From Iodidimonas nitroreducens (lineage in GTDB: Bacteria; Pseudomonadota; Alphaproteobacteria; Sphingomonadales; Rhodothalassiaceae), in contig BAYV01000007.1 of the NCBI GenBank assembly GCA_000710935.1, positions 1 through 64,000 of the forward strand: 64,000 nucleotides of DNA. Direction: 5' to 3'. The notes under the pieces are model-generated. The model made no database searches. It had not been told where the DNA came from and saw only the letters and a list, made by a program, of their open reading frames with translations. The translations under genes were made by a program, and so were the position numbers. Below are positions 1 through 64,000 of this stretch, piece after piece (position 1 is the stretch's first letter; every line of letters begins with the position of its first letter).

Positions 1-1857
1 CGAGCAGCCGATCCCCTGATCGATCCAGCGCACCACATAACCCAGGATGCCCTGACAATTATTATCCAGTTCGGCCTGGATCTCTGCGGCGCTCCAATCG
101 GGTCTGTGGGCGACCGGAATCTCCAGCAGATCATCGCGATCCGCCATAGGCCTTGTTGCCAGTTCGCGCTGGCGTTCCGCCACATCCACCTGATGATAAT
201 GCAAAGCGTGAAGGGTGGCCGCCGTGGGCGATGGCACCCAGGCGGTATTTGCCCCCGCCATGGGATGAGCGATTTTGGCATCCAGCATATCCGCCATGCG
301 ATCGGGCATCGCCCACATGCCCTTGCCGATCTGGGCATGGCCGGGCAGGCCGCAAGCCAGCCCCACATCCACATTGCGATCCTCATAAGCCGTGAGCCAC
401 CGGCTGTCTTTCATCGCTGCCTTGGGGATCATCGGCCCTGCTTCCATCGATGTGTGGATTTCATCGCCGGTGCGATCCAAAAAGCCGGTATTGATGAAAA
501 ACACCCGATCCTTCACCGCCGCAATGCACGCCGCCAGATTGAGCGAGGTGCGGCGTTCCTCATCCATGATCCCGATTTTGATGGTGTTTTGAGGAAGATC
601 GAATGCCTTTTCCACAAAGCTGAAAATCGCATCGCTGAAGGCCACCTCATCCGGGCCGTGCATCTTGGGCTTCACGATATAAATCGATCCCGCACGGCTA
701 TTGCGCAGCGGTCCTGTGCTCTTCAGATCATGAAGGGCGATGGCCACCGTCATCATGGCATCCAGAAGGCCCTCGAACACCTCATGCCCCTGCGCATCAA
801 GAACCGCCGGGGTGGTCATCAGATGCCCTACATTGCGCACCAGCAAAAGGCTGCGGCCATGCAGATCAAGGCTGTCGCCATCGGGGGTATGATAATGGCG
901 ATCCGGCGCCATGGCCCGGGTCATTGTTTCCCCGCCCTTCTCGAAACGGGCAACCAGATCGCCTTTCATCAGCCCCAGCCAATTATCATAGGCGGCAACC
1001 TTGTCATCGGCATCCACAGCGGCCACCGAATCCTCGAAATCCATGATCGTGGTCAGGGCGGATTCGATGATGATATCGGCCACGCCTGCGGCATCGGTTT
1101 GGCCGATGGGATGATCGCGATCTATCAATATTTCCAGATGCAGACCATGATGGCGCAGAAGAATGGCCTCCGGGCGCGCTGCCTTGCCGCGATAGCCGGC
1201 AAAAAGCGGCGGCTGGGCCAGCGGGCTTGCCCAGCCATCCGACAAGGCCACCTGCAGGCGACCATCCTTGATGTCATAGGCCACCGCATCCTTGTGCGAT
1301 CCTTGATCCAAAGGCGCCACCTGATCGAGCAGGGCCCGGCCATAAGCGATAACCCGATCACCCCTGATCCGATTATAGCCCGATCCTGCCGCCGCACCGC
1401 CATCATCGGGGATTGCATCGCTGCCATAAAGAGCATCATAAAGGCTGCCCCAACGGGCATTGGCGGCATTGAGCGCAAAGCGCGCATTCATCACCGGCAC
1501 CACAAGCTGCGGCCCGGAAATGGCTGAAATTTCGAGATCCACCTCTTTGGTGGCGACCTTGAACGGCGCGGGATCGGGCTGCAGATAGCCGATATCGCGC
1601 AAGAAAGCCTTATAAGCGGCCTTATCAAACGGCTGGCCTTTATTGTTTTTGTGCCAATCATCGATCTGCTGCTGCAGATCATCGCGCCGCGCCAGCAGGG
1701 CCCGGTTTTGCGGCGACATTTCGGTGATCAATCTTTCCAAAGACGACCAGAAATGATCAGGGGCAAGGCCGGTGCCAGGCAAAACCCTTGCCGTAACAAG
1801 CTTTACCAGGGATGGGGCCACCGATAGCCCGCCGATCTTTTGTCTGTCTATGGTCAT
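1..1857 (-). CDS. glcB: Malate synthase G, 3' end outside window
   Basis: Condenses glyoxylate with acetyl-CoA to malate (glyoxylate shunt). The minus frame is open from an ATG at 1857 to base 1, giving 619 codons without a stop; the family is about 720 residues, so about 100 C-terminal residues are missing. The N-terminus has the family pattern: a run [13 protein letters not shown]-like near residue 45, then [18 protein letters not shown] and [18 protein letters not shown]. The last visible residues include [20 protein letters not shown] and GCS, typical of the catalytic domain end. The long open frames on the plus strand across this stretch are antisense shadows. It diverges from the M24 peptidase gene. 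Presence suggests growth on C2 compounds or fatty acids; that is inference. Confidence 0.93.
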
Positions 1858-1892
1858 GATCCAAACCTTTCAAACCCCGTCGTTCGATCTGG

Positions 1893-1915
1893 CCGCCCCC
1901 ATCAGGCGGTTTTTT
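1893..1915 (+). terminator. Terminator-like GC hairpin with T6 in a divergent leader
   Basis: CCGCC and GGCGG (1893-1897 and 1905-1909) form a short stem, extendable by two G-U pairs, followed directly by six T residues on the plus strand. It lies between the divergent glcB and M24 peptidase starts, 90 bases before the peptidase ATG. It could attenuate the plus-strand transcript or block antisense entry; a chance hairpin is also possible. Confidence 0.4.
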
Positions 1916-2004
1916 GATCTGAACGAACGATCTACCCAAAATGCGAAGGGAGAGTTGCATATCCCGCCCACCCGGCGCAACGTGGGGGCTAAGAATTCTC
2001 TCAT

Positions 2005-3312
2005 ATGATGAGCAAAGCCATGCAAAAACGTGATTTTCTGAAAGCCTCAGCTTTGGCCATGATGGCCCCCATCCTTGCCCCGGTCTTGTCGCGATCCTTT
2101 GCCGCCCCCAAAAGCGCATGGGCGCAATCGGGCGCAAAAGGGGATTGGGGTGATTTGCCCGATCTGGCCGCCCGTGCCCGCCCGATCAGCGCATCGGATT
2201 ATGCCGCCCGCATCAATAAAGCACAAAAGCTGATGCGCGATGCCGAGCTATCCGCTTTGGTTTTAGAGCCGGGATCGAGCCTTGTTTATTTCACCGGCCT
2301 CCATCTGTGGCGATCCGAACGCTTTCATGGCGCGGTGATCCCGGCGGATGGCGATATTGCCCTGATCAGCCCGGCTTTCGAGGAAGCGAGCCTGCGCGAA
2401 AAAATGGCGACAGACATTGATGTGCGGGTATGGGACGAGCATGAAAACCCCTTTCAACTGGTGCATGGAATTTTGCAGGATCGCAAGGCCCCCGCCGGGC
2501 CAATAGGGATCGAAGCCACCGTGCGCCATTTCATTGCCGATGGGATCAAAGGCAGCGGGCCGGAGCGCGGCATTGCCCCGGCCCACAGCGTGGTCACCGG
2601 CTGCCGAGCGATCAAATCAGCTGCCGAAATCGCCCTGATGCAGATCGCCAATGAAATCACTTTGGCCGCCTATCGTGCCACAGTGCCGCGCCTTGAAGCC
2701 GGGATGCAGCCTGCCGATTTCAGCCGCATGATGAATGAAGCGACAAAGGCCATGGGCGGCACGCCGCTCTTTTCCATGGCTTTGTTCGGACCGGCCAGCG
2801 CCTTTCCCCATGGATCATCGGCACCCCAGATTTTGGCGGATGGCGATATCGTTTTGATGGATTGCGGCTGTGCGGTGGAAGGCTATCAATCCGATATTTC
2901 CCGAACCATCGTGTTTGGCACCCCCAGCAAACGCCAAAGGCAAATCTGGGCGATCAAAAAAGAAGCACAATTGGCCGCCTTTGCCGCCGCCCGGCCCGGC
3001 GTGCCTTGTGAAAAGGTCGATGAAGCGGCCCGCGCCATCATCGAAAAGCACGGCTTTGGCCCCGGCTATGCAGTTCCCGGTCTGCCCCATCGCACCGGCC
3101 ATGGGATCGGTTTGGATGGCCATGAAAGCCCCAATTTCGTGAAGGGGGAAAGCACCCTCATCGCCCCCGGCATGTGTTTTTCCGATGAACCGGGTATCTA
3201 TATCCCCGGTGAATTCGGGGTGCGGCTGGAAGATTGCCTGTGGATCGGCGAAGATGGCCCCCATTGGTTCACCGAGCCCGCCGCTTCCATCGATAATCCC
3301 TTGAACCTATAG
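2005..3312 (+). CDS. Secreted M24-family metallopeptidase (Xaa-Pro aminopeptidase type)
   Basis: 435 residues. The N-terminus (KRDFLKASALAMM then a hydrophobic run to AAP near residue 34) looks like a Tat-type signal with KR instead of RR, so export is probable. The mature part has a creatinase-like N-terminal domain and a C-terminal pita-bread domain with all five metal ligands visible: Asp286 (LMDCG), Asp297 (SDISRT), His366 (RTGHGIGL), Glu395 (DEPGIY) and Glu409 (RLED). It would cleave N-terminal residues before proline in peptides, probably in the periplasm. ATG codons at 2005, 2008 and 2020 are all in frame and none has a strong ribosome site. It converges with pyrF, 19 bases apart. Confidence 0.87.
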   Translation: MMSKAMQKRDFLKASALAMMAPILAPVLSRSFAAPKSAWAQSGAKGDWGDLPDLAARARPISASDYAARINKAQKLMRDAELSALVLEPGSSLVYFTGLHLWRSERFHGAVIPADGDIALISPAFEEASLREKMATDIDVRVWDEHENPFQLVHGILQDRKAPAGPIGIEATVRHFIADGIKGSGPERGIAPAHSVVTGCRAIKSAAEIALMQIANEITLAAYRATVPRLEAGMQPADFSRMMNEATKAMGGTPLFSMALFGPASAFPHGSSAPQILADGDIVLMDCGCAVEGYQSDISRTIVFGTPSKRQRQIWAIKKEAQLAAFAAARPGVPCEKVDEAARAIIEKHGFGPGYAVPGLPHRTGHGIGLDGHESPNFVKGESTLIAPGMCFSDEPGIYIPGEFGVRLEDCLWIGEDGPHWFTEPAASIDNPLNL

Positions 3313-3331
3313 GATCAGGAGGGCACCGACC

Positions 3332-4051
3332 CTAGAGGTCGCTGATGCTGTTGACGATGGAGCGCGCTGCCCCCACCGGATCGCTGGCGCGGGTGATGGG
3401 CCGCCCCACGATGATCACGGTCGCGCCATTCTCGATGGCTTCTTTTGGCGTCATCACCCGCTTTTGATCATCGCTATCCGATCCCCGGGGGCGGATGCCG
3501 GGCACCACAAGCTTTAAATGCCGGCCTGCAACCGATCTGGTGGTGGAAATTTCATGGGGCGCACACACCACCCCATCCAGCCCCGATTTTTCCGCCAATC
3601 GGGCAAGGCGGGCCACCACTTTATGGGTCGATCCCTCGATCCCCAAAACATCGAGATCACCCGCATCGAGACTGGTGAGCACAGTGACCCCAACGATCCA
3701 CGGCACCTTGATGCCAAGGCGGCTGGCTTCATCGGCGGCGGTATCGGCAGCCGCACGCATCATATCCGCGCCCCCTGCGGCATGAACGGTGAGAATGGCC
3801 GGATTGAGCCGCATCACCGAGCGCACCGCACCGGCCACGGTATTGGGAATATCGTGAAATTTCAGATCAATGAACAGCGGAATATCCCGCCGGGCGATTT
3901 CTTCCACCCCATGCGGGCCATGGGCACAGAAAAATTCCAGCCCCAGCTTGAATCCCCCCACCACATCCTTAAGGGAATCCGCCAGATGGATGGCCTGCGC
4001 CAGATCGCCAGTATCAAGGGCACAGAATAAAGGATTGGTAAAACGTTGCAT
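3332..4051 (-). CDS. pyrF: Orotidine 5'-phosphate decarboxylase
   Basis: Last step of UMP synthesis. 239 residues, normal for the bacterial enzyme. The catalytic signature DLKFHD places Asp62, Lys64 and Asp67 in the active site; the C-terminal phosphate-binding segment reads VIIVGRPIT. It is the last gene of a minus-strand block rpsA-ihfB-lapA-pyrF that is recurrent in alphaproteobacteria; lapA lies 67 bases upstream. No trpF follows within reach, since the next gene is convergent. Confidence 0.96.
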   Translation of the reverse strand: MQRFTNPLFCALDTGDLAQAIHLADSLKDVVGGFKLGLEFFCAHGPHGVEEIARRDIPLFIDLKFHDIPNTVAGAVRSVMRLNPAILTVHAAGGADMMRAAADTAADEASRLGIKVPWIVGVTVLTSLDAGDLDVLGIEGSTHKVVARLARLAEKSGLDGVVCAPHEISTTRSVAGRHLKLVVPGIRPRGSDSDDQKRVMTPKEAIENGATVIIVGRPITRASDPVGAARSIVNSISDL

Positions 4052-4118
4052 ATGAATTGCCCGACAAAAGATTTAAGGCCAAAGCCTTTTTGATGCTGAT
4101 AAAACGCCCCCCGGCCTT

Positions 4119-4556
4119 TCAGACAGCGGAACGCCCAACGCCTGATGCCTTATTCTGAACCGGCGATGGTCGCGCTGCCCCCAAAGCCGAAGCGCGCTGA
4201 GATGATGCGGTGGATGAACGCGGGGCCTGAGCATGATCAATGGCCTCGAATTTCCGGCTGGTCTGCCCCGCCTCTCCATCTTCATTTTGCGCATCCAATC
4301 GCGCTTGGGCGGCATCGGCCCGGCGCTCGGCCTTTTTCAGCTTGCGCGACAAAACAAAGGATCGGCGAAAAGACAAGGCGAAGGCCAGAATCGCCCCCAG
4401 AAACATCCCGGCCAGAAACATCGCAAACAAGGGCAGGCGCAAAGCCAGATCAAAACCGGGCAGGCTCACCAGAACCGGTTGGCGATTGAAAAGCGCGAAA
4501 ACGACCAACGCCGCCGCTGGCAGCACAAAAACGATCCAGCGCAGAAAAGAAGACAT
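4119..4556 (-). CDS. lapA: LapA-domain small membrane protein
   Basis: 145 residues. Two hydrophobic helices (about residues 6-22 and 42-62, with a short QPVLVSLPGF turn between) are followed by a charged, probably coiled-coil segment (RKLKKAERRADAAQARLD) and a low-complexity tail. This is the DUF1049/LapA architecture; in E. coli LapA takes part in control of lipopolysaccharide synthesis. Its place between ihfB and pyrF is common in alphaproteobacteria and supports the call. A ribosome site AGGGA lies 5 bases before the ATG. The tail after residue 100 is poorly conserved and no function can be read from it. Confidence 0.75.
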   Translation of the reverse strand: MSSFLRWIVFVLPAAALVVFALFNRQPVLVSLPGFDLALRLPLFAMFLAGMFLGAILAFALSFRRSFVLSRKLKKAERRADAAQARLDAQNEDGEAGQTSRKFEAIDHAQAPRSSTASSQRASALGAARPSPVQNKASGVGRSAV

Positions 4557-4616
4557 CAGCGTCCCTGTTTATGGTCGGGGTTTATGGAAGATAAAGGCCC
4601 CATCAACAGCGGCCCA

Positions 4617-4907
4617 TCAGGCCCCATATTTGTCATTGAGCTGTTCGCGCAGATCTTTTCCGGCCTTGAAATAGGGCACATGCTTTTCTTCCACATCCAC
4701 CGCTTCGCCGGTGCGGGGATTGCGCCCCACCCGCGATGGCCGGGATTTGACCGAAAAAGCCCCAAAGCCTCGTAATTCCACACGATCACCACGGCTCATG
4801 GCGGCGGTGATTTCCTCGAAAATCGTGCCGACGATCCGCTCCACATCGCGATGAAACAAATGCGGATTGGCCTCTGCCAGCTTATTGATGAGTTCGGATT
4901 TGATCAT
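4617..4907 (-). CDS. ihfB: Integration host factor subunit beta
   Basis: 96 residues, DNABII family. It binds and sharply bends DNA as a heterodimer with IhfA. Visible landmarks are the N-terminal dimerisation helices ([17 protein letters not shown]), [14 protein letters not shown], and the DNA-intercalating beta-arm with GRNPRTGE. Lies downstream of rpsA on the same strand, as in most proteobacteria, but separated by about 300 bases, so it may have its own promoter. Confidence 0.96.
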
Positions 4908-5212
4908 AAGGGAAGGATCCTTTCATCGAACCTTCTGAAAACCTGAGGATGGATCATAACCCCAAGCGGGCCTGATCCCCCTCAATCTTGCAAGGATGCT
5001 CCAGCGCCAGCACCGCATCCATCATAACACGGCGATGATAATAGGGCAGAAAATCTTGTGGGGCAAAATTTTATGAAAAAGATCATAGCAGCACCAAGCC
5101 GCGCATCCCGCCCCATGAATTGTCAATACCCATCCCGCTTTAAACATATAAGGCCGCACCGCCAAGGATGACGGAACGGCCTTTATTTTGCCGGGCGCTT
5201 GATCACAAGGGA
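4908..5212. other. Intergenic region rpsA-ihfB
   Basis: 305 bases without a convincing gene. Near the rpsA end, AAGGCCG (5150-5156) and CGGCCTT (5177-5183) form a 7-bp stem that could end rpsA transcription on the minus strand, but the T tract after it is weak. The part next to ihfB is AT-richer and probably holds its promoter; no clear -35/-10 pair was assigned. Confidence 0.4.
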
Positions 5213-6916
5213 TCAGGCGTCGGTTTTGTCTTCTTTGGCCTTTTTCAAGGCCGCACCCAGAATATCCCCAAGGCTGGCACCGGAATCCGTGGAGCCATAT
5301 TCCGCCACGGCGGCTTTTTCCTCGGCCACTTCAAGGGCCTTGATCGACAGATTCACGCGGCGTTGGCCACGATCAACATTGGTGACAAGGGCATCGACCT
5401 TATCGCCAACGGCAAAACGATCAGGACGCTGATCCCCGCGATCCCGGGCCAGATCAGAGCGACGAATGAAGGCGGTATAACCATCAGCGATGGAAACCTC
5501 GATCCCGCCATCATTGACTTCGGTCACCGTGCAGGTCACCACATCGCCTTTTTTGCGGCTGGCAACATCGGCAAAAGGATCACCGGAAAGCTGCTTCATG
5601 CCAAGGCTGATGCGTTCTTTTTCCACATCCACATCCAGCACTTTGGCTTTCACATGATCGCCCTTGTTGAATTTGGCAATGGCGTCTTCGCCCGTTCCTT
5701 CCCAATCGATATCCGACATATGCACCATGCCATCGACATCGAATTCAAGACCCACGAACAGACCGAATTCGGTGATGTTCTTGATCTCGCCTTCCACTTC
5801 GCTATCGGCGGGGAATTTTTCGGCAAAGGCTTCCCATGGATTTTCAAGGCATTGCTTCAGGCCCAGAGAAATGCGGCGCTTTTCAGGATCGACCTCAAGC
5901 ACCATCACTTCCACTTCCTGGCTGGTGGAAACGATCTTGCCCGGATGAACATTCTTTTTCACCCATGACATTTCCGACACATGAACAAGCCCTTCAACAC
6001 CGGCTTCAAGCTCAACGAAGGCACCGTAATCGGTGATATTGGTCACGGTTCCGGTGAATTTCGCACCCAGCGGATATTTCGCGTCGATGGCTTCCCATGG
6101 ATCGGCTTCAAGCTGCTTCATGCCAAGGCTGATGCGCTGGCTATCCATATTCACCCGGATGATCTGCACCTTCACCGATTCGCCAATGGTGACAACATCC
6201 GACGGATGATTGACCCGCTTCCATGCCATATCGGTGACATGCAACAGGCCATCGATGCCGCCCAGATCAACGAAGGCACCATATTCGGTGACATTCTTGA
6301 CCACGCCATCCACCACATCGCCTTCTTTCAGGCGATCAAGCAATTCAGCCCGCTGTTCGGCGCGGGTTTCTTCCAGAACGGCCCGGCGTGAAACAACGAT
6401 ATTGCCCCGGCGACGATCCATTTTCAAAATCTGGAAAGGCTGCGGGATATTCATCAGGGGCGTGACATCGCGCACCGGACGGATATCAACCTGGCTGCCG
6501 GGCAAAAAGGCCACAGCGCCGCTCAGATCAACGGTGAAGCCACCCTTGACCCGACCAAAGATAACGCCTTCCACATGCGTTTCTTTTTCATAAGCCGTTT
6601 CAAGATGGTTCCAGGATTCTTCGCGGCGGGCTTTGTCGCGGCTCAGAACCGCTTCGCCATTGGCGTTTTCAACACGCTCAACGAACACTTCAACCTGATC
6701 GCCAACGGAAATTTCGGCCGCCTTGCCGGGGGCTGCGAATTCGCGGAGGGGCACACGGCCTTCCGCCTTCAGCCCAACATCAATCACGGCAAGATCGCTT
6801 TCAATCGCCGTTACGGTGCCCCGGACAACCTGACCTTCAAACTGCGAGTCTTCCGACATCGTTTCGTTCAAAAGCGCTTCGAAGTCCGCCATTGAGGGCA
6901 TTTGCATTTCTGTCAT
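5213..6916 (-). CDS. rpsA: 30S ribosomal protein S1
   Basis: 567 residues with six consecutive S1 (OB-fold) RNA-binding domains; repeated signatures are DGLLHVTDMAW, EGLVHVSEMSW and DGMVHMSDIDW. It brings structured or leader-poor mRNAs to the ribosome. I start it at MTEMQMPSM (ATG 6914-6916) because homologues begin just before the acidic DFEALL segment; the open frame runs 44 codons further up but that part is not S1-like. No good Shine-Dalgarno precedes this ATG, common for rpsA; MQMPSM three codons later is an alternative. It lies 167 bases downstream of cmk, the usual neighbour. Confidence 0.96.
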   Translation of the reverse strand: MTEMQMPSMADFEALLNETMSEDSQFEGQVVRGTVTAIESDLAVIDVGLKAEGRVPLREFAAPGKAAEISVGDQVEVFVERVENANGEAVLSRDKARREESWNHLETAYEKETHVEGVIFGRVKGGFTVDLSGAVAFLPGSQVDIRPVRDVTPLMNIPQPFQILKMDRRRGNIVVSRRAVLEETRAEQRAELLDRLKEGDVVDGVVKNVTEYGAFVDLGGIDGLLHVTDMAWKRVNHPSDVVTIGESVKVQIIRVNMDSQRISLGMKQLEADPWEAIDAKYPLGAKFTGTVTNITDYGAFVELEAGVEGLVHVSEMSWVKKNVHPGKIVSTSQEVEVMVLEVDPEKRRISLGLKQCLENPWEAFAEKFPADSEVEGEIKNITEFGLFVGLEFDVDGMVHMSDIDWEGTGEDAIAKFNKGDHVKAKVLDVDVEKERISLGMKQLSGDPFADVASRKKGDVVTCTVTEVNDGGIEVSIADGYTAFIRRSDLARDRGDQRPDRFAVGDKVDALVTNVDRGQRRVNLSIKALEVAEEKAAVAEYGSTDSGASLGDILGAALKKAKEDKTDA

Positions 6917-7083
6917 CTGTTTGGTTCGATACCGATTTTGAGGGAGCTTTTCATGCTGGCCGATCACATCTGGCCGCTTTCTTCCGGGGCTCCTTGACCG
7001 GCGACCATCGCCCGTCTTCTCTCCATCCCGGAAAGCCAATGGCCCCAAATAACATAAAGGGTGGCATCAAAGATGCGCGCCCC

Positions 7084-7740
7084 TCACCGCTTTATGGTGC
7101 CCTGGCTCATTTTCATGCGTTGTCTGCTCTCGATTTCCATGCAGGCACGCGCGAATGCGTCCTCTATATCCAATTCAGTGGTATCAAGCAAGACCGCGTC
7201 TTCAGCCCGGGTCAGGGGGGCCGTTGCGCGGGCCTGATCCCGTGCATCGCGTTCCTGTAAATCGGCCAGAACCGCCCCAAGGCTGGTTTTGACCCCCTTT
7301 TGGCGCAATTCTTCGAATCGCCTATGGGCGCGCACCGCATCGCTGGCAGTCACATAAAGCTTCACATCGGCATCGGGGCACACCACCGTGCCGATATCCC
7401 GACCATCAAGCACCGCCCCTTTTTGCGCAAATTGGCGCTGAAAGGCCAAAAGCGCCGTGCGCACATCGGGAATGGCCGCCACTTTCGAGGCTGCCGCCCC
7501 CGTGGCCTCATCGCGCAAAGCCGGATCATGAAGGGTGGCCACATCGAGATCCCGGGCCAGAACCGCCGCGCGGTGTTCATCGATTCTATCCCCGGATGCG
7601 GGGTTATCACGCAACAGCGCCAGCCCCACAGCGCGATAAAGCGAGCCGGTATCGAGATAGGCAAGGCCATAAAGCTGCGCCAGCCGCCGCCCCAAAGTGC
7701 CCTTGCCCGATGCCGCCGGTCCATCGATGGCAATGATCAT
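7084..7740 (-). CDS. cmk: Cytidylate kinase
   Basis: Phosphorylates CMP and dCMP. 218 residues with the P-loop [19 protein letters not shown] at residues 3-21, the [14 protein letters not shown] substrate segment and the DGRDIGTVV motif. Its ATG overlaps the aroA stop (ATGA), so the two are translationally coupled. The aroA-cmk-rpsA order is standard in proteobacteria. Confidence 0.96.
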
Positions 7741-9146
7741 GAAACCTCCGTGATCTTCATGCCCAGGCCATTCATCAGGCCCACAAAGCCCGGAAAGCTG
7801 GTGGTGATCGGTGCCGCATCATCAATGGCCAGGGGCGCAGCACAAACCGATCCCAGCACCAGGGCCGCCATGGCGATCCGATGATCAAGATGGGTTTGCA
7901 CCCGCGCCCCGCCCGCCGGGCGCGCCCGCCCCGCATGGCCGCTGATGATCAGGCCATCGGGCAGTTCCTCAACCCCCACGCCCGCCGCCGAAAGCACGGC
8001 CGCCATCGCAGCGATTCGGTCGCTTTCCTTCACCCGCAATTCCTGAAGGCCGGTGAAGCGTGAAACCCCATCAGCCATCGCCGCCGCCACGAACAGCACC
8101 GGGAATTCATCGATCATCAGCGAAGCCAGAGCCGGATCGAGATCCACCGCCTTGAGATGATCCGGCCCCCGCATCAAAAGATCAGCCACCGGCTCGCCGC
8201 CCTCCATGCGTTCATTCTGGATGCTGACCGGCGCCCCCATCAGGGCCAGCGCATCCAGAATACCAGCGCGCAAGGGGTTGATCCCCACGCCTTCCAGATA
8301 AAGCTCCGATCCCGGATGGATCGCCGCCGCCACCAGCGGAAAGGCAGCCGATGAAATATCCCCCGGTACCGTAATATCAACCGGCTTTAATTCGATCTCG
8401 CCGGTGATGCGGATGATCCGTCCCGCCCCTTTTTCCTCGGTCTCGATCCCCGCACCCATGGCTTTCAGCATCCGCTCGCTATGATCGCGGGTGGCCTGCG
8501 CCTCGCAGATGGTGCTGGTGCCCGGGGCATTGAGCGCAGCCAGAATGATCGCCGATTTAACCTGCGCCGATGCCACCTTGGGCGCATGATCAATGGGCAG
8601 AGCTGTTCCTGTGCCCCGGATCAGCAAAGGCAGGCGGCCCCCATCGGCGGCATCGATCACAGCCCCCATCTGCGTTAAGGGATCGATCACCCGGCCCATC
8701 GGCCTTTTTCGCAAAGAGGCATCACCGCTCAGGATGGCGCGCACCGGCTGACTTGCCAGCATCCCCATCAAAAGCCGGGTCGAGGTGCCGGAATTGCCCA
8801 TATCCAGCACATCATCAGGGCTTTTCAATCCCCCCACGCCCACGCCATCCACCAGCCAATCGCCGCCTGCCTTGGCGCTGCTATCACGGTGGATCGCCAC
8901 CCCCATGGCCCGCAAGGCCGCGGCCGTGGCCCGCACATCTTCGCCTTCCAAAAGATTGATGATCCGTGTGCGCCCGATGGTCAAAGATCCCAGCATCAGG
9001 GCCCGGTGGGAAATCGATTTGTCGCCGGGAACGGTGCAACGACCCTCAATCCGCTCCGCAGGCGCAGATTGAAGGCCCCGATGCGGTTCTATATGATGCA
9101 CAGCGACTTGCTCCATTTTATCCAAATTCACTTTTTTTGTTGACAT
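7737..9146 (-). CDS. aroA: 3-phosphoshikimate 1-carboxyvinyltransferase (EPSP synthase)
   Basis: Joins shikimate-3-phosphate and phosphoenolpyruvate in aromatic amino-acid synthesis. Key motifs: [13 protein letters not shown] near the start, [13 protein letters not shown] (the PEP-binding LGNAGTA-equivalent), and [12 protein letters not shown]. The family-like part begins near [12 protein letters not shown]. Start choice is uncertain: ATG at 9146 (used here), GTG at 9155 or ATG at 9116 are all in frame, and none has a strong ribosome site. Divergent from the TIGR02300 gene. Confidence 0.95.
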
Positions 9147-9291
9147 TAGGGCCACTCTTTTCGATCTGACGCACTAGCTTTTGACAGAAGCGACCGAGCG
9201 TGGCAATCCATGGTGCCTGCACCCGCATCGGCATCAGGAACATCGAGAGGGGCGCACCGTCCCCCTTGACGAGGACCAAAGGAGTATTTTC

Positions 9292-9624
9292 GTGGCCAAA
9301 CCCGAATGGGGAACCAAGCGTACATGTCCCAAATGCGGTACGCGCTTTTACGATCTGCAAAAAGACGATCCAGTCACTTGCATCGATTGCGGCAATGAAT
9401 GGGCTCCTGAACCCATCCTCAAATCACGTCTCACCCATCAGCCGGAAGCGGCGAAAAAGGTTGTGAAGCCGGTTGTCGATGATGACGACTCGGATGATCT
9501 CGATCTCGATGATGATGACGATGATGATATCAAGATCGATGATGATGACGATATCACCGTTGAAGATGATGACGATGATGATGTCTCGGATGTCGTTGTC
9601 GGCCCCTTGAAAGACGAAGACTGA
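9292..9624 (+). CDS. TIGR02300 family protein, zinc-ribbon plus acidic tail
   Basis: 110 residues. GTG start at 9292 chosen because AAAGGAG ends 7 bases before it and the family begins AKPEWGTKRTCPKCG; an ATG at 9181 would add an unrelated extension. The N-terminal half carries two Cys pairs (CPKC and CIDC) that probably bind zinc, and the FYDL motif that names the family. The C-terminal half is almost only Asp with some Ile, Val and Lys, and is very acidic. Function is unknown; the family is restricted largely to alphaproteobacteria and typically sits beside aroA and a tRNA-Ala, as here. Confidence 0.88.
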   Translation: MAKPEWGTKRTCPKCGTRFYDLQKDDPVTCIDCGNEWAPEPILKSRLTHQPEAAKKVVKPVVDDDDSDDLDLDDDDDDDIKIDDDDDITVEDDDDDDVSDVVVGPLKDED

Positions 9625-9875
9625 GCGGCCAGCCGTTCAACCTTTATCTGCTGTGGCAAGGTCGGCATGATCCCCTCTGGGGCGTGCCGGCCGATAAGCA
9701 AACAGACCGATCATAGGGGGCCAAAAGAGCCCCCATAAAACCGGGGCGGCGATTTTTATCACCCAAAGGCGATTTCCCCCTTGATCGCAACCGGCTTAGC
9801 CACTAAGTTCCGCCCCGCTCCTGCCCCCAAGCACGGAGCGGATCGCGCGCAGGGTAAAGCCTGTTGCAGCAAAAT

Positions 9876-9941
<66 letters not shown>

Positions 9942-9951
<10 letters not shown>

Positions 9952-10055
9952 TTTTTTCAAAATACTGATCGCCTCGGATGATAGACTCTCTGGGGCTCCA
10001 CCATTTCTCCGAAATGCTGATCGCCTCGGATGATAGACTCTTCGGGGCTCCACCA
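9942..10055 (+). repeat. 52-bp tandem repeat containing the tRNA-Ala 3' end
   Basis: GGCTCCACCA, the last ten bases of the tRNA, recurs at 9994-10003 and 10046-10055, exactly 52 bases apart each time. A 25-base block beginning CTGATCGCCTCGG occurs at 9965-9989 and 10017-10041. The region is therefore the tRNA end followed by two tandem copies of a 52-bp unit that ends in the same tRNA tail. It holds no gene; it may be a remnant of repeated recombination at the tRNA 3' end or replication slippage. Confidence 0.85.
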
Positions 10056-10245
10056 CCAAATTCCGTCATCCCGGCCCCCGAGCCGGGCTCCATCTTTCAC
10101 ACGCACGAGCCCTACACGAGATGGATTCCGGGTCAAGCCCGGAATGACGAGGTTTATTTGACGCCACCAAATTCCGTCATCCCGCCTGCAACCATCATAT
10201 CACAACTCCAATGCACAGGGTTCCCGGATCAAGTCCGAGACAGGC
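10053..10245. repeat. Palindromic intergenic repeat, one full and one decayed copy
   Basis: Left arm 10061-10095 (TTCCGTCATCCCGG...CTCCATCT) and right arm 10119-10151 (AGATGGATTCCGGG...GAATGACGAG) are imperfect inverted repeats. A second copy starts at 10164 with the same 21-base block as 10053-10073 and has a degraded right arm near 10220-10243. This is the type of extragenic palindrome scattered through many alphaproteobacterial genomes. From here to the divL start at 10391 no gene is seen. Confidence 0.7.
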
Positions 10246-10390
10246 AAAGCCCCGGGAGACGAACAGGGGAAAACCTCGGCGACGAAGAGCCGAGAGAGCG
10301 AGCGAACATGCGGTGTTGCTTGTATCTCTATCTATGGCTGGTTAGATTGCGCAGGCAGGCCCGCGCGCCTTTTCGCCAAGACCGAGGATC

Positions 10391-12853
10391 ATGACCAGCA
10401 TCGCCGCACCCCTATCGGCTTCAACCAGCGCCGTACATCCAATGATTTTTGTTGATGGCGGTCAAAGCCTGCTGCCTTTGATCATCTTGTTCATTGCCAC
10501 CTTATTCTGGATGGCTTTGGCCGTGTGGGCCATGCGCAAGCGCAGCCAAGCCTATGATCTTTATCAGCAATCCCAGCAAAAAGCCGCTTATTTCGAGGCC
10601 ATGTTCAAGGCTGCGCCCTTTGGCACCTTATTGTGCGATCGGATCGGGGGCTGCACGCTCGATGGCAATGCGGCGATGCTTTTGGGGCTATCGGAGCAGG
10701 TGAAAAGCCTGCCCGATCTCTGCCCCCGCGATGGCGCGGGCGGGCTGACGGCGGATGCGCTCTCGATTTTAGAGCAGACATTGAACAGCCCCAGCACGGG
10801 CCTTGCCGCCGATCAGAGCGGTGCCATGCTCAACAGCCGCGATGGCCGCGTTTTAAAGCTGGTACGGGCCCGCGATTATCTGGACCCGGATCAACAGGAT
10901 AAAACCCTGTTCTGGCTTGAAGATCATACCGAGGCCTGTGCGGAGGCGGAAGCCAGCGAACAGGCCCGGATGGCCGAGAAAACCGCCCTTAAAAGACTGC
11001 GAATGCTGATCGATATCGCCCCCTTTCCGATCTGGCTGCGGGATCGCAATCTGGATCTGGTGCTGGTCAATCAGGCCTATGTGGCCTCGGTCGAATATCC
11101 ATCCGAACCGGCGGTGATCGCCGCCCAGATCGATCTGGTGGATAATGCCCTGACCGGATCATCACGGGAAAGCGCAAGGCGGGCGCTGGAAAGCGATGAC
11201 CCGGTCGTTGAGCGCCATTTTGCCGTGATCGGGGGCGAGCGCCGGGCTTTATCCATCAGCCATCATAAAACCCAAGGGCTGATCGCGGGCTTTGCTGTCG
11301 ATGTGACCGATGTTGAAGACAAGCGGGCGGAACTGGCCCGGGTCATCGAAGGCCATGCAGAAACCCTCAATGCGCTCTCAAGCCCGGTGGCGATTTTCGA
11401 TCCCGATCAAAAGCTGCAATTTTTCAACAGTGCCTTTTCCCGGCTGTTTCGGCTCTCGGATGATTGGCTGCTGGATCGCCCCGATCATGCGAGCCTTCTG
11501 GAAGCCATGCGCGAAAAACGCCGCCTGCCCGAACAGGTGGATTTCCGGGCCTGGAAAACCGGACAGCTTGGGCTGCACCACAGCCTTACCCTTGCCGAAG
11601 AGCTCTGGCACCTGCCCGATGGCAGCACATTGCGGATGGTGGGCCAGCCCCATCCTTTGGGCGGGCTTTTATTGCTTTATGAAGATGTGACCGATCGGCT
11701 GGCTTTGGAAAGCAATTATAATGCCCTGATCGCCGTGCAAAGCGAAACGCTGGATAATCTGCATGAAGCGGTGGCGGTGTTTGGCAGCGATGGCCGCCTG
11801 AAGCTTTATAATCCCAATTATGCCGATTTATGGTCGCTGGATCGCGCCATGCTCGATCATCAGCCCCATTTTGGCGAGATTTTGGACGCCACCCGCACCT
11901 TGATGCATGACAAGGAAAGCTGGCCCACTTTGCGCAGTCGGCTTTTGAATCAGATCCAGGAGCGCGGCAGCCATTCCGGGCGCTGGCACCGGCCCGATGG
12001 CCGGGTGATCGATTATGCCGTTGTGCCCCTGCCCGATGGCCAGACTTTGGCCACCCATCTTGATGTTACCGATAGTTCGCTGATGGAACAGGCCCTGCGC
12101 GAACGCAATGAGGCGCTGGAAACCGCAGATCGCCTGAAATCCGAATTCGTCGCCAATATGTCTTATGAATTGCGTACGCCCCTGAATTCGATCATCGGCT
12201 TTACCGAAATGCTGATGAGCGAGCTGTTTGGTCCCCTGAAGGAAAAGCAGCGCGATTATCTGGGCTATGTGCTGACCGCTGCCGGTGATCTGCGTGATCT
12301 GATCGATGATATTCTGGATCTGGCGGTGATCGAAGCCGGTGAAATGACCCTTGATATCAAACATATGGAGGTGGTGGATCTGGTGGAGAACTGCATTGCC
12401 ATCGCCCGCGAGCAGGCACGAAAAGCCCATATCAGCCTTGAAAGCAAGGTCGATCCCCAATGCGGCAATCTGGAAGGCGATCCAAGACGGCTGACCCAGG
12501 CCCTTTATAATTTATTGGGCAATGCCATAAAATATACACCACCGGGCGGCAGGGTGCAGATCATCGTCAAGCCTTATGGAGACGATCAACTCGAATTCGT
12601 CATCAGCGATAATGGCGCTGGCATCAGCAAGGACGATCAGCTCAAGGTGTTCAAGAAATTCAACACAGGCTCCGGGGTACAAAATCGCAAGGGCGTTGGC
12701 CTGGGCCTGTCGCTGGTCCAAAGCTTCATTGAATTGCATTGCGGCACGGTGGATCTGGTCTCAACCCCCAACAAAGGCACCACTGTTACCTGTCTCTTGC
12801 CCCGCGTTCAAACCGGGGACCGCACCGCCCCCATTACCCACTCTGTGCCCTGA
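10391..12853 (+). CDS. divL: DivL-type PAS sensor kinase with Tyr at the phospho-acceptor site
   Basis: 820 residues. One N-terminal membrane helix (about residues 24-46), then several PAS-like modules over about residues 55-560, then a kinase core. The H-box reads NMSYELRTPLN: Tyr592 stands where histidine kinases have His. N-box NLLGNAIKY (Asn707, Asn711), ISDNGAGIS (Asp740) and GVGLGLSL are intact, so ATP binding is plausible. The His-to-Tyr change and PAS-rich layout are the hallmarks of Caulobacter DivL (769 residues), which with DivK controls the CckA-CtrA cell-cycle pathway. The downstream tsaE-amgK-murU neighbourhood agrees with this. A GAGGA ribosome site precedes the ATG. Confidence 0.85.
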   Translation: MTSIAAPLSASTSAVHPMIFVDGGQSLLPLIILFIATLFWMALAVWAMRKRSQAYDLYQQSQQKAAYFEAMFKAAPFGTLLCDRIGGCTLDGNAAMLLGLSEQVKSLPDLCPRDGAGGLTADALSILEQTLNSPSTGLAADQSGAMLNSRDGRVLKLVRARDYLDPDQQDKTLFWLEDHTEACAEAEASEQARMAEKTALKRLRMLIDIAPFPIWLRDRNLDLVLVNQAYVASVEYPSEPAVIAAQIDLVDNALTGSSRESARRALESDDPVVERHFAVIGGERRALSISHHKTQGLIAGFAVDVTDVEDKRAELARVIEGHAETLNALSSPVAIFDPDQKLQFFNSAFSRLFRLSDDWLLDRPDHASLLEAMREKRRLPEQVDFRAWKTGQLGLHHSLTLAEELWHLPDGSTLRMVGQPHPLGGLLLLYEDVTDRLALESNYNALIAVQSETLDNLHEAVAVFGSDGRLKLYNPNYADLWSLDRAMLDHQPHFGEILDATRTLMHDKESWPTLRSRLLNQIQERGSHSGRWHRPDGRVIDYAVVPLPDGQTLATHLDVTDSSLMEQALRERNEALETADRLKSEFVANMSYELRTPLNSIIGFTEMLMSELFGPLKEKQRDYLGYVLTAAGDLRDLIDDILDLAVIEAGEMTLDIKHMEVVDLVENCIAIAREQARKAHISLESKVDPQCGNLEGDPRRLTQALYNLLGNAIKYTPPGGRVQIIVKPYGDDQLEFVISDNGAGISKDDQLKVFKKFNTGSGVQNRKGVGLGLSLVQSFIELHCGTVDLVSTPNKGTTVTCLLPRVQTGDRTAPITHSVP

Positions 12854-12871
12854 GAAGGACTAGACGCCCTT

Positions 12872-13384
12872 ATGATCCCGTCCGCGCCCCTGATCGCATC
12901 CCTTCATTGCGAGAGCGAAGCCCATCTGAGCCACATGGCCGCTGATCTTGCCGGATTTCTGGAAGCTGGCGATCTGCTGGCTTTAAGCGGGCCTTTAGGG
13001 GCGGGGAAAACAGTGCTGGCCCGATCAGTGATCTGCAGCCTTTTCGAGCAGACCGATCTGGAGGTGCCAAGCCCCAGCTTCACGCTGGTTCAGGCTTATG
13101 AAAACCCGCCCGAAACTATGGGCAAAAATCCGCCGCCGCTGTGGCATGTGGATCTTTACCGCCTGCAAAATCCCGATGATCTGATCGAACTGGGGATCGA
13201 GGATGCCCTTGATGATCATCTGATCTTGATGGAATGGCCCGAACGTGCCGATCCCACCCTGCTTTCATCGGCGCTGTTCATCGAGATCGAGATCCGGCCC
13301 GATCATCGCCGCCTGCTTCATGTGCATGGCCAAAGCCCCTGGGCGGATCGGCTGGCCCCCTGGCTTTCGAGACATAATCCATGA
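12872..13384 (+). CDS. tsaE: tRNA threonylcarbamoyladenosine biosynthesis ATPase TsaE
   Basis: 170 residues. Works with TsaB and TsaD in making t6A37 of ANN-decoding tRNAs. Walker A GPLGAGKT lies at residues 40-47, followed by SPSFTLVQAY and the HVDLYRL and EWPER motifs typical of the YjeE family. The start codon follows the divL stop by 18 bases, and its stop overlaps the next ATG (ATGA). Confidence 0.93.
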   Translation: MIPSAPLIASLHCESEAHLSHMAADLAGFLEAGDLLALSGPLGAGKTVLARSVICSLFEQTDLEVPSPSFTLVQAYENPPETMGKNPPPLWHVDLYRLQNPDDLIELGIEDALDDHLILMEWPERADPTLLSSALFIEIEIRPDHRRLLHVHGQSPWADRLAPWLSRHNP

Positions 13385-14463
13385 CCCGCGAACAACAATT
13401 GATCGATTTTCTGGCACAAACGGGATGGCACAAAGCTCGGCGCACTGCCATTCCCGGCGATGCATCCTTTCGCCATTATGCGCGGCTGGAACAGCCGGAG
13501 CGGCGCGCGATCCTGATGGATGCCCCCCCGCCCCATGAGGATGTGCGCCCCTTCATGGCCGTGCTCGGGGCCTTGCGATCTTATGGCTATGCGGCCCCGG
13601 CCCTTTATCATGCCGATCAGGATGCGGGGTTTTTAGTGCTCGAAGATTTAGGCGATGATCGCTTTAGCCGGGTCATCGCCCGCGATCCGGGGCTGGAGGC
13701 CGGGCTTTATGGGGCGGCGGTCGATCTGCTGGTCGATCTGCAGTGCCATCAGCCGCCCGCCCGCCTGCCTATCAGAGTTGGCAGCGATGCCGGCGATCAT
13801 CATTCCCTGCCCCTTTATGACAAGGCGCTTATGCTGCGCGAAGCAGCGCTTTTTGGCGATTATTATTATCCGGCCTTTGCCCCCCCACAGATGGAAACGG
13901 ATGAACAGGCCGCAGAGGTGGATCGCCTCAACGCGATCTGGGCGCAGTTGTTGGAGCGAACCAAAATCTGCGATGCAAACGATCCGGTTCTGGTTCTGCG
14001 CGATTATCATGCCGATAATCTGATGTGGCTGCCCAACAGAGATGGCCTGCAAACAATCGGCCTTCTTGATTTTCAGGATGCCGTGCGCGGCCATCGGGCT
14101 TATGATCTGGTCTCGCTTTTGCAAGATGCCCGGCGGGATGTTTCGGCCGATCTGGAACGCCGGATGATCCGCCATTATCTGGAGGGGGCGAAAGCCGCAG
14201 GCCAGCCCATCCCTGAAGCCGCCTTCATCGATGATTATACCCTTCTGGGGGCCCAGCGGGCCATCAAGATCATCGGCATTTTCACCCGTTTATGGAAACG
14301 CGATGGCAAGGATCGCTATTTGCAACATCTGCCACGCATGTGGGGTCTTTTGGAGCACAATCTGGAGCATCCCGCCCTGTGTGATCTGAAGGCCCAGCTT
14401 GATCGGATGATCCCCGCCCATCAGCGCCAGCGTACCCTGCCATCAAGGGATCGGATGTTATGA
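13381..14463 (+). CDS. amgK: Aminoglycoside-phosphotransferase-fold sugar kinase, AmgK type
   Basis: 360 residues. The kinase-like fold shows the catalytic loop LRDYHADNLMWL and the metal-binding LLDFQDAV. In Pseudomonas, AmgK phosphorylates the anomeric position of MurNAc/GlcNAc in the peptidoglycan recycling shortcut that bypasses de novo UDP-MurNAc synthesis. The directly coupled downstream nucleotidyltransferase (MurU type) makes this role more likely than antibiotic resistance. ATGA overlaps on both sides imply translational coupling. Confidence 0.83.
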   Translation: MTREQQLIDFLAQTGWHKARRTAIPGDASFRHYARLEQPERRAILMDAPPPHEDVRPFMAVLGALRSYGYAAPALYHADQDAGFLVLEDLGDDRFSRVIARDPGLEAGLYGAAVDLLVDLQCHQPPARLPIRVGSDAGDHHSLPLYDKALMLREAALFGDYYYPAFAPPQMETDEQAAEVDRLNAIWAQLLERTKICDANDPVLVLRDYHADNLMWLPNRDGLQTIGLLDFQDAVRGHRAYDLVSLLQDARRDVSADLERRMIRHYLEGAKAAGQPIPEAAFIDDYTLLGAQRAIKIIGIFTRLWKRDGKDRYLQHLPRMWGLLEHNLEHPALCDLKAQLDRMIPAHQRQRTLPSRDRML

Positions 14464-15230
14464 CCACAGATCGCATCGCCACCACCCTGCCCCATATCGT
14501 TCAGGCTGAAATTCATGCCCGGATCCCCCACAGCGCCATGCTTTTTGCCGCCGGTCTGGGCACAAGAATGCGCCCGCTCAGCGATGATCGCCCCAAAGCG
14601 CTGGTGGACATGGGGGGGAAGCCGCTGATCGCCCACAGCCTTCAGCATCTGGAACGGGCAGGCGTGAAACGGCTGGTGGCGAATGTGCATGCCCATGCCG
14701 ATCAGATGGAAAACTGGCTCGCCCAATGCGGTTCAACCCTTGAAATTTTATGTTCTGATGAACGCGATCTTTTGCGCGATACCGGCGGTGGCCTGAAAAA
14801 AGCCGCGCCTTTATTGGGGCCTGATCCGGTTTTCACTTTGAATTGCGATGCCTTTTGGCAGGATGGTCTGGTCAACAGCCTCGCTTATCTCGCCAGCCGC
14901 TGGGATGGTGATGTGATGGATGCCCTGCTGATGATCGTGCCCAGCCGCTTTGCTTTGGGCCATGAGGGGCCGGGGGATTTCATCATGGATCAGATGGGGC
15001 GATTGCAGTTTCGCAAGGAACGCACCATCAGCCCCTTTGTTTTTGCCGGAATTTCGATCCTGAAGCCCGATCTGGCCGCCGATCATCCGGGCGATGTCTT
15101 TTCCTTGCGCGAGATCTGGGCCGAACTGGCCATGAAGGATCGGCTTTATGGGCTTGTGCATGAAGGGCCATGGGCCCATCTGGGCAGCCCCGAGGCCCTG
15201 AGGCTGGCGGAGCGCACACTTCTTGATTAA
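14460..15230 (+). CDS. murU: N-acetylmuramate-1-phosphate uridylyltransferase, MurU type
   Basis: 256 residues, sugar nucleotidyltransferase fold. The signature FAAGLGTRMRPLSDDRPKAL holds the nucleotide loop and catalytic Arg/Lys, and LNCDAFW carries the metal-binding Asp. Together with AmgK it would convert recycled MurNAc to UDP-MurNAc. About 22 residues precede the conserved core, slightly longer than usual; the ATG is fixed by the ATGA overlap with amgK. Confidence 0.84.
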   Translation: MTTDRIATTLPHIVQAEIHARIPHSAMLFAAGLGTRMRPLSDDRPKALVDMGGKPLIAHSLQHLERAGVKRLVANVHAHADQMENWLAQCGSTLEILCSDERDLLRDTGGGLKKAAPLLGPDPVFTLNCDAFWQDGLVNSLAYLASRWDGDVMDALLMIVPSRFALGHEGPGDFIMDQMGRLQFRKERTISPFVFAGISILKPDLAADHPGDVFSLREIWAELAMKDRLYGLVHEGPWAHLGSPEALRLAERTLLD

Positions 15231-15239
15231 GCTTGGAAG

Positions 15240-18200
15240 ATGATGACAGACAATCCCGCATCGTCGCACAATCCATCCCTTCATGATCAAGCCGTTCGGG
15301 CGCCATCGGTTTATACCATCGGCCCGGCCCATTCCTTTGTCGATGCGCTGGCCCGCTCGCTTCTCGATCAATATGGCGATCAACCCCTTGCTTTGGGGGC
15401 CATTCAGATTTTATTGCCCAATCGTCGCAGCGCCCGCAGCCTGCGTGAAGCTTTTTTGCGCAATCATGGGGGCCGGCCCATGCTTTTGCCGCGCATGTTG
15501 GCGATTGGTGATGTGGATGAAGATGCGCTGGATATCACCGCGCCTGCCAGCGATCTGATCGATCTGCGCCCGGCCATCAGCGATACGGATCGCCTGTTTT
15601 ACCTCACCCGCCTGTGCCTGCAGATCCCCGAAAATCATGGCCGCCCCGGATCGATGGCCGCCGCCTTGAAGCTCGCCCGCGATCTCGCCCGCCTGATCGA
15701 TAGCGTTCACACCGAGCGTCTCGATTTCAGCCGACTGAAGGAACTGGTGCCCGAAAAGCTGGCCCATCATTGGCAGAATACCCTGAAATTTCTTGAGGTG
15801 ATCACCGATCAATGGCCCCGGCTGCTTGATCATTTGGGCCAATGCGATCCCGCCGAGCGCCGCAATGGGCTTTTGGCCGCCCTCACCCAAAAATGGCAAA
15901 CCCATCCGCCCCGGGGCCTGGTGATCGCTGCGGGCAGCACCGGATCGATCCCTGCCACCGCCGATCTGCTGGCGCTGGTGGCCCGCCTGCCCAAGGGCTG
16001 TGTGATCCTGCCGGGCTTTGATCGCAGCCTTGATGATGATCTGTGGCAGGCTCTTGATCCCGGCCATCCGCAATTTTTGATGAAAGCCCTGCTCGATCAT
16101 ATGAGGGTTTCCCGCCATGAGGTGGAAAACTGGCCCCTGGTGAAAGCCGATCAGGCGCTGGAATCCCAGCGTGCCGACCGGCTTTTGCTGATCAATTCAG
16201 CCCTTTTACCCGCCAAACAGGTGGATCGCTGGAACGCCATCAGCATCGATCATCAAACAGCGAAAAAGGGCCTCGAGCGGATCGATTGCGATGGCCTTAG
16301 CGAAGAAGCGGGGGTGATCGCGCTTTTGCTGCGGGAAGCGCTCGACCACCCCGAAAAGCGGGCGGCGCTGGTCACCCCGGATCGGGCTTTGGCCCGGCAG
16401 GTGCGCGCCCATCTCGCCCGCTGGGATATTGCCATCGATGATTCCGCCGGCGATCCGGCAGAACGCAGCCTAAGCGGCAGCTTTTTGCGCCTCACCCTCA
16501 GCTTTGCCGCCGATCCCGGACCGATCAATCTGCTGGCCCTGCTCAAGCATCCTTTGGCCGCCGCCGGAATGAAGCCTTCGGCCCTTCGTCAATTGGCGCG
16601 GCGGCTTGATCGCCATGAAAGCCGCGAAGGCTCGGCCCTGCGCGGCCCCCGGCCCGAAGCCAGCATCGATGGCATGGAAAAAGCCGCCGCCGATGCCGGG
16701 GTGGATGAGGCCGATCTCGGACTTCTGAACAAGATTTTCGCGCTTTTAAGGCCACTGGAAAGCGTGCTGCACAGCCCCTCTTTGGCGGTGGGCGATCTTT
16801 TGTCATGCCATCTTGATGTGGCACAAAATCTGGCGCAATCCCATGATCAAAGCGGCGCGGATCGCCTATGGCGGGGCGAGGCGGGCGAGCATCTGGCGCA
16901 GTATCTGGCAAAAGCCCGGGCAGGCATTGATTGTTTGGGCGCCACGCGGGGCAAGGATTATCCCGCTTTCTTTCATGCCCTGATCACCGATCAGATGGTG
17001 CGGCCGCGCTATGGGATGCATCCGCGTCTGGCCATTTTGGGGCCGATAGAAGCCCGGCTGCATCATGTGGATCTGATGATCCTTGGCGGTCTGAATGAAG
17101 GCACATGGCCTGCCAATCCCGGTCATGATCCTTGGGCGAGCCGCGCCATGCGCAAAGATTTCGGCCTGCCCGATCCCGATCAGCGGATCGGCCAATCCGC
17201 CCATGATCTGGTGCAGGCCATGGGCGCGCCCCATATTATTCTGACCCGCTCGGGAAAGGTGGATGGCACCCCCAGCGTGCCCAGCCGCTGGCTTTCCCGG
17301 CTGGAAGCGCTGGCCCCCTATCTTGATGGCAGGAAAAGCCCCATGGTCAGGCTTTATCAGGCCCTTGATCAGCCCGATAAAATCGAGCCCATCGATGCGC
17401 CCCGCCCCATGCCGCCCTTAAGCGCCCGGCCCCGCAGCCTTTCGGTTACGCAGGTGGAGCTATGGGTGCGCGATCCCTATGCCCTTTATGCCCGGCATAT
17501 TTTAAAGCTGCGCCCCCTTGAGGATCTGGAGGCCGAACCCGGCGCCCTTCATAAAGGGACCATCTGGCATCAGGCTTTGGATGATTATAAACGCCGGGCG
17601 ATCCCCACATGGAGCCGGGATGAGGCTTATAAGGCATTGATTGAATGCGGCAAAACCGCCTTTGGCCCCCTGCTCGAACGCCCGAGCATCTGGGCCTTCT
17701 GGTGGCCACGCTTTCAAACCATGGGACGGCGCTTTTTAGAGATCGAGGAAGAACGCCGGGACAGCCATGAAACCATTGCCACCGAAATCAGGGGGGAATG
17801 GCCGATCCATGAAGGGCCCTGGCCTTTTACCCTGAAGGCGCGGGCGGATCGTTTGGATCGCGAGCGGGCAAGCGGACATATTGAAATCATCGATTATAAA
17901 ACCGGCTCGCCCCCCCAAAAGCGCAGGATCGAAGCGGGCTTTGCCCCGCAATTGCCACTGGAAGGCGTGATGGTCAATGAAGGGGCCTTCAATGGCCTTC
18001 TGCCCTGCGCCGTTGCCGGTTTGAGCTTTTGGCAATTGCGCGGCACCCGCGACCCCATCGAGATCAAGCATGTGGCAGGCCATGATGAACAGATCAGCGC
18101 CAGCCGAGCCGGATTTTTATCCCTGCTGGCGCGCTTTTCCAAGCCCCACACGCCTTATCTTTCCAATCCCCGCCCGGCCAATACGGGCTATGGCGATTAT

Positions 18201-18296
18201 GATCATCTGGCACGCACGGCGGAATGGACCCGATTGCCCGATCTTGATGACCTGCCCATGGATTTCAATGGCCATGAACCCATAAAGGAAGATTGA
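15240..18296 (+). CDS. addB: Double-strand break repair protein AddB
   Basis: 1018 residues. AddB is the second subunit of the AddAB helicase-nuclease that resects DNA ends and recognises Chi-like sites. An N-terminal helicase-like domain that lacks a clear Walker A is followed by a C-terminal PD-(D/E)XK nuclease with ADRLDRE and IEIIDYKTGSPP. The gene begins 9 bases after murU and ends 3 bases before addA, the usual alphaproteobacterial order. Confidence 0.93.
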   Translation: MMTDNPASSHNPSLHDQAVRAPSVYTIGPAHSFVDALARSLLDQYGDQPLALGAIQILLPNRRSARSLREAFLRNHGGRPMLLPRMLAIGDVDEDALDITAPASDLIDLRPAISDTDRLFYLTRLCLQIPENHGRPGSMAAALKLARDLARLIDSVHTERLDFSRLKELVPEKLAHHWQNTLKFLEVITDQWPRLLDHLGQCDPAERRNGLLAALTQKWQTHPPRGLVIAAGSTGSIPATADLLALVARLPKGCVILPGFDRSLDDDLWQALDPGHPQFLMKALLDHMRVSRHEVENWPLVKADQALESQRADRLLLINSALLPAKQVDRWNAISIDHQTAKKGLERIDCDGLSEEAGVIALLLREALDHPEKRAALVTPDRALARQVRAHLARWDIAIDDSAGDPAERSLSGSFLRLTLSFAADPGPINLLALLKHPLAAAGMKPSALRQLARRLDRHESREGSALRGPRPEASIDGMEKAAADAGVDEADLGLLNKIFALLRPLESVLHSPSLAVGDLLSCHLDVAQNLAQSHDQSGADRLWRGEAGEHLAQYLAKARAGIDCLGATRGKDYPAFFHALITDQMVRPRYGMHPRLAILGPIEARLHHVDLMILGGLNEGTWPANPGHDPWASRAMRKDFGLPDPDQRIGQSAHDLVQAMGAPHIILTRSGKVDGTPSVPSRWLSRLEALAPYLDGRKSPMVRLYQALDQPDKIEPIDAPRPMPPLSARPRSLSVTQVELWVRDPYALYARHILKLRPLEDLEAEPGALHKGTIWHQALDDYKRRAIPTWSRDEAYKALIECGKTAFGPLLERPSIWAFWWPRFQTMGRRFLEIEEERRDSHETIATEIRGEWPIHEGPWPFTLKARADRLDRERASGHIEIIDYKTGSPPQKRRIEAGFAPQLPLEGVMVNEGAFNGLLPCAVAGLSFWQLRGTRDPIEIKHVAGHDEQISASRAGFLSLLARFSKPHTPYLSNPRPANTGYGDYDHLARTAEWTRLPDLDDLPMDFNGHEPIKED

Positions 18297-18299
18297 GCG

Positions 18300-21200
18300 A
18301 TGCCCCCCCCCGCCGATCCCCATCAAGGGCCCCTTCTGAACACCGGCGAAGGGCTGACCGCCGTGCAGGATGCGGCCAGCAATCCGCGATCCAGCATTTG
18401 GGTGATGGCATCGGCAGGCACGGGGAAAACCCATGTGCTGACGGCGCGGGTGCTGCGGCTGCTTTTGCGCGGGGTTCGCCCCGAACAGATCCTGTGCCTC
18501 ACCTTCACCAAGGCCGCAGCCGCCGAAATGGCCAATCGGCTGCGCAAAACTCTGGGCACATGGGCCAGACTGCACGATGATCAGGTGCTCGCGGCCGAGA
18601 TCAATCTGAAATCCGGCGAACGCGCTGATGCGGCGATGCTGAAGCGGGCGCGGCAGCTTTTTGCCCATGTTCTCGATCTGAGCGAAGGGCTGCGGATCCA
18701 GACCATTCATGCCTTTTGCCAGGCCCTTTTGGGCCGCTTTCCGCTGGAGGCGGGCCTGTCGCCCCATTTCGATCTGATCGAGGATCAAGGGGCAAGAGAC
18801 CTGCTGGCAAAAGCCCGCGAAGACGTCATCAATCATAGCCGCCATCTGGCAAAAAATGATCAGAAACTGGCCGATGCCATCAGCCGGATCGCCAGCGAGG
18901 TGAATGAGGAAGGGTTTGACGCCCTGATCAACACCCTGATCCATGAACGCCGGATTTTACATGATCTTTTGCAGGCTTATGGCATGGAGGGGCTGATCAC
19001 CGCCATCCGCCGACGGCTGGGGGTGCATGAGGGGGAAACGGCCGAAAGCCTTCTGAGCGATGCGTTGAGCGACGATGCCTTGCCCCTCGATGACCTCAGG
19101 CATTTTTTGTCCCTCTTGCATGAAAAGGGCGGGGTAAAAGATAAACAACACATCCCCGCCCTGGAAAGCATCATCGCCACGCCTGCTTCAGAGCGCGCAG
19201 CCCATTGGGATGCCTATGGCCTTGTTTTTCTGACCGGGAAGGGCGAACCCCGCAAAACAAGCGTTTATCCAGTGAAAGCCGTGAAAACGGCCTGGCCCGA
19301 GGTGGTCGATTTCATCGCGAACGAAGCGGCGCGCCTCCTCGCCATCGACGACAGGCGCAAGCTTATTCAGGTGAGCCAATTTGCCGAAGCGGCTTTGCGC
19401 GTGGGCGCGGCGATCCTGTCAAACTATGAAGCCGCCAAAACACGCGAAGGGGTTCTGGATTATAATGATCTGATCGCGGCAACGGAAAAGCTTTTGAAGC
19501 GTGACGATATCGCCCCATGGATTTTATATAAGCTCGATGCCGAGATCACCCATGTGCTGGTGGATGAGGCTCAGGATACCAATCCCGAACAATGGTCGGT
19601 GATCAATGCGCTGACCGATGATTTCTTTTCCGGCCAATCCGCCTATGAGCCGAAACCCGTCAGCGATCAGCCGCCATTGGATCGCACATTATTTGCGGTG
19701 GGGGATTTGAAGCAATCGATCTATGGCTTTCAGGGGGCCGATCCCCGCGCCTTCATCACGGCCCGCGACCGGGTGCACGACAAGGCCGAGGCGGCCCATA
19801 AAAATTTCGGCCAGATCGACCTCGATCAATCCTTTCGCTCGGTGCAGGCGGTTTTATCCCTTGTGGATGCGGTGTTTGATGATCCGACGCTGACCGAGGG
19901 CATCAGCCTTGAAGAGCGGGCGATCCGCCATCAGGCCCATCGCGCGGGCCATGGCGGCCTTGTGGAGCTATGGCCCATCGAGCCGCAATCCGAAAAGATC
20001 GTGGATGATGCCTGGGATGTGCCCGATCAGCAGCAGCCCGATGATAATGTGCAGGCCCGATTGGCGGTGCGTATCGCCCGGCATATCCGCGCCCTGCTCG
20101 ATAGTGGCGAACAGCTCAGCGCCCGGGGGCGGGCGATCCGGCCGGGGGATATTCTGATCCTGATGCAAACCCGCTCACCCTTCGTTGATTTTCTCATCAA
20201 GAAACTCAAGCAATTGCATGTGCCGGTGGCCGGATCGGATCGCATGACCATCACCGACCAGATCGCGGTCAGGGATATGCTGGCGGCGGCGCATCTGGCC
20301 TTGCTGCCCGAAGATGATCTGTGTTTGGCCACGGTTTTAAAGGGCCCCCTGATCGCCCTTGATGAAGCGGCTTTATTTGATCTGGCCCATGATCGCGGCC
20401 AGCAAAGCCTGTGGGATCGCCTGCGGGAAAAGGCCCCCGATCACCCGATCTTTACCCCGGCTTTAAAGCAGATCGAAGCGATCCTCGCCAGAGCCGATCT
20501 GATGCCGCCCTATGAATTTTTTGCGCGCTTGGCAGGCCCCTTGGGGATGCGCCGGGCGCTGATCGGTCGGATGGGGGCCGAGGTGCTCGATCCTTTAGAT
20601 GAATTGCTGCGCCTTGCCCGCGATTATGAAACCAATCAGCCGCCATCCTTGCAGGGCTTTTTGCAATGGATCGAACGGGGCGGGGCCGAGATCAAACGCG
20701 ATCCCGAACAAAAAGGCCGCAATGAAGTGCGCATCATGACTGTGCATGGGGCCAAAGGCCTGCAAGCGCCCATCGTTTATCTGCCCGATTGCAATCGTCT
20801 GCCGCCTTTGTATCAAAGCCTGCTGAAGCTTTCCCCCGCCGCCCCCAGCGGGCGGCCTGATCTGCCTTTGCTGATCTGGCGCGGCAATAGCAAAAGCCTT
20901 GAAGTCGGCCCCTTGAAACAAGCGCGCGATGCGCTGACCGCCATCACCGAACAGGAATATTGGCGGCTGCTTTATGTGGCGCTGACCCGGGCCGAGGATC
21001 GGCTTTATGCCTGCGCATGGGAAACCCGCGCACAAACTGCGGTTCAAAGCTGGTATGAACGGATCAAAAGCGGGATGGAGCGGCTAAAGGATGTTGAACA
21101 CATTACCAATCCCGAAGACGAGCGCATCATCCTGCGCTTTTCCGGCGAACAGACCTGCCCGCCCAAAGCCGAGGAACAGGCGCTGGAACCCGATGGCCCG

Positions 21201-21827
21201 ATTGACCGGCCCGCATGGCTTGATCAGCCGCCGATGGCCGAACCGATCCCTTCGCGCCCCTTGAGCCCCTCGCGCCCCACAGATGAAGAGCCTGCAGCCT
21301 TAAGCCCCCTTGAAGCCGGGCAATCCCATCGCTGGCAGCGCGGGCTTTTGATCCATAAATTGCTGGAGCTTCTGCCCGAGATCGCCCCCAAAGATCGCGA
21401 AGCGGCGGCGCGGCGCTTTTTGGCGCAACCCGCTTATGCCCTCGACCCCAAAACCATCGATCAATGGTGGGCCGAGATCGCAGCTATTTTGGATGCTGAA
21501 GATTTTTCGGCCCTTTTTGCCCCGGGCAGTCTGGCCGAGGTGTCTTTGGCCGGATTGGTGGGGGATCGGGCGATTTCCGGCCAGATCGATCGGTTGGCGG
21601 TATCGGATCAGGAGGTATTCATCATCGATTATAAAACCAACCGTCCGCCCCCCCTCAGGGTCGAGGACACCAGCCCCGCCTATCTGCGGCAAATGCGGGC
21701 CTATCGCGATGCCCTGCGCCGCATTTATCGAGATAAACCGATCCGCTGCGCCCTTTTATGGACCGATGGGCCGCGCTTGATGGATCTGCCCGATGATCTG
21801 CTCGATCGCCAAAAGCTTACGGGCTAA
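18300..21827 (+). CDS. addA: Double-strand break repair helicase AddA
   Basis: 1175 residues, UvrD/Rep-type superfamily 1 helicase fused to a RecB-like nuclease. Motif I MASAGTGKTHVL near residue 38, motif Ia LCLTFTKAAAAEM, motif II VLVDEAQDT, motif III LFAVGDLKQSIYGFQGADP, motif V RIMTVHGAKGLQAPIVYLPD, and C-terminal nuclease GQIDRLAV with FIIDYKTNRPP. Full length and apparently intact. Probably co-transcribed from divL or tsaE. Confidence 0.95.
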   Translation: MPPPADPHQGPLLNTGEGLTAVQDAASNPRSSIWVMASAGTGKTHVLTARVLRLLLRGVRPEQILCLTFTKAAAAEMANRLRKTLGTWARLHDDQVLAAEINLKSGERADAAMLKRARQLFAHVLDLSEGLRIQTIHAFCQALLGRFPLEAGLSPHFDLIEDQGARDLLAKAREDVINHSRHLAKNDQKLADAISRIASEVNEEGFDALINTLIHERRILHDLLQAYGMEGLITAIRRRLGVHEGETAESLLSDALSDDALPLDDLRHFLSLLHEKGGVKDKQHIPALESIIATPASERAAHWDAYGLVFLTGKGEPRKTSVYPVKAVKTAWPEVVDFIANEAARLLAIDDRRKLIQVSQFAEAALRVGAAILSNYEAAKTREGVLDYNDLIAATEKLLKRDDIAPWILYKLDAEITHVLVDEAQDTNPEQWSVINALTDDFFSGQSAYEPKPVSDQPPLDRTLFAVGDLKQSIYGFQGADPRAFITARDRVHDKAEAAHKNFGQIDLDQSFRSVQAVLSLVDAVFDDPTLTEGISLEERAIRHQAHRAGHGGLVELWPIEPQSEKIVDDAWDVPDQQQPDDNVQARLAVRIARHIRALLDSGEQLSARGRAIRPGDILILMQTRSPFVDFLIKKLKQLHVPVAGSDRMTITDQIAVRDMLAAAHLALLPEDDLCLATVLKGPLIALDEAALFDLAHDRGQQSLWDRLREKAPDHPIFTPALKQIEAILARADLMPPYEFFARLAGPLGMRRALIGRMGAEVLDPLDELLRLARDYETNQPPSLQGFLQWIERGGAEIKRDPEQKGRNEVRIMTVHGAKGLQAPIVYLPDCNRLPPLYQSLLKLSPAAPSGRPDLPLLIWRGNSKSLEVGPLKQARDALTAITEQEYWRLLYVALTRAEDRLYACAWETRAQTAVQSWYERIKSGMERLKDVEHITNPEDERIILRFSGEQTCPPKAEEQALEPDGPIDRPAWLDQPPMAEPIPSRPLSPSRPTDEEPAALSPLEAGQSHRWQRGLLIHKLLELLPEIAPKDREAAARRFLAQPAYALDPKTIDQWWAEIAAILDAEDFSALFAPGSLAEVSLAGLVGDRAISGQIDRLAVSDQEVFIIDYKTNRPPPLRVEDTSPAYLRQMRAYRDALRRIYRDKPIRCALLWTDGPRLMDLPDDLLDRQKLTG

Positions 21828-21979
21828 GACGGCGATTTTCATTCAACATCGCTTGATGTCGTTCTGGCATCTTGACCGGGGGCATGGGCCTCCCTACTTT
21901 CAGGCCAAGCAGACGCATCCGGCCTTCATCCTCGTGAATGCCGCCCATGCGCCTTTCAGCCAAGAGAATGGAGTGCATG

Positions 21980-22300
21980 ATGGCGACGATTAAAATCAGT
22001 GACGCAAGCTTTGAAAATGATGTTTTGAAATCCGATAAGCCGGTTCTGGTGGATTTTTGGGCCGAATGGTGTGGCCCTTGCAAAATGATCGCCCCGGCTT
22101 TGGAAGAAATTTCCGGCGAGCGCGATGATCTGGTGATCGCCAAGATCAATATCGATGATAATCCCGAAACGCCCACCCGCTTTGGCGTGCGCGGCATCCC
22201 CACGATGATCCTGTTTCACAAGGGCGAAGCGCAGGCCACCAAGGTGGGTGCCCTGCCAAAACAACAGATCGCAAGCTGGATCGATGACGCCCTTTTGTAA
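21980..22300 (+). CDS. trxA: Thioredoxin
   Basis: 106 residues with the redox-active WCGPCK (Cys31, Cys34) and the cis-Pro loop GIPTMILF. I use the ATG at 21980 (MATIKISD), with GGAG six bases upstream; an adjacent ATG at 21977 and more distant in-frame ones exist but give non-thioredoxin extensions. It lies about 150 bases after addA and is followed by a clear terminator. Confidence 0.96.
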
Positions 22301-22339
22301 TCCTGCGCCTTTGCTGATCGCATAAAATCACACTGCCCC

Positions 22340-22369
22340 AACGCCCGGTCCCCCATGGCCGGGCGTTTT
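22340..22369 (+). terminator. Rho-independent terminator of trxA
   Basis: CGCCCGG (22342-22348) pairs with CCGGGCG (22359-22365), followed by TTTT and further T-rich bases. It lies 40 bases after the trxA stop. Confidence 0.85.
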
Positions 22370-22405
22370 GCTTTGGTGCGCGGACAAAACAATTTTTGCC
22401 ATAAA

Positions 22406-22432
22406 AAAGGGGGGCGCATCAGGCCCCCCTTT
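22406..22432 (-). terminator. Rho-independent terminator of the first TonB receptor gene
   Basis: On the minus strand a GGGGGGC/GCCCCCC stem with flanking A-T pairs is followed by T6. It lies just beyond the stop of the minus-strand receptor gene at 22454. Its 22-base core is identical to that at 25475-25496. Confidence 0.85.
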
Positions 22433-22453
22433 GCCGCAAGGCATTGGCCCTGA

Positions 22454-25423
22454 TCAGAAGCTGGAAATCAGCCGAACATAAGCCATGCGCCCACGGGGAT
22501 CATGGGTGCGGGTTTCAAAACCAGCATCGGTATTCACAAAAGGCGGTGCATTATCAAACAGGTTAATCGCCCCGATGGTGATGCTCGCCCCTTTCAGGGG
22601 GCCATATTCACCGAAGCTATAGCCATATTGCATATCAACCGTGGTGTGGCTTTTGATCTTAGCGAACTCAAGCCCACCATCACATAAAAGCGTTTCAGGA
22701 TTGGGGCTTGAGAAATCCGCCGGGCTATCGCCGCCGCCGCAATTCTGATCATCTTTGAGGCTATCGGTATGGCGCACGAAGGTCACAAAATTATGGCCGC
22801 CATTGCGATAGCCAAGGGTGGCATTGAAGCGCAATTCCGGGATGGGGGCGGCAAAATTCTGCGAATTGCGCAGGCCTGCCGCATCGATAATCGTTTCCCC
22901 CACACCGACGGGTGCCCGATATTTATTGACATAGGTGCCTTCGATCCCGGCGCGGAAAGTGCCGATATTGGTATCATAATCATAATTGACCGAGGCATCG
23001 ACGCCATTGGTTTTGATCCCCGCCGCATTCACAAATTGCGTACGCACAAAAGCGAGGCCGCCAGTGGGCCCAAGCACCACATCCCGACCCAAAAGCGTGG
23101 GATCGAAATTGGGATCGCTCTCGATCAATGCCCGGCGAGCCACTTCTTCGGGCTGCTGACGAATGATGATGTCATCAAAGTCAAATTGCCAGAAATCGAC
23201 ATTCAATTCCAACCCGGCGATGGGTGTGGCCGTGAAGCCAACATTGAAATTGGTCGATTCTTCGGGCGCCAGTTCTTCATTGCCCACAGTATTAATGGCA
23301 ATGAAAGGCTGCCCGCCATCACGGGGATCTTCCACTGAATTGAGGCTGGTTTGATTGCCGAATTGCTGGAAGATCGAAGGCGCGCGAAAGGCGGTGCTGA
23401 AAGAGCCACGGACCGAAAGCCAATTGGTGGGGGTGTAAAGAACTGCAACCCGGGGATCAACAGAATCGCCGATGCTGCCGCCATAATCTTCAAAACGCAC
23501 CGCCGCCGAAATTTCCAGATCCTCGGTTACCGGAATCTGGGTTTCCGCAAAAAGCGCATAAACATCCCGGCTTCGGTCAAAATCTTCAACCGGTGCGGTA
23601 ACAAACAGGAAATTACCGCGATTGGTATTATCATCCTGATCTTGTGCCAAACGGTCATCACGATATTGGAAGCCGAAGGCCACGCCCAAGGGACCAGCAG
23701 GCAGATCAAAAGCCTTGCCCGCAATCACGCCATCCAGAACCGTGAGATCGCTATCCCCTTCGATATTGATGTCGCCGGTGATGAAATCCAAGACATCGCT
23801 GCTATTGCGAACCGGCGCAAAGACCTGATTGCCCTGAGCATCGAGTACACCGGGCACCGGAACAGTTGCACTGGGATCAGCCAGAAAGCCCGAGCCGAAG
23901 GGATTATAGAAAAAGCAATTGCCAACGCCCGGCGTACCAGTGGCGGGATTACAATTCTGCCCGCCCAAGCCGTTCAGCGCCAGATTGGTTTGCAAATCCA
24001 AGCCATCGGAGCTGTTCAGGCGGTAATCATTGATGCCCCGGGTATAGCTGACATCATAATACCAGCTTTCTGAAATATCCCCCCGCATCCCGGCATTGAT
24101 GCGATAGGTATTATGGGCAAATGTATTGGGATTGGGATCATTGGTGAAGAAATCATCCACCTGCCCTGAACCGGGGCTGCGACCAACAAAGAAGAGCGCC
24201 GCACCGGTAAAGGGATTAAACGGATTGTTAGGGGCGATGAACAGCGGATTGATGATCGGGAAATTCGAGGTTTGGCGCGTGGCGCGATTGCGCGCATAGG
24301 TGAATTCGCCGTAAAATTCCGCCGCTTCGCTGAATTCATGGGTAAGGCTGGCATAGCCCTGCAACCGTGTTTCTTCGGGCACATGATTGAAATCGCGGGC
24401 GAAATCAAATTGGCAGGTACCATTGAAACCGCCGGTGCCATTGGGCAGAGCAATATTCACACCCGTGCCCAGAAAGGGATCCTGCAGGGGAGCAAATTCC
24501 ACATCGTCATCAAATTGGGCGGCTTCGGCGCATTGGGGATCGGGCACCACCAGATTGCCCTGGCCCAAGGCTCCGAACAAAGCCGCCAACGCTGGCAGAT
24601 CGGGATTGGATGGGTTCAATTGCGGAATGGGGGGTGAAAGAAAGATGAAATTGCCCGGCGTGCTGGTAATGCTCGATACGCTTTGGCCATTTACGCCACG
24701 GAAGGCTTCGGGGCGAAGATCACGCTCCCGCGTGGTCAGCGATGTGCGATCAAGATAGCTGGCCGCCACCACCACATGGGTGCGATCATTCCCGCCACCG
24801 ATGATGCCTTCAACCTTCAGGTCATTCTGGCTGTGCTCGGTATTGCCCTGCCATTCGCCTTTCAGTTCCAAGCCTTCAAATTTGCTGCGGGTGATGAAAT
24901 TGACAACACCGGCCACCGCATCCGAGCCATAGATGGCCGCCGCCCCATCCTTGAAGATTTCCGTGCGCTCAAGGGCGATCATCGGGATCAGGGAGGCGGT
25001 ATCGACGAACAAAATCCCCTCATCGGTAGGCGCGGCCGAACTCACCTGTCGCTTGCCATTCAACAGCACAAGAGTGGACGCAAGACCAAGACCGCGCAGA
25101 TTGATCGATTCCGTACCCGTGGTCAGATTCTGGGTAAAGGCATCAGGATTATTCTGCGCCCCGCTATTGATGGTGAGGGTATTGGTGAGATCGGCAATAT
25201 CGGCCGCCCCGATTTCGCGCATATCATCCTGACCAATCACCGAAATGGGTGAGGGCCGTTCGGATTGGCGCGGCGAGCGGATATAGCTACCGGTAACGGT
25301 GATTTCTTCAAGGCCGGCATCATCCGCCACCGATTGCTGCGCTAAGGAAGGGGCGGCTATCAGGGTGGCAAAGGACAAAGAAGCCAAAGCCGTTCCGAAC
25401 TTTAAAGCATCGATCTTTTTCAT
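22454..25423 (-). CDS. TonB-dependent outer-membrane receptor
   Basis: 989 residues. Signal peptide up to about residue 28 (PSLAQQ). The TonB-box region is followed by EEITVTGSYIRSPRQ, then a plug domain (about 45-170) with NLRGLGLASTLVLLNGKR, and a long beta-barrel ending in the aromatic ISSF expected for outer-membrane insertion. It imports a ligand across the outer membrane using TonB-ExbBD; the ligand cannot be read from sequence. Paralogue of the adjacent receptor, with the same plug wording and barrel landmarks (GLGGQNCNP, VGNCFFYNPF), so the pair arose by duplication. Confidence 0.93.
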   Translation of the reverse strand: MKKIDALKFGTALASLSFATLIAAPSLAQQSVADDAGLEEITVTGSYIRSPRQSERPSPISVIGQDDMREIGAADIADLTNTLTINSGAQNNPDAFTQNLTTGTESINLRGLGLASTLVLLNGKRQVSSAAPTDEGILFVDTASLIPMIALERTEIFKDGAAAIYGSDAVAGVVNFITRSKFEGLELKGEWQGNTEHSQNDLKVEGIIGGGNDRTHVVVAASYLDRTSLTTRERDLRPEAFRGVNGQSVSSITSTPGNFIFLSPPIPQLNPSNPDLPALAALFGALGQGNLVVPDPQCAEAAQFDDDVEFAPLQDPFLGTGVNIALPNGTGGFNGTCQFDFARDFNHVPEETRLQGYASLTHEFSEAAEFYGEFTYARNRATRQTSNFPIINPLFIAPNNPFNPFTGAALFFVGRSPGSGQVDDFFTNDPNPNTFAHNTYRINAGMRGDISESWYYDVSYTRGINDYRLNSSDGLDLQTNLALNGLGGQNCNPATGTPGVGNCFFYNPFGSGFLADPSATVPVPGVLDAQGNQVFAPVRNSSDVLDFITGDINIEGDSDLTVLDGVIAGKAFDLPAGPLGVAFGFQYRDDRLAQDQDDNTNRGNFLFVTAPVEDFDRSRDVYALFAETQIPVTEDLEISAAVRFEDYGGSIGDSVDPRVAVLYTPTNWLSVRGSFSTAFRAPSIFQQFGNQTSLNSVEDPRDGGQPFIAINTVGNEELAPEESTNFNVGFTATPIAGLELNVDFWQFDFDDIIIRQQPEEVARRALIESDPNFDPTLLGRDVVLGPTGGLAFVRTQFVNAAGIKTNGVDASVNYDYDTNIGTFRAGIEGTYVNKYRAPVGVGETIIDAAGLRNSQNFAAPIPELRFNATLGYRNGGHNFVTFVRHTDSLKDDQNCGGGDSPADFSSPNPETLLCDGGLEFAKIKSHTTVDMQYGYSFGEYGPLKGASITIGAINLFDNAPPFVNTDAGFETRTHDPRGRMAYVRLISSF

Positions 25424-25474
25424 GAGGTCCCCCTGGCGGGTTTATGACGAAATTAAATGAACTGAAGGCAGAGA

Positions 25475-25496
25475 AGGGGGGCGCATCAGGCCCCCC
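25475..25496 (-). terminator. Hairpin after the second TonB receptor gene
   Basis: Same 22 bases as the hairpin core at 22408-22429, six bases beyond the receptor stop. The T tract on the minus strand is poor here, so it may be a partial terminator allowing read-through into the downstream receptor gene. Confidence 0.55.
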
Positions 25497-25501
25497 ATGC
25501 A

Positions 25502-28411
25502 TCAGAATTTGGTCAGCAGCCGCACATAAAGCACCCGGCCACGCGGATCATGGATCTTGCTGTCAAAGCCGCCATTGGTGTTGACCGAGGGCGGATCTTC
25601 CCCGGTGACATTGATGGCGCCAACCGTGACCCCTACATTCTCGGCGAAATCGAGATATTCGCCCAATTGCACACTATATTGCAGATCGACCGTGAACTGG
25701 CTTGATACCCTGCCATTTTCTTCGCCCAGGAACGTGGCGGTGGGGCTGAGCTGATCATCATTATAATCATGGATATAGCGGCCCACGGCAAAGAAGCTGT
25801 GCGCGCCCATGGCCCAATTGATCCCGCTATTAAAGCGCAGGCGCGGCGTGGGATCGCCCACATTGCGGAAATTGCGATTGCCAACACCGCGGATCTCGAT
25901 CCCCAATGTGGGATCAAAGACATCATAGTTGAAAATATAGGTGCCTTCGAAAAAGGGTGAGAACACCCCATAATCGGTATCCATCACATAGCGCAGATTG
26001 AGATCCACCCCATCTGTTTCAATGCTGGGCGCATTCACGAACTGGGTATTCACCTGCGAGAGGAGCGGCAAAGCGGCCCCCAAAGGACGGACGAACTGCG
26101 GGGCCAGAAGCGGCAGGGGATTGCCGGTATTGCGGAAGGTTTCTCCCGCCGCATCCAGAAGCGCCTGAGCGTTTTCTTTAACGATGGCATCGCGGAATTT
26201 GAAATTCCAGTAATCCACATCCACCGAAAGCCCTTCAAGGAAGGATGGCTCCCATGTGCCGCCCAGATTGAACTGGCGCGATGTTTCAGGCTTCAGATTC
26301 TGATTGCCGGTGGTGAATTCGGCAATGAAGGCGGTATTGCCGACCAGCGGATCGGTCAATTGCGCCAGAGCCACGAAACCTTCGGTATTCTGCTGGAACA
26401 AGGATGGCGACCGGAAAGAGGTGGAATAGGTGCCGCGCAATCTCAAATCCGGGGTGGGGGTGATCAGCACGCCCACCTTGGGATCAACGGTATCCCCCAC
26501 ATTATCAATATCTTCATAACGAACCGATGAACTGATTTCAAACCAGCTCGTGACCGGCAGATTGATTTCGGCAAAAACCGCCGCAACATCGCGATCCGCC
26601 TCCCAATCATTGACCCGGGTGCCAGCGCCGCTCACGAACAGAAAATTGCCATTATTGGAATTGGTATCGGCATCGACGGAAAATTCTTCATTGCGGAACT
26701 GCGCGCCGATGGCAAGGCCGATCTTACCCCCCGGCAAAGTGATCGTATCGCCCAGATCACCCGAGAGCACCGCATCAACCACCAGAAGATCGGAATCGAT
26801 ATCGATCAGATTGCGGCCAAGGATGAAATCGAAAATCTCGTCGCTATTGGCCACGGGCACAGGCAACCCGGTGACCGGATTGATCACCGTGGCCCCTTCG
26901 GGCGCGGTGAAGGACGAAGCAAAGGGATTGAAGAACTGGCAATTGCCAACCCCCGGCACCCCGGTCAGCGGATTACAATTTTCTCCACCCAGGCCATTGA
27001 GGGCGAAGAAGAATTCTGTGCCCAGTGTATCCTGGGCCGACACCGTGAAATCATTTTGCGCGGCCACCAGATCGGTTTGCAGCCGCCAGGTATCATTGAT
27101 CGCCCAATCCAGCCCCACAGCGGCCCGGAAGGTATCGGAATCATGGGTGCTGTCAACCGGCTCACCCTGGCCCAATGGCCGAACGAGGGCAATGGCATCC
27201 ACCCCGAAAGGATTGAAAGGATTGGGGGCAATGGCCCGGGGATTATTGGGATCGCCAAAGGTGCCCGGTGCAAAAGACCCGGAAAAGCCGGGAATGGTTT
27301 GCGGGATCAAAACCGGGAAGGTGGGGGTATTACCCCGCTTGGCGCGATTGCGGGCAAAAGAAAGCTCGGTGAAGAATTCCAGATCATCAGTGATGCTGTA
27401 GCCCACCTTGGCAAAACCCTGCAGGCGGGTTTCTTCGGGCACCAGATTGAAGAAATCACCGAAATCAAGACGGCAGAAGCCAACCACCCCTGCCGGAATG
27501 CCAAAAGCCGGCACGGCAGCAGGCGGCAGGGAATTGGGATTGGAGGCACAGCCCGGATCCGCAAAAGCCGGGGTTTGCCCCGCCCCCACAAGGCCATTGA
27601 AAATGGCGCCAAAAAGCGGATTGGGCGGCGGTGCGGTGAGAATGAAGGTGCCGGGCTGACCGATAGAGCTGACATCCGGACCGCCGAATTCCGACAGGCG
27701 CTTTTCCCCTGTCGTCAGGGATGTACGATCCATGAAACTGATGGCAGCCACAGCATAGCCGCGATCAAACTGCACCCCACCCATGCCTTCGATCTTCAGA
27801 TCGGTTTGCGTGCCGGTATCCACCACGCCCTGATAATCGGCCCTGATTTCAAAGCCTTCAAAGCGATCCCGGGTGATGAAATTAACAACGCCCGCCACCG
27901 CGTCAGACCCATAAAGCGTCGCCGCCCCATCTTTGAGGATTTCCATCCGTTCGATGGCGATCATCGGCACCAGCGACGAGGTATCCACAAAGCTCACCCC
28001 ATCATCGGTGGTGGCCCCGCTCACCACCTGCCGGCGGCCATTCAGCAGGACGAGGGTGGACGACACCCCAAGACCGCGCAGATTGATATTGCTGGTTCCG
28101 GTGGAAAAATTCTGGGTAAAGGCATCCGGGTTGTTTTGCGATCCCGTATTGATGGTCAGGGTCTGGATGATATTGGCAATATTGGTGGCGCCGATCTTGT
28201 CGATATCGGCGCTGCCGATCACCGAAATCGGCGAGGATTGGCTCACCCCGGAAGAGCGGCGGATATAACTGCCGGTAACAACGATTTCCTCAAGGCTGAG
28301 TTCAGCCGGTTCTTGCTGCTGGGTTTGGGCCCAGGCGGAAGCAGACCCCAAAAGACAAGCAGACGTTGCAAGTGCCGTCGTCGCCCGTAATACGGATTTT
28401 GCGTAAAACAT
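25502..28411 (-). CDS. TonB-dependent outer-membrane receptor (paralogue)
   Basis: 969 residues from the ATG at 28411 (MFYAKSVLRATTALA), chosen for its GGGAGAG ribosome site; ten further upstream codons are open but lack signal-peptide character. Signal peptide to about ASAWAQ, EEIVVTGSYIRRSSG, plug with NLRGLGVSSTLVLLNGRRQ, barrel ending LLTKF. Closely related to the downstream receptor and read in the same direction, with 78 bases between them, so both may be transcribed together. Substrate unknown; the family often serves siderophores, cobalamin, oligosaccharides or peptides. Confidence 0.93.
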   Translation of the reverse strand: MFYAKSVLRATTALATSACLLGSASAWAQTQQQEPAELSLEEIVVTGSYIRRSSGVSQSSPISVIGSADIDKIGATNIANIIQTLTINTGSQNNPDAFTQNFSTGTSNINLRGLGVSSTLVLLNGRRQVVSGATTDDGVSFVDTSSLVPMIAIERMEILKDGAATLYGSDAVAGVVNFITRDRFEGFEIRADYQGVVDTGTQTDLKIEGMGGVQFDRGYAVAAISFMDRTSLTTGEKRLSEFGGPDVSSIGQPGTFILTAPPPNPLFGAIFNGLVGAGQTPAFADPGCASNPNSLPPAAVPAFGIPAGVVGFCRLDFGDFFNLVPEETRLQGFAKVGYSITDDLEFFTELSFARNRAKRGNTPTFPVLIPQTIPGFSGSFAPGTFGDPNNPRAIAPNPFNPFGVDAIALVRPLGQGEPVDSTHDSDTFRAAVGLDWAINDTWRLQTDLVAAQNDFTVSAQDTLGTEFFFALNGLGGENCNPLTGVPGVGNCQFFNPFASSFTAPEGATVINPVTGLPVPVANSDEIFDFILGRNLIDIDSDLLVVDAVLSGDLGDTITLPGGKIGLAIGAQFRNEEFSVDADTNSNNGNFLFVSGAGTRVNDWEADRDVAAVFAEINLPVTSWFEISSSVRYEDIDNVGDTVDPKVGVLITPTPDLRLRGTYSTSFRSPSLFQQNTEGFVALAQLTDPLVGNTAFIAEFTTGNQNLKPETSRQFNLGGTWEPSFLEGLSVDVDYWNFKFRDAIVKENAQALLDAAGETFRNTGNPLPLLAPQFVRPLGAALPLLSQVNTQFVNAPSIETDGVDLNLRYVMDTDYGVFSPFFEGTYIFNYDVFDPTLGIEIRGVGNRNFRNVGDPTPRLRFNSGINWAMGAHSFFAVGRYIHDYNDDQLSPTATFLGEENGRVSSQFTVDLQYSVQLGEYLDFAENVGVTVGAINVTGEDPPSVNTNGGFDSKIHDPRGRVLYVRLLTKF

Positions 28412-28676
28412 AATCTCTCCCAATATGACCCAAAACCACATGCAGTTTTGTTGTTAAGCGGCCTGCATCATGGTCATTATTTCTTTTCTGGACCGAGATT
28501 GATGGACTGCCATGCGTCCGTCAAGTGGCTCAATACTGCGGATGATAAGTAGTTGTCAGATTGCAACACCTGCCAAAAGCGGCAAGAAGGGTGCTTTCTT
28601 CTGGTTCTTGGGCTGTGCTTTTGTCTCAATCCATCTTGAGAATATCCTATTCATTCCCCTGACAAAGGCAGAGTCC

Positions 28677-29450
28677 ATGAGCGAGAAAATGACAGGACGA
28701 CTTTCCGGCAAGGTTGCGTTGATAACCGGCGCAGGATCAGGGCTTGGCCGTGCCATGGCCCTGCTCTTTGCCCGCGAAGGGGCCAAGATCATCGCCACCG
28801 ATATCAATGAAAAAAATGCCCAAAGCGTTGCCCAGGAAATTGGCGATAAAGCCTTATTCCTGTTTCAGGATGTAACGGATGAAGCCCGCTGGGAAAGCGT
28901 CATCAGCGAAGCATGCGCCCATTTTGGCGGACTTGACATTCTCGTGAACAATGCCGGAATCGGGGGAATGGGATCGGTGGAAAGCACCTCGACCAGAGAT
29001 TGGCGACGTATGCACGAGGTGGATCTCGACAGCGTATTCTTTGGCTGTCGTGCTGCCATGCCGGCCTTGCGCCAAAGCAAAAGCGCATCGATCATCAATA
29101 TTTCCTCGATTGCCGGCATTCTGGCGGATGGCAATATGGCCTCTTATTGCTCATCAAAGGCGGCGGTGCGGCACCTCACAAAATCGGTAGGCCTTCATTG
29201 TGCGCGCAATCGCTATCCGGTCCGCTGCAATTCCCTGCATCCCGCCTTCATCGATACGGCGATTCTGGATGATGTGATCCCCGGCATGCCGCGCGATGTT
29301 TTATTGCAAAAACTGGCCAAGGGAAATCCCATGGGCCGGGTAGGCGATCCCATGGATGTGGCCTATGCCGCCCTGTTTCTCGCCAGCGACGAAGCCAAAT
29401 TCATCAATGCCAGCGAATTGCTGATCGATGGCGGCCTCAGCGCTCAATGA
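28677..29450 (+). CDS. Short-chain dehydrogenase/reductase
   Basis: 257 residues from MSEKMTGRL (ATG 28677); the open frame reaches up to 28512 but that part is not SDR-like. Rossmann motif TGAGSGLGRA at residues 17-26, NNAG at 91-94, catalytic Ser143 or Ser144, Tyr157 and Lys161 (SYCSSK). The Asp at the end of the second strand (IIATDINE) favours NAD over NADP. Substrate unknown; closest in style to hydroxysteroid or cyclic-alcohol dehydrogenases. Divergent from the TonB receptors across 265 bases. Confidence 0.9.
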   Translation: MSEKMTGRLSGKVALITGAGSGLGRAMALLFAREGAKIIATDINEKNAQSVAQEIGDKALFLFQDVTDEARWESVISEACAHFGGLDILVNNAGIGGMGSVESTSTRDWRRMHEVDLDSVFFGCRAAMPALRQSKSASIINISSIAGILADGNMASYCSSKAAVRHLTKSVGLHCARNRYPVRCNSLHPAFIDTAILDDVIPGMPRDVLLQKLAKGNPMGRVGDPMDVAYAALFLASDEAKFINASELLIDGGLSAQ

Positions 29451-29473
29451 ATGGGCGCAATCATCCGCATATG

Positions 29474-29507
29474 AAAAGGGGGCCTGATCAGCGATCAAGC
29501 CCCCTTG
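29474..29507. terminator. Shared hairpin terminator between SDR gene and puf operon
   Basis: AAGGGGGC pairs with GCCCCCTT around an inner TGATCAGCGATCA loop. T4 follows on the minus strand, so it could end the puf transcript; on the plus strand it follows the SDR stop by 24 bases. Confidence 0.6.
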
Positions 29508-29533
29508 CCCCACCCCATCCTGTTCAAACTACC

Positions 29534-29584
29534 GGGTTGTTCGAAAGTCAGGGTTGTTCAAAAGTCAGGGTTGTTCAAAAGTCA
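29534..29584. repeat. 17-bp tandem repeat, three copies, over the pufC stop
   Basis: GGGTTGTTC(A/G)AAAGTCA is repeated at 29534-29550, 29551-29567 and 29568-29584. The pufC stop codon (29565-29567) falls at the unit junction, so the last pufC codons are part of the repeat. Confidence 0.9.
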
Positions 29585-30668
29585 GTGCCGCCGTACCCGA
29601 AGCTTTCTGGCTGAAATCGGCAGTTCCCCATAATTCAGGATGATCGCGTAACATCGGCGCCCCCAAAAGCGGCTTGTTCACGCCCTGATGACAGGTGCTG
29701 CAATTGACCTTGGCCACATCGCCCAAAGGCCCCAATCGATTTTCGGGAAAGACGTCCGTCAGCGGTTTCAGATGATCTTGATTGATCATCCGGGTCATGC
29801 GGATGCCATGCCAGGCGGGCGTCCGCTGGGGCGGGCTTTGCGTCCAATCCCCAAAGCTGCGGCTATTATGGCAGAAGGTGCAATTCACCCCCAGGCTTTG
29901 GCTCATATGGATCATCAGAGCATAGGTTTTTTCAGTCTGCTGGATTGGCGCATCATGGGCACCGGGCAAAGCCTTGGGAGCCGCAATGCGGATTGCCTCA
30001 TCATTGAGCAGATAAGCGCTGAAGGGATCAACAGGCAGGGAACTATAATTGATCGCTTCCACCGGATGATTCTGGCCACCATCCCAGCCCACCATCTTCG
30101 TTGTGGGGGGTGGGGCGGCAAACCAGATATTGGCGGGCACCGGCGCGCCGCGATGACAGCTATAGCAGGTGACGCCGGTTTGGACCACGTGATCGCCCCA
30201 ATCGCTGTTGATCTGACGGGTCATGGAAATCATCGACCGGGCAACGACCTTGGTATACACACTGTCGTCGGCCAGATTTTCGGGATTATGGCAATAATTG
30301 CAGCCCTGTTCGGGCGGGGCCACCCATTCGGTGATATGGGCCATCAACCGATCAAACTGATCAGCCGTCAGATCCCCCAAAACCTGAATGTTCTGATAAA
30401 TCTCGGTCGCCATCGGCCCATCGGCAGGCACCGGATCATAGATCGGCGGCGGCACCTCATTGAGCTTCACCAAAAGCGCATCGAGCCCTGGATTGCTCAC
30501 CTGCTCCATCCCCGTGCCCCGATAGCCGATCTGCTGGCTATCAAGAGGGGGCACATCCACCGGATCATTACAGGCAGCAAGCCCCAAGGGCAGGATCAGC
30601 ATCGTGATCAGCCCCGTTGTGCGCGCCCACCGGCCCGAAACAGGATTTCTCTTGTCTTTGAATGACAT
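29565..30668 (-). CDS. pufC: Photosynthetic reaction centre tetrahaem cytochrome c subunit
   Basis: Re-reduces the oxidised special pair from the periplasmic side. 367 residues. Lipoprotein signal with lipobox LAAC (Cys33), so it is anchored by lipid. Four CxxCH haem sites: 123-127 (CNYCH), 168-172 (CYSCH), 263-267 (CTFCH) and 323-327 (CSTCH); Met residues preceding each site can serve as sixth ligands. Its ATG shares the A of the pufM TAA stop (TAATG), so translation is coupled. Confidence 0.96.
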   Translation of the reverse strand: MSFKDKRNPVSGRWARTTGLITMLILPLGLAACNDPVDVPPLDSQQIGYRGTGMEQVSNPGLDALLVKLNEVPPPIYDPVPADGPMATEIYQNIQVLGDLTADQFDRLMAHITEWVAPPEQGCNYCHNPENLADDSVYTKVVARSMISMTRQINSDWGDHVVQTGVTCYSCHRGAPVPANIWFAAPPPTTKMVGWDGGQNHPVEAINYSSLPVDPFSAYLLNDEAIRIAAPKALPGAHDAPIQQTEKTYALMIHMSQSLGVNCTFCHNSRSFGDWTQSPPQRTPAWHGIRMTRMINQDHLKPLTDVFPENRLGPLGDVAKVNCSTCHQGVNKPLLGAPMLRDHPELWGTADFSQKASGTAALTFEQP

Positions 30669-31639
30669 TACTGGCCTCCTGTGGCGGCGGGGTCAACAGC
30701 GGGGGTGTAAACTTCGGGATAGGTTGGGGCAAGCCCATGCTTGACCGCCCAAAGATACCAGTTATCCACAGCCGTTCCGGTCAGCAGAATACCGATTCCA
30801 CCGGTCAGGGTGCATAAAACCGCAAACCACCAGGCCCAACGATGGATCGATTCCATGCTGGCATTAAAGCCCATGGTCCAGCGCCAGAAAAGGCCTGCGC
30901 GTTCAGATGCCGTGCCGCGATCAACGATCTGTTCGATTTCACGCTCGCCGCCAAAACGACTGACCGCCAGAATGGTGGCCGCATGCATGGCAAAGAGAAG
31001 GGTCGAACCATACAGGAAGACGATCGACAGCATATGGAAGGGATTATAGAACAAATTGCCATAACGCAGGGAAAAAGCCGCCGTCCAATCCAGATGCGGA
31101 AAAATCCCGAAGGGCACGGCTTCCGACCAGCTTCCCATCAATAACGGCCGGATGAAGCCCAGCACCAGATAAAGCCAGATTGCCGCGCCAAAGGCCCAGG
31201 CCACATGCGTGCCCATGCCAAGCTGAACTGCCCGGCGATAGGTGCGCACCCACCATAAAATGATTGAAGCGGTCAGGAAGAACCCGGCAATCAGCCACCA
31301 TCCCCCTTCATTGAGAGGCGGAATGCCAATGCCATGCTCCGGCGATGGAGCCTCCAAAGCCAACCAGGGCAATTGCCGCACGAATTCCACCGGATCCCAT
31401 CCCACCGAAGCCCACATATTGAGCCCGATGATCTCGAAAGCGACAAATCCGCAAACCAAAGAAATCAGACCAAGCCAACCCAGATAGATCGGCCCGATTT
31501 GCGCATCACCAAGGGCACCCAGCCAATAAACGAAGCCACCCTTGCCCACACGCGGTTCATTTCCGGCACCCAGTGGAACACCGGGATAAACCGGGCCTCT
31601 GATCTGAACCTGTGTGAAGATATTTTGATAATCAGCCAT
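30668..31639 (-). CDS. pufM: Photosynthetic reaction centre subunit M
   Basis: 323 residues from [15 protein letters not shown]; the ATG directly before it (31642) is possible but closer to the GAGGGGG ribosome site than usual. Five transmembrane helices. [21 protein letters not shown] contains the helix-D His region that ligates special-pair bacteriochlorophyll and iron. With PufL it binds bacteriochlorophylls, pheophytins and quinones. Seven bases after pufL. Confidence 0.97.
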
Positions 31640-31649
31640 CATCGCCCCC

Positions 31650-32474
31650 TCAGGACCATACCGGCAGCTTCAGCCACCAATCCCAGAATTCCGGCCATCC
31701 GCGTGTCCAGAAAGGACCACTGATGACAATGCAAACGGCGCTCCAGAATCCCGCACTCAGCGCCAGAAACAGGCCCAGGCGGTGAATGCCCAGCGGCCCG
31801 ATGGAATATCCCATGACATCCCGGAAAAAGGTGTTTTCATGCTCTGCCGTTTTCACCGGTTCGCCTTTGCGCGGATTGGTGGACGACAAGATCAGGGAGC
31901 CGTGCAGCGCCAGGGCAAATGTCGTGGCGAAAAAGAAGCTGACGGCGATCATATGGGCGGGATTATAGTGGAAGTGCAGATATTGGTAGCCCACATTGGA
32001 CACCCAATCGAGATGCGAAATAATGCCATAGGGAAAACCATGCCCCCAGGCACCCAGCAAAAGCGGCCTGAAAACCACCAAAGTCACATAAGCGAAAATG
32101 GCAAAGCCAAAGGCGATGGGCACATGATAACCAATCCCCAGCTTTCGGCAGATTTCCACTTCGCGCAAAGCCCATGAAACAAAGGACCCGATTGCGCAAA
32201 TAGTGATGACCTGCCAAAGCCCGCCTTCCTTGAGCGGGGCAAGGCCCAGGCCATATTCCAGATCCGGCGGCGCGATACTGATCTGCCACAAATTCCAGGT
32301 GGGCCCCAAAGCCGCCCCATAAACGATGAGGGCGGTTCCCAAGGCCGTAAAAAAGAGGGTGGTGATGCCAAAAAAGCCGACATAAAACGGTCCGAACCAA
32401 AAGTCGAACAGATCGCCGCCAACCAACGTTCCACCACGCACGCGATATTTTCTCTCGAAACTGAGCAAAGCCAT
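31650..32474 (-). CDS. pufL: Photosynthetic reaction centre subunit L
   Basis: 274 residues from [20 protein letters not shown], fixed by homologue-like N-terminus and a GGAGA ribosome site; the open frame continues 12 codons upstream. Five transmembrane helices; [16 protein letters not shown] carries the conserved helix-D His residues, and the cytoplasmic segment with [15 protein letters not shown] includes another iron-ligand region. Separated from pufA by 168 bases with strong RNA hairpins. Confidence 0.97.
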
Positions 32475-32541
32475 GGTTGCTATCTCCGATCTGTCAAAGC
32501 AATCGTGCAATTACGCTCGCTTATACCGTTTCATGGGGTGG

Positions 32542-32611
32542 CAACGGGCCGGGGGCACATCTGTGCCACACCGTGCCGCCCGTTGACGTTTTCTGCGGCC
32601 CCTTTGGGGCC
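32542..32611 (-). promoter_or_regulatory. pufA-pufL intercistronic RNA hairpins
   Basis: On the minus-strand transcript a GGCCCC/GGGGCC stem (32597-32611) is followed by a longer stem in which CAACGGGC (32542-32549) pairs with GCCCGTTG (32578-32585), enclosing a GGCAC/GTGCC hairpin (32554-32567). In Rhodobacter a hairpin at this place protects the pufBA mRNA 3' end and gives an excess of LH1 over reaction centre; the same role is inferred here. Confidence 0.75.
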
Positions 32612-32642
32612 AGATACCCGATCAGATCCTGCGATCCTTTGA

Positions 32643-32819
32643 TCAGGCAAAGCCCGCCATACGTGCTACCTGCATGGCCGAAGCTGCCGGACCTTCGATC
32701 CAGTTGAACCGATCGGTGCTGAGCAAGATGAAATGAATCAAAATCGCCAGCACGAATAAAAACACGAACAAAGCGATCAAAGACCGTCTTGGATCGAATA
32801 AAAGCCAAACGCGCCACAT
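32643..32819 (-). CDS. pufA: Light-harvesting 1 alpha polypeptide
   Basis: 58 residues. Begins [20 protein letters not shown], the typical LH1-alpha N-terminus, with one membrane helix and the bacteriochlorophyll-ligating His29 (ILIHFILL). The C-terminal part [12 protein letters not shown] follows the membrane. Lies 18 bases downstream of pufB with a GGAGG ribosome site before its ATG. Confidence 0.97.
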
Positions 32820-32837
32820 GATGCGTCCTCCTTGTGA

Positions 32838-33062
32838 TCAGCCGAAAATCGGCAATGCGGTTAAGGCAAGCTGAGCGCCTTCCATAAGCGAACTATATCC
32901 GCCTTCGCCGGGCAGCCACGGACGCCACATCCACACAAGAACATGCGCAATGATGGCAATCACGGTGAACAGGATGAAGCTTTGCATGAAGATGCGATGA
33001 AATTCCTTCGCCTCATCTTCAGACAGCCCCGATAGGGAGCCGCCTCCTGGTGTTGTACTCAT
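32838..33062 (-). CDS. pufB: Light-harvesting 1 beta polypeptide
   Basis: 74 residues. Cytoplasmic acidic N-terminus with [19 protein letters not shown] (His22), one membrane helix with the bacteriochlorophyll ligand His40 ([14 protein letters not shown]), and the usual RPWLPG C-terminal turn. The tail after it ([22 protein letters not shown]) is longer than in Rhodobacter. Strong AAGGAGAG ribosome site. Confidence 0.97.
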
Positions 33063-33093
33063 TCGTTTCTCTCCTTTTTAAGGCCGCAGCCTT

Positions 33094-33153
33094 GTGCGGA
33101 CATCCGCACGGGTGACAAAGGGATGGGGGTCGTCAAAGATCGGGGCGCCGATC
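33094..33153 (-). promoter_or_regulatory. pufQ-pufB intercistronic hairpins
   Basis: Two perfect inverted repeats lie in the 115-base gap: GTGCGGA/TCCGCAC (33094-33109) and GATCGG/CCGATC (33138-33153, GGCG loop). In the puf mRNA they could mark the 5' end of a processed, stable pufBA message. Role inferred from position. Confidence 0.55.
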
Positions 33154-33177
33154 ATCCCATTGCCCGAAAATGCGCCC

Positions 33178-33414
33178 CTACCACGACATGAAAGCATAAG
33201 GTATGCACGCAAGTGCTTTCTCCCGCGCCTCACGGAAAACCGTGCGGCGGGGGCCGTGTTCCTGGGCTCGCGCGGTAAAGGGTGAAACCACCCGCGCAAG
33301 CAAAACTGCCAAAAGAAATATCCAGAAGGTGGCATAAAGGGTGAGCCGCATGGCCAGAACATCACGGCGTCGGTCATCACTTACCGCCGGTCCTGTTTGT
33401 GCTAGATCAACCAT
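33178..33414 (-). CDS. pufQ: PufQ, bacteriochlorophyll biosynthesis accessory protein
   Basis: 78 residues from MVDLAQTGPAVSDD, chosen for the GGGAGAG ribosome site. One membrane helix (LTLYATFWIFLLAVLLARVV), then a basic segment and the ending ACIPYAFMSW, typical of PufQ C-termini. PufQ is needed for normal bacteriochlorophyll levels in Rhodobacter; its exact activity is unsettled. Position between bchZ and pufB matches the classical superoperon. Confidence 0.88.
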   Translation of the reverse strand: MVDLAQTGPAVSDDRRRDVLAMRLTLYATFWIFLLAVLLARVVSPFTARAQEHGPRRTVFREAREKALACIPYAFMSW

Positions 33415-33470
33415 TTCACTCTCCCTCGTCCTGTTTCCGGCGGGCCCATGCCGCACCGGTGGCCCAATGC

Positions 33471-34922
33471 TTAAAAAGCGCCGGACATCTGTGTTTTCGC
33501 ACTCAAAACGGTCTCGACCGTCACCTGCTCATCACCCTGTTCCCGACACAGCCTTTCGGCCACATCGCGCAAACGGCGGGCTGCCGATATGCGGGTCAGC
33601 ACGGAATGTTCCGCCACCAGGCTATCGAGCAGGGCGCGGGCTTCCTGTTCCCAATCCACATTTTTCCGCAGCTTGGCCGGAGTTGGGGTGCCGCCATCCA
33701 TATCCTTGGCCAAAGGCAGAATATGAAACAGCACATCAAACAATGCGTTGCAGACTTCCTGCACCAGATAGCAGGCACCGGAATATCCCATGAAAGGCGT
33801 GCCGGTATGCCGCCGGATGATCCCGCCGGGAAAAGACGCCGGAATATAGGCCGACCGTCCGCCCCGCTCGGCGATATACATGCGTTCATTATAGCTGCCG
33901 AACACCATCACCGGAGCGGTGCGGGCAATCGCTTCGCGCACGGCGGCATTATCGGGCTTTTGCCCGGCCACCCTTGAAAAACTGAAGCAGCAGGGCAGGC
34001 CCATTTCCTCTTCAAGGAAATTGCGCACGCCCCGGCTATAGGTATCGGTGGCGACAATGCCGAAATTGGCGGTGGCAAAAAAATCCTGGGTCACCGACCG
34101 CCACAAATCCCAGATCGGCTTCAGGGTCGTGTTCTTTTCACGAGTGATGAAGGGTTCGGGATCAAGACCGAGCAATTCCCCCAAAGTTCGAAGAAATTTG
34201 CTGGTGCTGTGCAGGCCGATGGGTGCCTGCAAATAGGGCTTTTCAAGGGATTCACACAACAGGCGGCCAAATTCGCGATAAAGACAGATATTGACATCCG
34301 CATCCACCAGCCGCTTCACATCCGACAGATGCGAACCCAGCGGGAACACCATCGAAACCTCGGCCCCGATGCCTTCAACAAGGCGGCGGATTTCCGCCAG
34401 ATCCGATGGCATATTGAAGCTGCCATAGATCGGGCCGATGATATTGACTTTGGGCTTATCCCCCTCGGCGCGTTTTTTGGGCTTGGGCATCTTGCCGCCC
34501 TTCGCGCCATATTGGGTCCACAGCCAGTTCATCGCGCGATCCGCGCTCTGCCACTGATCCTCATCGATGGTGCGCGGCAAAAATCTTTGAATATTGGTGC
34601 CTTGGGGAGTCACCCCGCCGCCGATCATCTCGGCAATCGAGCCGGTCACCACCACCGCAGGCTGATCGGGATCAAGGGTTTTATGGGCCCGGCGCATCGC
34701 ATCTTCGGTGCCATGCTGGCCAAGCTCATCTTCGCCCAAACCGGTGACAACGATGGGCAATTCATGGGGCGGCAGGGCATCGGTATAATGCAAAACCGAT
34801 GTGACGGGCAGATTTTCACAGCCCACCGGGCCATCAATGATCACCTGCAATCCCTTGATCGCAGAAAAAACATAAACCGAGCCCCAATAGCCGCCCGCGC
34901 GATCATGATCGAGAACAAGCAT
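33471..34922 (-). CDS. bchZ: Chlorophyllide a reductase subunit Z
   Basis: 483 residues. With BchY forms the nitrogenase MoFe-like catalytic component that reduces ring B of chlorophyllide a, with electrons from BchX. Begins [38 protein letters not shown] contains a conserved Cys of the shared iron-sulfur cluster. The C-terminal extension after about residue 400 is characteristic of BchZ. Its ATG overlaps the bchY stop (TGATG). Confidence 0.97.
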
Positions 34923-36475
34923 CAGCCCACCTCCGCATCGATGATGCTGCCGGTGGTCCGCTCGGCCGGCTTTGCTTTGGATGGCGCGGCTTTGGCGGGC
35001 AGGCGGGGGGTATCTTCCCAGATGCCTGCGGCATGGCCAGTGCCCACACCTTCAAAAAACCGCTCCATCACATCGAAGCGATCCTTATTCCCCATGGCCC
35101 CCGTCACCACCTGCGCCAGCGATCCTGCCCCCGCCGGGCCCATCAATGGCCGGGCCGAGATGAGATTGGTGAAATAAAGGGCGGGAATGCCGCGCTCTTT
35201 GGCTTTTTGCACCACCGGGGTGGTCCCGATGGCGAGATCCGGTTCAAAAGCCTCCATGGCCGCCAGATCCTGCTCCAATGAAGCGCGATAGCCAATCTCA
35301 ACACCCTTTGCCAGCAGCCAATCGCGATCATCATCCGACCAGGGCGTGCGCGGGCAGGCCGTGCCCACATAGCGCACATCGGCCCCGCTTTCGATCAGCA
35401 GGCGGGCAACCAGCAATTCCGATCCCTCATAGCCCGAAAGGGTGATCCGGCCCTTGATGGGATGATCGGCCAAAGCCGCACGGATCGCGGGCAAGGCCTT
35501 GTTTTGCGCCTGCGCCAGTTTATCCGGCGCAATCCCGCACAGACCCGCAGCCGCTTCAAGCCAGGCGGCCGTGCCATCCACACCCACCGGGGCCGAACCG
35601 AATACCGGGCGGCCAGCGGCTTCAAACTCGCGCACCGAAGCCGTGTAAAAGGGATGAATGGCGGCCACCGCCGCGCAATCGAGGGCGCTGTATAATTCCC
35701 GCCATTCTCGCGTTGGCACCACCGGTCCGGCGGCCAGCCCCATGGGTTCAAGCAATTGATTGATGCTCATAGGATCAACGGGAAACATCTCGCCCAGCAA
35801 GGTGATGGTGGGCAGATCTTCGCGGCGACTTTCCGGGGACTGTACCGGCCCGCTCATGATTTCGGCGCGGGCATAAGCAAGCATGGCCCCGGCCAGCACA
35901 TCCTTGGCCTCGGCATGGGTGGGCACCCCAAAACCGGGAACATCGATCCCCACCACCCGCACGCCATTGATCGATTTGGGCAGCAGGCGCAAAGGCACGC
36001 CCGAAGCCGTGGGCACACATAAATTGGTGACGATGATGGTATCATAAAGCGCCGGATCGGCGAGATCGTGGACGGCGTCCTTGATATCTTCAAAAAGCTT
36101 GCCGGTGACCAGCGTTTCCGAATTGAACGGCACATAACCCACGGTGCGCCGGGCCCCGTAAAAATGCGATGTGAAGGTCAGCCCATAAACACAGCAGGCC
36201 GAGCCGGATAAAACCGTGGCCGTACGCCGCATCCGCAAACCCACCCGCAGGCTGCCAAAAGCCGGGCACATGCTTTGGGGCTTATCATGAGGGCCAGCCG
36301 GATAATCGGCGGCATAGCGTTCAAGCACGGCGCTGTTGCCCGCCGCCTTTGCTTTTGCCCGCATTTTTTCAGCACCATTATGGCATGATGCCTCGGCTGC
36401 CGGGTCTTCAGACTTAGCCGGGGGCGGATCGATCTGAGCCAGTCCGCCCGGGCCTGCCGGATCAGACTTTTTCAT
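34922..36475 (-). CDS. bchY: Chlorophyllide a reductase subunit Y
   Basis: 517 residues. Partner of Bch[23 protein letters not shown]-like region with Cys residues (CPAFG, CCVYG) marks the cluster ligands; [17 protein letters not shown] carries a third. About 55 N-terminal residues are low-complexity (Pro/Ala/Lys) before the conserved core. The start lies inside the end of bchX (14-base overlap). Confidence 0.97.
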
Positions 36476-37424
36476 AAATCACCTCCAGCGAGGGTTTGAT
36501 TTTCACTTCGCCGCCGCACATATCGGCAAGGGTTGCAGGCTTCAGCACCACATCGCGGCCAACGCTATCGGCGGAAAACAGGTCAAGAAGGCCATCCTGA
36601 TCCAAAGGCGTGGGGCGAAGCGGCCGCGCCGATGCCGCCTGCTCGGCCAGATCTTCAAACAAGGAAGCCCAGGGGCCGCCGGGCTTGCCAACGATCTGAT
36701 AATTGGCCGATTTACGGCGGATATCCTCATCCTGAGGAATGGCGGCGAGAACCGGAATGCCAACGGTTTCGGCAAAAGCCTGCGCTTCGCCGGTGCCATC
36801 ATCCTTATTGATGACCAACCCCGCGACCCCCACATTGCCGCCCAGATTGCGGAAATAATCCACCGCCGAGCACACATTATTGGCCACATAAAGGGATTGC
36901 AGATCATTGGAGGCCACCACGATCACCTTCTGGCACAGATCCCGGGCAATCGGCAGGCCAAAGCCGCCGCACACCACATCCCCCAGAAAATCGAGCAGCA
37001 CATAATCGAAATCCCATTCATGAAATCCCAGCTTTTCCAAAAGCTCGAACCCATGAATGATGCCGCGTCCGCCACAGCCGCGCCCCACTTCGGGGCCGCC
37101 CAATTCCATGGCAAAAACCCCATCGCGCATGAAGCACACATCGCCGATGGCCACATCTTCGCCAGCCAGCTTTTTCTTTGACGATGTTTCAATGATGGTG
37201 GGGCAGCTTCGTCCGCCAAAGAGCAGTGATGTGGTATCGCTTTTGGGATCGCAGCCAATCAGCAAAACCCGTTTGCCCTGCTGCGCCATCATATAAGACA
37301 GATTGGCAAGGGTAAAACTCTTGCCGATTCCACCCTTGCCATAAATGGCAATCACCTGGGTTTTTTTATCCGAACGGTTTCCCACCGGCGGCTCGGACTC
37401 GTGAAAACTATCGAGCGGGCTCAT
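36462..37424 (-). CDS. bchX: Chlorophyllide a reductase iron protein subunit X
   Basis: 320 residues, NifH-like ATP-dependent electron donor. P-loop YGKGGIGKSFTLANLSYMM, switch and cluster ligands VGRGCGGRGIIHGFE and DVVCGGFGLPI (one Cys each, bridging a 4Fe-4S cluster between two subunits). Start at the ATG overlapping the bchC stop (ATGA) with GGAGG eight bases upstream; a TTG at 37439 in frame lacks this support. Confidence 0.97.
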   Translation of the reverse strand: MSPLDSFHESEPPVGNRSDKKTQVIAIYGKGGIGKSFTLANLSYMMAQQGKRVLLIGCDPKSDTTSLLFGGRSCPTIIETSSKKKLAGEDVAIGDVCFMRDGVFAMELGGPEVGRGCGGRGIIHGFELLEKLGFHEWDFDYVLLDFLGDVVCGGFGLPIARDLCQKVIVVASNDLQSLYVANNVCSAVDYFRNLGGNVGVAGLVINKDDGTGEAQAFAETVGIPVLAAIPQDEDIRRKSANYQIVGKPGGPWASLFEDLAEQAASARPLRPTPLDQDGLLDLFSADSVGRDVVLKPATLADMCGGEVKIKPSLEVIYEKV

Positions 37425-38380
37425 CTGATGGACCTCCAATCCAATATCATTTTAAGGCATGCCGGATCGCCGAACGCGGTCCGGTAGGCATCATCGGCCT
37501 GACGCAAGTCGGTCCGATGGGTGATCAGATCATCAAGGGATAAAGCCCGCGATGAAATCAGGGTCATGACCGCCGCCAGATCATCAGGCGTCCATTGCGC
37601 CGCGATCCGCAAACGGGCTTCGCGCATAAAGGCGGGGGGAAAGGAAAAGGATAAAGGCAGGGCATAGAATCCGGCCAGATTGATGATGCCGCCCGGAGCG
37701 AGCCGGGCAATCAGGCGATCCAGAATGGCGCTATCGCCGCTGACATCGCAAATACTGTGATAATCGGTTTTCGGGTCACCATCGGGATGCACCACCTGAT
37801 AACCCATCCCGCCCCCGCGGCGGCCCGCATCCAATTCCCATACCTTGGGATTGCCGCCGGCCTGCACCGCCAGCCGGGCGATCAGGCGGCCCAGAACCCC
37901 ATGCCCGATGATCAGATCGGGCAGCGGTTCCGCTGTCTGTTTGGGGAAGATGGCATGATAGGCGGTGGCGGCCAGAGCTATCAAAATGCCCTGTTCCCCC
38001 AGATCGACGCCCACCCGCTCTTTGCTCAGGGAAATACAGCGATCAGCGGCAACCACCAGATGCGAAGCGGTCCCCCCAAACAGGCCCCTGACATCGCCAA
38101 AGCAATTGGCCCCGGGAACGAAAACCGCATCGCCCGCCTTATATCCGGTGGCCGATCCGGCCTCCAGAACATGGCCGACCGACTCATAACCCGGCACCAG
38201 AGGATAGCCCATGCCGGGAAAATCGGGCATGTCGCCGCTCCACAAAAGCCGTTCGGTGCCGGTGCTGATGCCGCTATAGCGGGTTTCAACCACAAGATCG
38301 GCATCATTGGGATCAACCAATGGCAGGGCCCGCAAGCCCAGCTCCTTTGGTTTTTCCAGAACGATTGCCATGCTCTCCAT
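37421..38380 (-). CDS. bchC: 3-hydroxyethyl bacteriochlorophyllide a dehydrogenase
   Basis: 319 residues. Oxidises the C3 hydroxyethyl group to acetyl in the last ring modification of bacteriochlorophyllide a. Zinc-type medium-chain dehydrogenase fold: GYSGISTGTERLLWSG-like N-terminal part, GYESVGHVLEAG, and a cofactor-domain GHGVLGRLIARLA. First gene of the bchCXYZ-pufQBALMC superoperon. An ATG three codons inside is an alternative; AAGGAG lies ten bases before the first. Confidence 0.96.
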   Translation of the reverse strand: MESMAIVLEKPKELGLRALPLVDPNDADLVVETRYSGISTGTERLLWSGDMPDFPGMGYPLVPGYESVGHVLEAGSATGYKAGDAVFVPGANCFGDVRGLFGGTASHLVVAADRCISLSKERVGVDLGEQGILIALAATAYHAIFPKQTAEPLPDLIIGHGVLGRLIARLAVQAGGNPKVWELDAGRRGGGMGYQVVHPDGDPKTDYHSICDVSGDSAILDRLIARLAPGGIINLAGFYALPLSFSFPPAFMREARLRIAAQWTPDDLAAVMTLISSRALSLDDLITHRTDLRQADDAYRTAFGDPACLKMILDWRSIR

Positions 38381-38459
38381 CTTGTTTTCGCTCCTTCAGC
38401 CTGTTCCTGCTGTGATGCCCATGCCTGCACGGGCTTGATCAGGGAATCGGCTTTCTGTG

Positions 38460-38503
38460 TGTAAGTTTAAAGTGACAGTTTGATTTGTCAACTTTATATG
38501 ACG
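38460..38503. promoter_or_regulatory. PpsR/CrtJ operator pair upstream of bchC
   Basis: An exact TGT-N12-ACA at 38460-38477 is followed 8 bases later by TGTC-N10-GACG at 38486-38503 (last base off consensus). Tandem sites are the usual arrangement for cooperative PpsR binding. They lie 80-123 bases upstream of the bchC ATG and would repress the whole bch-puf superoperon in oxygen. Confidence 0.8.
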
Positions 38504-38543
38504 CATGGCCATGCCATATTTCACGAAACCCCGAGGATGAGGA

Positions 38544-39656
38544 TTATTTCCGGGCCAGCAAAAGCCGGGTGATCATGGGCTGAGCGGTTTTTTTCTCGGC
38601 GATTTGGCTAAATCCGGCGGTGGCCAGCATCGCCTTCAGGCGATCCGCCCGGCGCGGTTTGCCTTGCCCCATGGCCAGCAGATAAATGCCGAAATAGGCA
38701 TCGCCCATCGCCCGCGCGCCCTTTGTATCGGCCATTGGCTCGGCCAGCAAAAGGCGCCCCCCCGGGGGCAGGGCTTCATAGGCGGCGGCCAAAAGCCGCT
38801 CTACGATCGCATCTTCATGATCATGCAAAATGCGCACGAAACAGATGAGATCAGCTCCCTTTGGCAAGGGATCGCGGGTAAAATCACCGCCCACGCAAGA
38901 CAGCTTTTGGGCGACCACCAGATCGGATCGGGCATCGCGCGCCCGGGCCGCCACATCGGGCAAATCAAAAAGGATCAAGCGGGCATCCCGGGTTTTTTGG
39001 GCGACATGCGCCAAAAACACCCCCTCGCCCCCACCCACATCAAGAATCACCTGATGCCTGTGCACGGGATAAGCGGCCAGCACCTGTTCAGCGATCATAT
39101 CCTGGGATGCGGCCATCAAGGCGCTGTAGCGGGCAACCGCTTGGGCATCCGGCTTTGGGTGATACGCACCCCCGCCCTTTTGGGCATAGGCCCAGAAAGC
39201 GCCCAGTTCGGTGCCGTGCTGCGGATTGCGAAACAGGGCCACGGGATCGGCCAGATCGCGATACAGCATATCATGATGGGCGATCATCGCCAGCAGGCCC
39301 CGATCCCCCACAAGGCTCGCCCCCAGGCCCCCCAAAGCATAAGACTCACCCTCAACCCGATCAATCAGATCAAGGGCAGCCCCGGCATCCAAAAGCCGCC
39401 GGGCGGCTTCGATCTCAAGCCCATTGGCGCGGGCCAGCGCCTGCAGCGACACCGGGCCATCCGCCAATTGCTCAAACAGATCAAGGGCGACCAAAGCCGC
39501 CAGAATCTGGGAATAAACAAAGCCCGCGCACAGATCGAAAAGCGCCGCCGCCCTTTTGCGGGCAATCGGCCGGGTGAGGGGAAAGCGCGCTGCCTGAAAA
39601 CGAAAGCGGCGACTGGCTAAAAGCCGATTGCGCAGGCGATGAAGCCACGGGTTCAG
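38544..39656 (-). CDS. crtF: Demethylspheroidene/hydroxyneurosporene O-methyltransferase
   Basis: Methylates the C1 hydroxyl of acyclic carotenoids with S-adenosylmethionine. The usual start codons are missing: the only ATG/GTG/TTG is a TTG at 39494 inside the conserved core. Homologous sequence (LNPWLHRLRNRLLAS, then FPLTRPIARKRAAALFDL) continues upstream to a CTG at 39654-39656 that overlaps the crtE stop as CTGA, with GGGAAG seven bases upstream. From there the protein is 370 residues, the family length. SAM motif VILDVGGGEGVFL near the middle. Gene call is firm, CTG start is inference. Confidence 0.9.
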   Translation of the reverse strand: MNPWLHRLRNRLLASRRFRFQAARFPLTRPIARKRAAALFDLCAGFVYSQILAALVALDLFEQLADGPVSLQALARANGLEIEAARRLLDAGAALDLIDRVEGESYALGGLGASLVGDRGLLAMIAHHDMLYRDLADPVALFRNPQHGTELGAFWAYAQKGGGAYHPKPDAQAVARYSALMAASQDMIAEQVLAAYPVHRHQVILDVGGGEGVFLAHVAQKTRDARLILFDLPDVAARARDARSDLVVAQKLSCVGGDFTRDPLPKGADLICFVRILHDHEDAIVERLLAAAYEALPPGGRLLLAEPMADTKGARAMGDAYFGIYLLAMGQGKPRRADRLKAMLATAGFSQIAEKKTAQPMITRLLLARK

Positions 39657-40543
39657 TGGGCTACTTCCCAGATCATTTGCGGCAGGAAGCTGCGGGTAAC
39701 AGCCCGGATTTCAGCACATAAAACGGCCCGGCCCGGGCAAAAGGGGATCTGATCGATGGCGCTGGCAATCAGATGTTCCAGCCTTTCAACCGCGCGCGGC
39801 AGGCCAAGGGCCAAGGCGGCATTGGGCCGACCCAAAGCATCATCCTGGCCCACCGGCTTGCCTTCCTGCTCGGCGGAACCCGCCACATCGCGAATATCAT
39901 CGGCCACCTGAAAAGCCTCGCCCAAACGCTCGCCAAAATCGCGCCACCCCTGATCGGCCTCAAAGCCCACTGCCACCGCCCCGGACAGGCTGGCCGCCGC
40001 AAACAAGGCCCCGGTTTTTGCCTGCTGATAGGCCGAAAGATCGGCATGGGGCTCGCATTCCCACGCCTGCCCTGCGGCAATGCCCAAAGGCATCCCAACC
40101 GATCGGGCCAAAATGCTCAACAGCGCCGATAAGCGCTCGGGCCGGGCTGCGGCCTCGACCGCTAAAATCTCGAAGGCCATCACGATCAGCGCATCCCCGG
40201 CCAAAACCGCCAGGCGCTCGTCAAAGGCCACATGCACCGATGGCTTGCCCCGGCGCATGGCCGCATCATCAAAACAGGGGAGATCATCATGAACCAAAGA
40301 CGCACAATGCAACAGCTCGATCGCGCTGGCGGCCCCAAACATGATGGGCGCATCCTGATGATCGGGCTTTGGTGCCGGGCTGCACGCCCGGGCCACCGAA
40401 AGGCACAAGCGGGGGCGAATGCGCGCCCCGCCGGGAAAAACCGCATGGCGCATCGCCGCACCCAAGCGCGGCGGGGCCCCCGGGCCTTCACCGCGATCCA
40501 GAGCCCGCATTAAGGTTGCTTCGATTTGGTGCATCGGATCCAT
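39653..40543 (-). CDS. crtE: Geranylgeranyl diphosphate synthase
   Basis: 296 residues from MDPMHQIEATL, chosen for AGGAGAGG just upstream; an ATG ten codons earlier is open. First Asp-rich motif DDLPCFDD, second DDIRD. Supplies C20 diphosphate both for carotenoids and for the bacteriochlorophyll tail. Divergent from crtD across a PpsR-type operator; overlaps crtF. Confidence 0.95.
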   Translation of the reverse strand: MDPMHQIEATLMRALDRGEGPGAPPRLGAAMRHAVFPGGARIRPRLCLSVARACSPAPKPDHQDAPIMFGAASAIELLHCASLVHDDLPCFDDAAMRRGKPSVHVAFDERLAVLAGDALIVMAFEILAVEAAARPERLSALLSILARSVGMPLGIAAGQAWECEPHADLSAYQQAKTGALFAAASLSGAVAVGFEADQGWRDFGERLGEAFQVADDIRDVAGSAEQEGKPVGQDDALGRPNAALALGLPRAVERLEHLIASAIDQIPFCPGRAVLCAEIRAVTRSFLPQMIWEVAH

Positions 40544-40606
40544 CCGGCCTCTCCTGCGCAATGGACTGGTCATGCTTCACTGTCAGATTTTATAGTCACA
40601 TATTAT

Positions 40607-40624
40607 TGTCAATTAGTATAGACA
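40607..40624. promoter_or_regulatory. PpsR/CrtJ operator between crtE and crtD
   Basis: TGTC-N10-GACA, an exact match to the family palindrome, 42 bases before the crtD start and 63 before crtE. Another TGT/ACA pair at 40581-40600 has 14 spacer bases and is off pattern. Confidence 0.82.
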
Positions 40625-40665
40625 TAAGAGACGCATCAGGCGAAAAACACGGATCAGGAGCATCC

Positions 40666-42231
40666 ATGGCCGCATCAGTGATCATCATCGGCGCCGGGAT
40701 TGGCGGCTTGAGCGCGGCTTTGGTCCTCGCCTCCCGGGGCTATGCGGTCACCATTCTGGAACGCCAGCCCGTGGCGGGGGGCAAGATCCGCAGCCTTGAT
40801 GGCGGCGGGCGGCCCATCGATAGCGGCCCCACGGTCTTTACCCTGCGGGCGGTGTTCGATGAAATCTTTGCTTATGCGGGCTTATCTCTTGATGATCATC
40901 TCAGCCTTGAACCGGCTTCTGTTCTGGCCCGGCATTTCTGGTCGGGCGGGGCGCGGCTCGATCTTCATGCCGATCCCCAACGCACCTGCGATGCCATTGG
41001 CGATTTCGCGGGGGCCGCCGATGCCCGCGCCTATCAAGCCTTTGCTGCCCAATCAAAGCGCTGCTTTGAAACGCTGGATCACAGCTTCATGCGCCAACCC
41101 AAACCAAGCTTATCCGGGCTTATCGGGGCGGGATTGCACGGTGGGGCCAAGGGCATGGCCGATCTGCTGGCGATCTCGCCCTTTGCCCGCTATGGGGACA
41201 GTCTGGCCCGGCAATTTCGCGATCCCCGGCTGCAACAGCTTTTTGGCCGCTATGCCACCTATTGCGGGTCGTCGCCCTATGCCGCCCCGGCCACCCTGAT
41301 GCTGGTGGCCCATGCCGAACAAAAAGGCGTATGGCAGATCAAGGGCGGCATGGCGGCGCTGGCCCATGTCCTTGGCGAACGGGCCATCAAGGCGGGGGCC
41401 ATCTTCTGCCCGCACCATGAGGTCACGGCCATCCGCCCAAGGGGGCCGAAATCCAAAGGCGGGGGGGGCTATGAAATTCTCATCAACCATCAAGGATCGC
41501 AGCAGAGCATGACGGCGGATATGATCTTGTTCAATGGCGATAAAACAGCCCTGCAATCAGGTTATTTCGGAAACGAAATGAAAAAGGCTCTACCAAAGCT
41601 TGCGCCGGAAAAAGCCCGCGCCGGGCGATCTTTATCGGCGCTCACATGGTCGATGCTGGGGCGAATCGAGGGTGGTCCCCTCCATCATCATATGGTTTGT
41701 TTTTCCGATGATTATGGCCGCGAATTTGATCAGCTTTTCCGCCAGAAAGCCGTACCCCATGATCCAACGGTTTATCTGTGTGCGCAAGATCGCAGCCTGA
41801 GCGATGACCAGCCCACACATTCAAATAATGCGCATGGCAGCGAGCGGCTGTTCTGTCTGATCAATGCCCCGGCCAATGGCGATCAGAAAACCTATGATGA
41901 GGAGGAGATCAAAGGATGCGAAGAGCGGATGCGTCGCCGATTGGAAGCCTGTGGGCTGGAACTCAACAATCCCCAATGGGTGGAAACCACCAGCCCGCAG
42001 GATTTTGCGGCCCTTTATCCGGCCACCGGCGGGGCGCTTTATGGCCCGGTGTCTCATGGCTGGCGGGCCTCGTTCCAAAGGCCGGGGGTGAAAACGGCCT
42101 GTCCGGGGCTGTATCTGGCGGGGGGGAGCGTGCATCCGGGGCCGGGGGTGCCGATGGCCGCCCTTTCGGGGCTGATGGCGGCCAAAGCGCTGATCAGGGA
42201 TCACGAGGGCCGGGATTTGACCAGCCCCTGA
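40666..42231 (+). CDS. crtD: Methoxyneurosporene/hydroxycarotenoid 3,4-dehydrogenase CrtD
   Basis: 521 residues from MAASVIIIGAG (CAGGAG five bases before the ATG). N-terminal FAD fold GAGIGGLSAALVLASRG, then the desaturase pattern GGKIRSLDGGGRPIDSGPTVF; C-terminal flavin motif YLAGGSVHPGPGVPMAALSG. Belongs to the CrtI/CrtN desaturase family; assignment as CrtD rests on the crtC neighbour and CrtD-like segments. It would introduce the C3-C4 double bond of spheroidene- or spirilloxanthin-series carotenoids. The end overlaps crtC. Confidence 0.93.
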   Translation: MAASVIIIGAGIGGLSAALVLASRGYAVTILERQPVAGGKIRSLDGGGRPIDSGPTVFTLRAVFDEIFAYAGLSLDDHLSLEPASVLARHFWSGGARLDLHADPQRTCDAIGDFAGAADARAYQAFAAQSKRCFETLDHSFMRQPKPSLSGLIGAGLHGGAKGMADLLAISPFARYGDSLARQFRDPRLQQLFGRYATYCGSSPYAAPATLMLVAHAEQKGVWQIKGGMAALAHVLGERAIKAGAIFCPHHEVTAIRPRGPKSKGGGGYEILINHQGSQQSMTADMILFNGDKTALQSGYFGNEMKKALPKLAPEKARAGRSLSALTWSMLGRIEGGPLHHHMVCFSDDYGREFDQLFRQKAVPHDPTVYLCAQDRSLSDDQPTHSNNAHGSERLFCLINAPANGDQKTYDEEEIKGCEERMRRRLEACGLELNNPQWVETTSPQDFAALYPATGGALYGPVSHGWRASFQRPGVKTACPGLYLAGGSVHPGPGVPMAALSGLMAAKALIRDHEGRDLTSP

Positions 42232-43133
42232 AGGATGGCGGCTATCTGTGGTATTATTGCGATGCCTTGAGCGAAGATGGGCGCTATGGCCTTACCCTCA
42301 TCGTTTTTATCGGCAGTGTGTTCTCGCCCTATTATGCGTGGGCTGGCTGGCAGCGGCCGGAAAATCACTGCGCCTTTAACATTGCCCTTTATGATGGCAA
42401 AAAACGCTATTGGGCGATGACCGAACGCCGCGCTGACCGGCTGGAAACCAGCCCCCAATGCCTGCGCATCGATCAAAGCAGCCTGCGTTTCACCCCCACG
42501 GCCCTGATCGCCGATCTTCATGAAACCAGCACCCCATGGCGGCGGCCCATCCGGGGCCGGATCACCATTCCCCTGCCCGCATCCTTTGGGCCTTTTCATG
42601 ATCTTGATCCCCATGGCCGCCATCAATGGCGACCGCTCAATCCCCATATGCGGGTGAAAATCGAGATGGACGAACCCCGGATGCACTGGACCGGCCATGG
42701 CTATTGCGACATGAACCGGGGCACGGAACCTTTAGAGCGAGCCTTTCGCCAATGGCAATGGTCGCGCGCCCGGCTTGATCAGGAAAGCATTGTTTTCTAT
42801 GATCTTTTGCGCCGCGATGGCAGCCGTCACGCGCTCGCCCTGCGCTATCATGAAGATGGCAGCACCGAAACTTTTGCCCCACCGCCTTTAACCCGACTCC
42901 CCACCAGCGGCTGGCGGATGCGGCGGCTCACCCGCAGTGATCGGGGGGCTGCGGCCACCTGCCTGCGCACCCTTGAAGATTCGCCCTTCTACACCCGCTC
43001 GATCCTTGATGTGCCGCTTTTTGGCCAGCGGGCGATTGCCGTTCATGAAAGCCTTGATCTCGACCGGTTTCGATCACCCATCGTGCGGGCCATGCTGCCC
43101 TTTAGAATGCCGCGCGGGCAATGGTGGGGATGA
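42228..43133 (+). CDS. crtC: Acyclic carotenoid 1,2-hydratase (hydroxyneurosporene synthase)
   Basis: Adds water to the end of neurosporene or lycopene. The core GGYLWYYCDALSEDGRYGLTLI, FIGSVFSPYYAWAG and ENHCAFNIALYDGKKRYWAMTER is clear. No ATG/GTG/TTG lies at the expected place: the in-frame ATGs at 41916 and 41976 are deep inside crtD, and the next is a TTG at 42267 after conserved residues. A CTG at 42228-42230 overlaps the crtD stop as CTGA and is used here (301 residues). FDQP just before it also resembles the family N-terminus, so the true start could be further upstream. The 3' end overlaps the opposing 69-codon gene by 60 bases. Confidence 0.9.
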   Translation: MKDGGYLWYYCDALSEDGRYGLTLIVFIGSVFSPYYAWAGWQRPENHCAFNIALYDGKKRYWAMTERRADRLETSPQCLRIDQSSLRFTPTALIADLHETSTPWRRPIRGRITIPLPASFGPFHDLDPHGRHQWRPLNPHMRVKIEMDEPRMHWTGHGYCDMNRGTEPLERAFRQWQWSRARLDQESIVFYDLLRRDGSRHALALRYHEDGSTETFAPPPLTRLPTSGWRMRRLTRSDRGAAATCLRTLEDSPFYTRSILDVPLFGQRAIAVHESLDLDRFRSPIVRAMLPFRMPRGQWWG

Positions 43134-43283
43134 GGTTTCCTGTGGATTTTCAGGCCCGGTTTCCGGCGGCTTTTCTTTGGCCAAACGATCCTTGCGCAAA
43201 AGCCATAATTCGCGAAACCCAAAGCCCAACACCAGCACAAAGGTCAGGATCATCTCTGCCAGAAACAACCATTGGCCATCCAT
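43074..43283 (-). CDS. Small membrane protein of unknown function downstream of crtB
   Basis: 69 residues. One N-terminal membrane helix (LFLAEMILTFVLVLGFGF), then ELWLLRKDRLAKEK and a Pro/Ser-rich tail. A good ribosome site (GGGGAG) and only 15 bases after the crtB stop make it the likely last gene of the DUF3422-crtI-crtB operon. Its 3' 60 bases overlap crtC on the other strand. The helix followed by a Leu-Arg-Lys-Asp-Arg stop-transfer resembles small conserved proteins seen near phytoene synthase genes in other proteobacteria (from memory, not searched). Function unknown. Confidence 0.65.
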   Translation of the reverse strand: MDGQWLFLAEMILTFVLVLGFGFRELWLLRKDRLAKEKPPETGPENPQETSSPPLPARHSKGQHGPHDG

Positions 43284-43298
43284 GATCGCTCCCCATCC

Positions 43299-44345
43299 TT
43301 AAAATTGGCGGGTCCGCAGGGCCTGACGCTCCATCAGGGCCAGAACCCAGCCCAAACGATCCGGTCCGCCATCCGTGCCAAATTCACCGGTCTCATATCC
43401 CTTGAGGCTGGCCAGCATCGGCGCATAAGCGGCCGGTAATGGGGCATTTTCCCCATCAGATGATCGCGGCCTCAATCCCAGATTGGCCAACATACTGCGC
43501 CCGATCAGGGCCAATTTACGCCCCGGCGGCACCACCGCCCGCACCGTGATCGAATCATAGCCATTGGCGGCAATCCGGCGGCCCAGATCGGCATAGATAT
43601 AGCGCGCCGCATAAATGCTGGTGCGGCATTCCCGGGGCAAAAGCGCAATGCCGCCATCGGCCCGGGCATAAAGCCGCGCCGCTTCATCGAGCAAGCGGCG
43701 GATCACCCCTTTGATGCGATCATCCATCACCGGGCTGGCCAGCCAGCCTTCCGCATCGATCCCCGCTTCTGCCAGCCAAAGGCGGGGCAGATAAAGCCGC
43801 CCGGCAATGGCATCCTCGCCCACATCGCGGGCAATATTGCTATATTGCATGGCCACCCCCAGATCGCAGGCACGGGCGATCTGATCGGCGGAACGCACCC
43901 CCATCAACAGGGCCATCAAAGCCCCGACCGTGCCCGCCACCCGCACCCCATAGGCACACACATCATCAAGATCCTCATAGGATCGGCCCGCCACATCCCA
44001 CAAAAACCCTTCAAACAGCAGCTCAAAAAGACCCCTTGGCAATTGATGATGGGCCACCAGATCCGCAAAAGCGCGATCCACCGGATGGGGCAAAGGGCGA
44101 CCGGCATAGGCATGATCAAGGCGATCATGCAGCCGGGCAAGGGCCGCGCCGCCATGCACGGCATGATCGATGCCATCATCGGCCAGTCGGCAAAAGGCAT
44201 ATAAAACCGTAACCGGCTGACGCACGGCTAAGGGCAAAAGAGTTGTTGCGGCATGAAAAGAATGGGACCCCCGCCGCAATAAGGCCCGGCAGCGGGCATG
44301 ATCGGCAGGGCTGGCATGGCCGGGATCAAGCGAAGGTCTGCGCAT
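43299..44345 (-). CDS. crtB: Phytoene synthase
   Basis: 348 residues, squalene/phytoene synthase fold; condenses two geranylgeranyl diphosphates. First Asp-rich element LADDGIDHAVHGG, second IARDVGEDAIAGRLYLP, and YSNIARDVGEDA contains the Mg-binding Asp residues. The 3' region carries a longer C-terminal tail (residues about 300-348) than minimal forms. Starts inside the end of crtI (20-base overlap). Confidence 0.95.
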   Translation of the reverse strand: MRRPSLDPGHASPADHARCRALLRRGSHSFHAATTLLPLAVRQPVTVLYAFCRLADDGIDHAVHGGAALARLHDRLDHAYAGRPLPHPVDRAFADLVAHHQLPRGLFELLFEGFLWDVAGRSYEDLDDVCAYGVRVAGTVGALMALLMGVRSADQIARACDLGVAMQYSNIARDVGEDAIAGRLYLPRLWLAEAGIDAEGWLASPVMDDRIKGVIRRLLDEAARLYARADGGIALLPRECRTSIYAARYIYADLGRRIAANGYDSITVRAVVPPGRKLALIGRSMLANLGLRPRSSDGENAPLPAAYAPMLASLKGYETGEFGTDGGPDRLGWVLALMERQALRTRQF

Positions 44346-45870
44346 CGGGCACCACCTTGTCGAGGATTTTTGCGGTTGTCAAAACGCCGGGCAACCCGGC
44401 CCCGGGATGGGTGCCTGCCCCCACCAGAAACAGATTTTCAATATCTTCCGAGCGATTATGGGGACGAAACCACGCGCTTTGGGTCAGAACCGGTTCCAGC
44501 CCGAAAGCCGCCCCCTTGAGCGAGGAAAGTTGATCGCGAAAATCAAGGGGGGTCATCAGGCGCGAGCTGATGACCTGATCCGACAGGCCCGGCAGGACCG
44601 TGCGTTCCAAAGCCTGTTCGATGGATCGACGATAAGGCTCGGCCATGCTCCGCCAATCGGTGGGGCCATCCAGATGGGGCACCGGCGACAGCACATAAAA
44701 CGCATCGCAGCCCGCAGGCGCTAAGCTGGGATCGGTGGCCGTGGGGCGATGGAGATAAAGGCTGAAATCCTTGGCCAGATGATGGCTTTTGAAAATATCG
44801 CGTAAAAGCCCGCGATAGCGCGGCCCTAGAAGAATCTGATGATGGGGCACATCTTCATAGCGCTTTTTGGTCCCGAAATACCAAACGAACAGGCTCATGG
44901 AATAGCGCGCCCGATCAATCTTGCGATTGGTCCAGCGGCGGCGGGCATGGGCGGGCAGTAAAGTGCGATAGGTGCTGGCGGAACAGGCGTTTGAAACCAC
45001 GATATCGGCCCGGATGGTCTCGCCACCCTGCAAACGCACACCACAGGCCCAGCGGCCATCGAGAAGGATTTCTTCAACCCCTGCGCCATAGCGGATGTGA
45101 TTGCCCTGACCCTTGATCAAACCCACAAGGCCATCCACCAAACGGCCCGTGCCGCCCATGGCAAAATGCACGCCCCAATGATGTTCCAAAAAGCCGATCA
45201 GATTATAAACCGATGTGGTGGTAAAGGGATTGCCCCCCACCAAAAGGGGATGAAAGCTTAAAACCACGCGCAGGCGCGGATCTTTGATAAAGCGCGAGAC
45301 CGCCTGATAAACGCTGCGATAGCCCCCCAGCCGGATCAGATCGGGGCCCACTTTCAGCATATCGCGAAACCGGCTGAAGGGCACATCGCCAAGCTGCTCG
45401 AAACCGATTTCAAAAACCTGCTGGCTATAGGCCATGAAGCGATCATAGCCCGCAACATCCTCAGGCGAAAAACGCCCGATCTCTGCCCGCATGGCTTCAC
45501 GATCGCCTGTATAATCAAAGATCGTTCCATCATCGAAACGAATACGATAAAAAGGCGATATGGGCCGCAGATCCACATCGTCGGAAAGCTTTTTGCCGCA
45601 TAGGGCCCATAATTCCTCGAAAAGAAAGGGCGCAGTGACAATGGTGGGCCCGGCATCAAACACAAAGCCATCCTGACGAAACACCGCCGCCCGGCCGCCC
45701 GGCCCATCGCATTTTTCCACAATCGTCACGCGATAGCCCCGCGCACCCAAACGCACCGCCGCCGCCAGGCCGCCAAAACCGCTGCCGATCACCACGGCAT
45801 GGGGTGCATCAGAACCCGGCCCCGCAATGGGTTCAGAAGAAAGGGGCGCCATGGCCCGGCCATCATCCAT
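44326..45870 (-). CDS. crtI: Phytoene desaturase
   Basis: 514 residues. FAD motif VVIGSGFGGLAAAVRLGARG near residue 27, desaturase segment GGRAAVFRQDGFVFDAGPT, C-terminal VGAGTHPGAGLPGVLTTAK. Desaturates phytoene to neurosporene or lycopene; which one cannot be told. ATG with AGGAG seven bases before it; overlaps the DUF3422 gene by eight bases, so it is translationally coupled to it. Confidence 0.95.
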   Translation of the reverse strand: MDDGRAMAPLSSEPIAGPGSDAPHAVVIGSGFGGLAAAVRLGARGYRVTIVEKCDGPGGRAAVFRQDGFVFDAGPTIVTAPFLFEELWALCGKKLSDDVDLRPISPFYRIRFDDGTIFDYTGDREAMRAEIGRFSPEDVAGYDRFMAYSQQVFEIGFEQLGDVPFSRFRDMLKVGPDLIRLGGYRSVYQAVSRFIKDPRLRVVLSFHPLLVGGNPFTTTSVYNLIGFLEHHWGVHFAMGGTGRLVDGLVGLIKGQGNHIRYGAGVEEILLDGRWACGVRLQGGETIRADIVVSNACSASTYRTLLPAHARRRWTNRKIDRARYSMSLFVWYFGTKKRYEDVPHHQILLGPRYRGLLRDIFKSHHLAKDFSLYLHRPTATDPSLAPAGCDAFYVLSPVPHLDGPTDWRSMAEPYRRSIEQALERTVLPGLSDQVISSRLMTPLDFRDQLSSLKGAAFGLEPVLTQSAWFRPHNRSEDIENLFLVGAGTHPGAGLPGVLTTAKILDKVVPDAQTFA

Positions 45871-47179
45871 GATGATCTCCTGCGGTATCGTCCTTGAAAA
45901 GATGGCGACGCAATCGCCCCACCCCGATCAGCAAAATGATCAAAACGAAGGGGATCGAGGCCGCCGTGACCACGGAAGGATCAATCGCAATCCCGTAATC
46001 ATGCAATCCCTTGGCCAGATAGCCCACAAGCCCCACGATATAATAGGTGATGGCCGCAACCGAGAGACCTTCCACCGTTTGCTGCATCCGCAATTGAATG
46101 CGGGCGCGCCGGCTCATGGTTTTCAAAAGGCTTTGATTTTGCTGCTGGCGATCAATATCCACCCGGGTCGATAAAAGCTGGGTGGTGCGCGCCACCCGTT
46201 CCGATAAGGATTGCTGCCGCCGGGCCATGGTTTCGCAGGTATTCATTGCCGGTTGCAGGCGGCGTTCGGTAAATTCCCGCAGATTCTGGATGCCCGGATA
46301 GCGCTGTTCGCGCAATTCCTCGATCCGCCGGTTCACAAGCTGATAATAGGCCCGCGCCGCATCAAAGCGATAGCTATTAAGGGAAATCCGCCGTTCCAAT
46401 TCCACCTGCAAGCGGGTGAGCCGATCAAGAAGGCTCCCCTCGTCCTTCGCTCCGGCTTCGGCCATGGCGGAAATGATGCTGACCAGATCATGTTCTTTTT
46501 CCGTCAGGATCGGGCCAAGCTTTTGCGCCGTGGGCAAAGCGAGAAGGGCCAGCAAGCGGTAGCTATCGATTTCAAACAAGCGCTGCATCATCCGCCCCGC
46601 CTGACGATCCGACATGGATCGGTTGATCATCAAAAGGCGGCTGAACCGATCCCCATGAATGCGAAAATCCTTGAAAGCGGTGGCAGCGCCCCCGCCCACA
46701 TCCGAACCCAAAAGCACATTGCCGCCAAAATACCGGGCGGCGATCAGGTCGGGATCGGATGGCGCCCCTTCTGGCCGCACGAGGGTTGCATGTTTGGCCA
46801 CCAGAACCGACCCCGGCAAGGATTGCAGCCAATCTTCAGGCACCAGTTGGATCGCCGGTTCGGCAAACAGATCTTCCCCCACCCCCGGCGCGATAAAGGT
46901 ATAGCGGGTATATTCCGTATGGCGTTCCCAGCGCAGGCGAAACCGCCCGAAATCGGCACTATAATGATTGCTTGAAGGGCGTGGCTCCACGGCCTGAAAA
47001 CGCCGGGCCAGTTCTGTCACCGGTTCAAGATCGGACGGCGCAAGATGCCAATCGGTATAAAGCGCCAGATAAGACACCCGGCAGGGCGTGGGCAAGGGTT
47101 CCGGCGGGCGGGCATGAACCTCATCATTGAGATTGAAGCGTTCGGGATGATCGACGGGTATCTGCATGCCTTCTTTCAT
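45863..47179 (-). CDS. DUF3422 family membrane protein
   Basis: 438 residues. N-terminal RFNLNDEVHARPPEPL is the family signature; a long soluble part rich in charged helices (about 220-350, probably coiled coil) precedes two membrane helices near residues 368-390 and 400-420 and a short basic tail (GRLRRHLF). Function unknown. It is the first gene of the operon with crtI and crtB and has a PpsR-type operator 35 bases before its start, so it is probably expressed with the photosystem. A start at Met5 is also possible. Confidence 0.88.
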   Translation of the reverse strand: MKEGMQIPVDHPERFNLNDEVHARPPEPLPTPCRVSYLALYTDWHLAPSDLEPVTELARRFQAVEPRPSSNHYSADFGRFRLRWERHTEYTRYTFIAPGVGEDLFAEPAIQLVPEDWLQSLPGSVLVAKHATLVRPEGAPSDPDLIAARYFGGNVLLGSDVGGGAATAFKDFRIHGDRFSRLLMINRSMSDRQAGRMMQRLFEIDSYRLLALLALPTAQKLGPILTEKEHDLVSIISAMAEAGAKDEGSLLDRLTRLQVELERRISLNSYRFDAARAYYQLVNRRIEELREQRYPGIQNLREFTERRLQPAMNTCETMARRQQSLSERVARTTQLLSTRVDIDRQQQNQSLLKTMSRRARIQLRMQQTVEGLSVAAITYYIVGLVGYLAKGLHDYGIAIDPSVVTAASIPFVLIILLIGVGRLRRHLFKDDTAGDHHG

Positions 47180-47213
47180 CCCTTCTCATAGCGCGGCTTC
47201 ATAAACCCATATC

Positions 47214-47231
47214 TGTCATGATAGACTGACA
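47214..47231. promoter_or_regulatory. PpsR/CrtJ operator upstream of DUF3422-crtI-crtB
   Basis: TGTC-N10-GACA, exact, in the 67-base gap between the bchO stop and the DUF3422 start. Only the minus-strand operon DUF3422-crtI-crtB starts from here. Confidence 0.82.
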
Positions 47232-47246
47232 GATGAAAATGTAAAT

Positions 47247-48182
47247 TCAATTCCCCACAGCTTCATCCTCGCTCACAATCAGGGCAATGATCTGATCGGG
47301 ATCTTCCTCATGGGCCAGATGCCCCAATCCGGGCAGATGCACCAGATGGGCGCGCGGCACCATCATGGCCAGCTTGGCCTGATAATCGGGCGGAATGGCG
47401 CGATCCCCATCCCCGATGATCAGGATCAGCGGGCAGGATAAATGCGCAAGCTGCTTTTCCAGGCTCTCCAGATCCCAATGGGCCATCATCGATAAAGCCC
47501 CCGCCACATGCCCCGAGCAGGAAAAGAGCGCACGATAATGGGCGAGACCCTCAGCGGATATGCGCGAGCCGGTATCAAGAATTAACTGCTCCACCACCCG
47601 TTTGGATCGCCCGCGCCATGATAAAAGCGAGGGCATCACCGGATTTTCCGCCAAAAAGCGCGCAGTGAGCCGGGCAAATTGGGAAAAAACCGGCAAAGAG
47701 CGGCTTTGATAAGGCCGCAAAGCCCCATTGATGGCGATGATCCGATCCGGATTTGCACGCTGATCCAAAACCATCTGGCAGGCAATCGCCGCCCCTGCCG
47801 AATGGCCGATGATCCGTGTTGGCACCTGATCGAGATGCCCCAGTAAATCCGCCAAGGCTTTCGCAATCTGTGGCAAAGTCATCTTGAAACCATGGGGGCT
47901 GCGGGTAAAGCCATGGCCGGGCAGATCGGGGATGATCACCACCGCATCCTGTGCCAAGGCTGCAAAACTATCGGCAAAGCTGTGCCCTGAAGCGCCAGTG
48001 CCGTGCAGCAGCAAAAACACCGGCGGGGGCGGCCTTTCCACGTCCGAGCCCTTTTCCAGCGGCCCGGCCATCTGCACATGCCAGCGAAAACCGCCCACAT
48101 CGACGAAACGGCTAAGGCGGCGATGGGGCCAGTTTTTCCCCTCGATGGAAAAATCAGGATAATGCAAAAAGGGCGAGACCAT
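47247..48182 (-). CDS. bchO: BchO, alpha/beta-hydrolase of the Mg-chelatase operon
   Basis: 311 residues from MVSPFLHYPDFSIEGKNWPH, one base after the bchD stop; the open frame upstream lies inside bchD. Alpha/beta-hydrolase: oxyanion HGTGASGHS, nucleophile elbow GHSAGAAIA, and a C-terminal GLGHLAHEE His. BchO accompanies bchID in most purple bacteria and is thought to assist magnesium insertion, but its reaction is not established. Confidence 0.92.
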   Translation of the reverse strand: MVSPFLHYPDFSIEGKNWPHRRLSRFVDVGGFRWHVQMAGPLEKGSDVERPPPPVFLLLHGTGASGHSFADSFAALAQDAVVIIPDLPGHGFTRSPHGFKMTLPQIAKALADLLGHLDQVPTRIIGHSAGAAIACQMVLDQRANPDRIIAINGALRPYQSRSLPVFSQFARLTARFLAENPVMPSLLSWRGRSKRVVEQLILDTGSRISAEGLAHYRALFSCSGHVAGALSMMAHWDLESLEKQLAHLSCPLILIIGDGDRAIPPDYQAKLAMMVPRAHLVHLPGLGHLAHEEDPDQIIALIVSEDEAVGN

Positions 48183-48183
48183 T

Positions 48184-50022
48184 TCAGCCCCCCTTTCGAT
48201 TATGATATTGCACCACATCCGAAAGCGATGTTGCATCGGCGCGGGGTAAAAACACATAATCCGCACCCATGGCCGCCGCTAGTTCCTGCGCCGCAAGGCC
48301 CGCGCGCCGGGCCGTATCCACCAATATGGCTGCCGCCCCAAAATGCCGCAAAGCCCGGGCTGCCAGCATGGCATCCGCCTTGGCCTGATCCCGCCCGGGC
48401 AAACCCTCACGATCAATATTCCCCCGGCCATCGGTGAGCACCACCAGAAGCGGCCGCTGCCCGGCCTTTTGCACCTGCCCTGCCAATTGCAACAGGGCTT
48501 CAAGCCCCATAGCCAAAGGGGTGCCGCCACCCCCCGGCAGGCCCGCCAGGGATCGCCGGGCCCGGGCCAAAGAGCGGGTGGGCGGCAGGATGATATCGGC
48601 AGCCGTGCCGCGAAAGGCGATCACCGCCACCTGATCGCGGCGGATATAACAATCGGCGAGCAACAATTCCACCGCGCCTTTGGCCTCGGCCAACCGCTCC
48701 ATCGCCGCCGAGCCGGACGCATCCACAAGAAAAATCGTGGCGGTTTCGCTGCGCTGTTTATAACGGATGACGCGCAGATCATCGGGTCGGATCAGCACCC
48801 GATGCGCCTGCTCGCCCCCATGATCCGCCTGATTATGCAGGGCCTGGCGCCGCAGGGCCTGCCAGGGTGCAGCGGCCCGCAGGCTGGCCAGAAGATCAAG
48901 ACGCGCGCCATCGCGGGGCAGACCGGGGCGCACCCCCACCGGGCGACCCCGGCGCACAGACAGGGTTTTCGCCATCGCCGCCCGCTGCCCGCCCCGGGAT
49001 CGGCTGGCGGCTTTATCACCTGCCCCCTTTTGCAAGCCCGCCAAAAGATCGGGCTGCAGATGCGCCATCACCGCATCGAGCAGGCGATCTTCGGCCCGGC
49101 CATCGCCAAGAGACTCGGTGGGGGGTTCACTGGAGGACTCACTGGGGGTCTCATTGGGGGCGCCGTCACTGGGGGCCTCACTGGGGGCTTGATCCTCATC
49201 TGGTGGCGTCGCGGGGTCATCATCTGGCGGGTCGCTCTCTTGTCGATCTTCCGGTGCCGGAAAGCGCGTGGCCCGGGGCAATAAAACCAGCCGCACGGCA
49301 AGGGCTGCATCCTCATCATTGCTGATAATGCGGCCATCCAAAGCGGCGGCGGCCAGGGCCACCCGCAAAGCCAGTATTTCCGCCCGCACCGAAGCAATCC
49401 CCAAGGCCTGCGCCGTTTCGCACAGATCACGAATCAAGCCATCTGCCGCCTCTACATCCTGAAGTCGGGCGCGGGCGGCGCTGATTTCATCCTCATGAAA
49501 AGGGGCGCCGCCAATCTGACGATGGCTGAGATCATCCAAATACAGATGAATGCCCAAGCGATCTCTCAGCACCAGCGGGGCTGGCTCTTCATCCTCTTCA
49601 TGTTCATCAATGGCCACCAGCCCAAAGCGTGCATCAAGACGATCAATCGCGGCAGCGATCTGGCCCGCCACCGAAGGCAGCAGCCGATCCGCCATCCGCA
49701 ACAGCACGAGGCCGCCATCCGCTTGCGCCAGAAGGCCGGGGCTGTGGACCGGCTTGCCGCTTTTCAGGGTAGCGATCAAATCCAAGCCCCCGGCCAGCGC
49801 CTCCTGACTGATCTGGCCCGGACAGGGCCTGATGATGATCCCCGCATCCGCCGCCATTTCCAGCAAGGCAGCCAGCCATGCATCCCGCACCGGGCCGGGA
49901 TGGGCGCGCAGATGCACCCCGCCAAGGCCCACCGGATCGATCAGCAGCAAAGCCGCCGCCGTCATCGCATCCGGCCAGCGATGATCTATCCCCTCTGGCC
50001 CATCATCCCCCAGCGCGGTCAT
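48184..50022 (-). CDS. bchD: Magnesium chelatase subunit D
   Basis: 612 residues. AAA+-like N-terminal part without a good Walker A, a linker of Asp/Pro/Ser/Glu (about residues 265-315, written by short repeats of GGG-rich DNA), then a von Willebrand A domain with the MIDAS motif LVDASGSAAM and LTDGRGN. Forms the hexameric BchI-BchD motor that drives BchH. ATGA overlap with bchI. Confidence 0.96.
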   Translation of the reverse strand: MTALGDDGPEGIDHRWPDAMTAAALLLIDPVGLGGVHLRAHPGPVRDAWLAALLEMAADAGIIIRPCPGQISQEALAGGLDLIATLKSGKPVHSPGLLAQADGGLVLLRMADRLLPSVAGQIAAAIDRLDARFGLVAIDEHEEDEEPAPLVLRDRLGIHLYLDDLSHRQIGGAPFHEDEISAARARLQDVEAADGLIRDLCETAQALGIASVRAEILALRVALAAAALDGRIISNDEDAALAVRLVLLPRATRFPAPEDRQESDPPDDDPATPPDEDQAPSEAPSDGAPNETPSESSSEPPTESLGDGRAEDRLLDAVMAHLQPDLLAGLQKGAGDKAASRSRGGQRAAMAKTLSVRRGRPVGVRPGLPRDGARLDLLASLRAAAPWQALRRQALHNQADHGGEQAHRVLIRPDDLRVIRYKQRSETATIFLVDASGSAAMERLAEAKGAVELLLADCYIRRDQVAVIAFRGTAADIILPPTRSLARARRSLAGLPGGGGTPLAMGLEALLQLAGQVQKAGQRPLLVVLTDGRGNIDREGLPGRDQAKADAMLAARALRHFGAAAILVDTARRAGLAAQELAAAMGADYVFLPRADATSLSDVVQYHNRKGG

Positions 50023-51050
50023 AAGGCATCAAAGCGGTCGGCAATCACCCGCTCCACCCGGGCGGCGGAACCGGCATCATCCAAGGGATCCCGGCGCAAA
50101 CGATGGCCAAGCGCCGCCGGTGCCATCCGCCGCAGATGATCGGGGCCCACCACATCATCGGCTTCAAAAGCCGCCAAAGCCCGGGCCACCCGGATCAGGG
50201 TCAGTTCACCCCGCAGGCCATCGGTTCCCAGATCCACACACAGGCCCGCCGCCAGCGCCAGCATCTCATCGGGCACGGTGATCTGGGGCAGGCGGCTTTG
50301 GGCAGCGAGGATTTTCTTGCGCAAAATGCCATCGCGTGGGCGATAGCGCTTGATGAAGGCTTCGGGATCATGCTCATAAGCATCGCGGCGACGAACCACC
50401 TCGACCCGGGTGGGAATATCGCGCGGGGTGACCACATCCACCGCCAAACCAAATCGATCCAGCATCTGTGGCCTTAAATCCCCTTCTTCAGGATTGCCCG
50501 AGCCAATGAGCACAAAACGCGCCGGGTGGCGAATGCTCAGCCCTTCGCGTTCCACCAGATTTTCCCCCGATGCGGCGGCATCGAGCAACAGATCGATGAT
50601 GTGATCTTCTAAAAGATTGACCTCATCAATATAGAGAAAACCGCGATTGGCGCGGGCGAGCAGGCCCGGTTCAAATTTTTTCTCGCCACTGGTCAGCGCC
50701 CGTTCAATATCAAGGGCCCCCACCACCCGATCTTCGGTCACCCCCAAGGGCAAATCCACCACCGGCACCGGAACCATCCGGCTTTTAACGGCTGCGGATT
50801 TAGCCTGACGCGGGCAGCCATCAGCGCATGGCCCCCGCGATGGATCGGGGGCGCAGCCATAGGGGCAGCCCACCACCACCTCGATCTTTGGCAAAAGCCC
50901 GGCCATCGCCCGCACCGCCGTTGATTTACCGGTGCCCCGATCCCCCATGATCAAAACGCCCCCGATCCGGGGATCGACAGCGACCAGAATAAGGCCCATG
51001 ATCATCGCATCCTGACCAACCAAGGCTGAAAAGGGATAGGGCTGTGCCAT
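50019..51050 (-). CDS. bchI: Magnesium chelatase ATPase subunit I
   Basis: 343 residues. Walker A IMGDRGTGKSTAVRAM, Walker B FLYIDEVNLLEDH, sensor GSGNPEEGDLRPQ. Typical Cys-containing insert (GCPYGCAPDP...CADGCP) after the P-loop, the segment suspected of redox control in BchI/ChlI. GGAGG lies eight bases before the ATG. First gene of bchIDO; no exact PpsR motif was found before it. Confidence 0.97.
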   Translation of the reverse strand: MAQPYPFSALVGQDAMIMGLILVAVDPRIGGVLIMGDRGTGKSTAVRAMAGLLPKIEVVVGCPYGCAPDPSRGPCADGCPRQAKSAAVKSRMVPVPVVDLPLGVTEDRVVGALDIERALTSGEKKFEPGLLARANRGFLYIDEVNLLEDHIIDLLLDAAASGENLVEREGLSIRHPARFVLIGSGNPEEGDLRPQMLDRFGLAVDVVTPRDIPTRVEVVRRRDAYEHDPEAFIKRYRPRDGILRKKILAAQSRLPQITVPDEMLALAAGLCVDLGTDGLRGELTLIRVARALAAFEADDVVGPDHLRRMAPAALGHRLRRDPLDDAGSAARVERVIADRFDAL

Positions 51051-51188
51051 GGTTATGATCCTCCGATCCGGTGCAGGGGGGCTATGGGCAGGGGGGCTTT
51101 ATAGGGGGGGGCTATGGGCGCGCCTCCGATTTTTTTGGCCAGATGATCCAAAGCCGCCAAAGGGGCGTAAAAAAACTGGCCCATACCG

Positions 51189-51217
51189 TTGACACTGGCC
51201 TGCTGCATGGGTGCAAT
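51189..51217 (+). promoter_or_regulatory. Sigma-70-like promoter of the cytochrome c gene
   Basis: TTGACA (51189-51194), 17-base spacer, TGCAAT (51212-51217; four of six to consensus). It lies 40 bases before the cytochrome start, with a GGGGAG ribosome site between. Confidence 0.5.
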
Positions 51218-51256
51218 GAACAAAACCTTTAACCAAACCATTGGGGAGCCGCCTTT

Positions 51257-51715
51257 ATGTATTCCACGCCGTCCCATAAAATGCCCGTTAAAACAACGAC
51301 TGCCAAAAACTTTTCCACAATCAGCCTGCCCCTGATGCGCAGGATGGCTTTTCTGTCCTTCATTCTGATCGCCCTGGCTTTCATCGCCAGCCGCCCGGCT
51401 GCAGCGCAGGATGTGGAGAAGGGTGAAAAGCTGTTTGCCCGCTGCCAGGTTTGCCATGTACTGGAACCCGAAGGCCGCAAGATCGGCCCCAGCCTTTATG
51501 GGGTTTTTGGCCGCACATCGGGCACAGTTGAAGGCTTTGCCTATTCCAAAGCGATGCAAGACGCGGGGATCGTGTGGAGCGAAGACACCATTTCGGCTTA
51601 TCTGGAAAATCCCCGAACCTATATTCCCGGCAATCGCATGGCCTTTCCGGGCCTGCGCAAAGAAGAGGATCGCGCCGATCTGATTGCCTATCTTAAATCC
51701 GCAACCGGGTCCTGA
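51257..51715 (+). CDS. Class I cytochrome c, periplasmic
   Basis: 152 residues. Long N-terminal region with a signal peptide (MRRMAFLSFILIALAFIA, cleaved near PAAAQ at residue 51), haem site CQVCH (63-67) and axial Met128 in GNRMAFPGL. Mature size about 100 residues, similar to cytochrome c-550/c2 short forms. It stands alone on the plus strand between bchI and the minus-strand bchP operon, so it may be the soluble electron donor to PufC or part of respiration. Start ATG has GGGGAG eight bases upstream. Confidence 0.9.
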   Translation: MYSTPSHKMPVKTTTAKNFSTISLPLMRRMAFLSFILIALAFIASRPAAAQDVEKGEKLFARCQVCHVLEPEGRKIGPSLYGVFGRTSGTVEGFAYSKAMQDAGIVWSEDTISAYLENPRTYIPGNRMAFPGLRKEEDRADLIAYLKSATGS

Positions 51716-51768
51716 ACGCTGATCGCCTGCATGGATCGGGGCTGGGGTCATGGTCATATCATGGCACC

Positions 51769-52038
51769 TCACACCCCGGTCCATCGGCTTTTGAGATCAT
51801 AAAGATGAAACACCAGGGCGAGCGATATCCACAGTAAAACCAAAGACCATGATTGCAGCCCGAGGGCCGCATGAAGCGCCAGAAAAAGCGCGGCACCGGG
51901 CAGCATCAGGCGGATGATCTGCGACGGGTTCAGCCCACGCTTTTTCCACCGCCACCACCAGAACAGGCCTAAGCTTTCAACCAGCATAAAGATAAGGGCA
52001 ATAAGGATGAGATCGCCCGACAAGACCAGCTCTTTCAT
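51769..52038 (-). CDS. Small three-helix membrane protein of unknown function
   Basis: 89 residues. Three hydrophobic stretches: LILIALIFMLVESLGLFWWW, LMLPGAALFLALHAALGL and SLVLLWISLALVFHLYDL. No domain recognised. It follows bchP by 40 bases on the same strand and would be the last gene of bchG-lhaA-bchP. The basic cluster WRWKKRG after the first helix and KSRW near the end suggest cytoplasmic loops. Coding is supported by good composition and position only. Confidence 0.65.
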   Translation of the reverse strand: MKELVLSGDLILIALIFMLVESLGLFWWWRWKKRGLNPSQIIRLMLPGAALFLALHAALGLQSWSLVLLWISLALVFHLYDLKSRWTGV

Positions 52039-52078
52039 CCCATCATCCGCCCTCGATGCGCCGCCACCCGCCCTCTTT

Positions 52079-53272
52079 TCAAGGGACGCGCCCCGGTGAA
52101 ACCAGCCCCAGAAGATGCGCCATATCTTTCATGAAAATGCGCAGATGCGCTGCCGGATGGGCCCGCACCAGCTTTTTATTCATATAGGCTTCCCATGTCA
52201 GCCTTTGCACATCGCGATCCCCGCACATGGTGGTAAAGCGTTCGCGGCGCTTATCCGATGAATACCAAAAAGATTGCATCACCCCCAAAACCCAGAAAAC
52301 CCGGCCATGCGCTGCCATGAAGGCCTTGCGCGCCTGCGCCAGGGATCGAGCATCATCGGTTAGCAGGCTTTGCACCACCGCACTTGCCACCATCTGGCCA
52401 CAGATCATGGCATAATAAATGCCTTCGCCAGAGGCCGGGGCCACCACCCCCGCCGCATCCCCCGCCAATATCACATCGCGGCCATTATCCCAGCGTTTCA
52501 AGGGCTTCAGCGGTAAAGGCGCGCCTTCACAGCGGAGGGTTTCAGCCCCTGCAAGCCCGGTTTCATCGCGCAGGCGGCTTACGGTTTGGCGCAGGGAAAA
52601 GCCCTTCACCGCCGAACCGGTGCCAATGCTGGCCGTTTCCCCATGGGGAAAAATCCAGCTATAAAAATCTGGCGATAAATCCCCCCGATAATGAATATCG
52701 CAGCGATCATCACGATAGCCCGCCACCGCTTTTTCGGGCAGCCTGATCACTTCATGATAGGCAAAAACGCATTGGGGCCGCCCCAATTCCGGCATGGCTT
52801 CCCGCGCCACCGCCGAATTGGCCCCATCTGCCCCGATCACCCGCCGCGCCCGGATCGAATGGGCGCTGCCATCCGGGCCCTGATAGATCAGCCGGGCCAT
52901 TCCATCCGCATCGCGCTCCAGAGTTTTAAACCGCCCAATCCGCAATTCAGCACCATTTTGCGCTGCCCGCTTCCGCAACCAATCATCGAATTGATCGCGA
53001 TCAACCATAGCCACAAAGCCCTTTTCCACCGGCATATCCACATGGCGATGGCTGGGGGAAATGATCCGCGCAGAGCTGGCTTTCGCCACCAGCAAATGAT
53101 CGGGGATATTGAAATCTGCTATCAACCGAGGGGGAATGGCCCCACCGCAGGGCTTGATCCGTCCGCCCCGATCCAGCAAAAGCGTGCGAAAGCCTGCCCG
53201 CGCCAATTCATCGGCGGCAGTGGCCCCGGCCGGGCCGCCTCCCACCACACAGATGTCGAACAACTCGGACAT
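52079..53272 (-). CDS. bchP: Geranylgeranyl (bacterio)chlorophyll reductase
   Basis: 397 residues. Reduces the geranylgeranyl tail to phytyl. FAD-binding VVGGGPAGATAADELARAG at the start, IGADGANSAVAREAMP and ILAGDAAGVVAPASGEGIYYAM, the standard flavoprotein motifs of the family. Begins two bases after the stop of the carrier gene. Confidence 0.96.
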   Translation of the reverse strand: MSELFDICVVGGGPAGATAADELARAGFRTLLLDRGGRIKPCGGAIPPRLIADFNIPDHLLVAKASSARIISPSHRHVDMPVEKGFVAMVDRDQFDDWLRKRAAQNGAELRIGRFKTLERDADGMARLIYQGPDGSAHSIRARRVIGADGANSAVAREAMPELGRPQCVFAYHEVIRLPEKAVAGYRDDRCDIHYRGDLSPDFYSWIFPHGETASIGTGSAVKGFSLRQTVSRLRDETGLAGAETLRCEGAPLPLKPLKRWDNGRDVILAGDAAGVVAPASGEGIYYAMICGQMVASAVVQSLLTDDARSLAQARKAFMAAHGRVFWVLGVMQSFWYSSDKRRERFTTMCGDRDVQRLTWEAYMNKKLVRAHPAAHLRIFMKDMAHLLGLVSPGRVP

Positions 53273-53274
53273 GG

Positions 53275-54675
53275 CTAAGACCCTTCCATTGAAAACAGGG
53301 GAACCGACGGCGCTTTTGCCGGCATGGCAGGCGATGGGCGTGAGACACTTTCCCCCGCCCCTTTGGCTGCCATCATTCCTTTAACCCGCAGGGCAAGACC
53401 CGCGGCCAATAGGAACAAAAAAGCTTCGGCGGCAAAAACCACCGCATAGGATAAAGCCGGGTCGGCAAAGAAAAACCGCATCAGATCAACCCCGGCCGTG
53501 CCGATAAACCCCCCAAGCCCAAAAGCAATGGCCTGCGCGGCGCCCCACAGCCCCATGCGCGTGCCTTCCCGCTCGGCCCGGCCTTCGCTGGCCAGAGCCA
53601 TCATCGTGCCAATGGCCGCCACCGCAAAAAGCCCATTGGCAAAGCCCAAAAAGAAAACCGTGGGAACCAATGGCCAGTCCGAACCGATCATGGCCGCCAT
53701 CACCAATCCCAAAAGCGCCAGAGCCGAAAGCACACAGCCCGCCATCATGAAAACGCTCGTGGGCAGCCAGCGGCGGATAACGGCAAAGCTCCCCGCCACC
53801 CCCACCAGCGCCATGCCCAGCAAAACACCGCTATGCTGAAGCCCCGCCAATTGCGTGGATTGGCCCGGGCTATAGCCAAAAATCATCCCGGCAAAGGGCT
53901 CGAGAATGAGATCCTGAGCGCTATAGGCCAGCATTGAAAGAAACACGAACAGGGTAAAAAGCCGGGCTTTCGGCTCGCCCCAAATCTCGATCAAAGCCGC
54001 GCGGAAACTAGTCTGTGCGCTGGATTGGTTTTGGCTGTGGTCGGCCACCGCCATGGCCTCGTGATCCGGGGTCTTTTCCAACCCCATGATCGCCAGCACC
54101 GCCAGCCCGAAGGCCAACCCGGAAACAATGCTGGTGACGATGATCAGACGCAGCAGCGAGAAAGGCTCAAGAAAGGCCCCCGCGATGGTGGCGGTCAGGA
54201 TAAAGCCCATGATCATCATTACCCACACAAGGGTCGCCGCCCCGGCGCGCCGGGCTGGGGCCACCTGTTTGGCCATCAGGGTCAAAAGCGTGGTGCCGCT
54301 GGCCCCTACGCCCAACCCGATCATGACAAAGGCCAAAACCGCCAGAATGATCCCCGGCACCAGATATTGGGCCATCAGCGCCACCGACAGGGCCGCCATC
54401 ACCCCGCCCAAAGCCAGAACCGCCATGCCCCCGATGATCCACGGGGTGCAGCGCCTGCCCGCATCGGCTCCATAGCCCATGCGGGGCCGCGAAATCTGGA
54501 TCGCATAATGCAGCCCCACCAGAAAGCCGGGCAAAATCGCCAAAAGGCCCAATTCCACCACCATCACCCGATTGATGGTTGATGTGGTGAGCACAACAAT
54601 CGCCCCCAAAGCCGCCTGCACCAGCCCCAAGCGGATGATCCCCGGCCAGCTCATTGTGCGCCCCATTTTGCTCAC
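53275..54675 (-). CDS. PucC/LhaA-family membrane carrier (Orf428/Bch2 type)
   Basis: 466 residues, about 12 membrane helices, major-facilitator-like fold of the BCD/PucC family. Its place between bchG and bchP matches orf428 (also called bch2) of Rhodobacter. Relatives help assembly of LH1/LH2, possibly by moving bacteriochlorophyll. The GLVQAALGAIVVLTTSTINR N-terminus is family-like. Start overlaps the bchG stop (ATGA). Confidence 0.9.
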   Translation of the reverse strand: MSKMGRTMSWPGIIRLGLVQAALGAIVVLTTSTINRVMVVELGLLAILPGFLVGLHYAIQISRPRMGYGADAGRRCTPWIIGGMAVLALGGVMAALSVALMAQYLVPGIILAVLAFVMIGLGVGASGTTLLTLMAKQVAPARRAGAATLVWVMMIMGFILTATIAGAFLEPFSLLRLIIVTSIVSGLAFGLAVLAIMGLEKTPDHEAMAVADHSQNQSSAQTSFRAALIEIWGEPKARLFTLFVFLSMLAYSAQDLILEPFAGMIFGYSPGQSTQLAGLQHSGVLLGMALVGVAGSFAVIRRWLPTSVFMMAGCVLSALALLGLVMAAMIGSDWPLVPTVFFLGFANGLFAVAAIGTMMALASEGRAEREGTRMGLWGAAQAIAFGLGGFIGTAGVDLMRFFFADPALSYAVVFAAEAFLFLLAAGLALRVKGMMAAKGAGESVSRPSPAMPAKAPSVPLFSMEGS

Positions 54676-55562
54676 AGCCCCTCTCCCGCAATGGATGAAG
54701 CCCGCAAAGCAAAAGCCGCCAGCAACATCCCCCCCACATAAAGGCTGGTGCCGGTGGCATTATACCAGGGCGCGCGCAGGCGGGGGGCTTGTAATAATCG
54801 CCGCATCAAAACCAGTTGAACCAGAATGAAAAGCCCCAAGGTGGCGGCATAGATGGGCATTTGCCAAAACCACAAAAGGGCGGCCACCACTAGCTGGGGG
54901 ATCAGCATCACGATGCAGGCAAAGCGCGCCGCCCGATCCACACCCATCTGGGCTGGCAAAGAGGCGATCCCCATCTTCAGATCGCCTTCCACCGATTTGA
55001 AATCATTCAATGTCATGATGCCATGGGCGCCCAGGCTATAAAGCCCGGCAAAAAGTAAAACCCGTTCGCCGGGCAAAGCCGCCGCCATGATCGCCGCCCC
55101 GGTAAACCACGGCAGCCCTTCATAACACAGGCCCACAGCCGCATTACCCCACCAGCCATTGCGCTTTAAACGAAAAGGCGGGGCGCTATAGGCCCAGGCC
55201 AAAGCCAAGCCAAACAGCGCCGCCAAAAAGCCCCAAAGCCCCAGAAAAGTGGCCAGGATAACGGATAAAACGGTCCAGATCACAGCGATGATCAGCCCCC
55301 AGGAGCCGGGGATGCGCCCCGAAGGGATAGGGCGTTCAGGCTGATTGATCTGATCCACATGACGATCAAACCAATCATTCACCGCCTGACTGGTACCACA
55401 GACCATTGGCCCCGCCAGCAAAACGCCCAGACCGATGATCAGCCAATGGCCAGACAGCGCCACGCCCGATGAAATGATGCCGCACATATAGGCCCACATC
55501 GGAGCAAACCATGTGATTGGCTTCAGGAGTTCAAGCGCCGCTGATGGGACAAATCGTGACAT
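54672..55562 (-). CDS. bchG: Bacteriochlorophyll synthase
   Basis: 296 residues, UbiA-type prenyltransferase that esterifies bacteriochlorophyllide with geranylgeranyl diphosphate. NDWFDRHVDQINQPERPIPSG contains the first Asp-rich motif; LNDFKSVEGDLKMG carries the second. About eight membrane helices. First gene of its operon, with a PpsR-type site just upstream. Confidence 0.96.
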   Translation of the reverse strand: MSRFVPSAALELLKPITWFAPMWAYMCGIISSGVALSGHWLIIGLGVLLAGPMVCGTSQAVNDWFDRHVDQINQPERPIPSGRIPGSWGLIIAVIWTVLSVILATFLGLWGFLAALFGLALAWAYSAPPFRLKRNGWWGNAAVGLCYEGLPWFTGAAIMAAALPGERVLLFAGLYSLGAHGIMTLNDFKSVEGDLKMGIASLPAQMGVDRAARFACIVMLIPQLVVAALLWFWQMPIYAATLGLFILVQLVLMRRLLQAPRLRAPWYNATGTSLYVGGMLLAAFALRASSIAGEGL

Positions 55563-55591
55563 GCATTCACGATATGATTGACGGTTTTATT

Positions 55592-55609
55592 TGTCAACTT
55601 GGATTGACA
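55592..55609. promoter_or_regulatory. PpsR/CrtJ operator upstream of bchG
   Basis: TGTC-N10-GACA, exact, 30 bases before the bchG ATG, in the 119-base gap to ppsR. Confidence 0.82.
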
Positions 55610-55681
55610 GATGCAGGTGGGAAAAGTCGGGCGAAAAAGGGATCATGAAAAACAAAAAAAGCGGCCAAAGCCGCCCTTCCT

Positions 55682-57100
55682 TTAATCGCGATCCTGACTG
55701 TTGAATTCACCCACCCCATAGCGGCGCATCTTGACATATAGGCTTTGTCGGCTCAGCCCCAGCATTTCTGCCGCCGAAGCGCGATTGTCATGGGTCATTT
55801 CAAGGGCCGCTTCGATACACATCCGCTCGATCACATCGGTGGTTTCGCGCACGATATCTTTCAAGGCCACACGCCCCACGAGTTCGGTCATGCTTTCGCT
55901 GGAACCGCCCGCATCTTTTTCAAAATCGCCGATGCCTTTGAACCGCCGCTCGACATCGCGAATCACAAAGCCATAGCAGGTCTCATCACCCCTTGTGGCC
56001 GCAGCGGCTGAAATCTCGACCTTGGTCACGGCATTCATCTCGCCGCGAATGCTGGTGGAAAACAATCGCACCGTTTGTTCTTCGCGCAAGGTGCCCAACA
56101 GCACATTCAAACCAACACCGGGCCGCCACAGCCATTGATCAAGGGATTGCCCCAGAACCTGCTGTTCGGCAACCAACTGCACTAATGACAAAAAGGATCG
56201 ATTGGCCGCCTGAATGATGCCCTGCTGATCGGTCATCACAAAGGCATCCGGGGATTTTTCCATCACCTCGATGATGCGCGCTTTCGCCCGGGGCACCATC
56301 GATGCGCTTTCACTGTCTTCAACCGGCTTCAGCCGCAAAAGATAGAACAAGCCATCCTTGTGATGGGTGAAAAGATTAGCGGACATGAAAAAGCTGTGGG
56401 CATTGTCGCTGCGCTTGACGCTGATATCTTCACAGGTGCCGCCCGTGCGCACCTGTTCGAGCAGGCTGTGGATATCATCGGTGCTTTTTTCATCAAAACC
56501 GCTGAAGAAATTTTGGCCCACCAGATCGCCTTTTTGATGGCCCAGAATACGGCTGGCGGCGGCATTGGCCTCAACAATTTTGCCCGTGCGGGCGCTGACC
56601 ACCAAAATAGCCTCACCCGAAATCTGAAACAGCAGACGATAGCGGGTTTCCGCATGGCGAAACCGCTCATAATCGCGTTCCATGGTTTGCTGGGCCATGA
56701 TCAGCTTTTGCTGCAACAGCGCCATTGTCCCCATTTCGCGGCCAATGACCACATAATGGCCAGTGGTGGTCAGGGGCAGAGCCAGATATTGCACCGGAAT
56801 ATCGCCGGGTTTGGCATGATGATTGATTTGGCGCCAGCGTGGCCGTTCATTGGCCGCCGCCCCCGCCAGCATCCTTTCCACCTTGCCCAAAGATTCGGGC
56901 GTCACCAGATCGCGCAAAAAGCGCCCGCGCCACCGATCCGATCCTTCGATGCGAAAATCACCCTCGCCATAAGACAGATCCAGAACCGCGCCATCACGAT
57001 CAACGATCAAAGCAATATCAGCGGAGGCGGCAATCACCATGCCAGCGACATCCGCTTTCAAATCACCAATCGTTTCCTTGACAGCATTGAAGTGTTTCAC
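55682..57100 (-). CDS. ppsR: Transcriptional repressor PpsR/CrtJ
   Basis: 472 residues from a GTG at 57100 (VKHFNAVKETIGDL). The upstream open frame to 57223 begins with TTG and is not PpsR-like. Two or more PAS domains (about 20-135 and 150-380), then a Fis-type helix-turn-helix at the C-terminus (AAEMLGLSRQSLYVKMRR). Cys428 lies at the edge of the HTH, where the redox-sensitive Cys of Rhodobacter PpsR is found; another Cys is in GTCEDISV. Represses bch, crt and puc/puf genes in air by binding TGT-N12-ACA. Sits next to its antirepressor aerR. Confidence 0.95.
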   Translation of the reverse strand: MKHFNAVKETIGDLKADVAGMVIAASADIALIVDRDGAVLDLSYGEGDFRIEGSDRWRGRFLRDLVTPESLGKVERMLAGAAANERPRWRQINHHAKPGDIPVQYLALPLTTTGHYVVIGREMGTMALLQQKLIMAQQTMERDYERFRHAETRYRLLFQISGEAILVVSARTGKIVEANAAASRILGHQKGDLVGQNFFSGFDEKSTDDIHSLLEQVRTGGTCEDISVKRSDNAHSFFMSANLFTHHKDGLFYLLRLKPVEDSESASMVPRAKARIIEVMEKSPDAFVMTDQQGIIQAANRSFLSLVQLVAEQQVLGQSLDQWLWRPGVGLNVLLGTLREEQTVRLFSTSIRGEMNAVTKVEISAAAATRGDETCYGFVIRDVERRFKGIGDFEKDAGGSSESMTELVGRVALKDIVRETTDVIERMCIEAALEMTHDNRASAAEMLGLSRQSLYVKMRRYGVGEFNSQDRD

Positions 57101-57229
57101 GGGAGCAATCTTTCCAACATTCAGATCAAAATTCCGCCCAAATCCAGCACAAACAAAAGCCGGACTTGTGCAGCCTTTGCCTTTCAACGCACGCCACACA
57201 AACCCGGCACGATCAATCGACAAAAGACG

Positions 57230-58162
57230 TTATTGCGCCAACCGGGGTCGGACCATCGTTTCGGCAAGCAAGGTTGCCTGCTTTCCATTGCTCGCCATGA
57301 CATCCGCCCCCACATATTTGACCATGGCCGGTTTTTCAAGAAAAAGCGCACCACCCACCATGATATAAAGTGATCCATTTGATGAATGACGTCGTAATGA
57401 TTTAATTGTTTTTTTTATCCATTCAAGCTCTTGATCGCCGCTGGCGGAAAAGCCCGCGATAATGAAATGGTCATTGGCCACCTGATCAACCAGTTCCTGT
57501 CGGCTCCATCCCAAGGCATTCCTGACATACCAGCCAGCGATCCGAAATAATTCGCACACCATCGTCGAACCGAAAATATGCTGCTCATTGGGTGCGGTGA
57601 TCATCAGTGCCCGGCGCGTGCGGGTCATTCCCGATGGCGCATCCGGATGGCCATGCAATAAACTGCGCAATAAATAGGTCAATGATCCCATCGCCATGGT
57701 CACCTGCGCGAAATCCGCATCATCATCTTCCCATAAATCACCCAGCCGCCGTGCACAGGGGGCAAAAATCCCCAAACACAAGGTCTCGATTCGGGCCCCA
57801 TTGTCGCGCATACGATCCAGCATCATTTCAGCGGCATCGATATCCCCGGCCAGAATGATGCGGGTCAACCGTTCGATATCCTTGGGATCGGGAAGCCAAA
57901 CATCATACGACTCATTGGCGTTGCTTTGATCCTCGCCACGACAGGCCATCAACAAACGCGGAATGATGTCGCTTTCGATGGCAGACGCCCATTCGCCGAA
58001 CCGTGCCTTGCTGATCGGCATATCCGATGCTGTTGAAGAGGCCATATCGCGGCGAGACTCTGCGGAACTTTGCGGTTTTGAAGACGTCCTTTCCTGCGCA
58101 TCCGATAAGGATGTCGCCATATGATTACTGAAGCTGTCTTCCCCTCGGAACATATTTGGCAT
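57230..58162 (-). CDS. aerR: PpaA/AerR-type cobalamin-binding antirepressor
   Basis: 310 residues. A helical cap (about 95-170) precedes a B12-binding fold with ITAPNEQHIFGSTM; His195 is the likely cobalt ligand. The first 50 residues are Ser-rich and unconserved. AerR/PpaA binds hydroxocobalamin under light and relieves PpsR repression; linkage to ppsR is normal. Whether ppaA or aerR is the right name depends on species convention. Confidence 0.9.
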   Translation of the reverse strand: MPNMFRGEDSFSNHMATSLSDAQERTSSKPQSSAESRRDMASSTASDMPISKARFGEWASAIESDIIPRLLMACRGEDQSNANESYDVWLPDPKDIERLTRIILAGDIDAAEMMLDRMRDNGARIETLCLGIFAPCARRLGDLWEDDDADFAQVTMAMGSLTYLLRSLLHGHPDAPSGMTRTRRALMITAPNEQHIFGSTMVCELFRIAGWYVRNALGWSRQELVDQVANDHFIIAGFSASGDQELEWIKKTIKSLRRHSSNGSLYIMVGGALFLEKPAMVKYVGADVMASNGKQATLLAETMVRPRLAQ

Positions 58163-58464
58163 GGTAAATCCCCGCTCTGATATGAAGCCAAAAGTTTACA
58201 CAGAAAAGCGTCAATAATCTAATTAAATCAGACATTCCAACAATAACAGTGAGTTAATCAGGATTGATCGCAATTATTTTTACTGTTTTGTGCAGGCGCA
58301 CAATAATAATTCCAGCTTATTTCCGCATCATTGTAATGATTTTCTGACGTAAATCTAGATTGACAGTTCTGGAGAGTCGCGGTTAGTCTGTTTCCTGTGA
58401 CCCAAAGCCTGCGGCCAATCGAGATCGGCCCTTTTAGCAGGCATATGAATGCAAGGACGATGCT
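58163..58464. other. Divergent aerR-bchF control region
   Basis: 302 AT-rich bases without a gene. Contains the perfect palindrome TTGTGC-AGGC-GCACAA at 58288-58303 and a near-PpsR motif at 58348-58365. The AT-rich stretch 58200-58290 probably holds the aerR promoter. No small gene was found. Confidence 0.6.
58348..58365. promoter_or_regulatory. Near-consensus PpsR site upstream of bchF
   Basis: CGT-N12-ACA, one base off TGT-N12-ACA, 100 bases before the bchF start; inner bases AAATCTAGATT form a palindrome. Confidence 0.5.
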
Positions 58465-60275
<1,811 letters not shown>

Positions 60276-60276
60276 T

Positions 60277-61827
60277 ATGGATCTCACCATCTGGACATAT
60301 GAAGCCCCGCCCCATGTAGGCGCCATGCGCATCGCCACCGCCATGCGTGGGGTGCATTATGTGCTTCATGCGCCGCAGGGCGATACCTATGCCGATCTTT
60401 TATTCACGATGATCGAGCGCAATAAAACCCGCCCGCCGGTAACCTATACCACCTTCCAGGCCCGCGATCTGGGCAGCGATACCGCCAATCTATTCACCAC
60501 CGCCTTGAAGCAGGCCTATGAACGCTTTCAGCCGCAGGCGATTTTGGTGGGATCATCGTGCACCGCTGAATTGATTCAGGATGATCCGGCGGGTCTGGGC
60601 CGGGCCTTGAATCTGCCGGTGCCCATCATTCCTTTGGAGTTGCCATCCTATCAGCGCAAGGAAAACTGGGGGGCTGCGGAAACATTCTATCAGCTTGTTC
60701 GCACCCTGGCGGCCCCCGCAAAAACCGATGCCGCCGATGCACCGGCAAAAGCGGATCGGGCACCGCGCTGCAATATTCTTGGCCCCACGGCTTTGGGCTT
60801 TCGCCATCGTGATGATCTGGCGGAAATTCGCGGGCTTTTGACATCCATGGGGATCGAAATTTCGGTCACCGCCCCCCTTGATGCCACGCCTGCCGATCTC
60901 GCCCGTTTGGGGGAAGCGGATTTCAATGTCGTTCTTTATCCCGAAATCGCCGACAACACGGCCCAATGGCTCAAGCGCAGCTTTGGCCAGCCTTTCACCA
61001 AATGTATTCCCATCGGGGTGGGGGCGACCTGCGATTTCATCCGCGAAGTGGCGGCTTTGTCCGGGGTTGATGCGTCGGCGCTTTTGGCGGACGACCGTTC
61101 GCGCCTGCCATGGTATTCGGCTTCCATCGATTCCAATTATCTGACCGGCAAGCGGGTCTTTATTTTCGGCGATGCCACCCATGCCGTGGCAGCCGCGCGC
61201 ATTGCCTCTAAAGAACTGGGCTTCACCGTTGCTGGCCTCGGCACCTATTCCCGCGAATTTGCCCGTGATGTGCGCACCATGGCCGAGGAACTGGGGATCG
61301 AGCCTTTGATCAGCGACGATTATCTGGCGGTCGAAGCCGCGATCATCGAAGCCCGCCCCGAACTGATTTTAGGCACCCAGATGGAGCGCCATATCGCCAA
61401 GCGTTTGGGCCTGCCCTGTGCGGTGATTTCAGCACCGGTGCATGTGCAGGATTTCCCGGCGCGCTATTCCCCGCAAATGGGTTTTGAAGGCGCCAATGTG
61501 CTGTTTGATAGCTGGGTGCATCCGCTGATGATGGGCCTTGAGGAACATCTTTTGGGCATGTTCCGCGATGATTTTGAATTTTCCGATGATGCCGCTCCAT
61601 CGCATCTGGCAGGCGAAGGGGCCCGGCGGAACGAGACTGACGACAGCAAGGAGCACACCCCCCAAGACCTGGGCTGGAATGATGAAGCCGCCCGCGAACT
61701 GCGCAAAATTCCGTTTTTCGTGCGGGGCAAAGCCCGCCGCAATACCGAGATTTTTGCCCGGGATCGCGGCCTGACAATGATCAACCTGGATGTATTATAC
61801 GATGCCAAAGCGCATTTCGGACGATAA
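60277..61827 (+). CDS. bchB: Light-independent protochlorophyllide reductase subunit B
   Basis: 516 residues from [13 protein letters not shown], one base after the bchN stop. Asp36 (unusual fourth cluster ligand) and Cys95 (GSSCTAEL) are at the same numbers as in Rhodobacter BchB. The C-terminal domain [20 protein letters not shown] is typical. The iron protein bchL is not in the window. The end overlaps bchH by 26 bases. Confidence 0.97.
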
Positions 61828-64000
61828 GGCCAAGCGGTCTGTCCGCATGGTCATCATCACCCTTGATAGCCACCTGTCTGCCTCGGCGGAACGGGCGGCG
61901 GCGCGGCTGCAAACGATCTGCCCCGGTTTTTCTCTCAGCCTTCATGCCGCCGTGGATTGGGCCCATAGCCCGGCCGCGCTGGAACGCTGCAAGGCCGCCG
62001 TGGCCGAAGGCGATATCATTCTGGTCACCATGCTGTTTTTGGAAGATCAAAGCGAGGCCATCCTGCCGGCTTTGCAGGCCCGCCGCCCCCATTGCGATGC
62101 GATGATCGGCATCATGTCATCGGGCGAGATCATCAAACTCACCCGCCTTGGCCGTTTGAATATGGATGGCTCGGGCAAGGGGCCTATGGCGCTTTTGAAA
62201 AAGCTGCGGGGCAAGGGTGGCAAATCCCAATCGAGCTCGGGCGCCGGGCAAATGGCCATGCTGCGCCGCTTGCCCAAAATTCTGCGCTTCATCCCCGGCA
62301 CGGCTCAGGATCTGCGCTCTTATTTCCTGACCATGCAATATTGGCTGGCGGGCTCCGAAGACAATATCACCCATATGGCCGGTTATCTGATCGGCCGCTA
62401 TGCCGCCGAAGGCCGCGCCGCTTTGGGCCAAAACTATAGCCCGCAAGAGCCGGTCTGCTATCCCGATGTGGGGCTTTATCATCCCCGCATGGCAAAAGCC
62501 GCGAAGGGCGATCAGGGCCTGCATGGCCATCGGATGAGCGAAGATTTGAATGATCTGCCCGCTTTTGCGACGAAATCCGAACGCAAATCCCAAACCACTG
62601 TGGGCACGGTGGGGCTGATCGTGATGCGATCCTATGTGCTTTCGGGCGATTGCGCGCATTATGATGCCGTGATCACCGCCCTTGAAAGCCGTGGCCTGCG
62701 GGTGATCCCGGCTTTTGCCAGCGGCTTGGATTGCCGCCCGGCGATCGAGCGCTTTTTCATGGACAAGGGGGTGGCGACCATCGACAGCCTGTTATCCCTG
62801 ACCGGATTTTCCCTTGTTGGCGGCCCTGCCTATAATGACAGCACAGCCGCCGCCGATATGCTGGCCCGGCTCGATGTGCCCTATCTGGCCGCCCATGCGG
62901 TTGAATTTCAATCCCTTGAGCAATGGGAACAGGGCGAAAGCGGCCTCACCCCGATGGAAGCCACGATGATGGTGGCGATCCCCGAACTGGATGGCGCCAC
63001 CGGGCCGATGGTGATCGGTGGCCGGGGCCATCGCCTGAGCCAGGGCGGCAAGGCGCAGGATCCAAGCGCTGGGGATCGTCATATGATCGCCCAGCCGGAT
63101 CGCATCGACAGGCTGGCGGATCGCGTGGCCCATCTGGTGGCTTTGAAGCGCAGTGAACGGGCCGAGCGCCATCTGGCCATTGTGCTGTTTAATTTTCCGC
63201 CCAATTCGGGCAGCACCGGCACAGCGGCTTTTCTATCGGTGTTTCAATCCCTTTATAACAGCCTGAAGGCCCTTGATGCCGCAGGTTACAAGGTGGAATT
63301 GCCCGCCGATGTGGATGAACTGCGCGATCAGATCCTGATCGGCAATGCCGCCCGCCATGGCGCCGAAGCCAATGTGGCGGTGAAAATCAGTGCCGATGAT
63401 CATGTGCGCCGCGAACCCTATCTGGCTGAAATCGAAGCCCAATGGGGCCCCGCACCGGGCCGCGCCCAAAGCGATGGACAATCGATTTTTGTGCTGGGGG
63501 CGCATTTTGGCAATGTCTTTGTGGGCGTGCAGCCTGCCTTTGGCTATGAAGGCGATCCCATGCGCCTGCTCTTTGAAAAAGGCTTGTCGCCCACCCATGC
63601 CTTCAGCGCCTTTTATCGCTATCTGCGCGAGGATTTCAAAGCCCATGCGGTTTTGCATTTCGGCACCCATGGGGCTTTGGAATTCATGCCCGGCAAGCAA
63701 ACCGGGATGACCGCTGCCTGCTGGCCGGACCGGCTGATCGGCAGCCTGCCCAATTTTTATCTTTATGCAGCCAATAATCCATCGGAAGGAGCCATCGCCA
63801 AGCGCCGCTCGGCAGCCACCCTGATCAGCTATCTCAGCCCGGGCATTACCGAGGCGGGGCTGTATCGCGGTTTGAGCGAATTGAAAGAAACCCTTGATCG
63901 CTGGCGTAGCCTTGATGGAACGCGGCAGCCCGAGCGCGATGCGTTGGCCGAATTGATCCAGATCCAGGCCATGGAGCTTGATCTGATCACCCCCGATACC
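61802..64000 (+). CDS. bchH: Magnesium chelatase subunit H, 3' end outside window
   Basis: 733 codons without a stop; full BchH is about 1200 residues. Binds protoporphyrin IX and inserts magnesium with BchI/D. Begins [22 protein letters not shown], an N-terminus seen in other BchH; a second ATG at 61847 is possible but the first overlaps bchB in the coupled style of this cluster. Conserved [17 protein letters not shown] is visible near residue 620. Confidence 0.95.

Follow-up and report, generated by a model that had tools for sequence, protein, structure and literature searches.

The carotenoid hydratase gene crtC very probably starts inside crtD in photosynthetic Proteobacteria

The crtD-crtC junction

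The window analyzed here is a stretch of 64,000 nucleotides from Iodidimonas nitroreducens (contig BAYV01000007.1), in which crtC follows crtD on the same strand. CrtD matches the NCBIfam model NF045637 with 607 bits, above the curated cutoff of 580, and its residues 5–512 are matched, residue 512 being the endpoint of the model. The crtC product is a predicted carotenoid 1,2-hydratase. It matches NF045922 (E 1.3e-78; 264 bits, curated cutoff 400), has no Pfam match at E 0.01, and contains all of the catalytic residues H236, W238, Y263 and D265, which are invariant in a 49-sequence alignment. The 278-position NF045922 model itself begins at residue 129 of the window CrtC (42300–43130), so that the first strand, which is conserved in the family, falls outside it. 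The features of the junction are as follows.

40666–42231, + strand: crtD, 1-hydroxycarotenoid 3,4-desaturase, 521 amino acids (NF045637 equivalog match)
41900–41907, + strand: Shine-Dalgarno sequence AGGAGGAG of crtC, within crtD (from the sequence; GGAG equally spaced in 66 relatives)
41916–43133, + strand: crtC, predicted carotenoid 1,2-hydratase, 405 amino acids (conserved ATG, stop-free frame, NF045922 core)
41916–42231, + strand: out-of-frame overlap of crtD and crtC, 316 nucleotides (coordinates of both frames; crtC-frame stops in relatives)
41916–42206, + strand: N-terminal tail of CrtC, residues 1–97, predicted disordered, with no detectable residue selection
42207–42221, + strand: GPGFD, beginning of the conserved CrtC core, where constraint passes from the frame of crtD to that of crtC (phase analysis; invariant F101)
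42228–42230, + strand: CTG proposed earlier as the crtC start, rejected as unconserved and 3′ of the constrained GPGFD
42267–42269, + strand: TTG, first canonical codon downstream; a start here would lose most of the first core β-strand (residues 110–119)

A sequence-only reading of the window had stated that crtC lacks a normal start near its conserved N-terminus. This is right, as ATG, GTG and TTG are all absent from the crtC frame between 41976 and TTG 42267, which falls within conserved GGYLWYYCDALSEDG. The same reading correctly placed a CTG at 42228–42230 over the crtD TGA at 42229–42231, inside the conserved segment GPGFDQPLKDGGYLWYYCDALSEDG, and its impression that the FDQP 5′ of this CTG is family-like agrees with the P-R-F-D conserved among relatives. 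It took the nearest upstream ATG to lie about 250 bases inside crtD. That codon, ATG 41976, does exist, but ATG 41916, a further 60 nucleotides 5′, has the strong ribosome binding site.

Conservation of the start signal within crtD

It is very probable that crtC has a canonical start after all, namely ATG 41916 with the AGGAGGAG ribosome binding site, about 100 codons inside crtD and in its -1 frame. Start-signal conservation, an open frame, a phase switch in codon constraint and predicted disorder argue for this position, and ATG 41916 would also be the start used in the cell and the main one of crtC. A start inside crtD had been raised earlier as a second possibility, and the evidence supports it at ATG 41916 rather than at 41976.

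Relatives were compared at 73 loci, the window's included, in which crtD lies directly 5′ and crtC is in its -1 frame, and every in-frame start upstream of the crtC core was enumerated. Positions are counted in nucleotides from the Tyr codon of the motif GGYxWWY (GGYLWYY in the window, where ATG 41916 is at -327). A canonical start between -75 and 0 is absent in most of these 73 loci, and a near-cognate codon near the junction is also absent in many of them. Nearly every locus instead has an ATG around -321, usually with GGAG at a fixed spacing.

This ATG occupies the same crtD codon boundary in 72 of 77 overlap-type loci (94%), although photosynthesis clusters move between lineages and the loci share ancestry, so that locus counts are not independent. 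After a redundancy cut at 70% CrtD identity, it is found in 50 of 54 representatives. Elsewhere in crtD, the fraction of loci with an ATG in the -1 frame averages 0.4% over 505 columns, and the next-best column reaches 21%. The GGAG lies 12–9 nucleotides upstream of the conserved ATG in 66 loci, and a Shine-Dalgarno tetramer 5–13 nucleotides 5′ of the start is present in 94%, compared to a mean of 7%. In the window itself, AGGAGG occurs only 8 times on both strands of the 64 kb. The crtD codon before the start ends in A at 65 of 69 loci, compared to 11.4 ± 2.8 expected from the codon usage of each gene; the final A is kept although the codon stands for any of ten residues (Q, T, R, A, P, E, G, S, L, K). 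The downstream start signal of this long same-strand overlap is thus conserved beyond the needs of the upstream protein.

In 11 control loci, crtC starts separately, with the crtD stop before -34 or in a different frame. None of the 11 has the ATG (Fisher p 1.4e-10 against the overlap type, with counts that are not independent owing to shared ancestry). All eight plasmid records have it, these being from Novosphingobium, Methylobacterium, Sulfitobacter (two), Roseobacter, Thiodictyon, Roseinatronobacter and Tateyamaria. Among 21 class-level loci with an adjacent crtD that were fetched later, the ATG is present in 19; in the remaining two, Shine-Dalgarno and ATG are shifted, to -357 and -285. 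Where the start is not ATG, it is GTG (L016, L045) or TTG (L061), and all three have a Shine-Dalgarno sequence. The ATG of some Rhodobacterales, and of a few of the class-level loci, has a weak Shine-Dalgarno match or none. The start-less crtC arrangement is also found in two Rhodoplanes loci (L059, L086) that lack the internal signal; their only ATG, at -174, has no Shine-Dalgarno sequence. Both other genomes of the window's genus lack crtC.

Two arrangements stand apart. In four Sphingomonadales loci (L047, L070, L053, L072) crtC has no crtD upstream, and no obvious proximal ATG precedes PRFD there either. In one Caulobacteraceae metagenome-assembled genome (L042), crtD shares the crtC frame up to -87 as one long open frame, which is probably an assembly indel and otherwise an in-frame fusion. 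An in-frame CrtD-CrtC fusion was considered and rejected, an indel in this assembly being the simplest cause, and the locus was not used.

Coding constraint across the overlap and the alternative starts

Between the ATG and CrtD residue 512, the crtC frame of the relatives contains no stop in 7,285 overlap codons, while the same frame just upstream of the ATG contains 97 stops in 4,961 codons. Synonymous resampling expects 56 stops in the overlap. The same resampling also overpredicts stops in the upstream region (329 observed, 525 expected), and part of the depletion in the overlap is therefore general. The frame is nevertheless open beyond chance, with stops occurring in the upstream region and in 3 of 11 separate-start controls. 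Codon-position entropy at 64 loci follows the phase of crtD as far as -36 (CrtD residue 512) and that of crtC from -33, at the PRFD codons, onward, which means that crtC is translated from at least there, 5′ of the CTG. The crtD-frame stop lies at -14 in the window and at -20 in five loci; mostly it is found at +25, +49 or +55, inside crtC. CrtD is itself variable where the start lies, with a majority fraction of 0.41–0.49 for residues 406–445 compared to 0.76 for residues 446–511. The start is thus placed in a variable stretch of CrtD, 5′ of the conserved C-terminal part, into which it probably could not easily have been fitted.

AlphaFold2, run on 49 aligned long forms, gives a pLDDT below 50 for residues 1–32 and 34–92 and above 90 from about residue 101, with the first strand at residues 110–119. 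This model suggests that the ordered core begins at the conserved GPGFD. No selection at the residue level is seen in the tail, where the fourfold third-base entropy is 1.39 in the overlap compared to 1.36 upstream (p 0.54). This null result concerns the function of the tail and leaves the start unaffected. Since the tail shows no such selection, a shorter CrtC may be made besides the long form.

The sequence-only reading preferred initiation at CTG 42228 by ribosomes that terminate at the crtD TGA and then re-start. The CTG exactly overlaps this TGA, and CTGA occurs near the same place in three relatives whose crtD stops early (L008, L044, L060). However, a TGA of the upstream frame always yields NTG when read in the -1 frame; CTGA is thus one of four outcomes and carries no weight, and its recurrence in two crt pairs does not amount to a pattern. 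In the alignment of the junction with relatives, the CTG is neither conserved nor replaced by ATG or GTG at the same place, and near-cognate codons are lacking there in many relatives. The crtD stops range from -20 to +55 around the conserved Tyr codon and are mostly within crtC, whereas selection in the crtC frame already begins 5′ of the CTG, at GPRFD (GPGFD in the window). No Shine-Dalgarno sequence precedes CTG 42228, and the conserved Shine-Dalgarno and ATG make it unnecessary; a CTG start with re-starting ribosomes is therefore very unlikely. A non-AUG start at a fixed codon (GTC at -15 or GGA at -36) was also rejected, as no consistent codon is found among relatives.

A CrtD-CrtC fusion made by -1 ribosomal frameshifting close to the crtD 3′ end initially seemed a strong reading, given the lack of proximal starts and the sharp phase switch at CrtD residue 512. 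Every overlap-type locus has crtC in the -1 frame relative to crtD, and C-CCC-TGA in the window would permit slippage of tRNA-Pro. The internal Shine-Dalgarno and ATG, however, removed the need for a fusion product. A frameshift explains neither their conservation 321 nucleotides upstream nor their absence where crtC has its own start, and the junction has no conserved slippery heptamer or other nucleotide-level signal among relatives. The recoding literature checked does not mention one, and this reading is extremely improbable. Equally improbable is a CrtC that begins inside its core, for example at TTG 42267 or at the starts annotated in RefSeq. Most annotated crtC starts checked in RefSeq do sit there, and the NCBIfam model opens there too, at residue 129. 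However, F101, G109-Y110, W112, Y114 and D116 upstream are invariant and have crtC codon phase, and this region forms the first ordered β-strand, with a pLDDT above 90. Moreover, Prodigal, which permits a maximum same-strand overlap of 60 bp (PMC2848648), cannot call the long start.

The other crt pair of the sequence-only reading, crtE-crtF on the - strand, was described accurately, with CTG 39656–39654 and no canonical start up to TTG 39494. ATG, GTG and TTG are absent from an in-frame stop 54 nucleotides before the CTG to TTG 39494, which sits within the conserved CrtF N-terminus, and many relatives have ATG, often ATGA, at this junction. With no hidden upstream start, crtF falls outside the crtC explanation and may have either a CTG start or a sequence error.

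Published CrtC, annotation and meaning of the overlap

The deduced CrtC proteins of R. gelatinosus, T. roseopersicina, R. rubrum and Bradyrhizobium are 44 kDa, compared to 38 kDa in R. palustris (PMC4717167). The published catalytic residues, H239/W241/Y266/D268 in RgCrtC and H237/W239/D266 in TrCrtC (PMC4717167), differ by 1 to 3 from the window numbering counted from ATG 41916, and the published 44-kDa records thus seem to be counted from the long start. For Rhodopseudomonas, the short 38-kDa form is what its separate crtC start predicts. It has also been reported that the CrtC N-terminus is not conserved, that forms without the first 45 or 57 residues are fully active, and that Thiocapsa CrtC is clipped at S57/S58 in E. 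coli (PMC4717167). The Rubrivivax gelatinosus and Thiocapsa roseopersicina enzymes resemble that of the window in family, in 44-kDa length class and in their variable N-terminus, but the study treats the latter merely as variable and dispensable and mentions neither crtD nor any overlap. No report of the crtD-crtC overlap was found in the freely accessible literature searched; an earlier mention is possible in subscription papers, among them the one on the original R. capsulatus sequence.

In RefSeq, all seven annotated plasmid records start crtC 3′ of the conserved ATG, at -21 or between +24 and +117, and six of the seven start inside the core. These short starts are consistent with the Prodigal limit, and the truncation probably stems from the overlap limits of gene finders.

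Other overlaps in carotenoid gene clusters, crtI-crtB and crtY-crtI, likewise have the downstream start and ribosome binding site within the upstream gene, but they span 1–8 bp (PMC5989583) compared to about 300 nucleotides in a different frame for crtD-crtC. The antisense genes of E. coli O157:H7 (PMC9927249, PMC7103648) are also long alternative-frame coding sequences missed by annotation rules. Unlike them, the crtC overlap is on the same strand, makes up the 5′ portion of the gene for a well-known enzyme, and has a start signal conserved across several proteobacterial classes.

In the mechanism proposed here, ribosomes would bind an internal site on the crtD-crtC mRNA and produce a CrtC of 405 residues (about 45 kDa), in which a disordered tail of some 97 residues, encoded in the alternative frame of crtD, would precede the catalytic core beginning at GPGFD. 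Selection would retain the ATG, the ribosome binding site and the open frame, and not the residues of the tail, while the crtC start codon would impose Cys (or Trp) on CrtD. It is possible, though rather doubtful, that the internal start is kept because it is useful, either since the disordered tail has a cellular role, which may for example be to keep CrtC close to CrtD or to the membrane, or since initiation within a gene under translation sets the CrtC:CrtD ratio.

Two enzyme genes would thus share a conserved out-of-frame overlap of about 300 nucleotides across photosynthetic Proteobacteria, and one gene would determine a residue of the other through its start codon. The overlap would explain why present annotation cuts crtC inside its fold, and cloning or deleting crtC or crtD according to that annotation would yield a truncated CrtC or a damaged neighbor.
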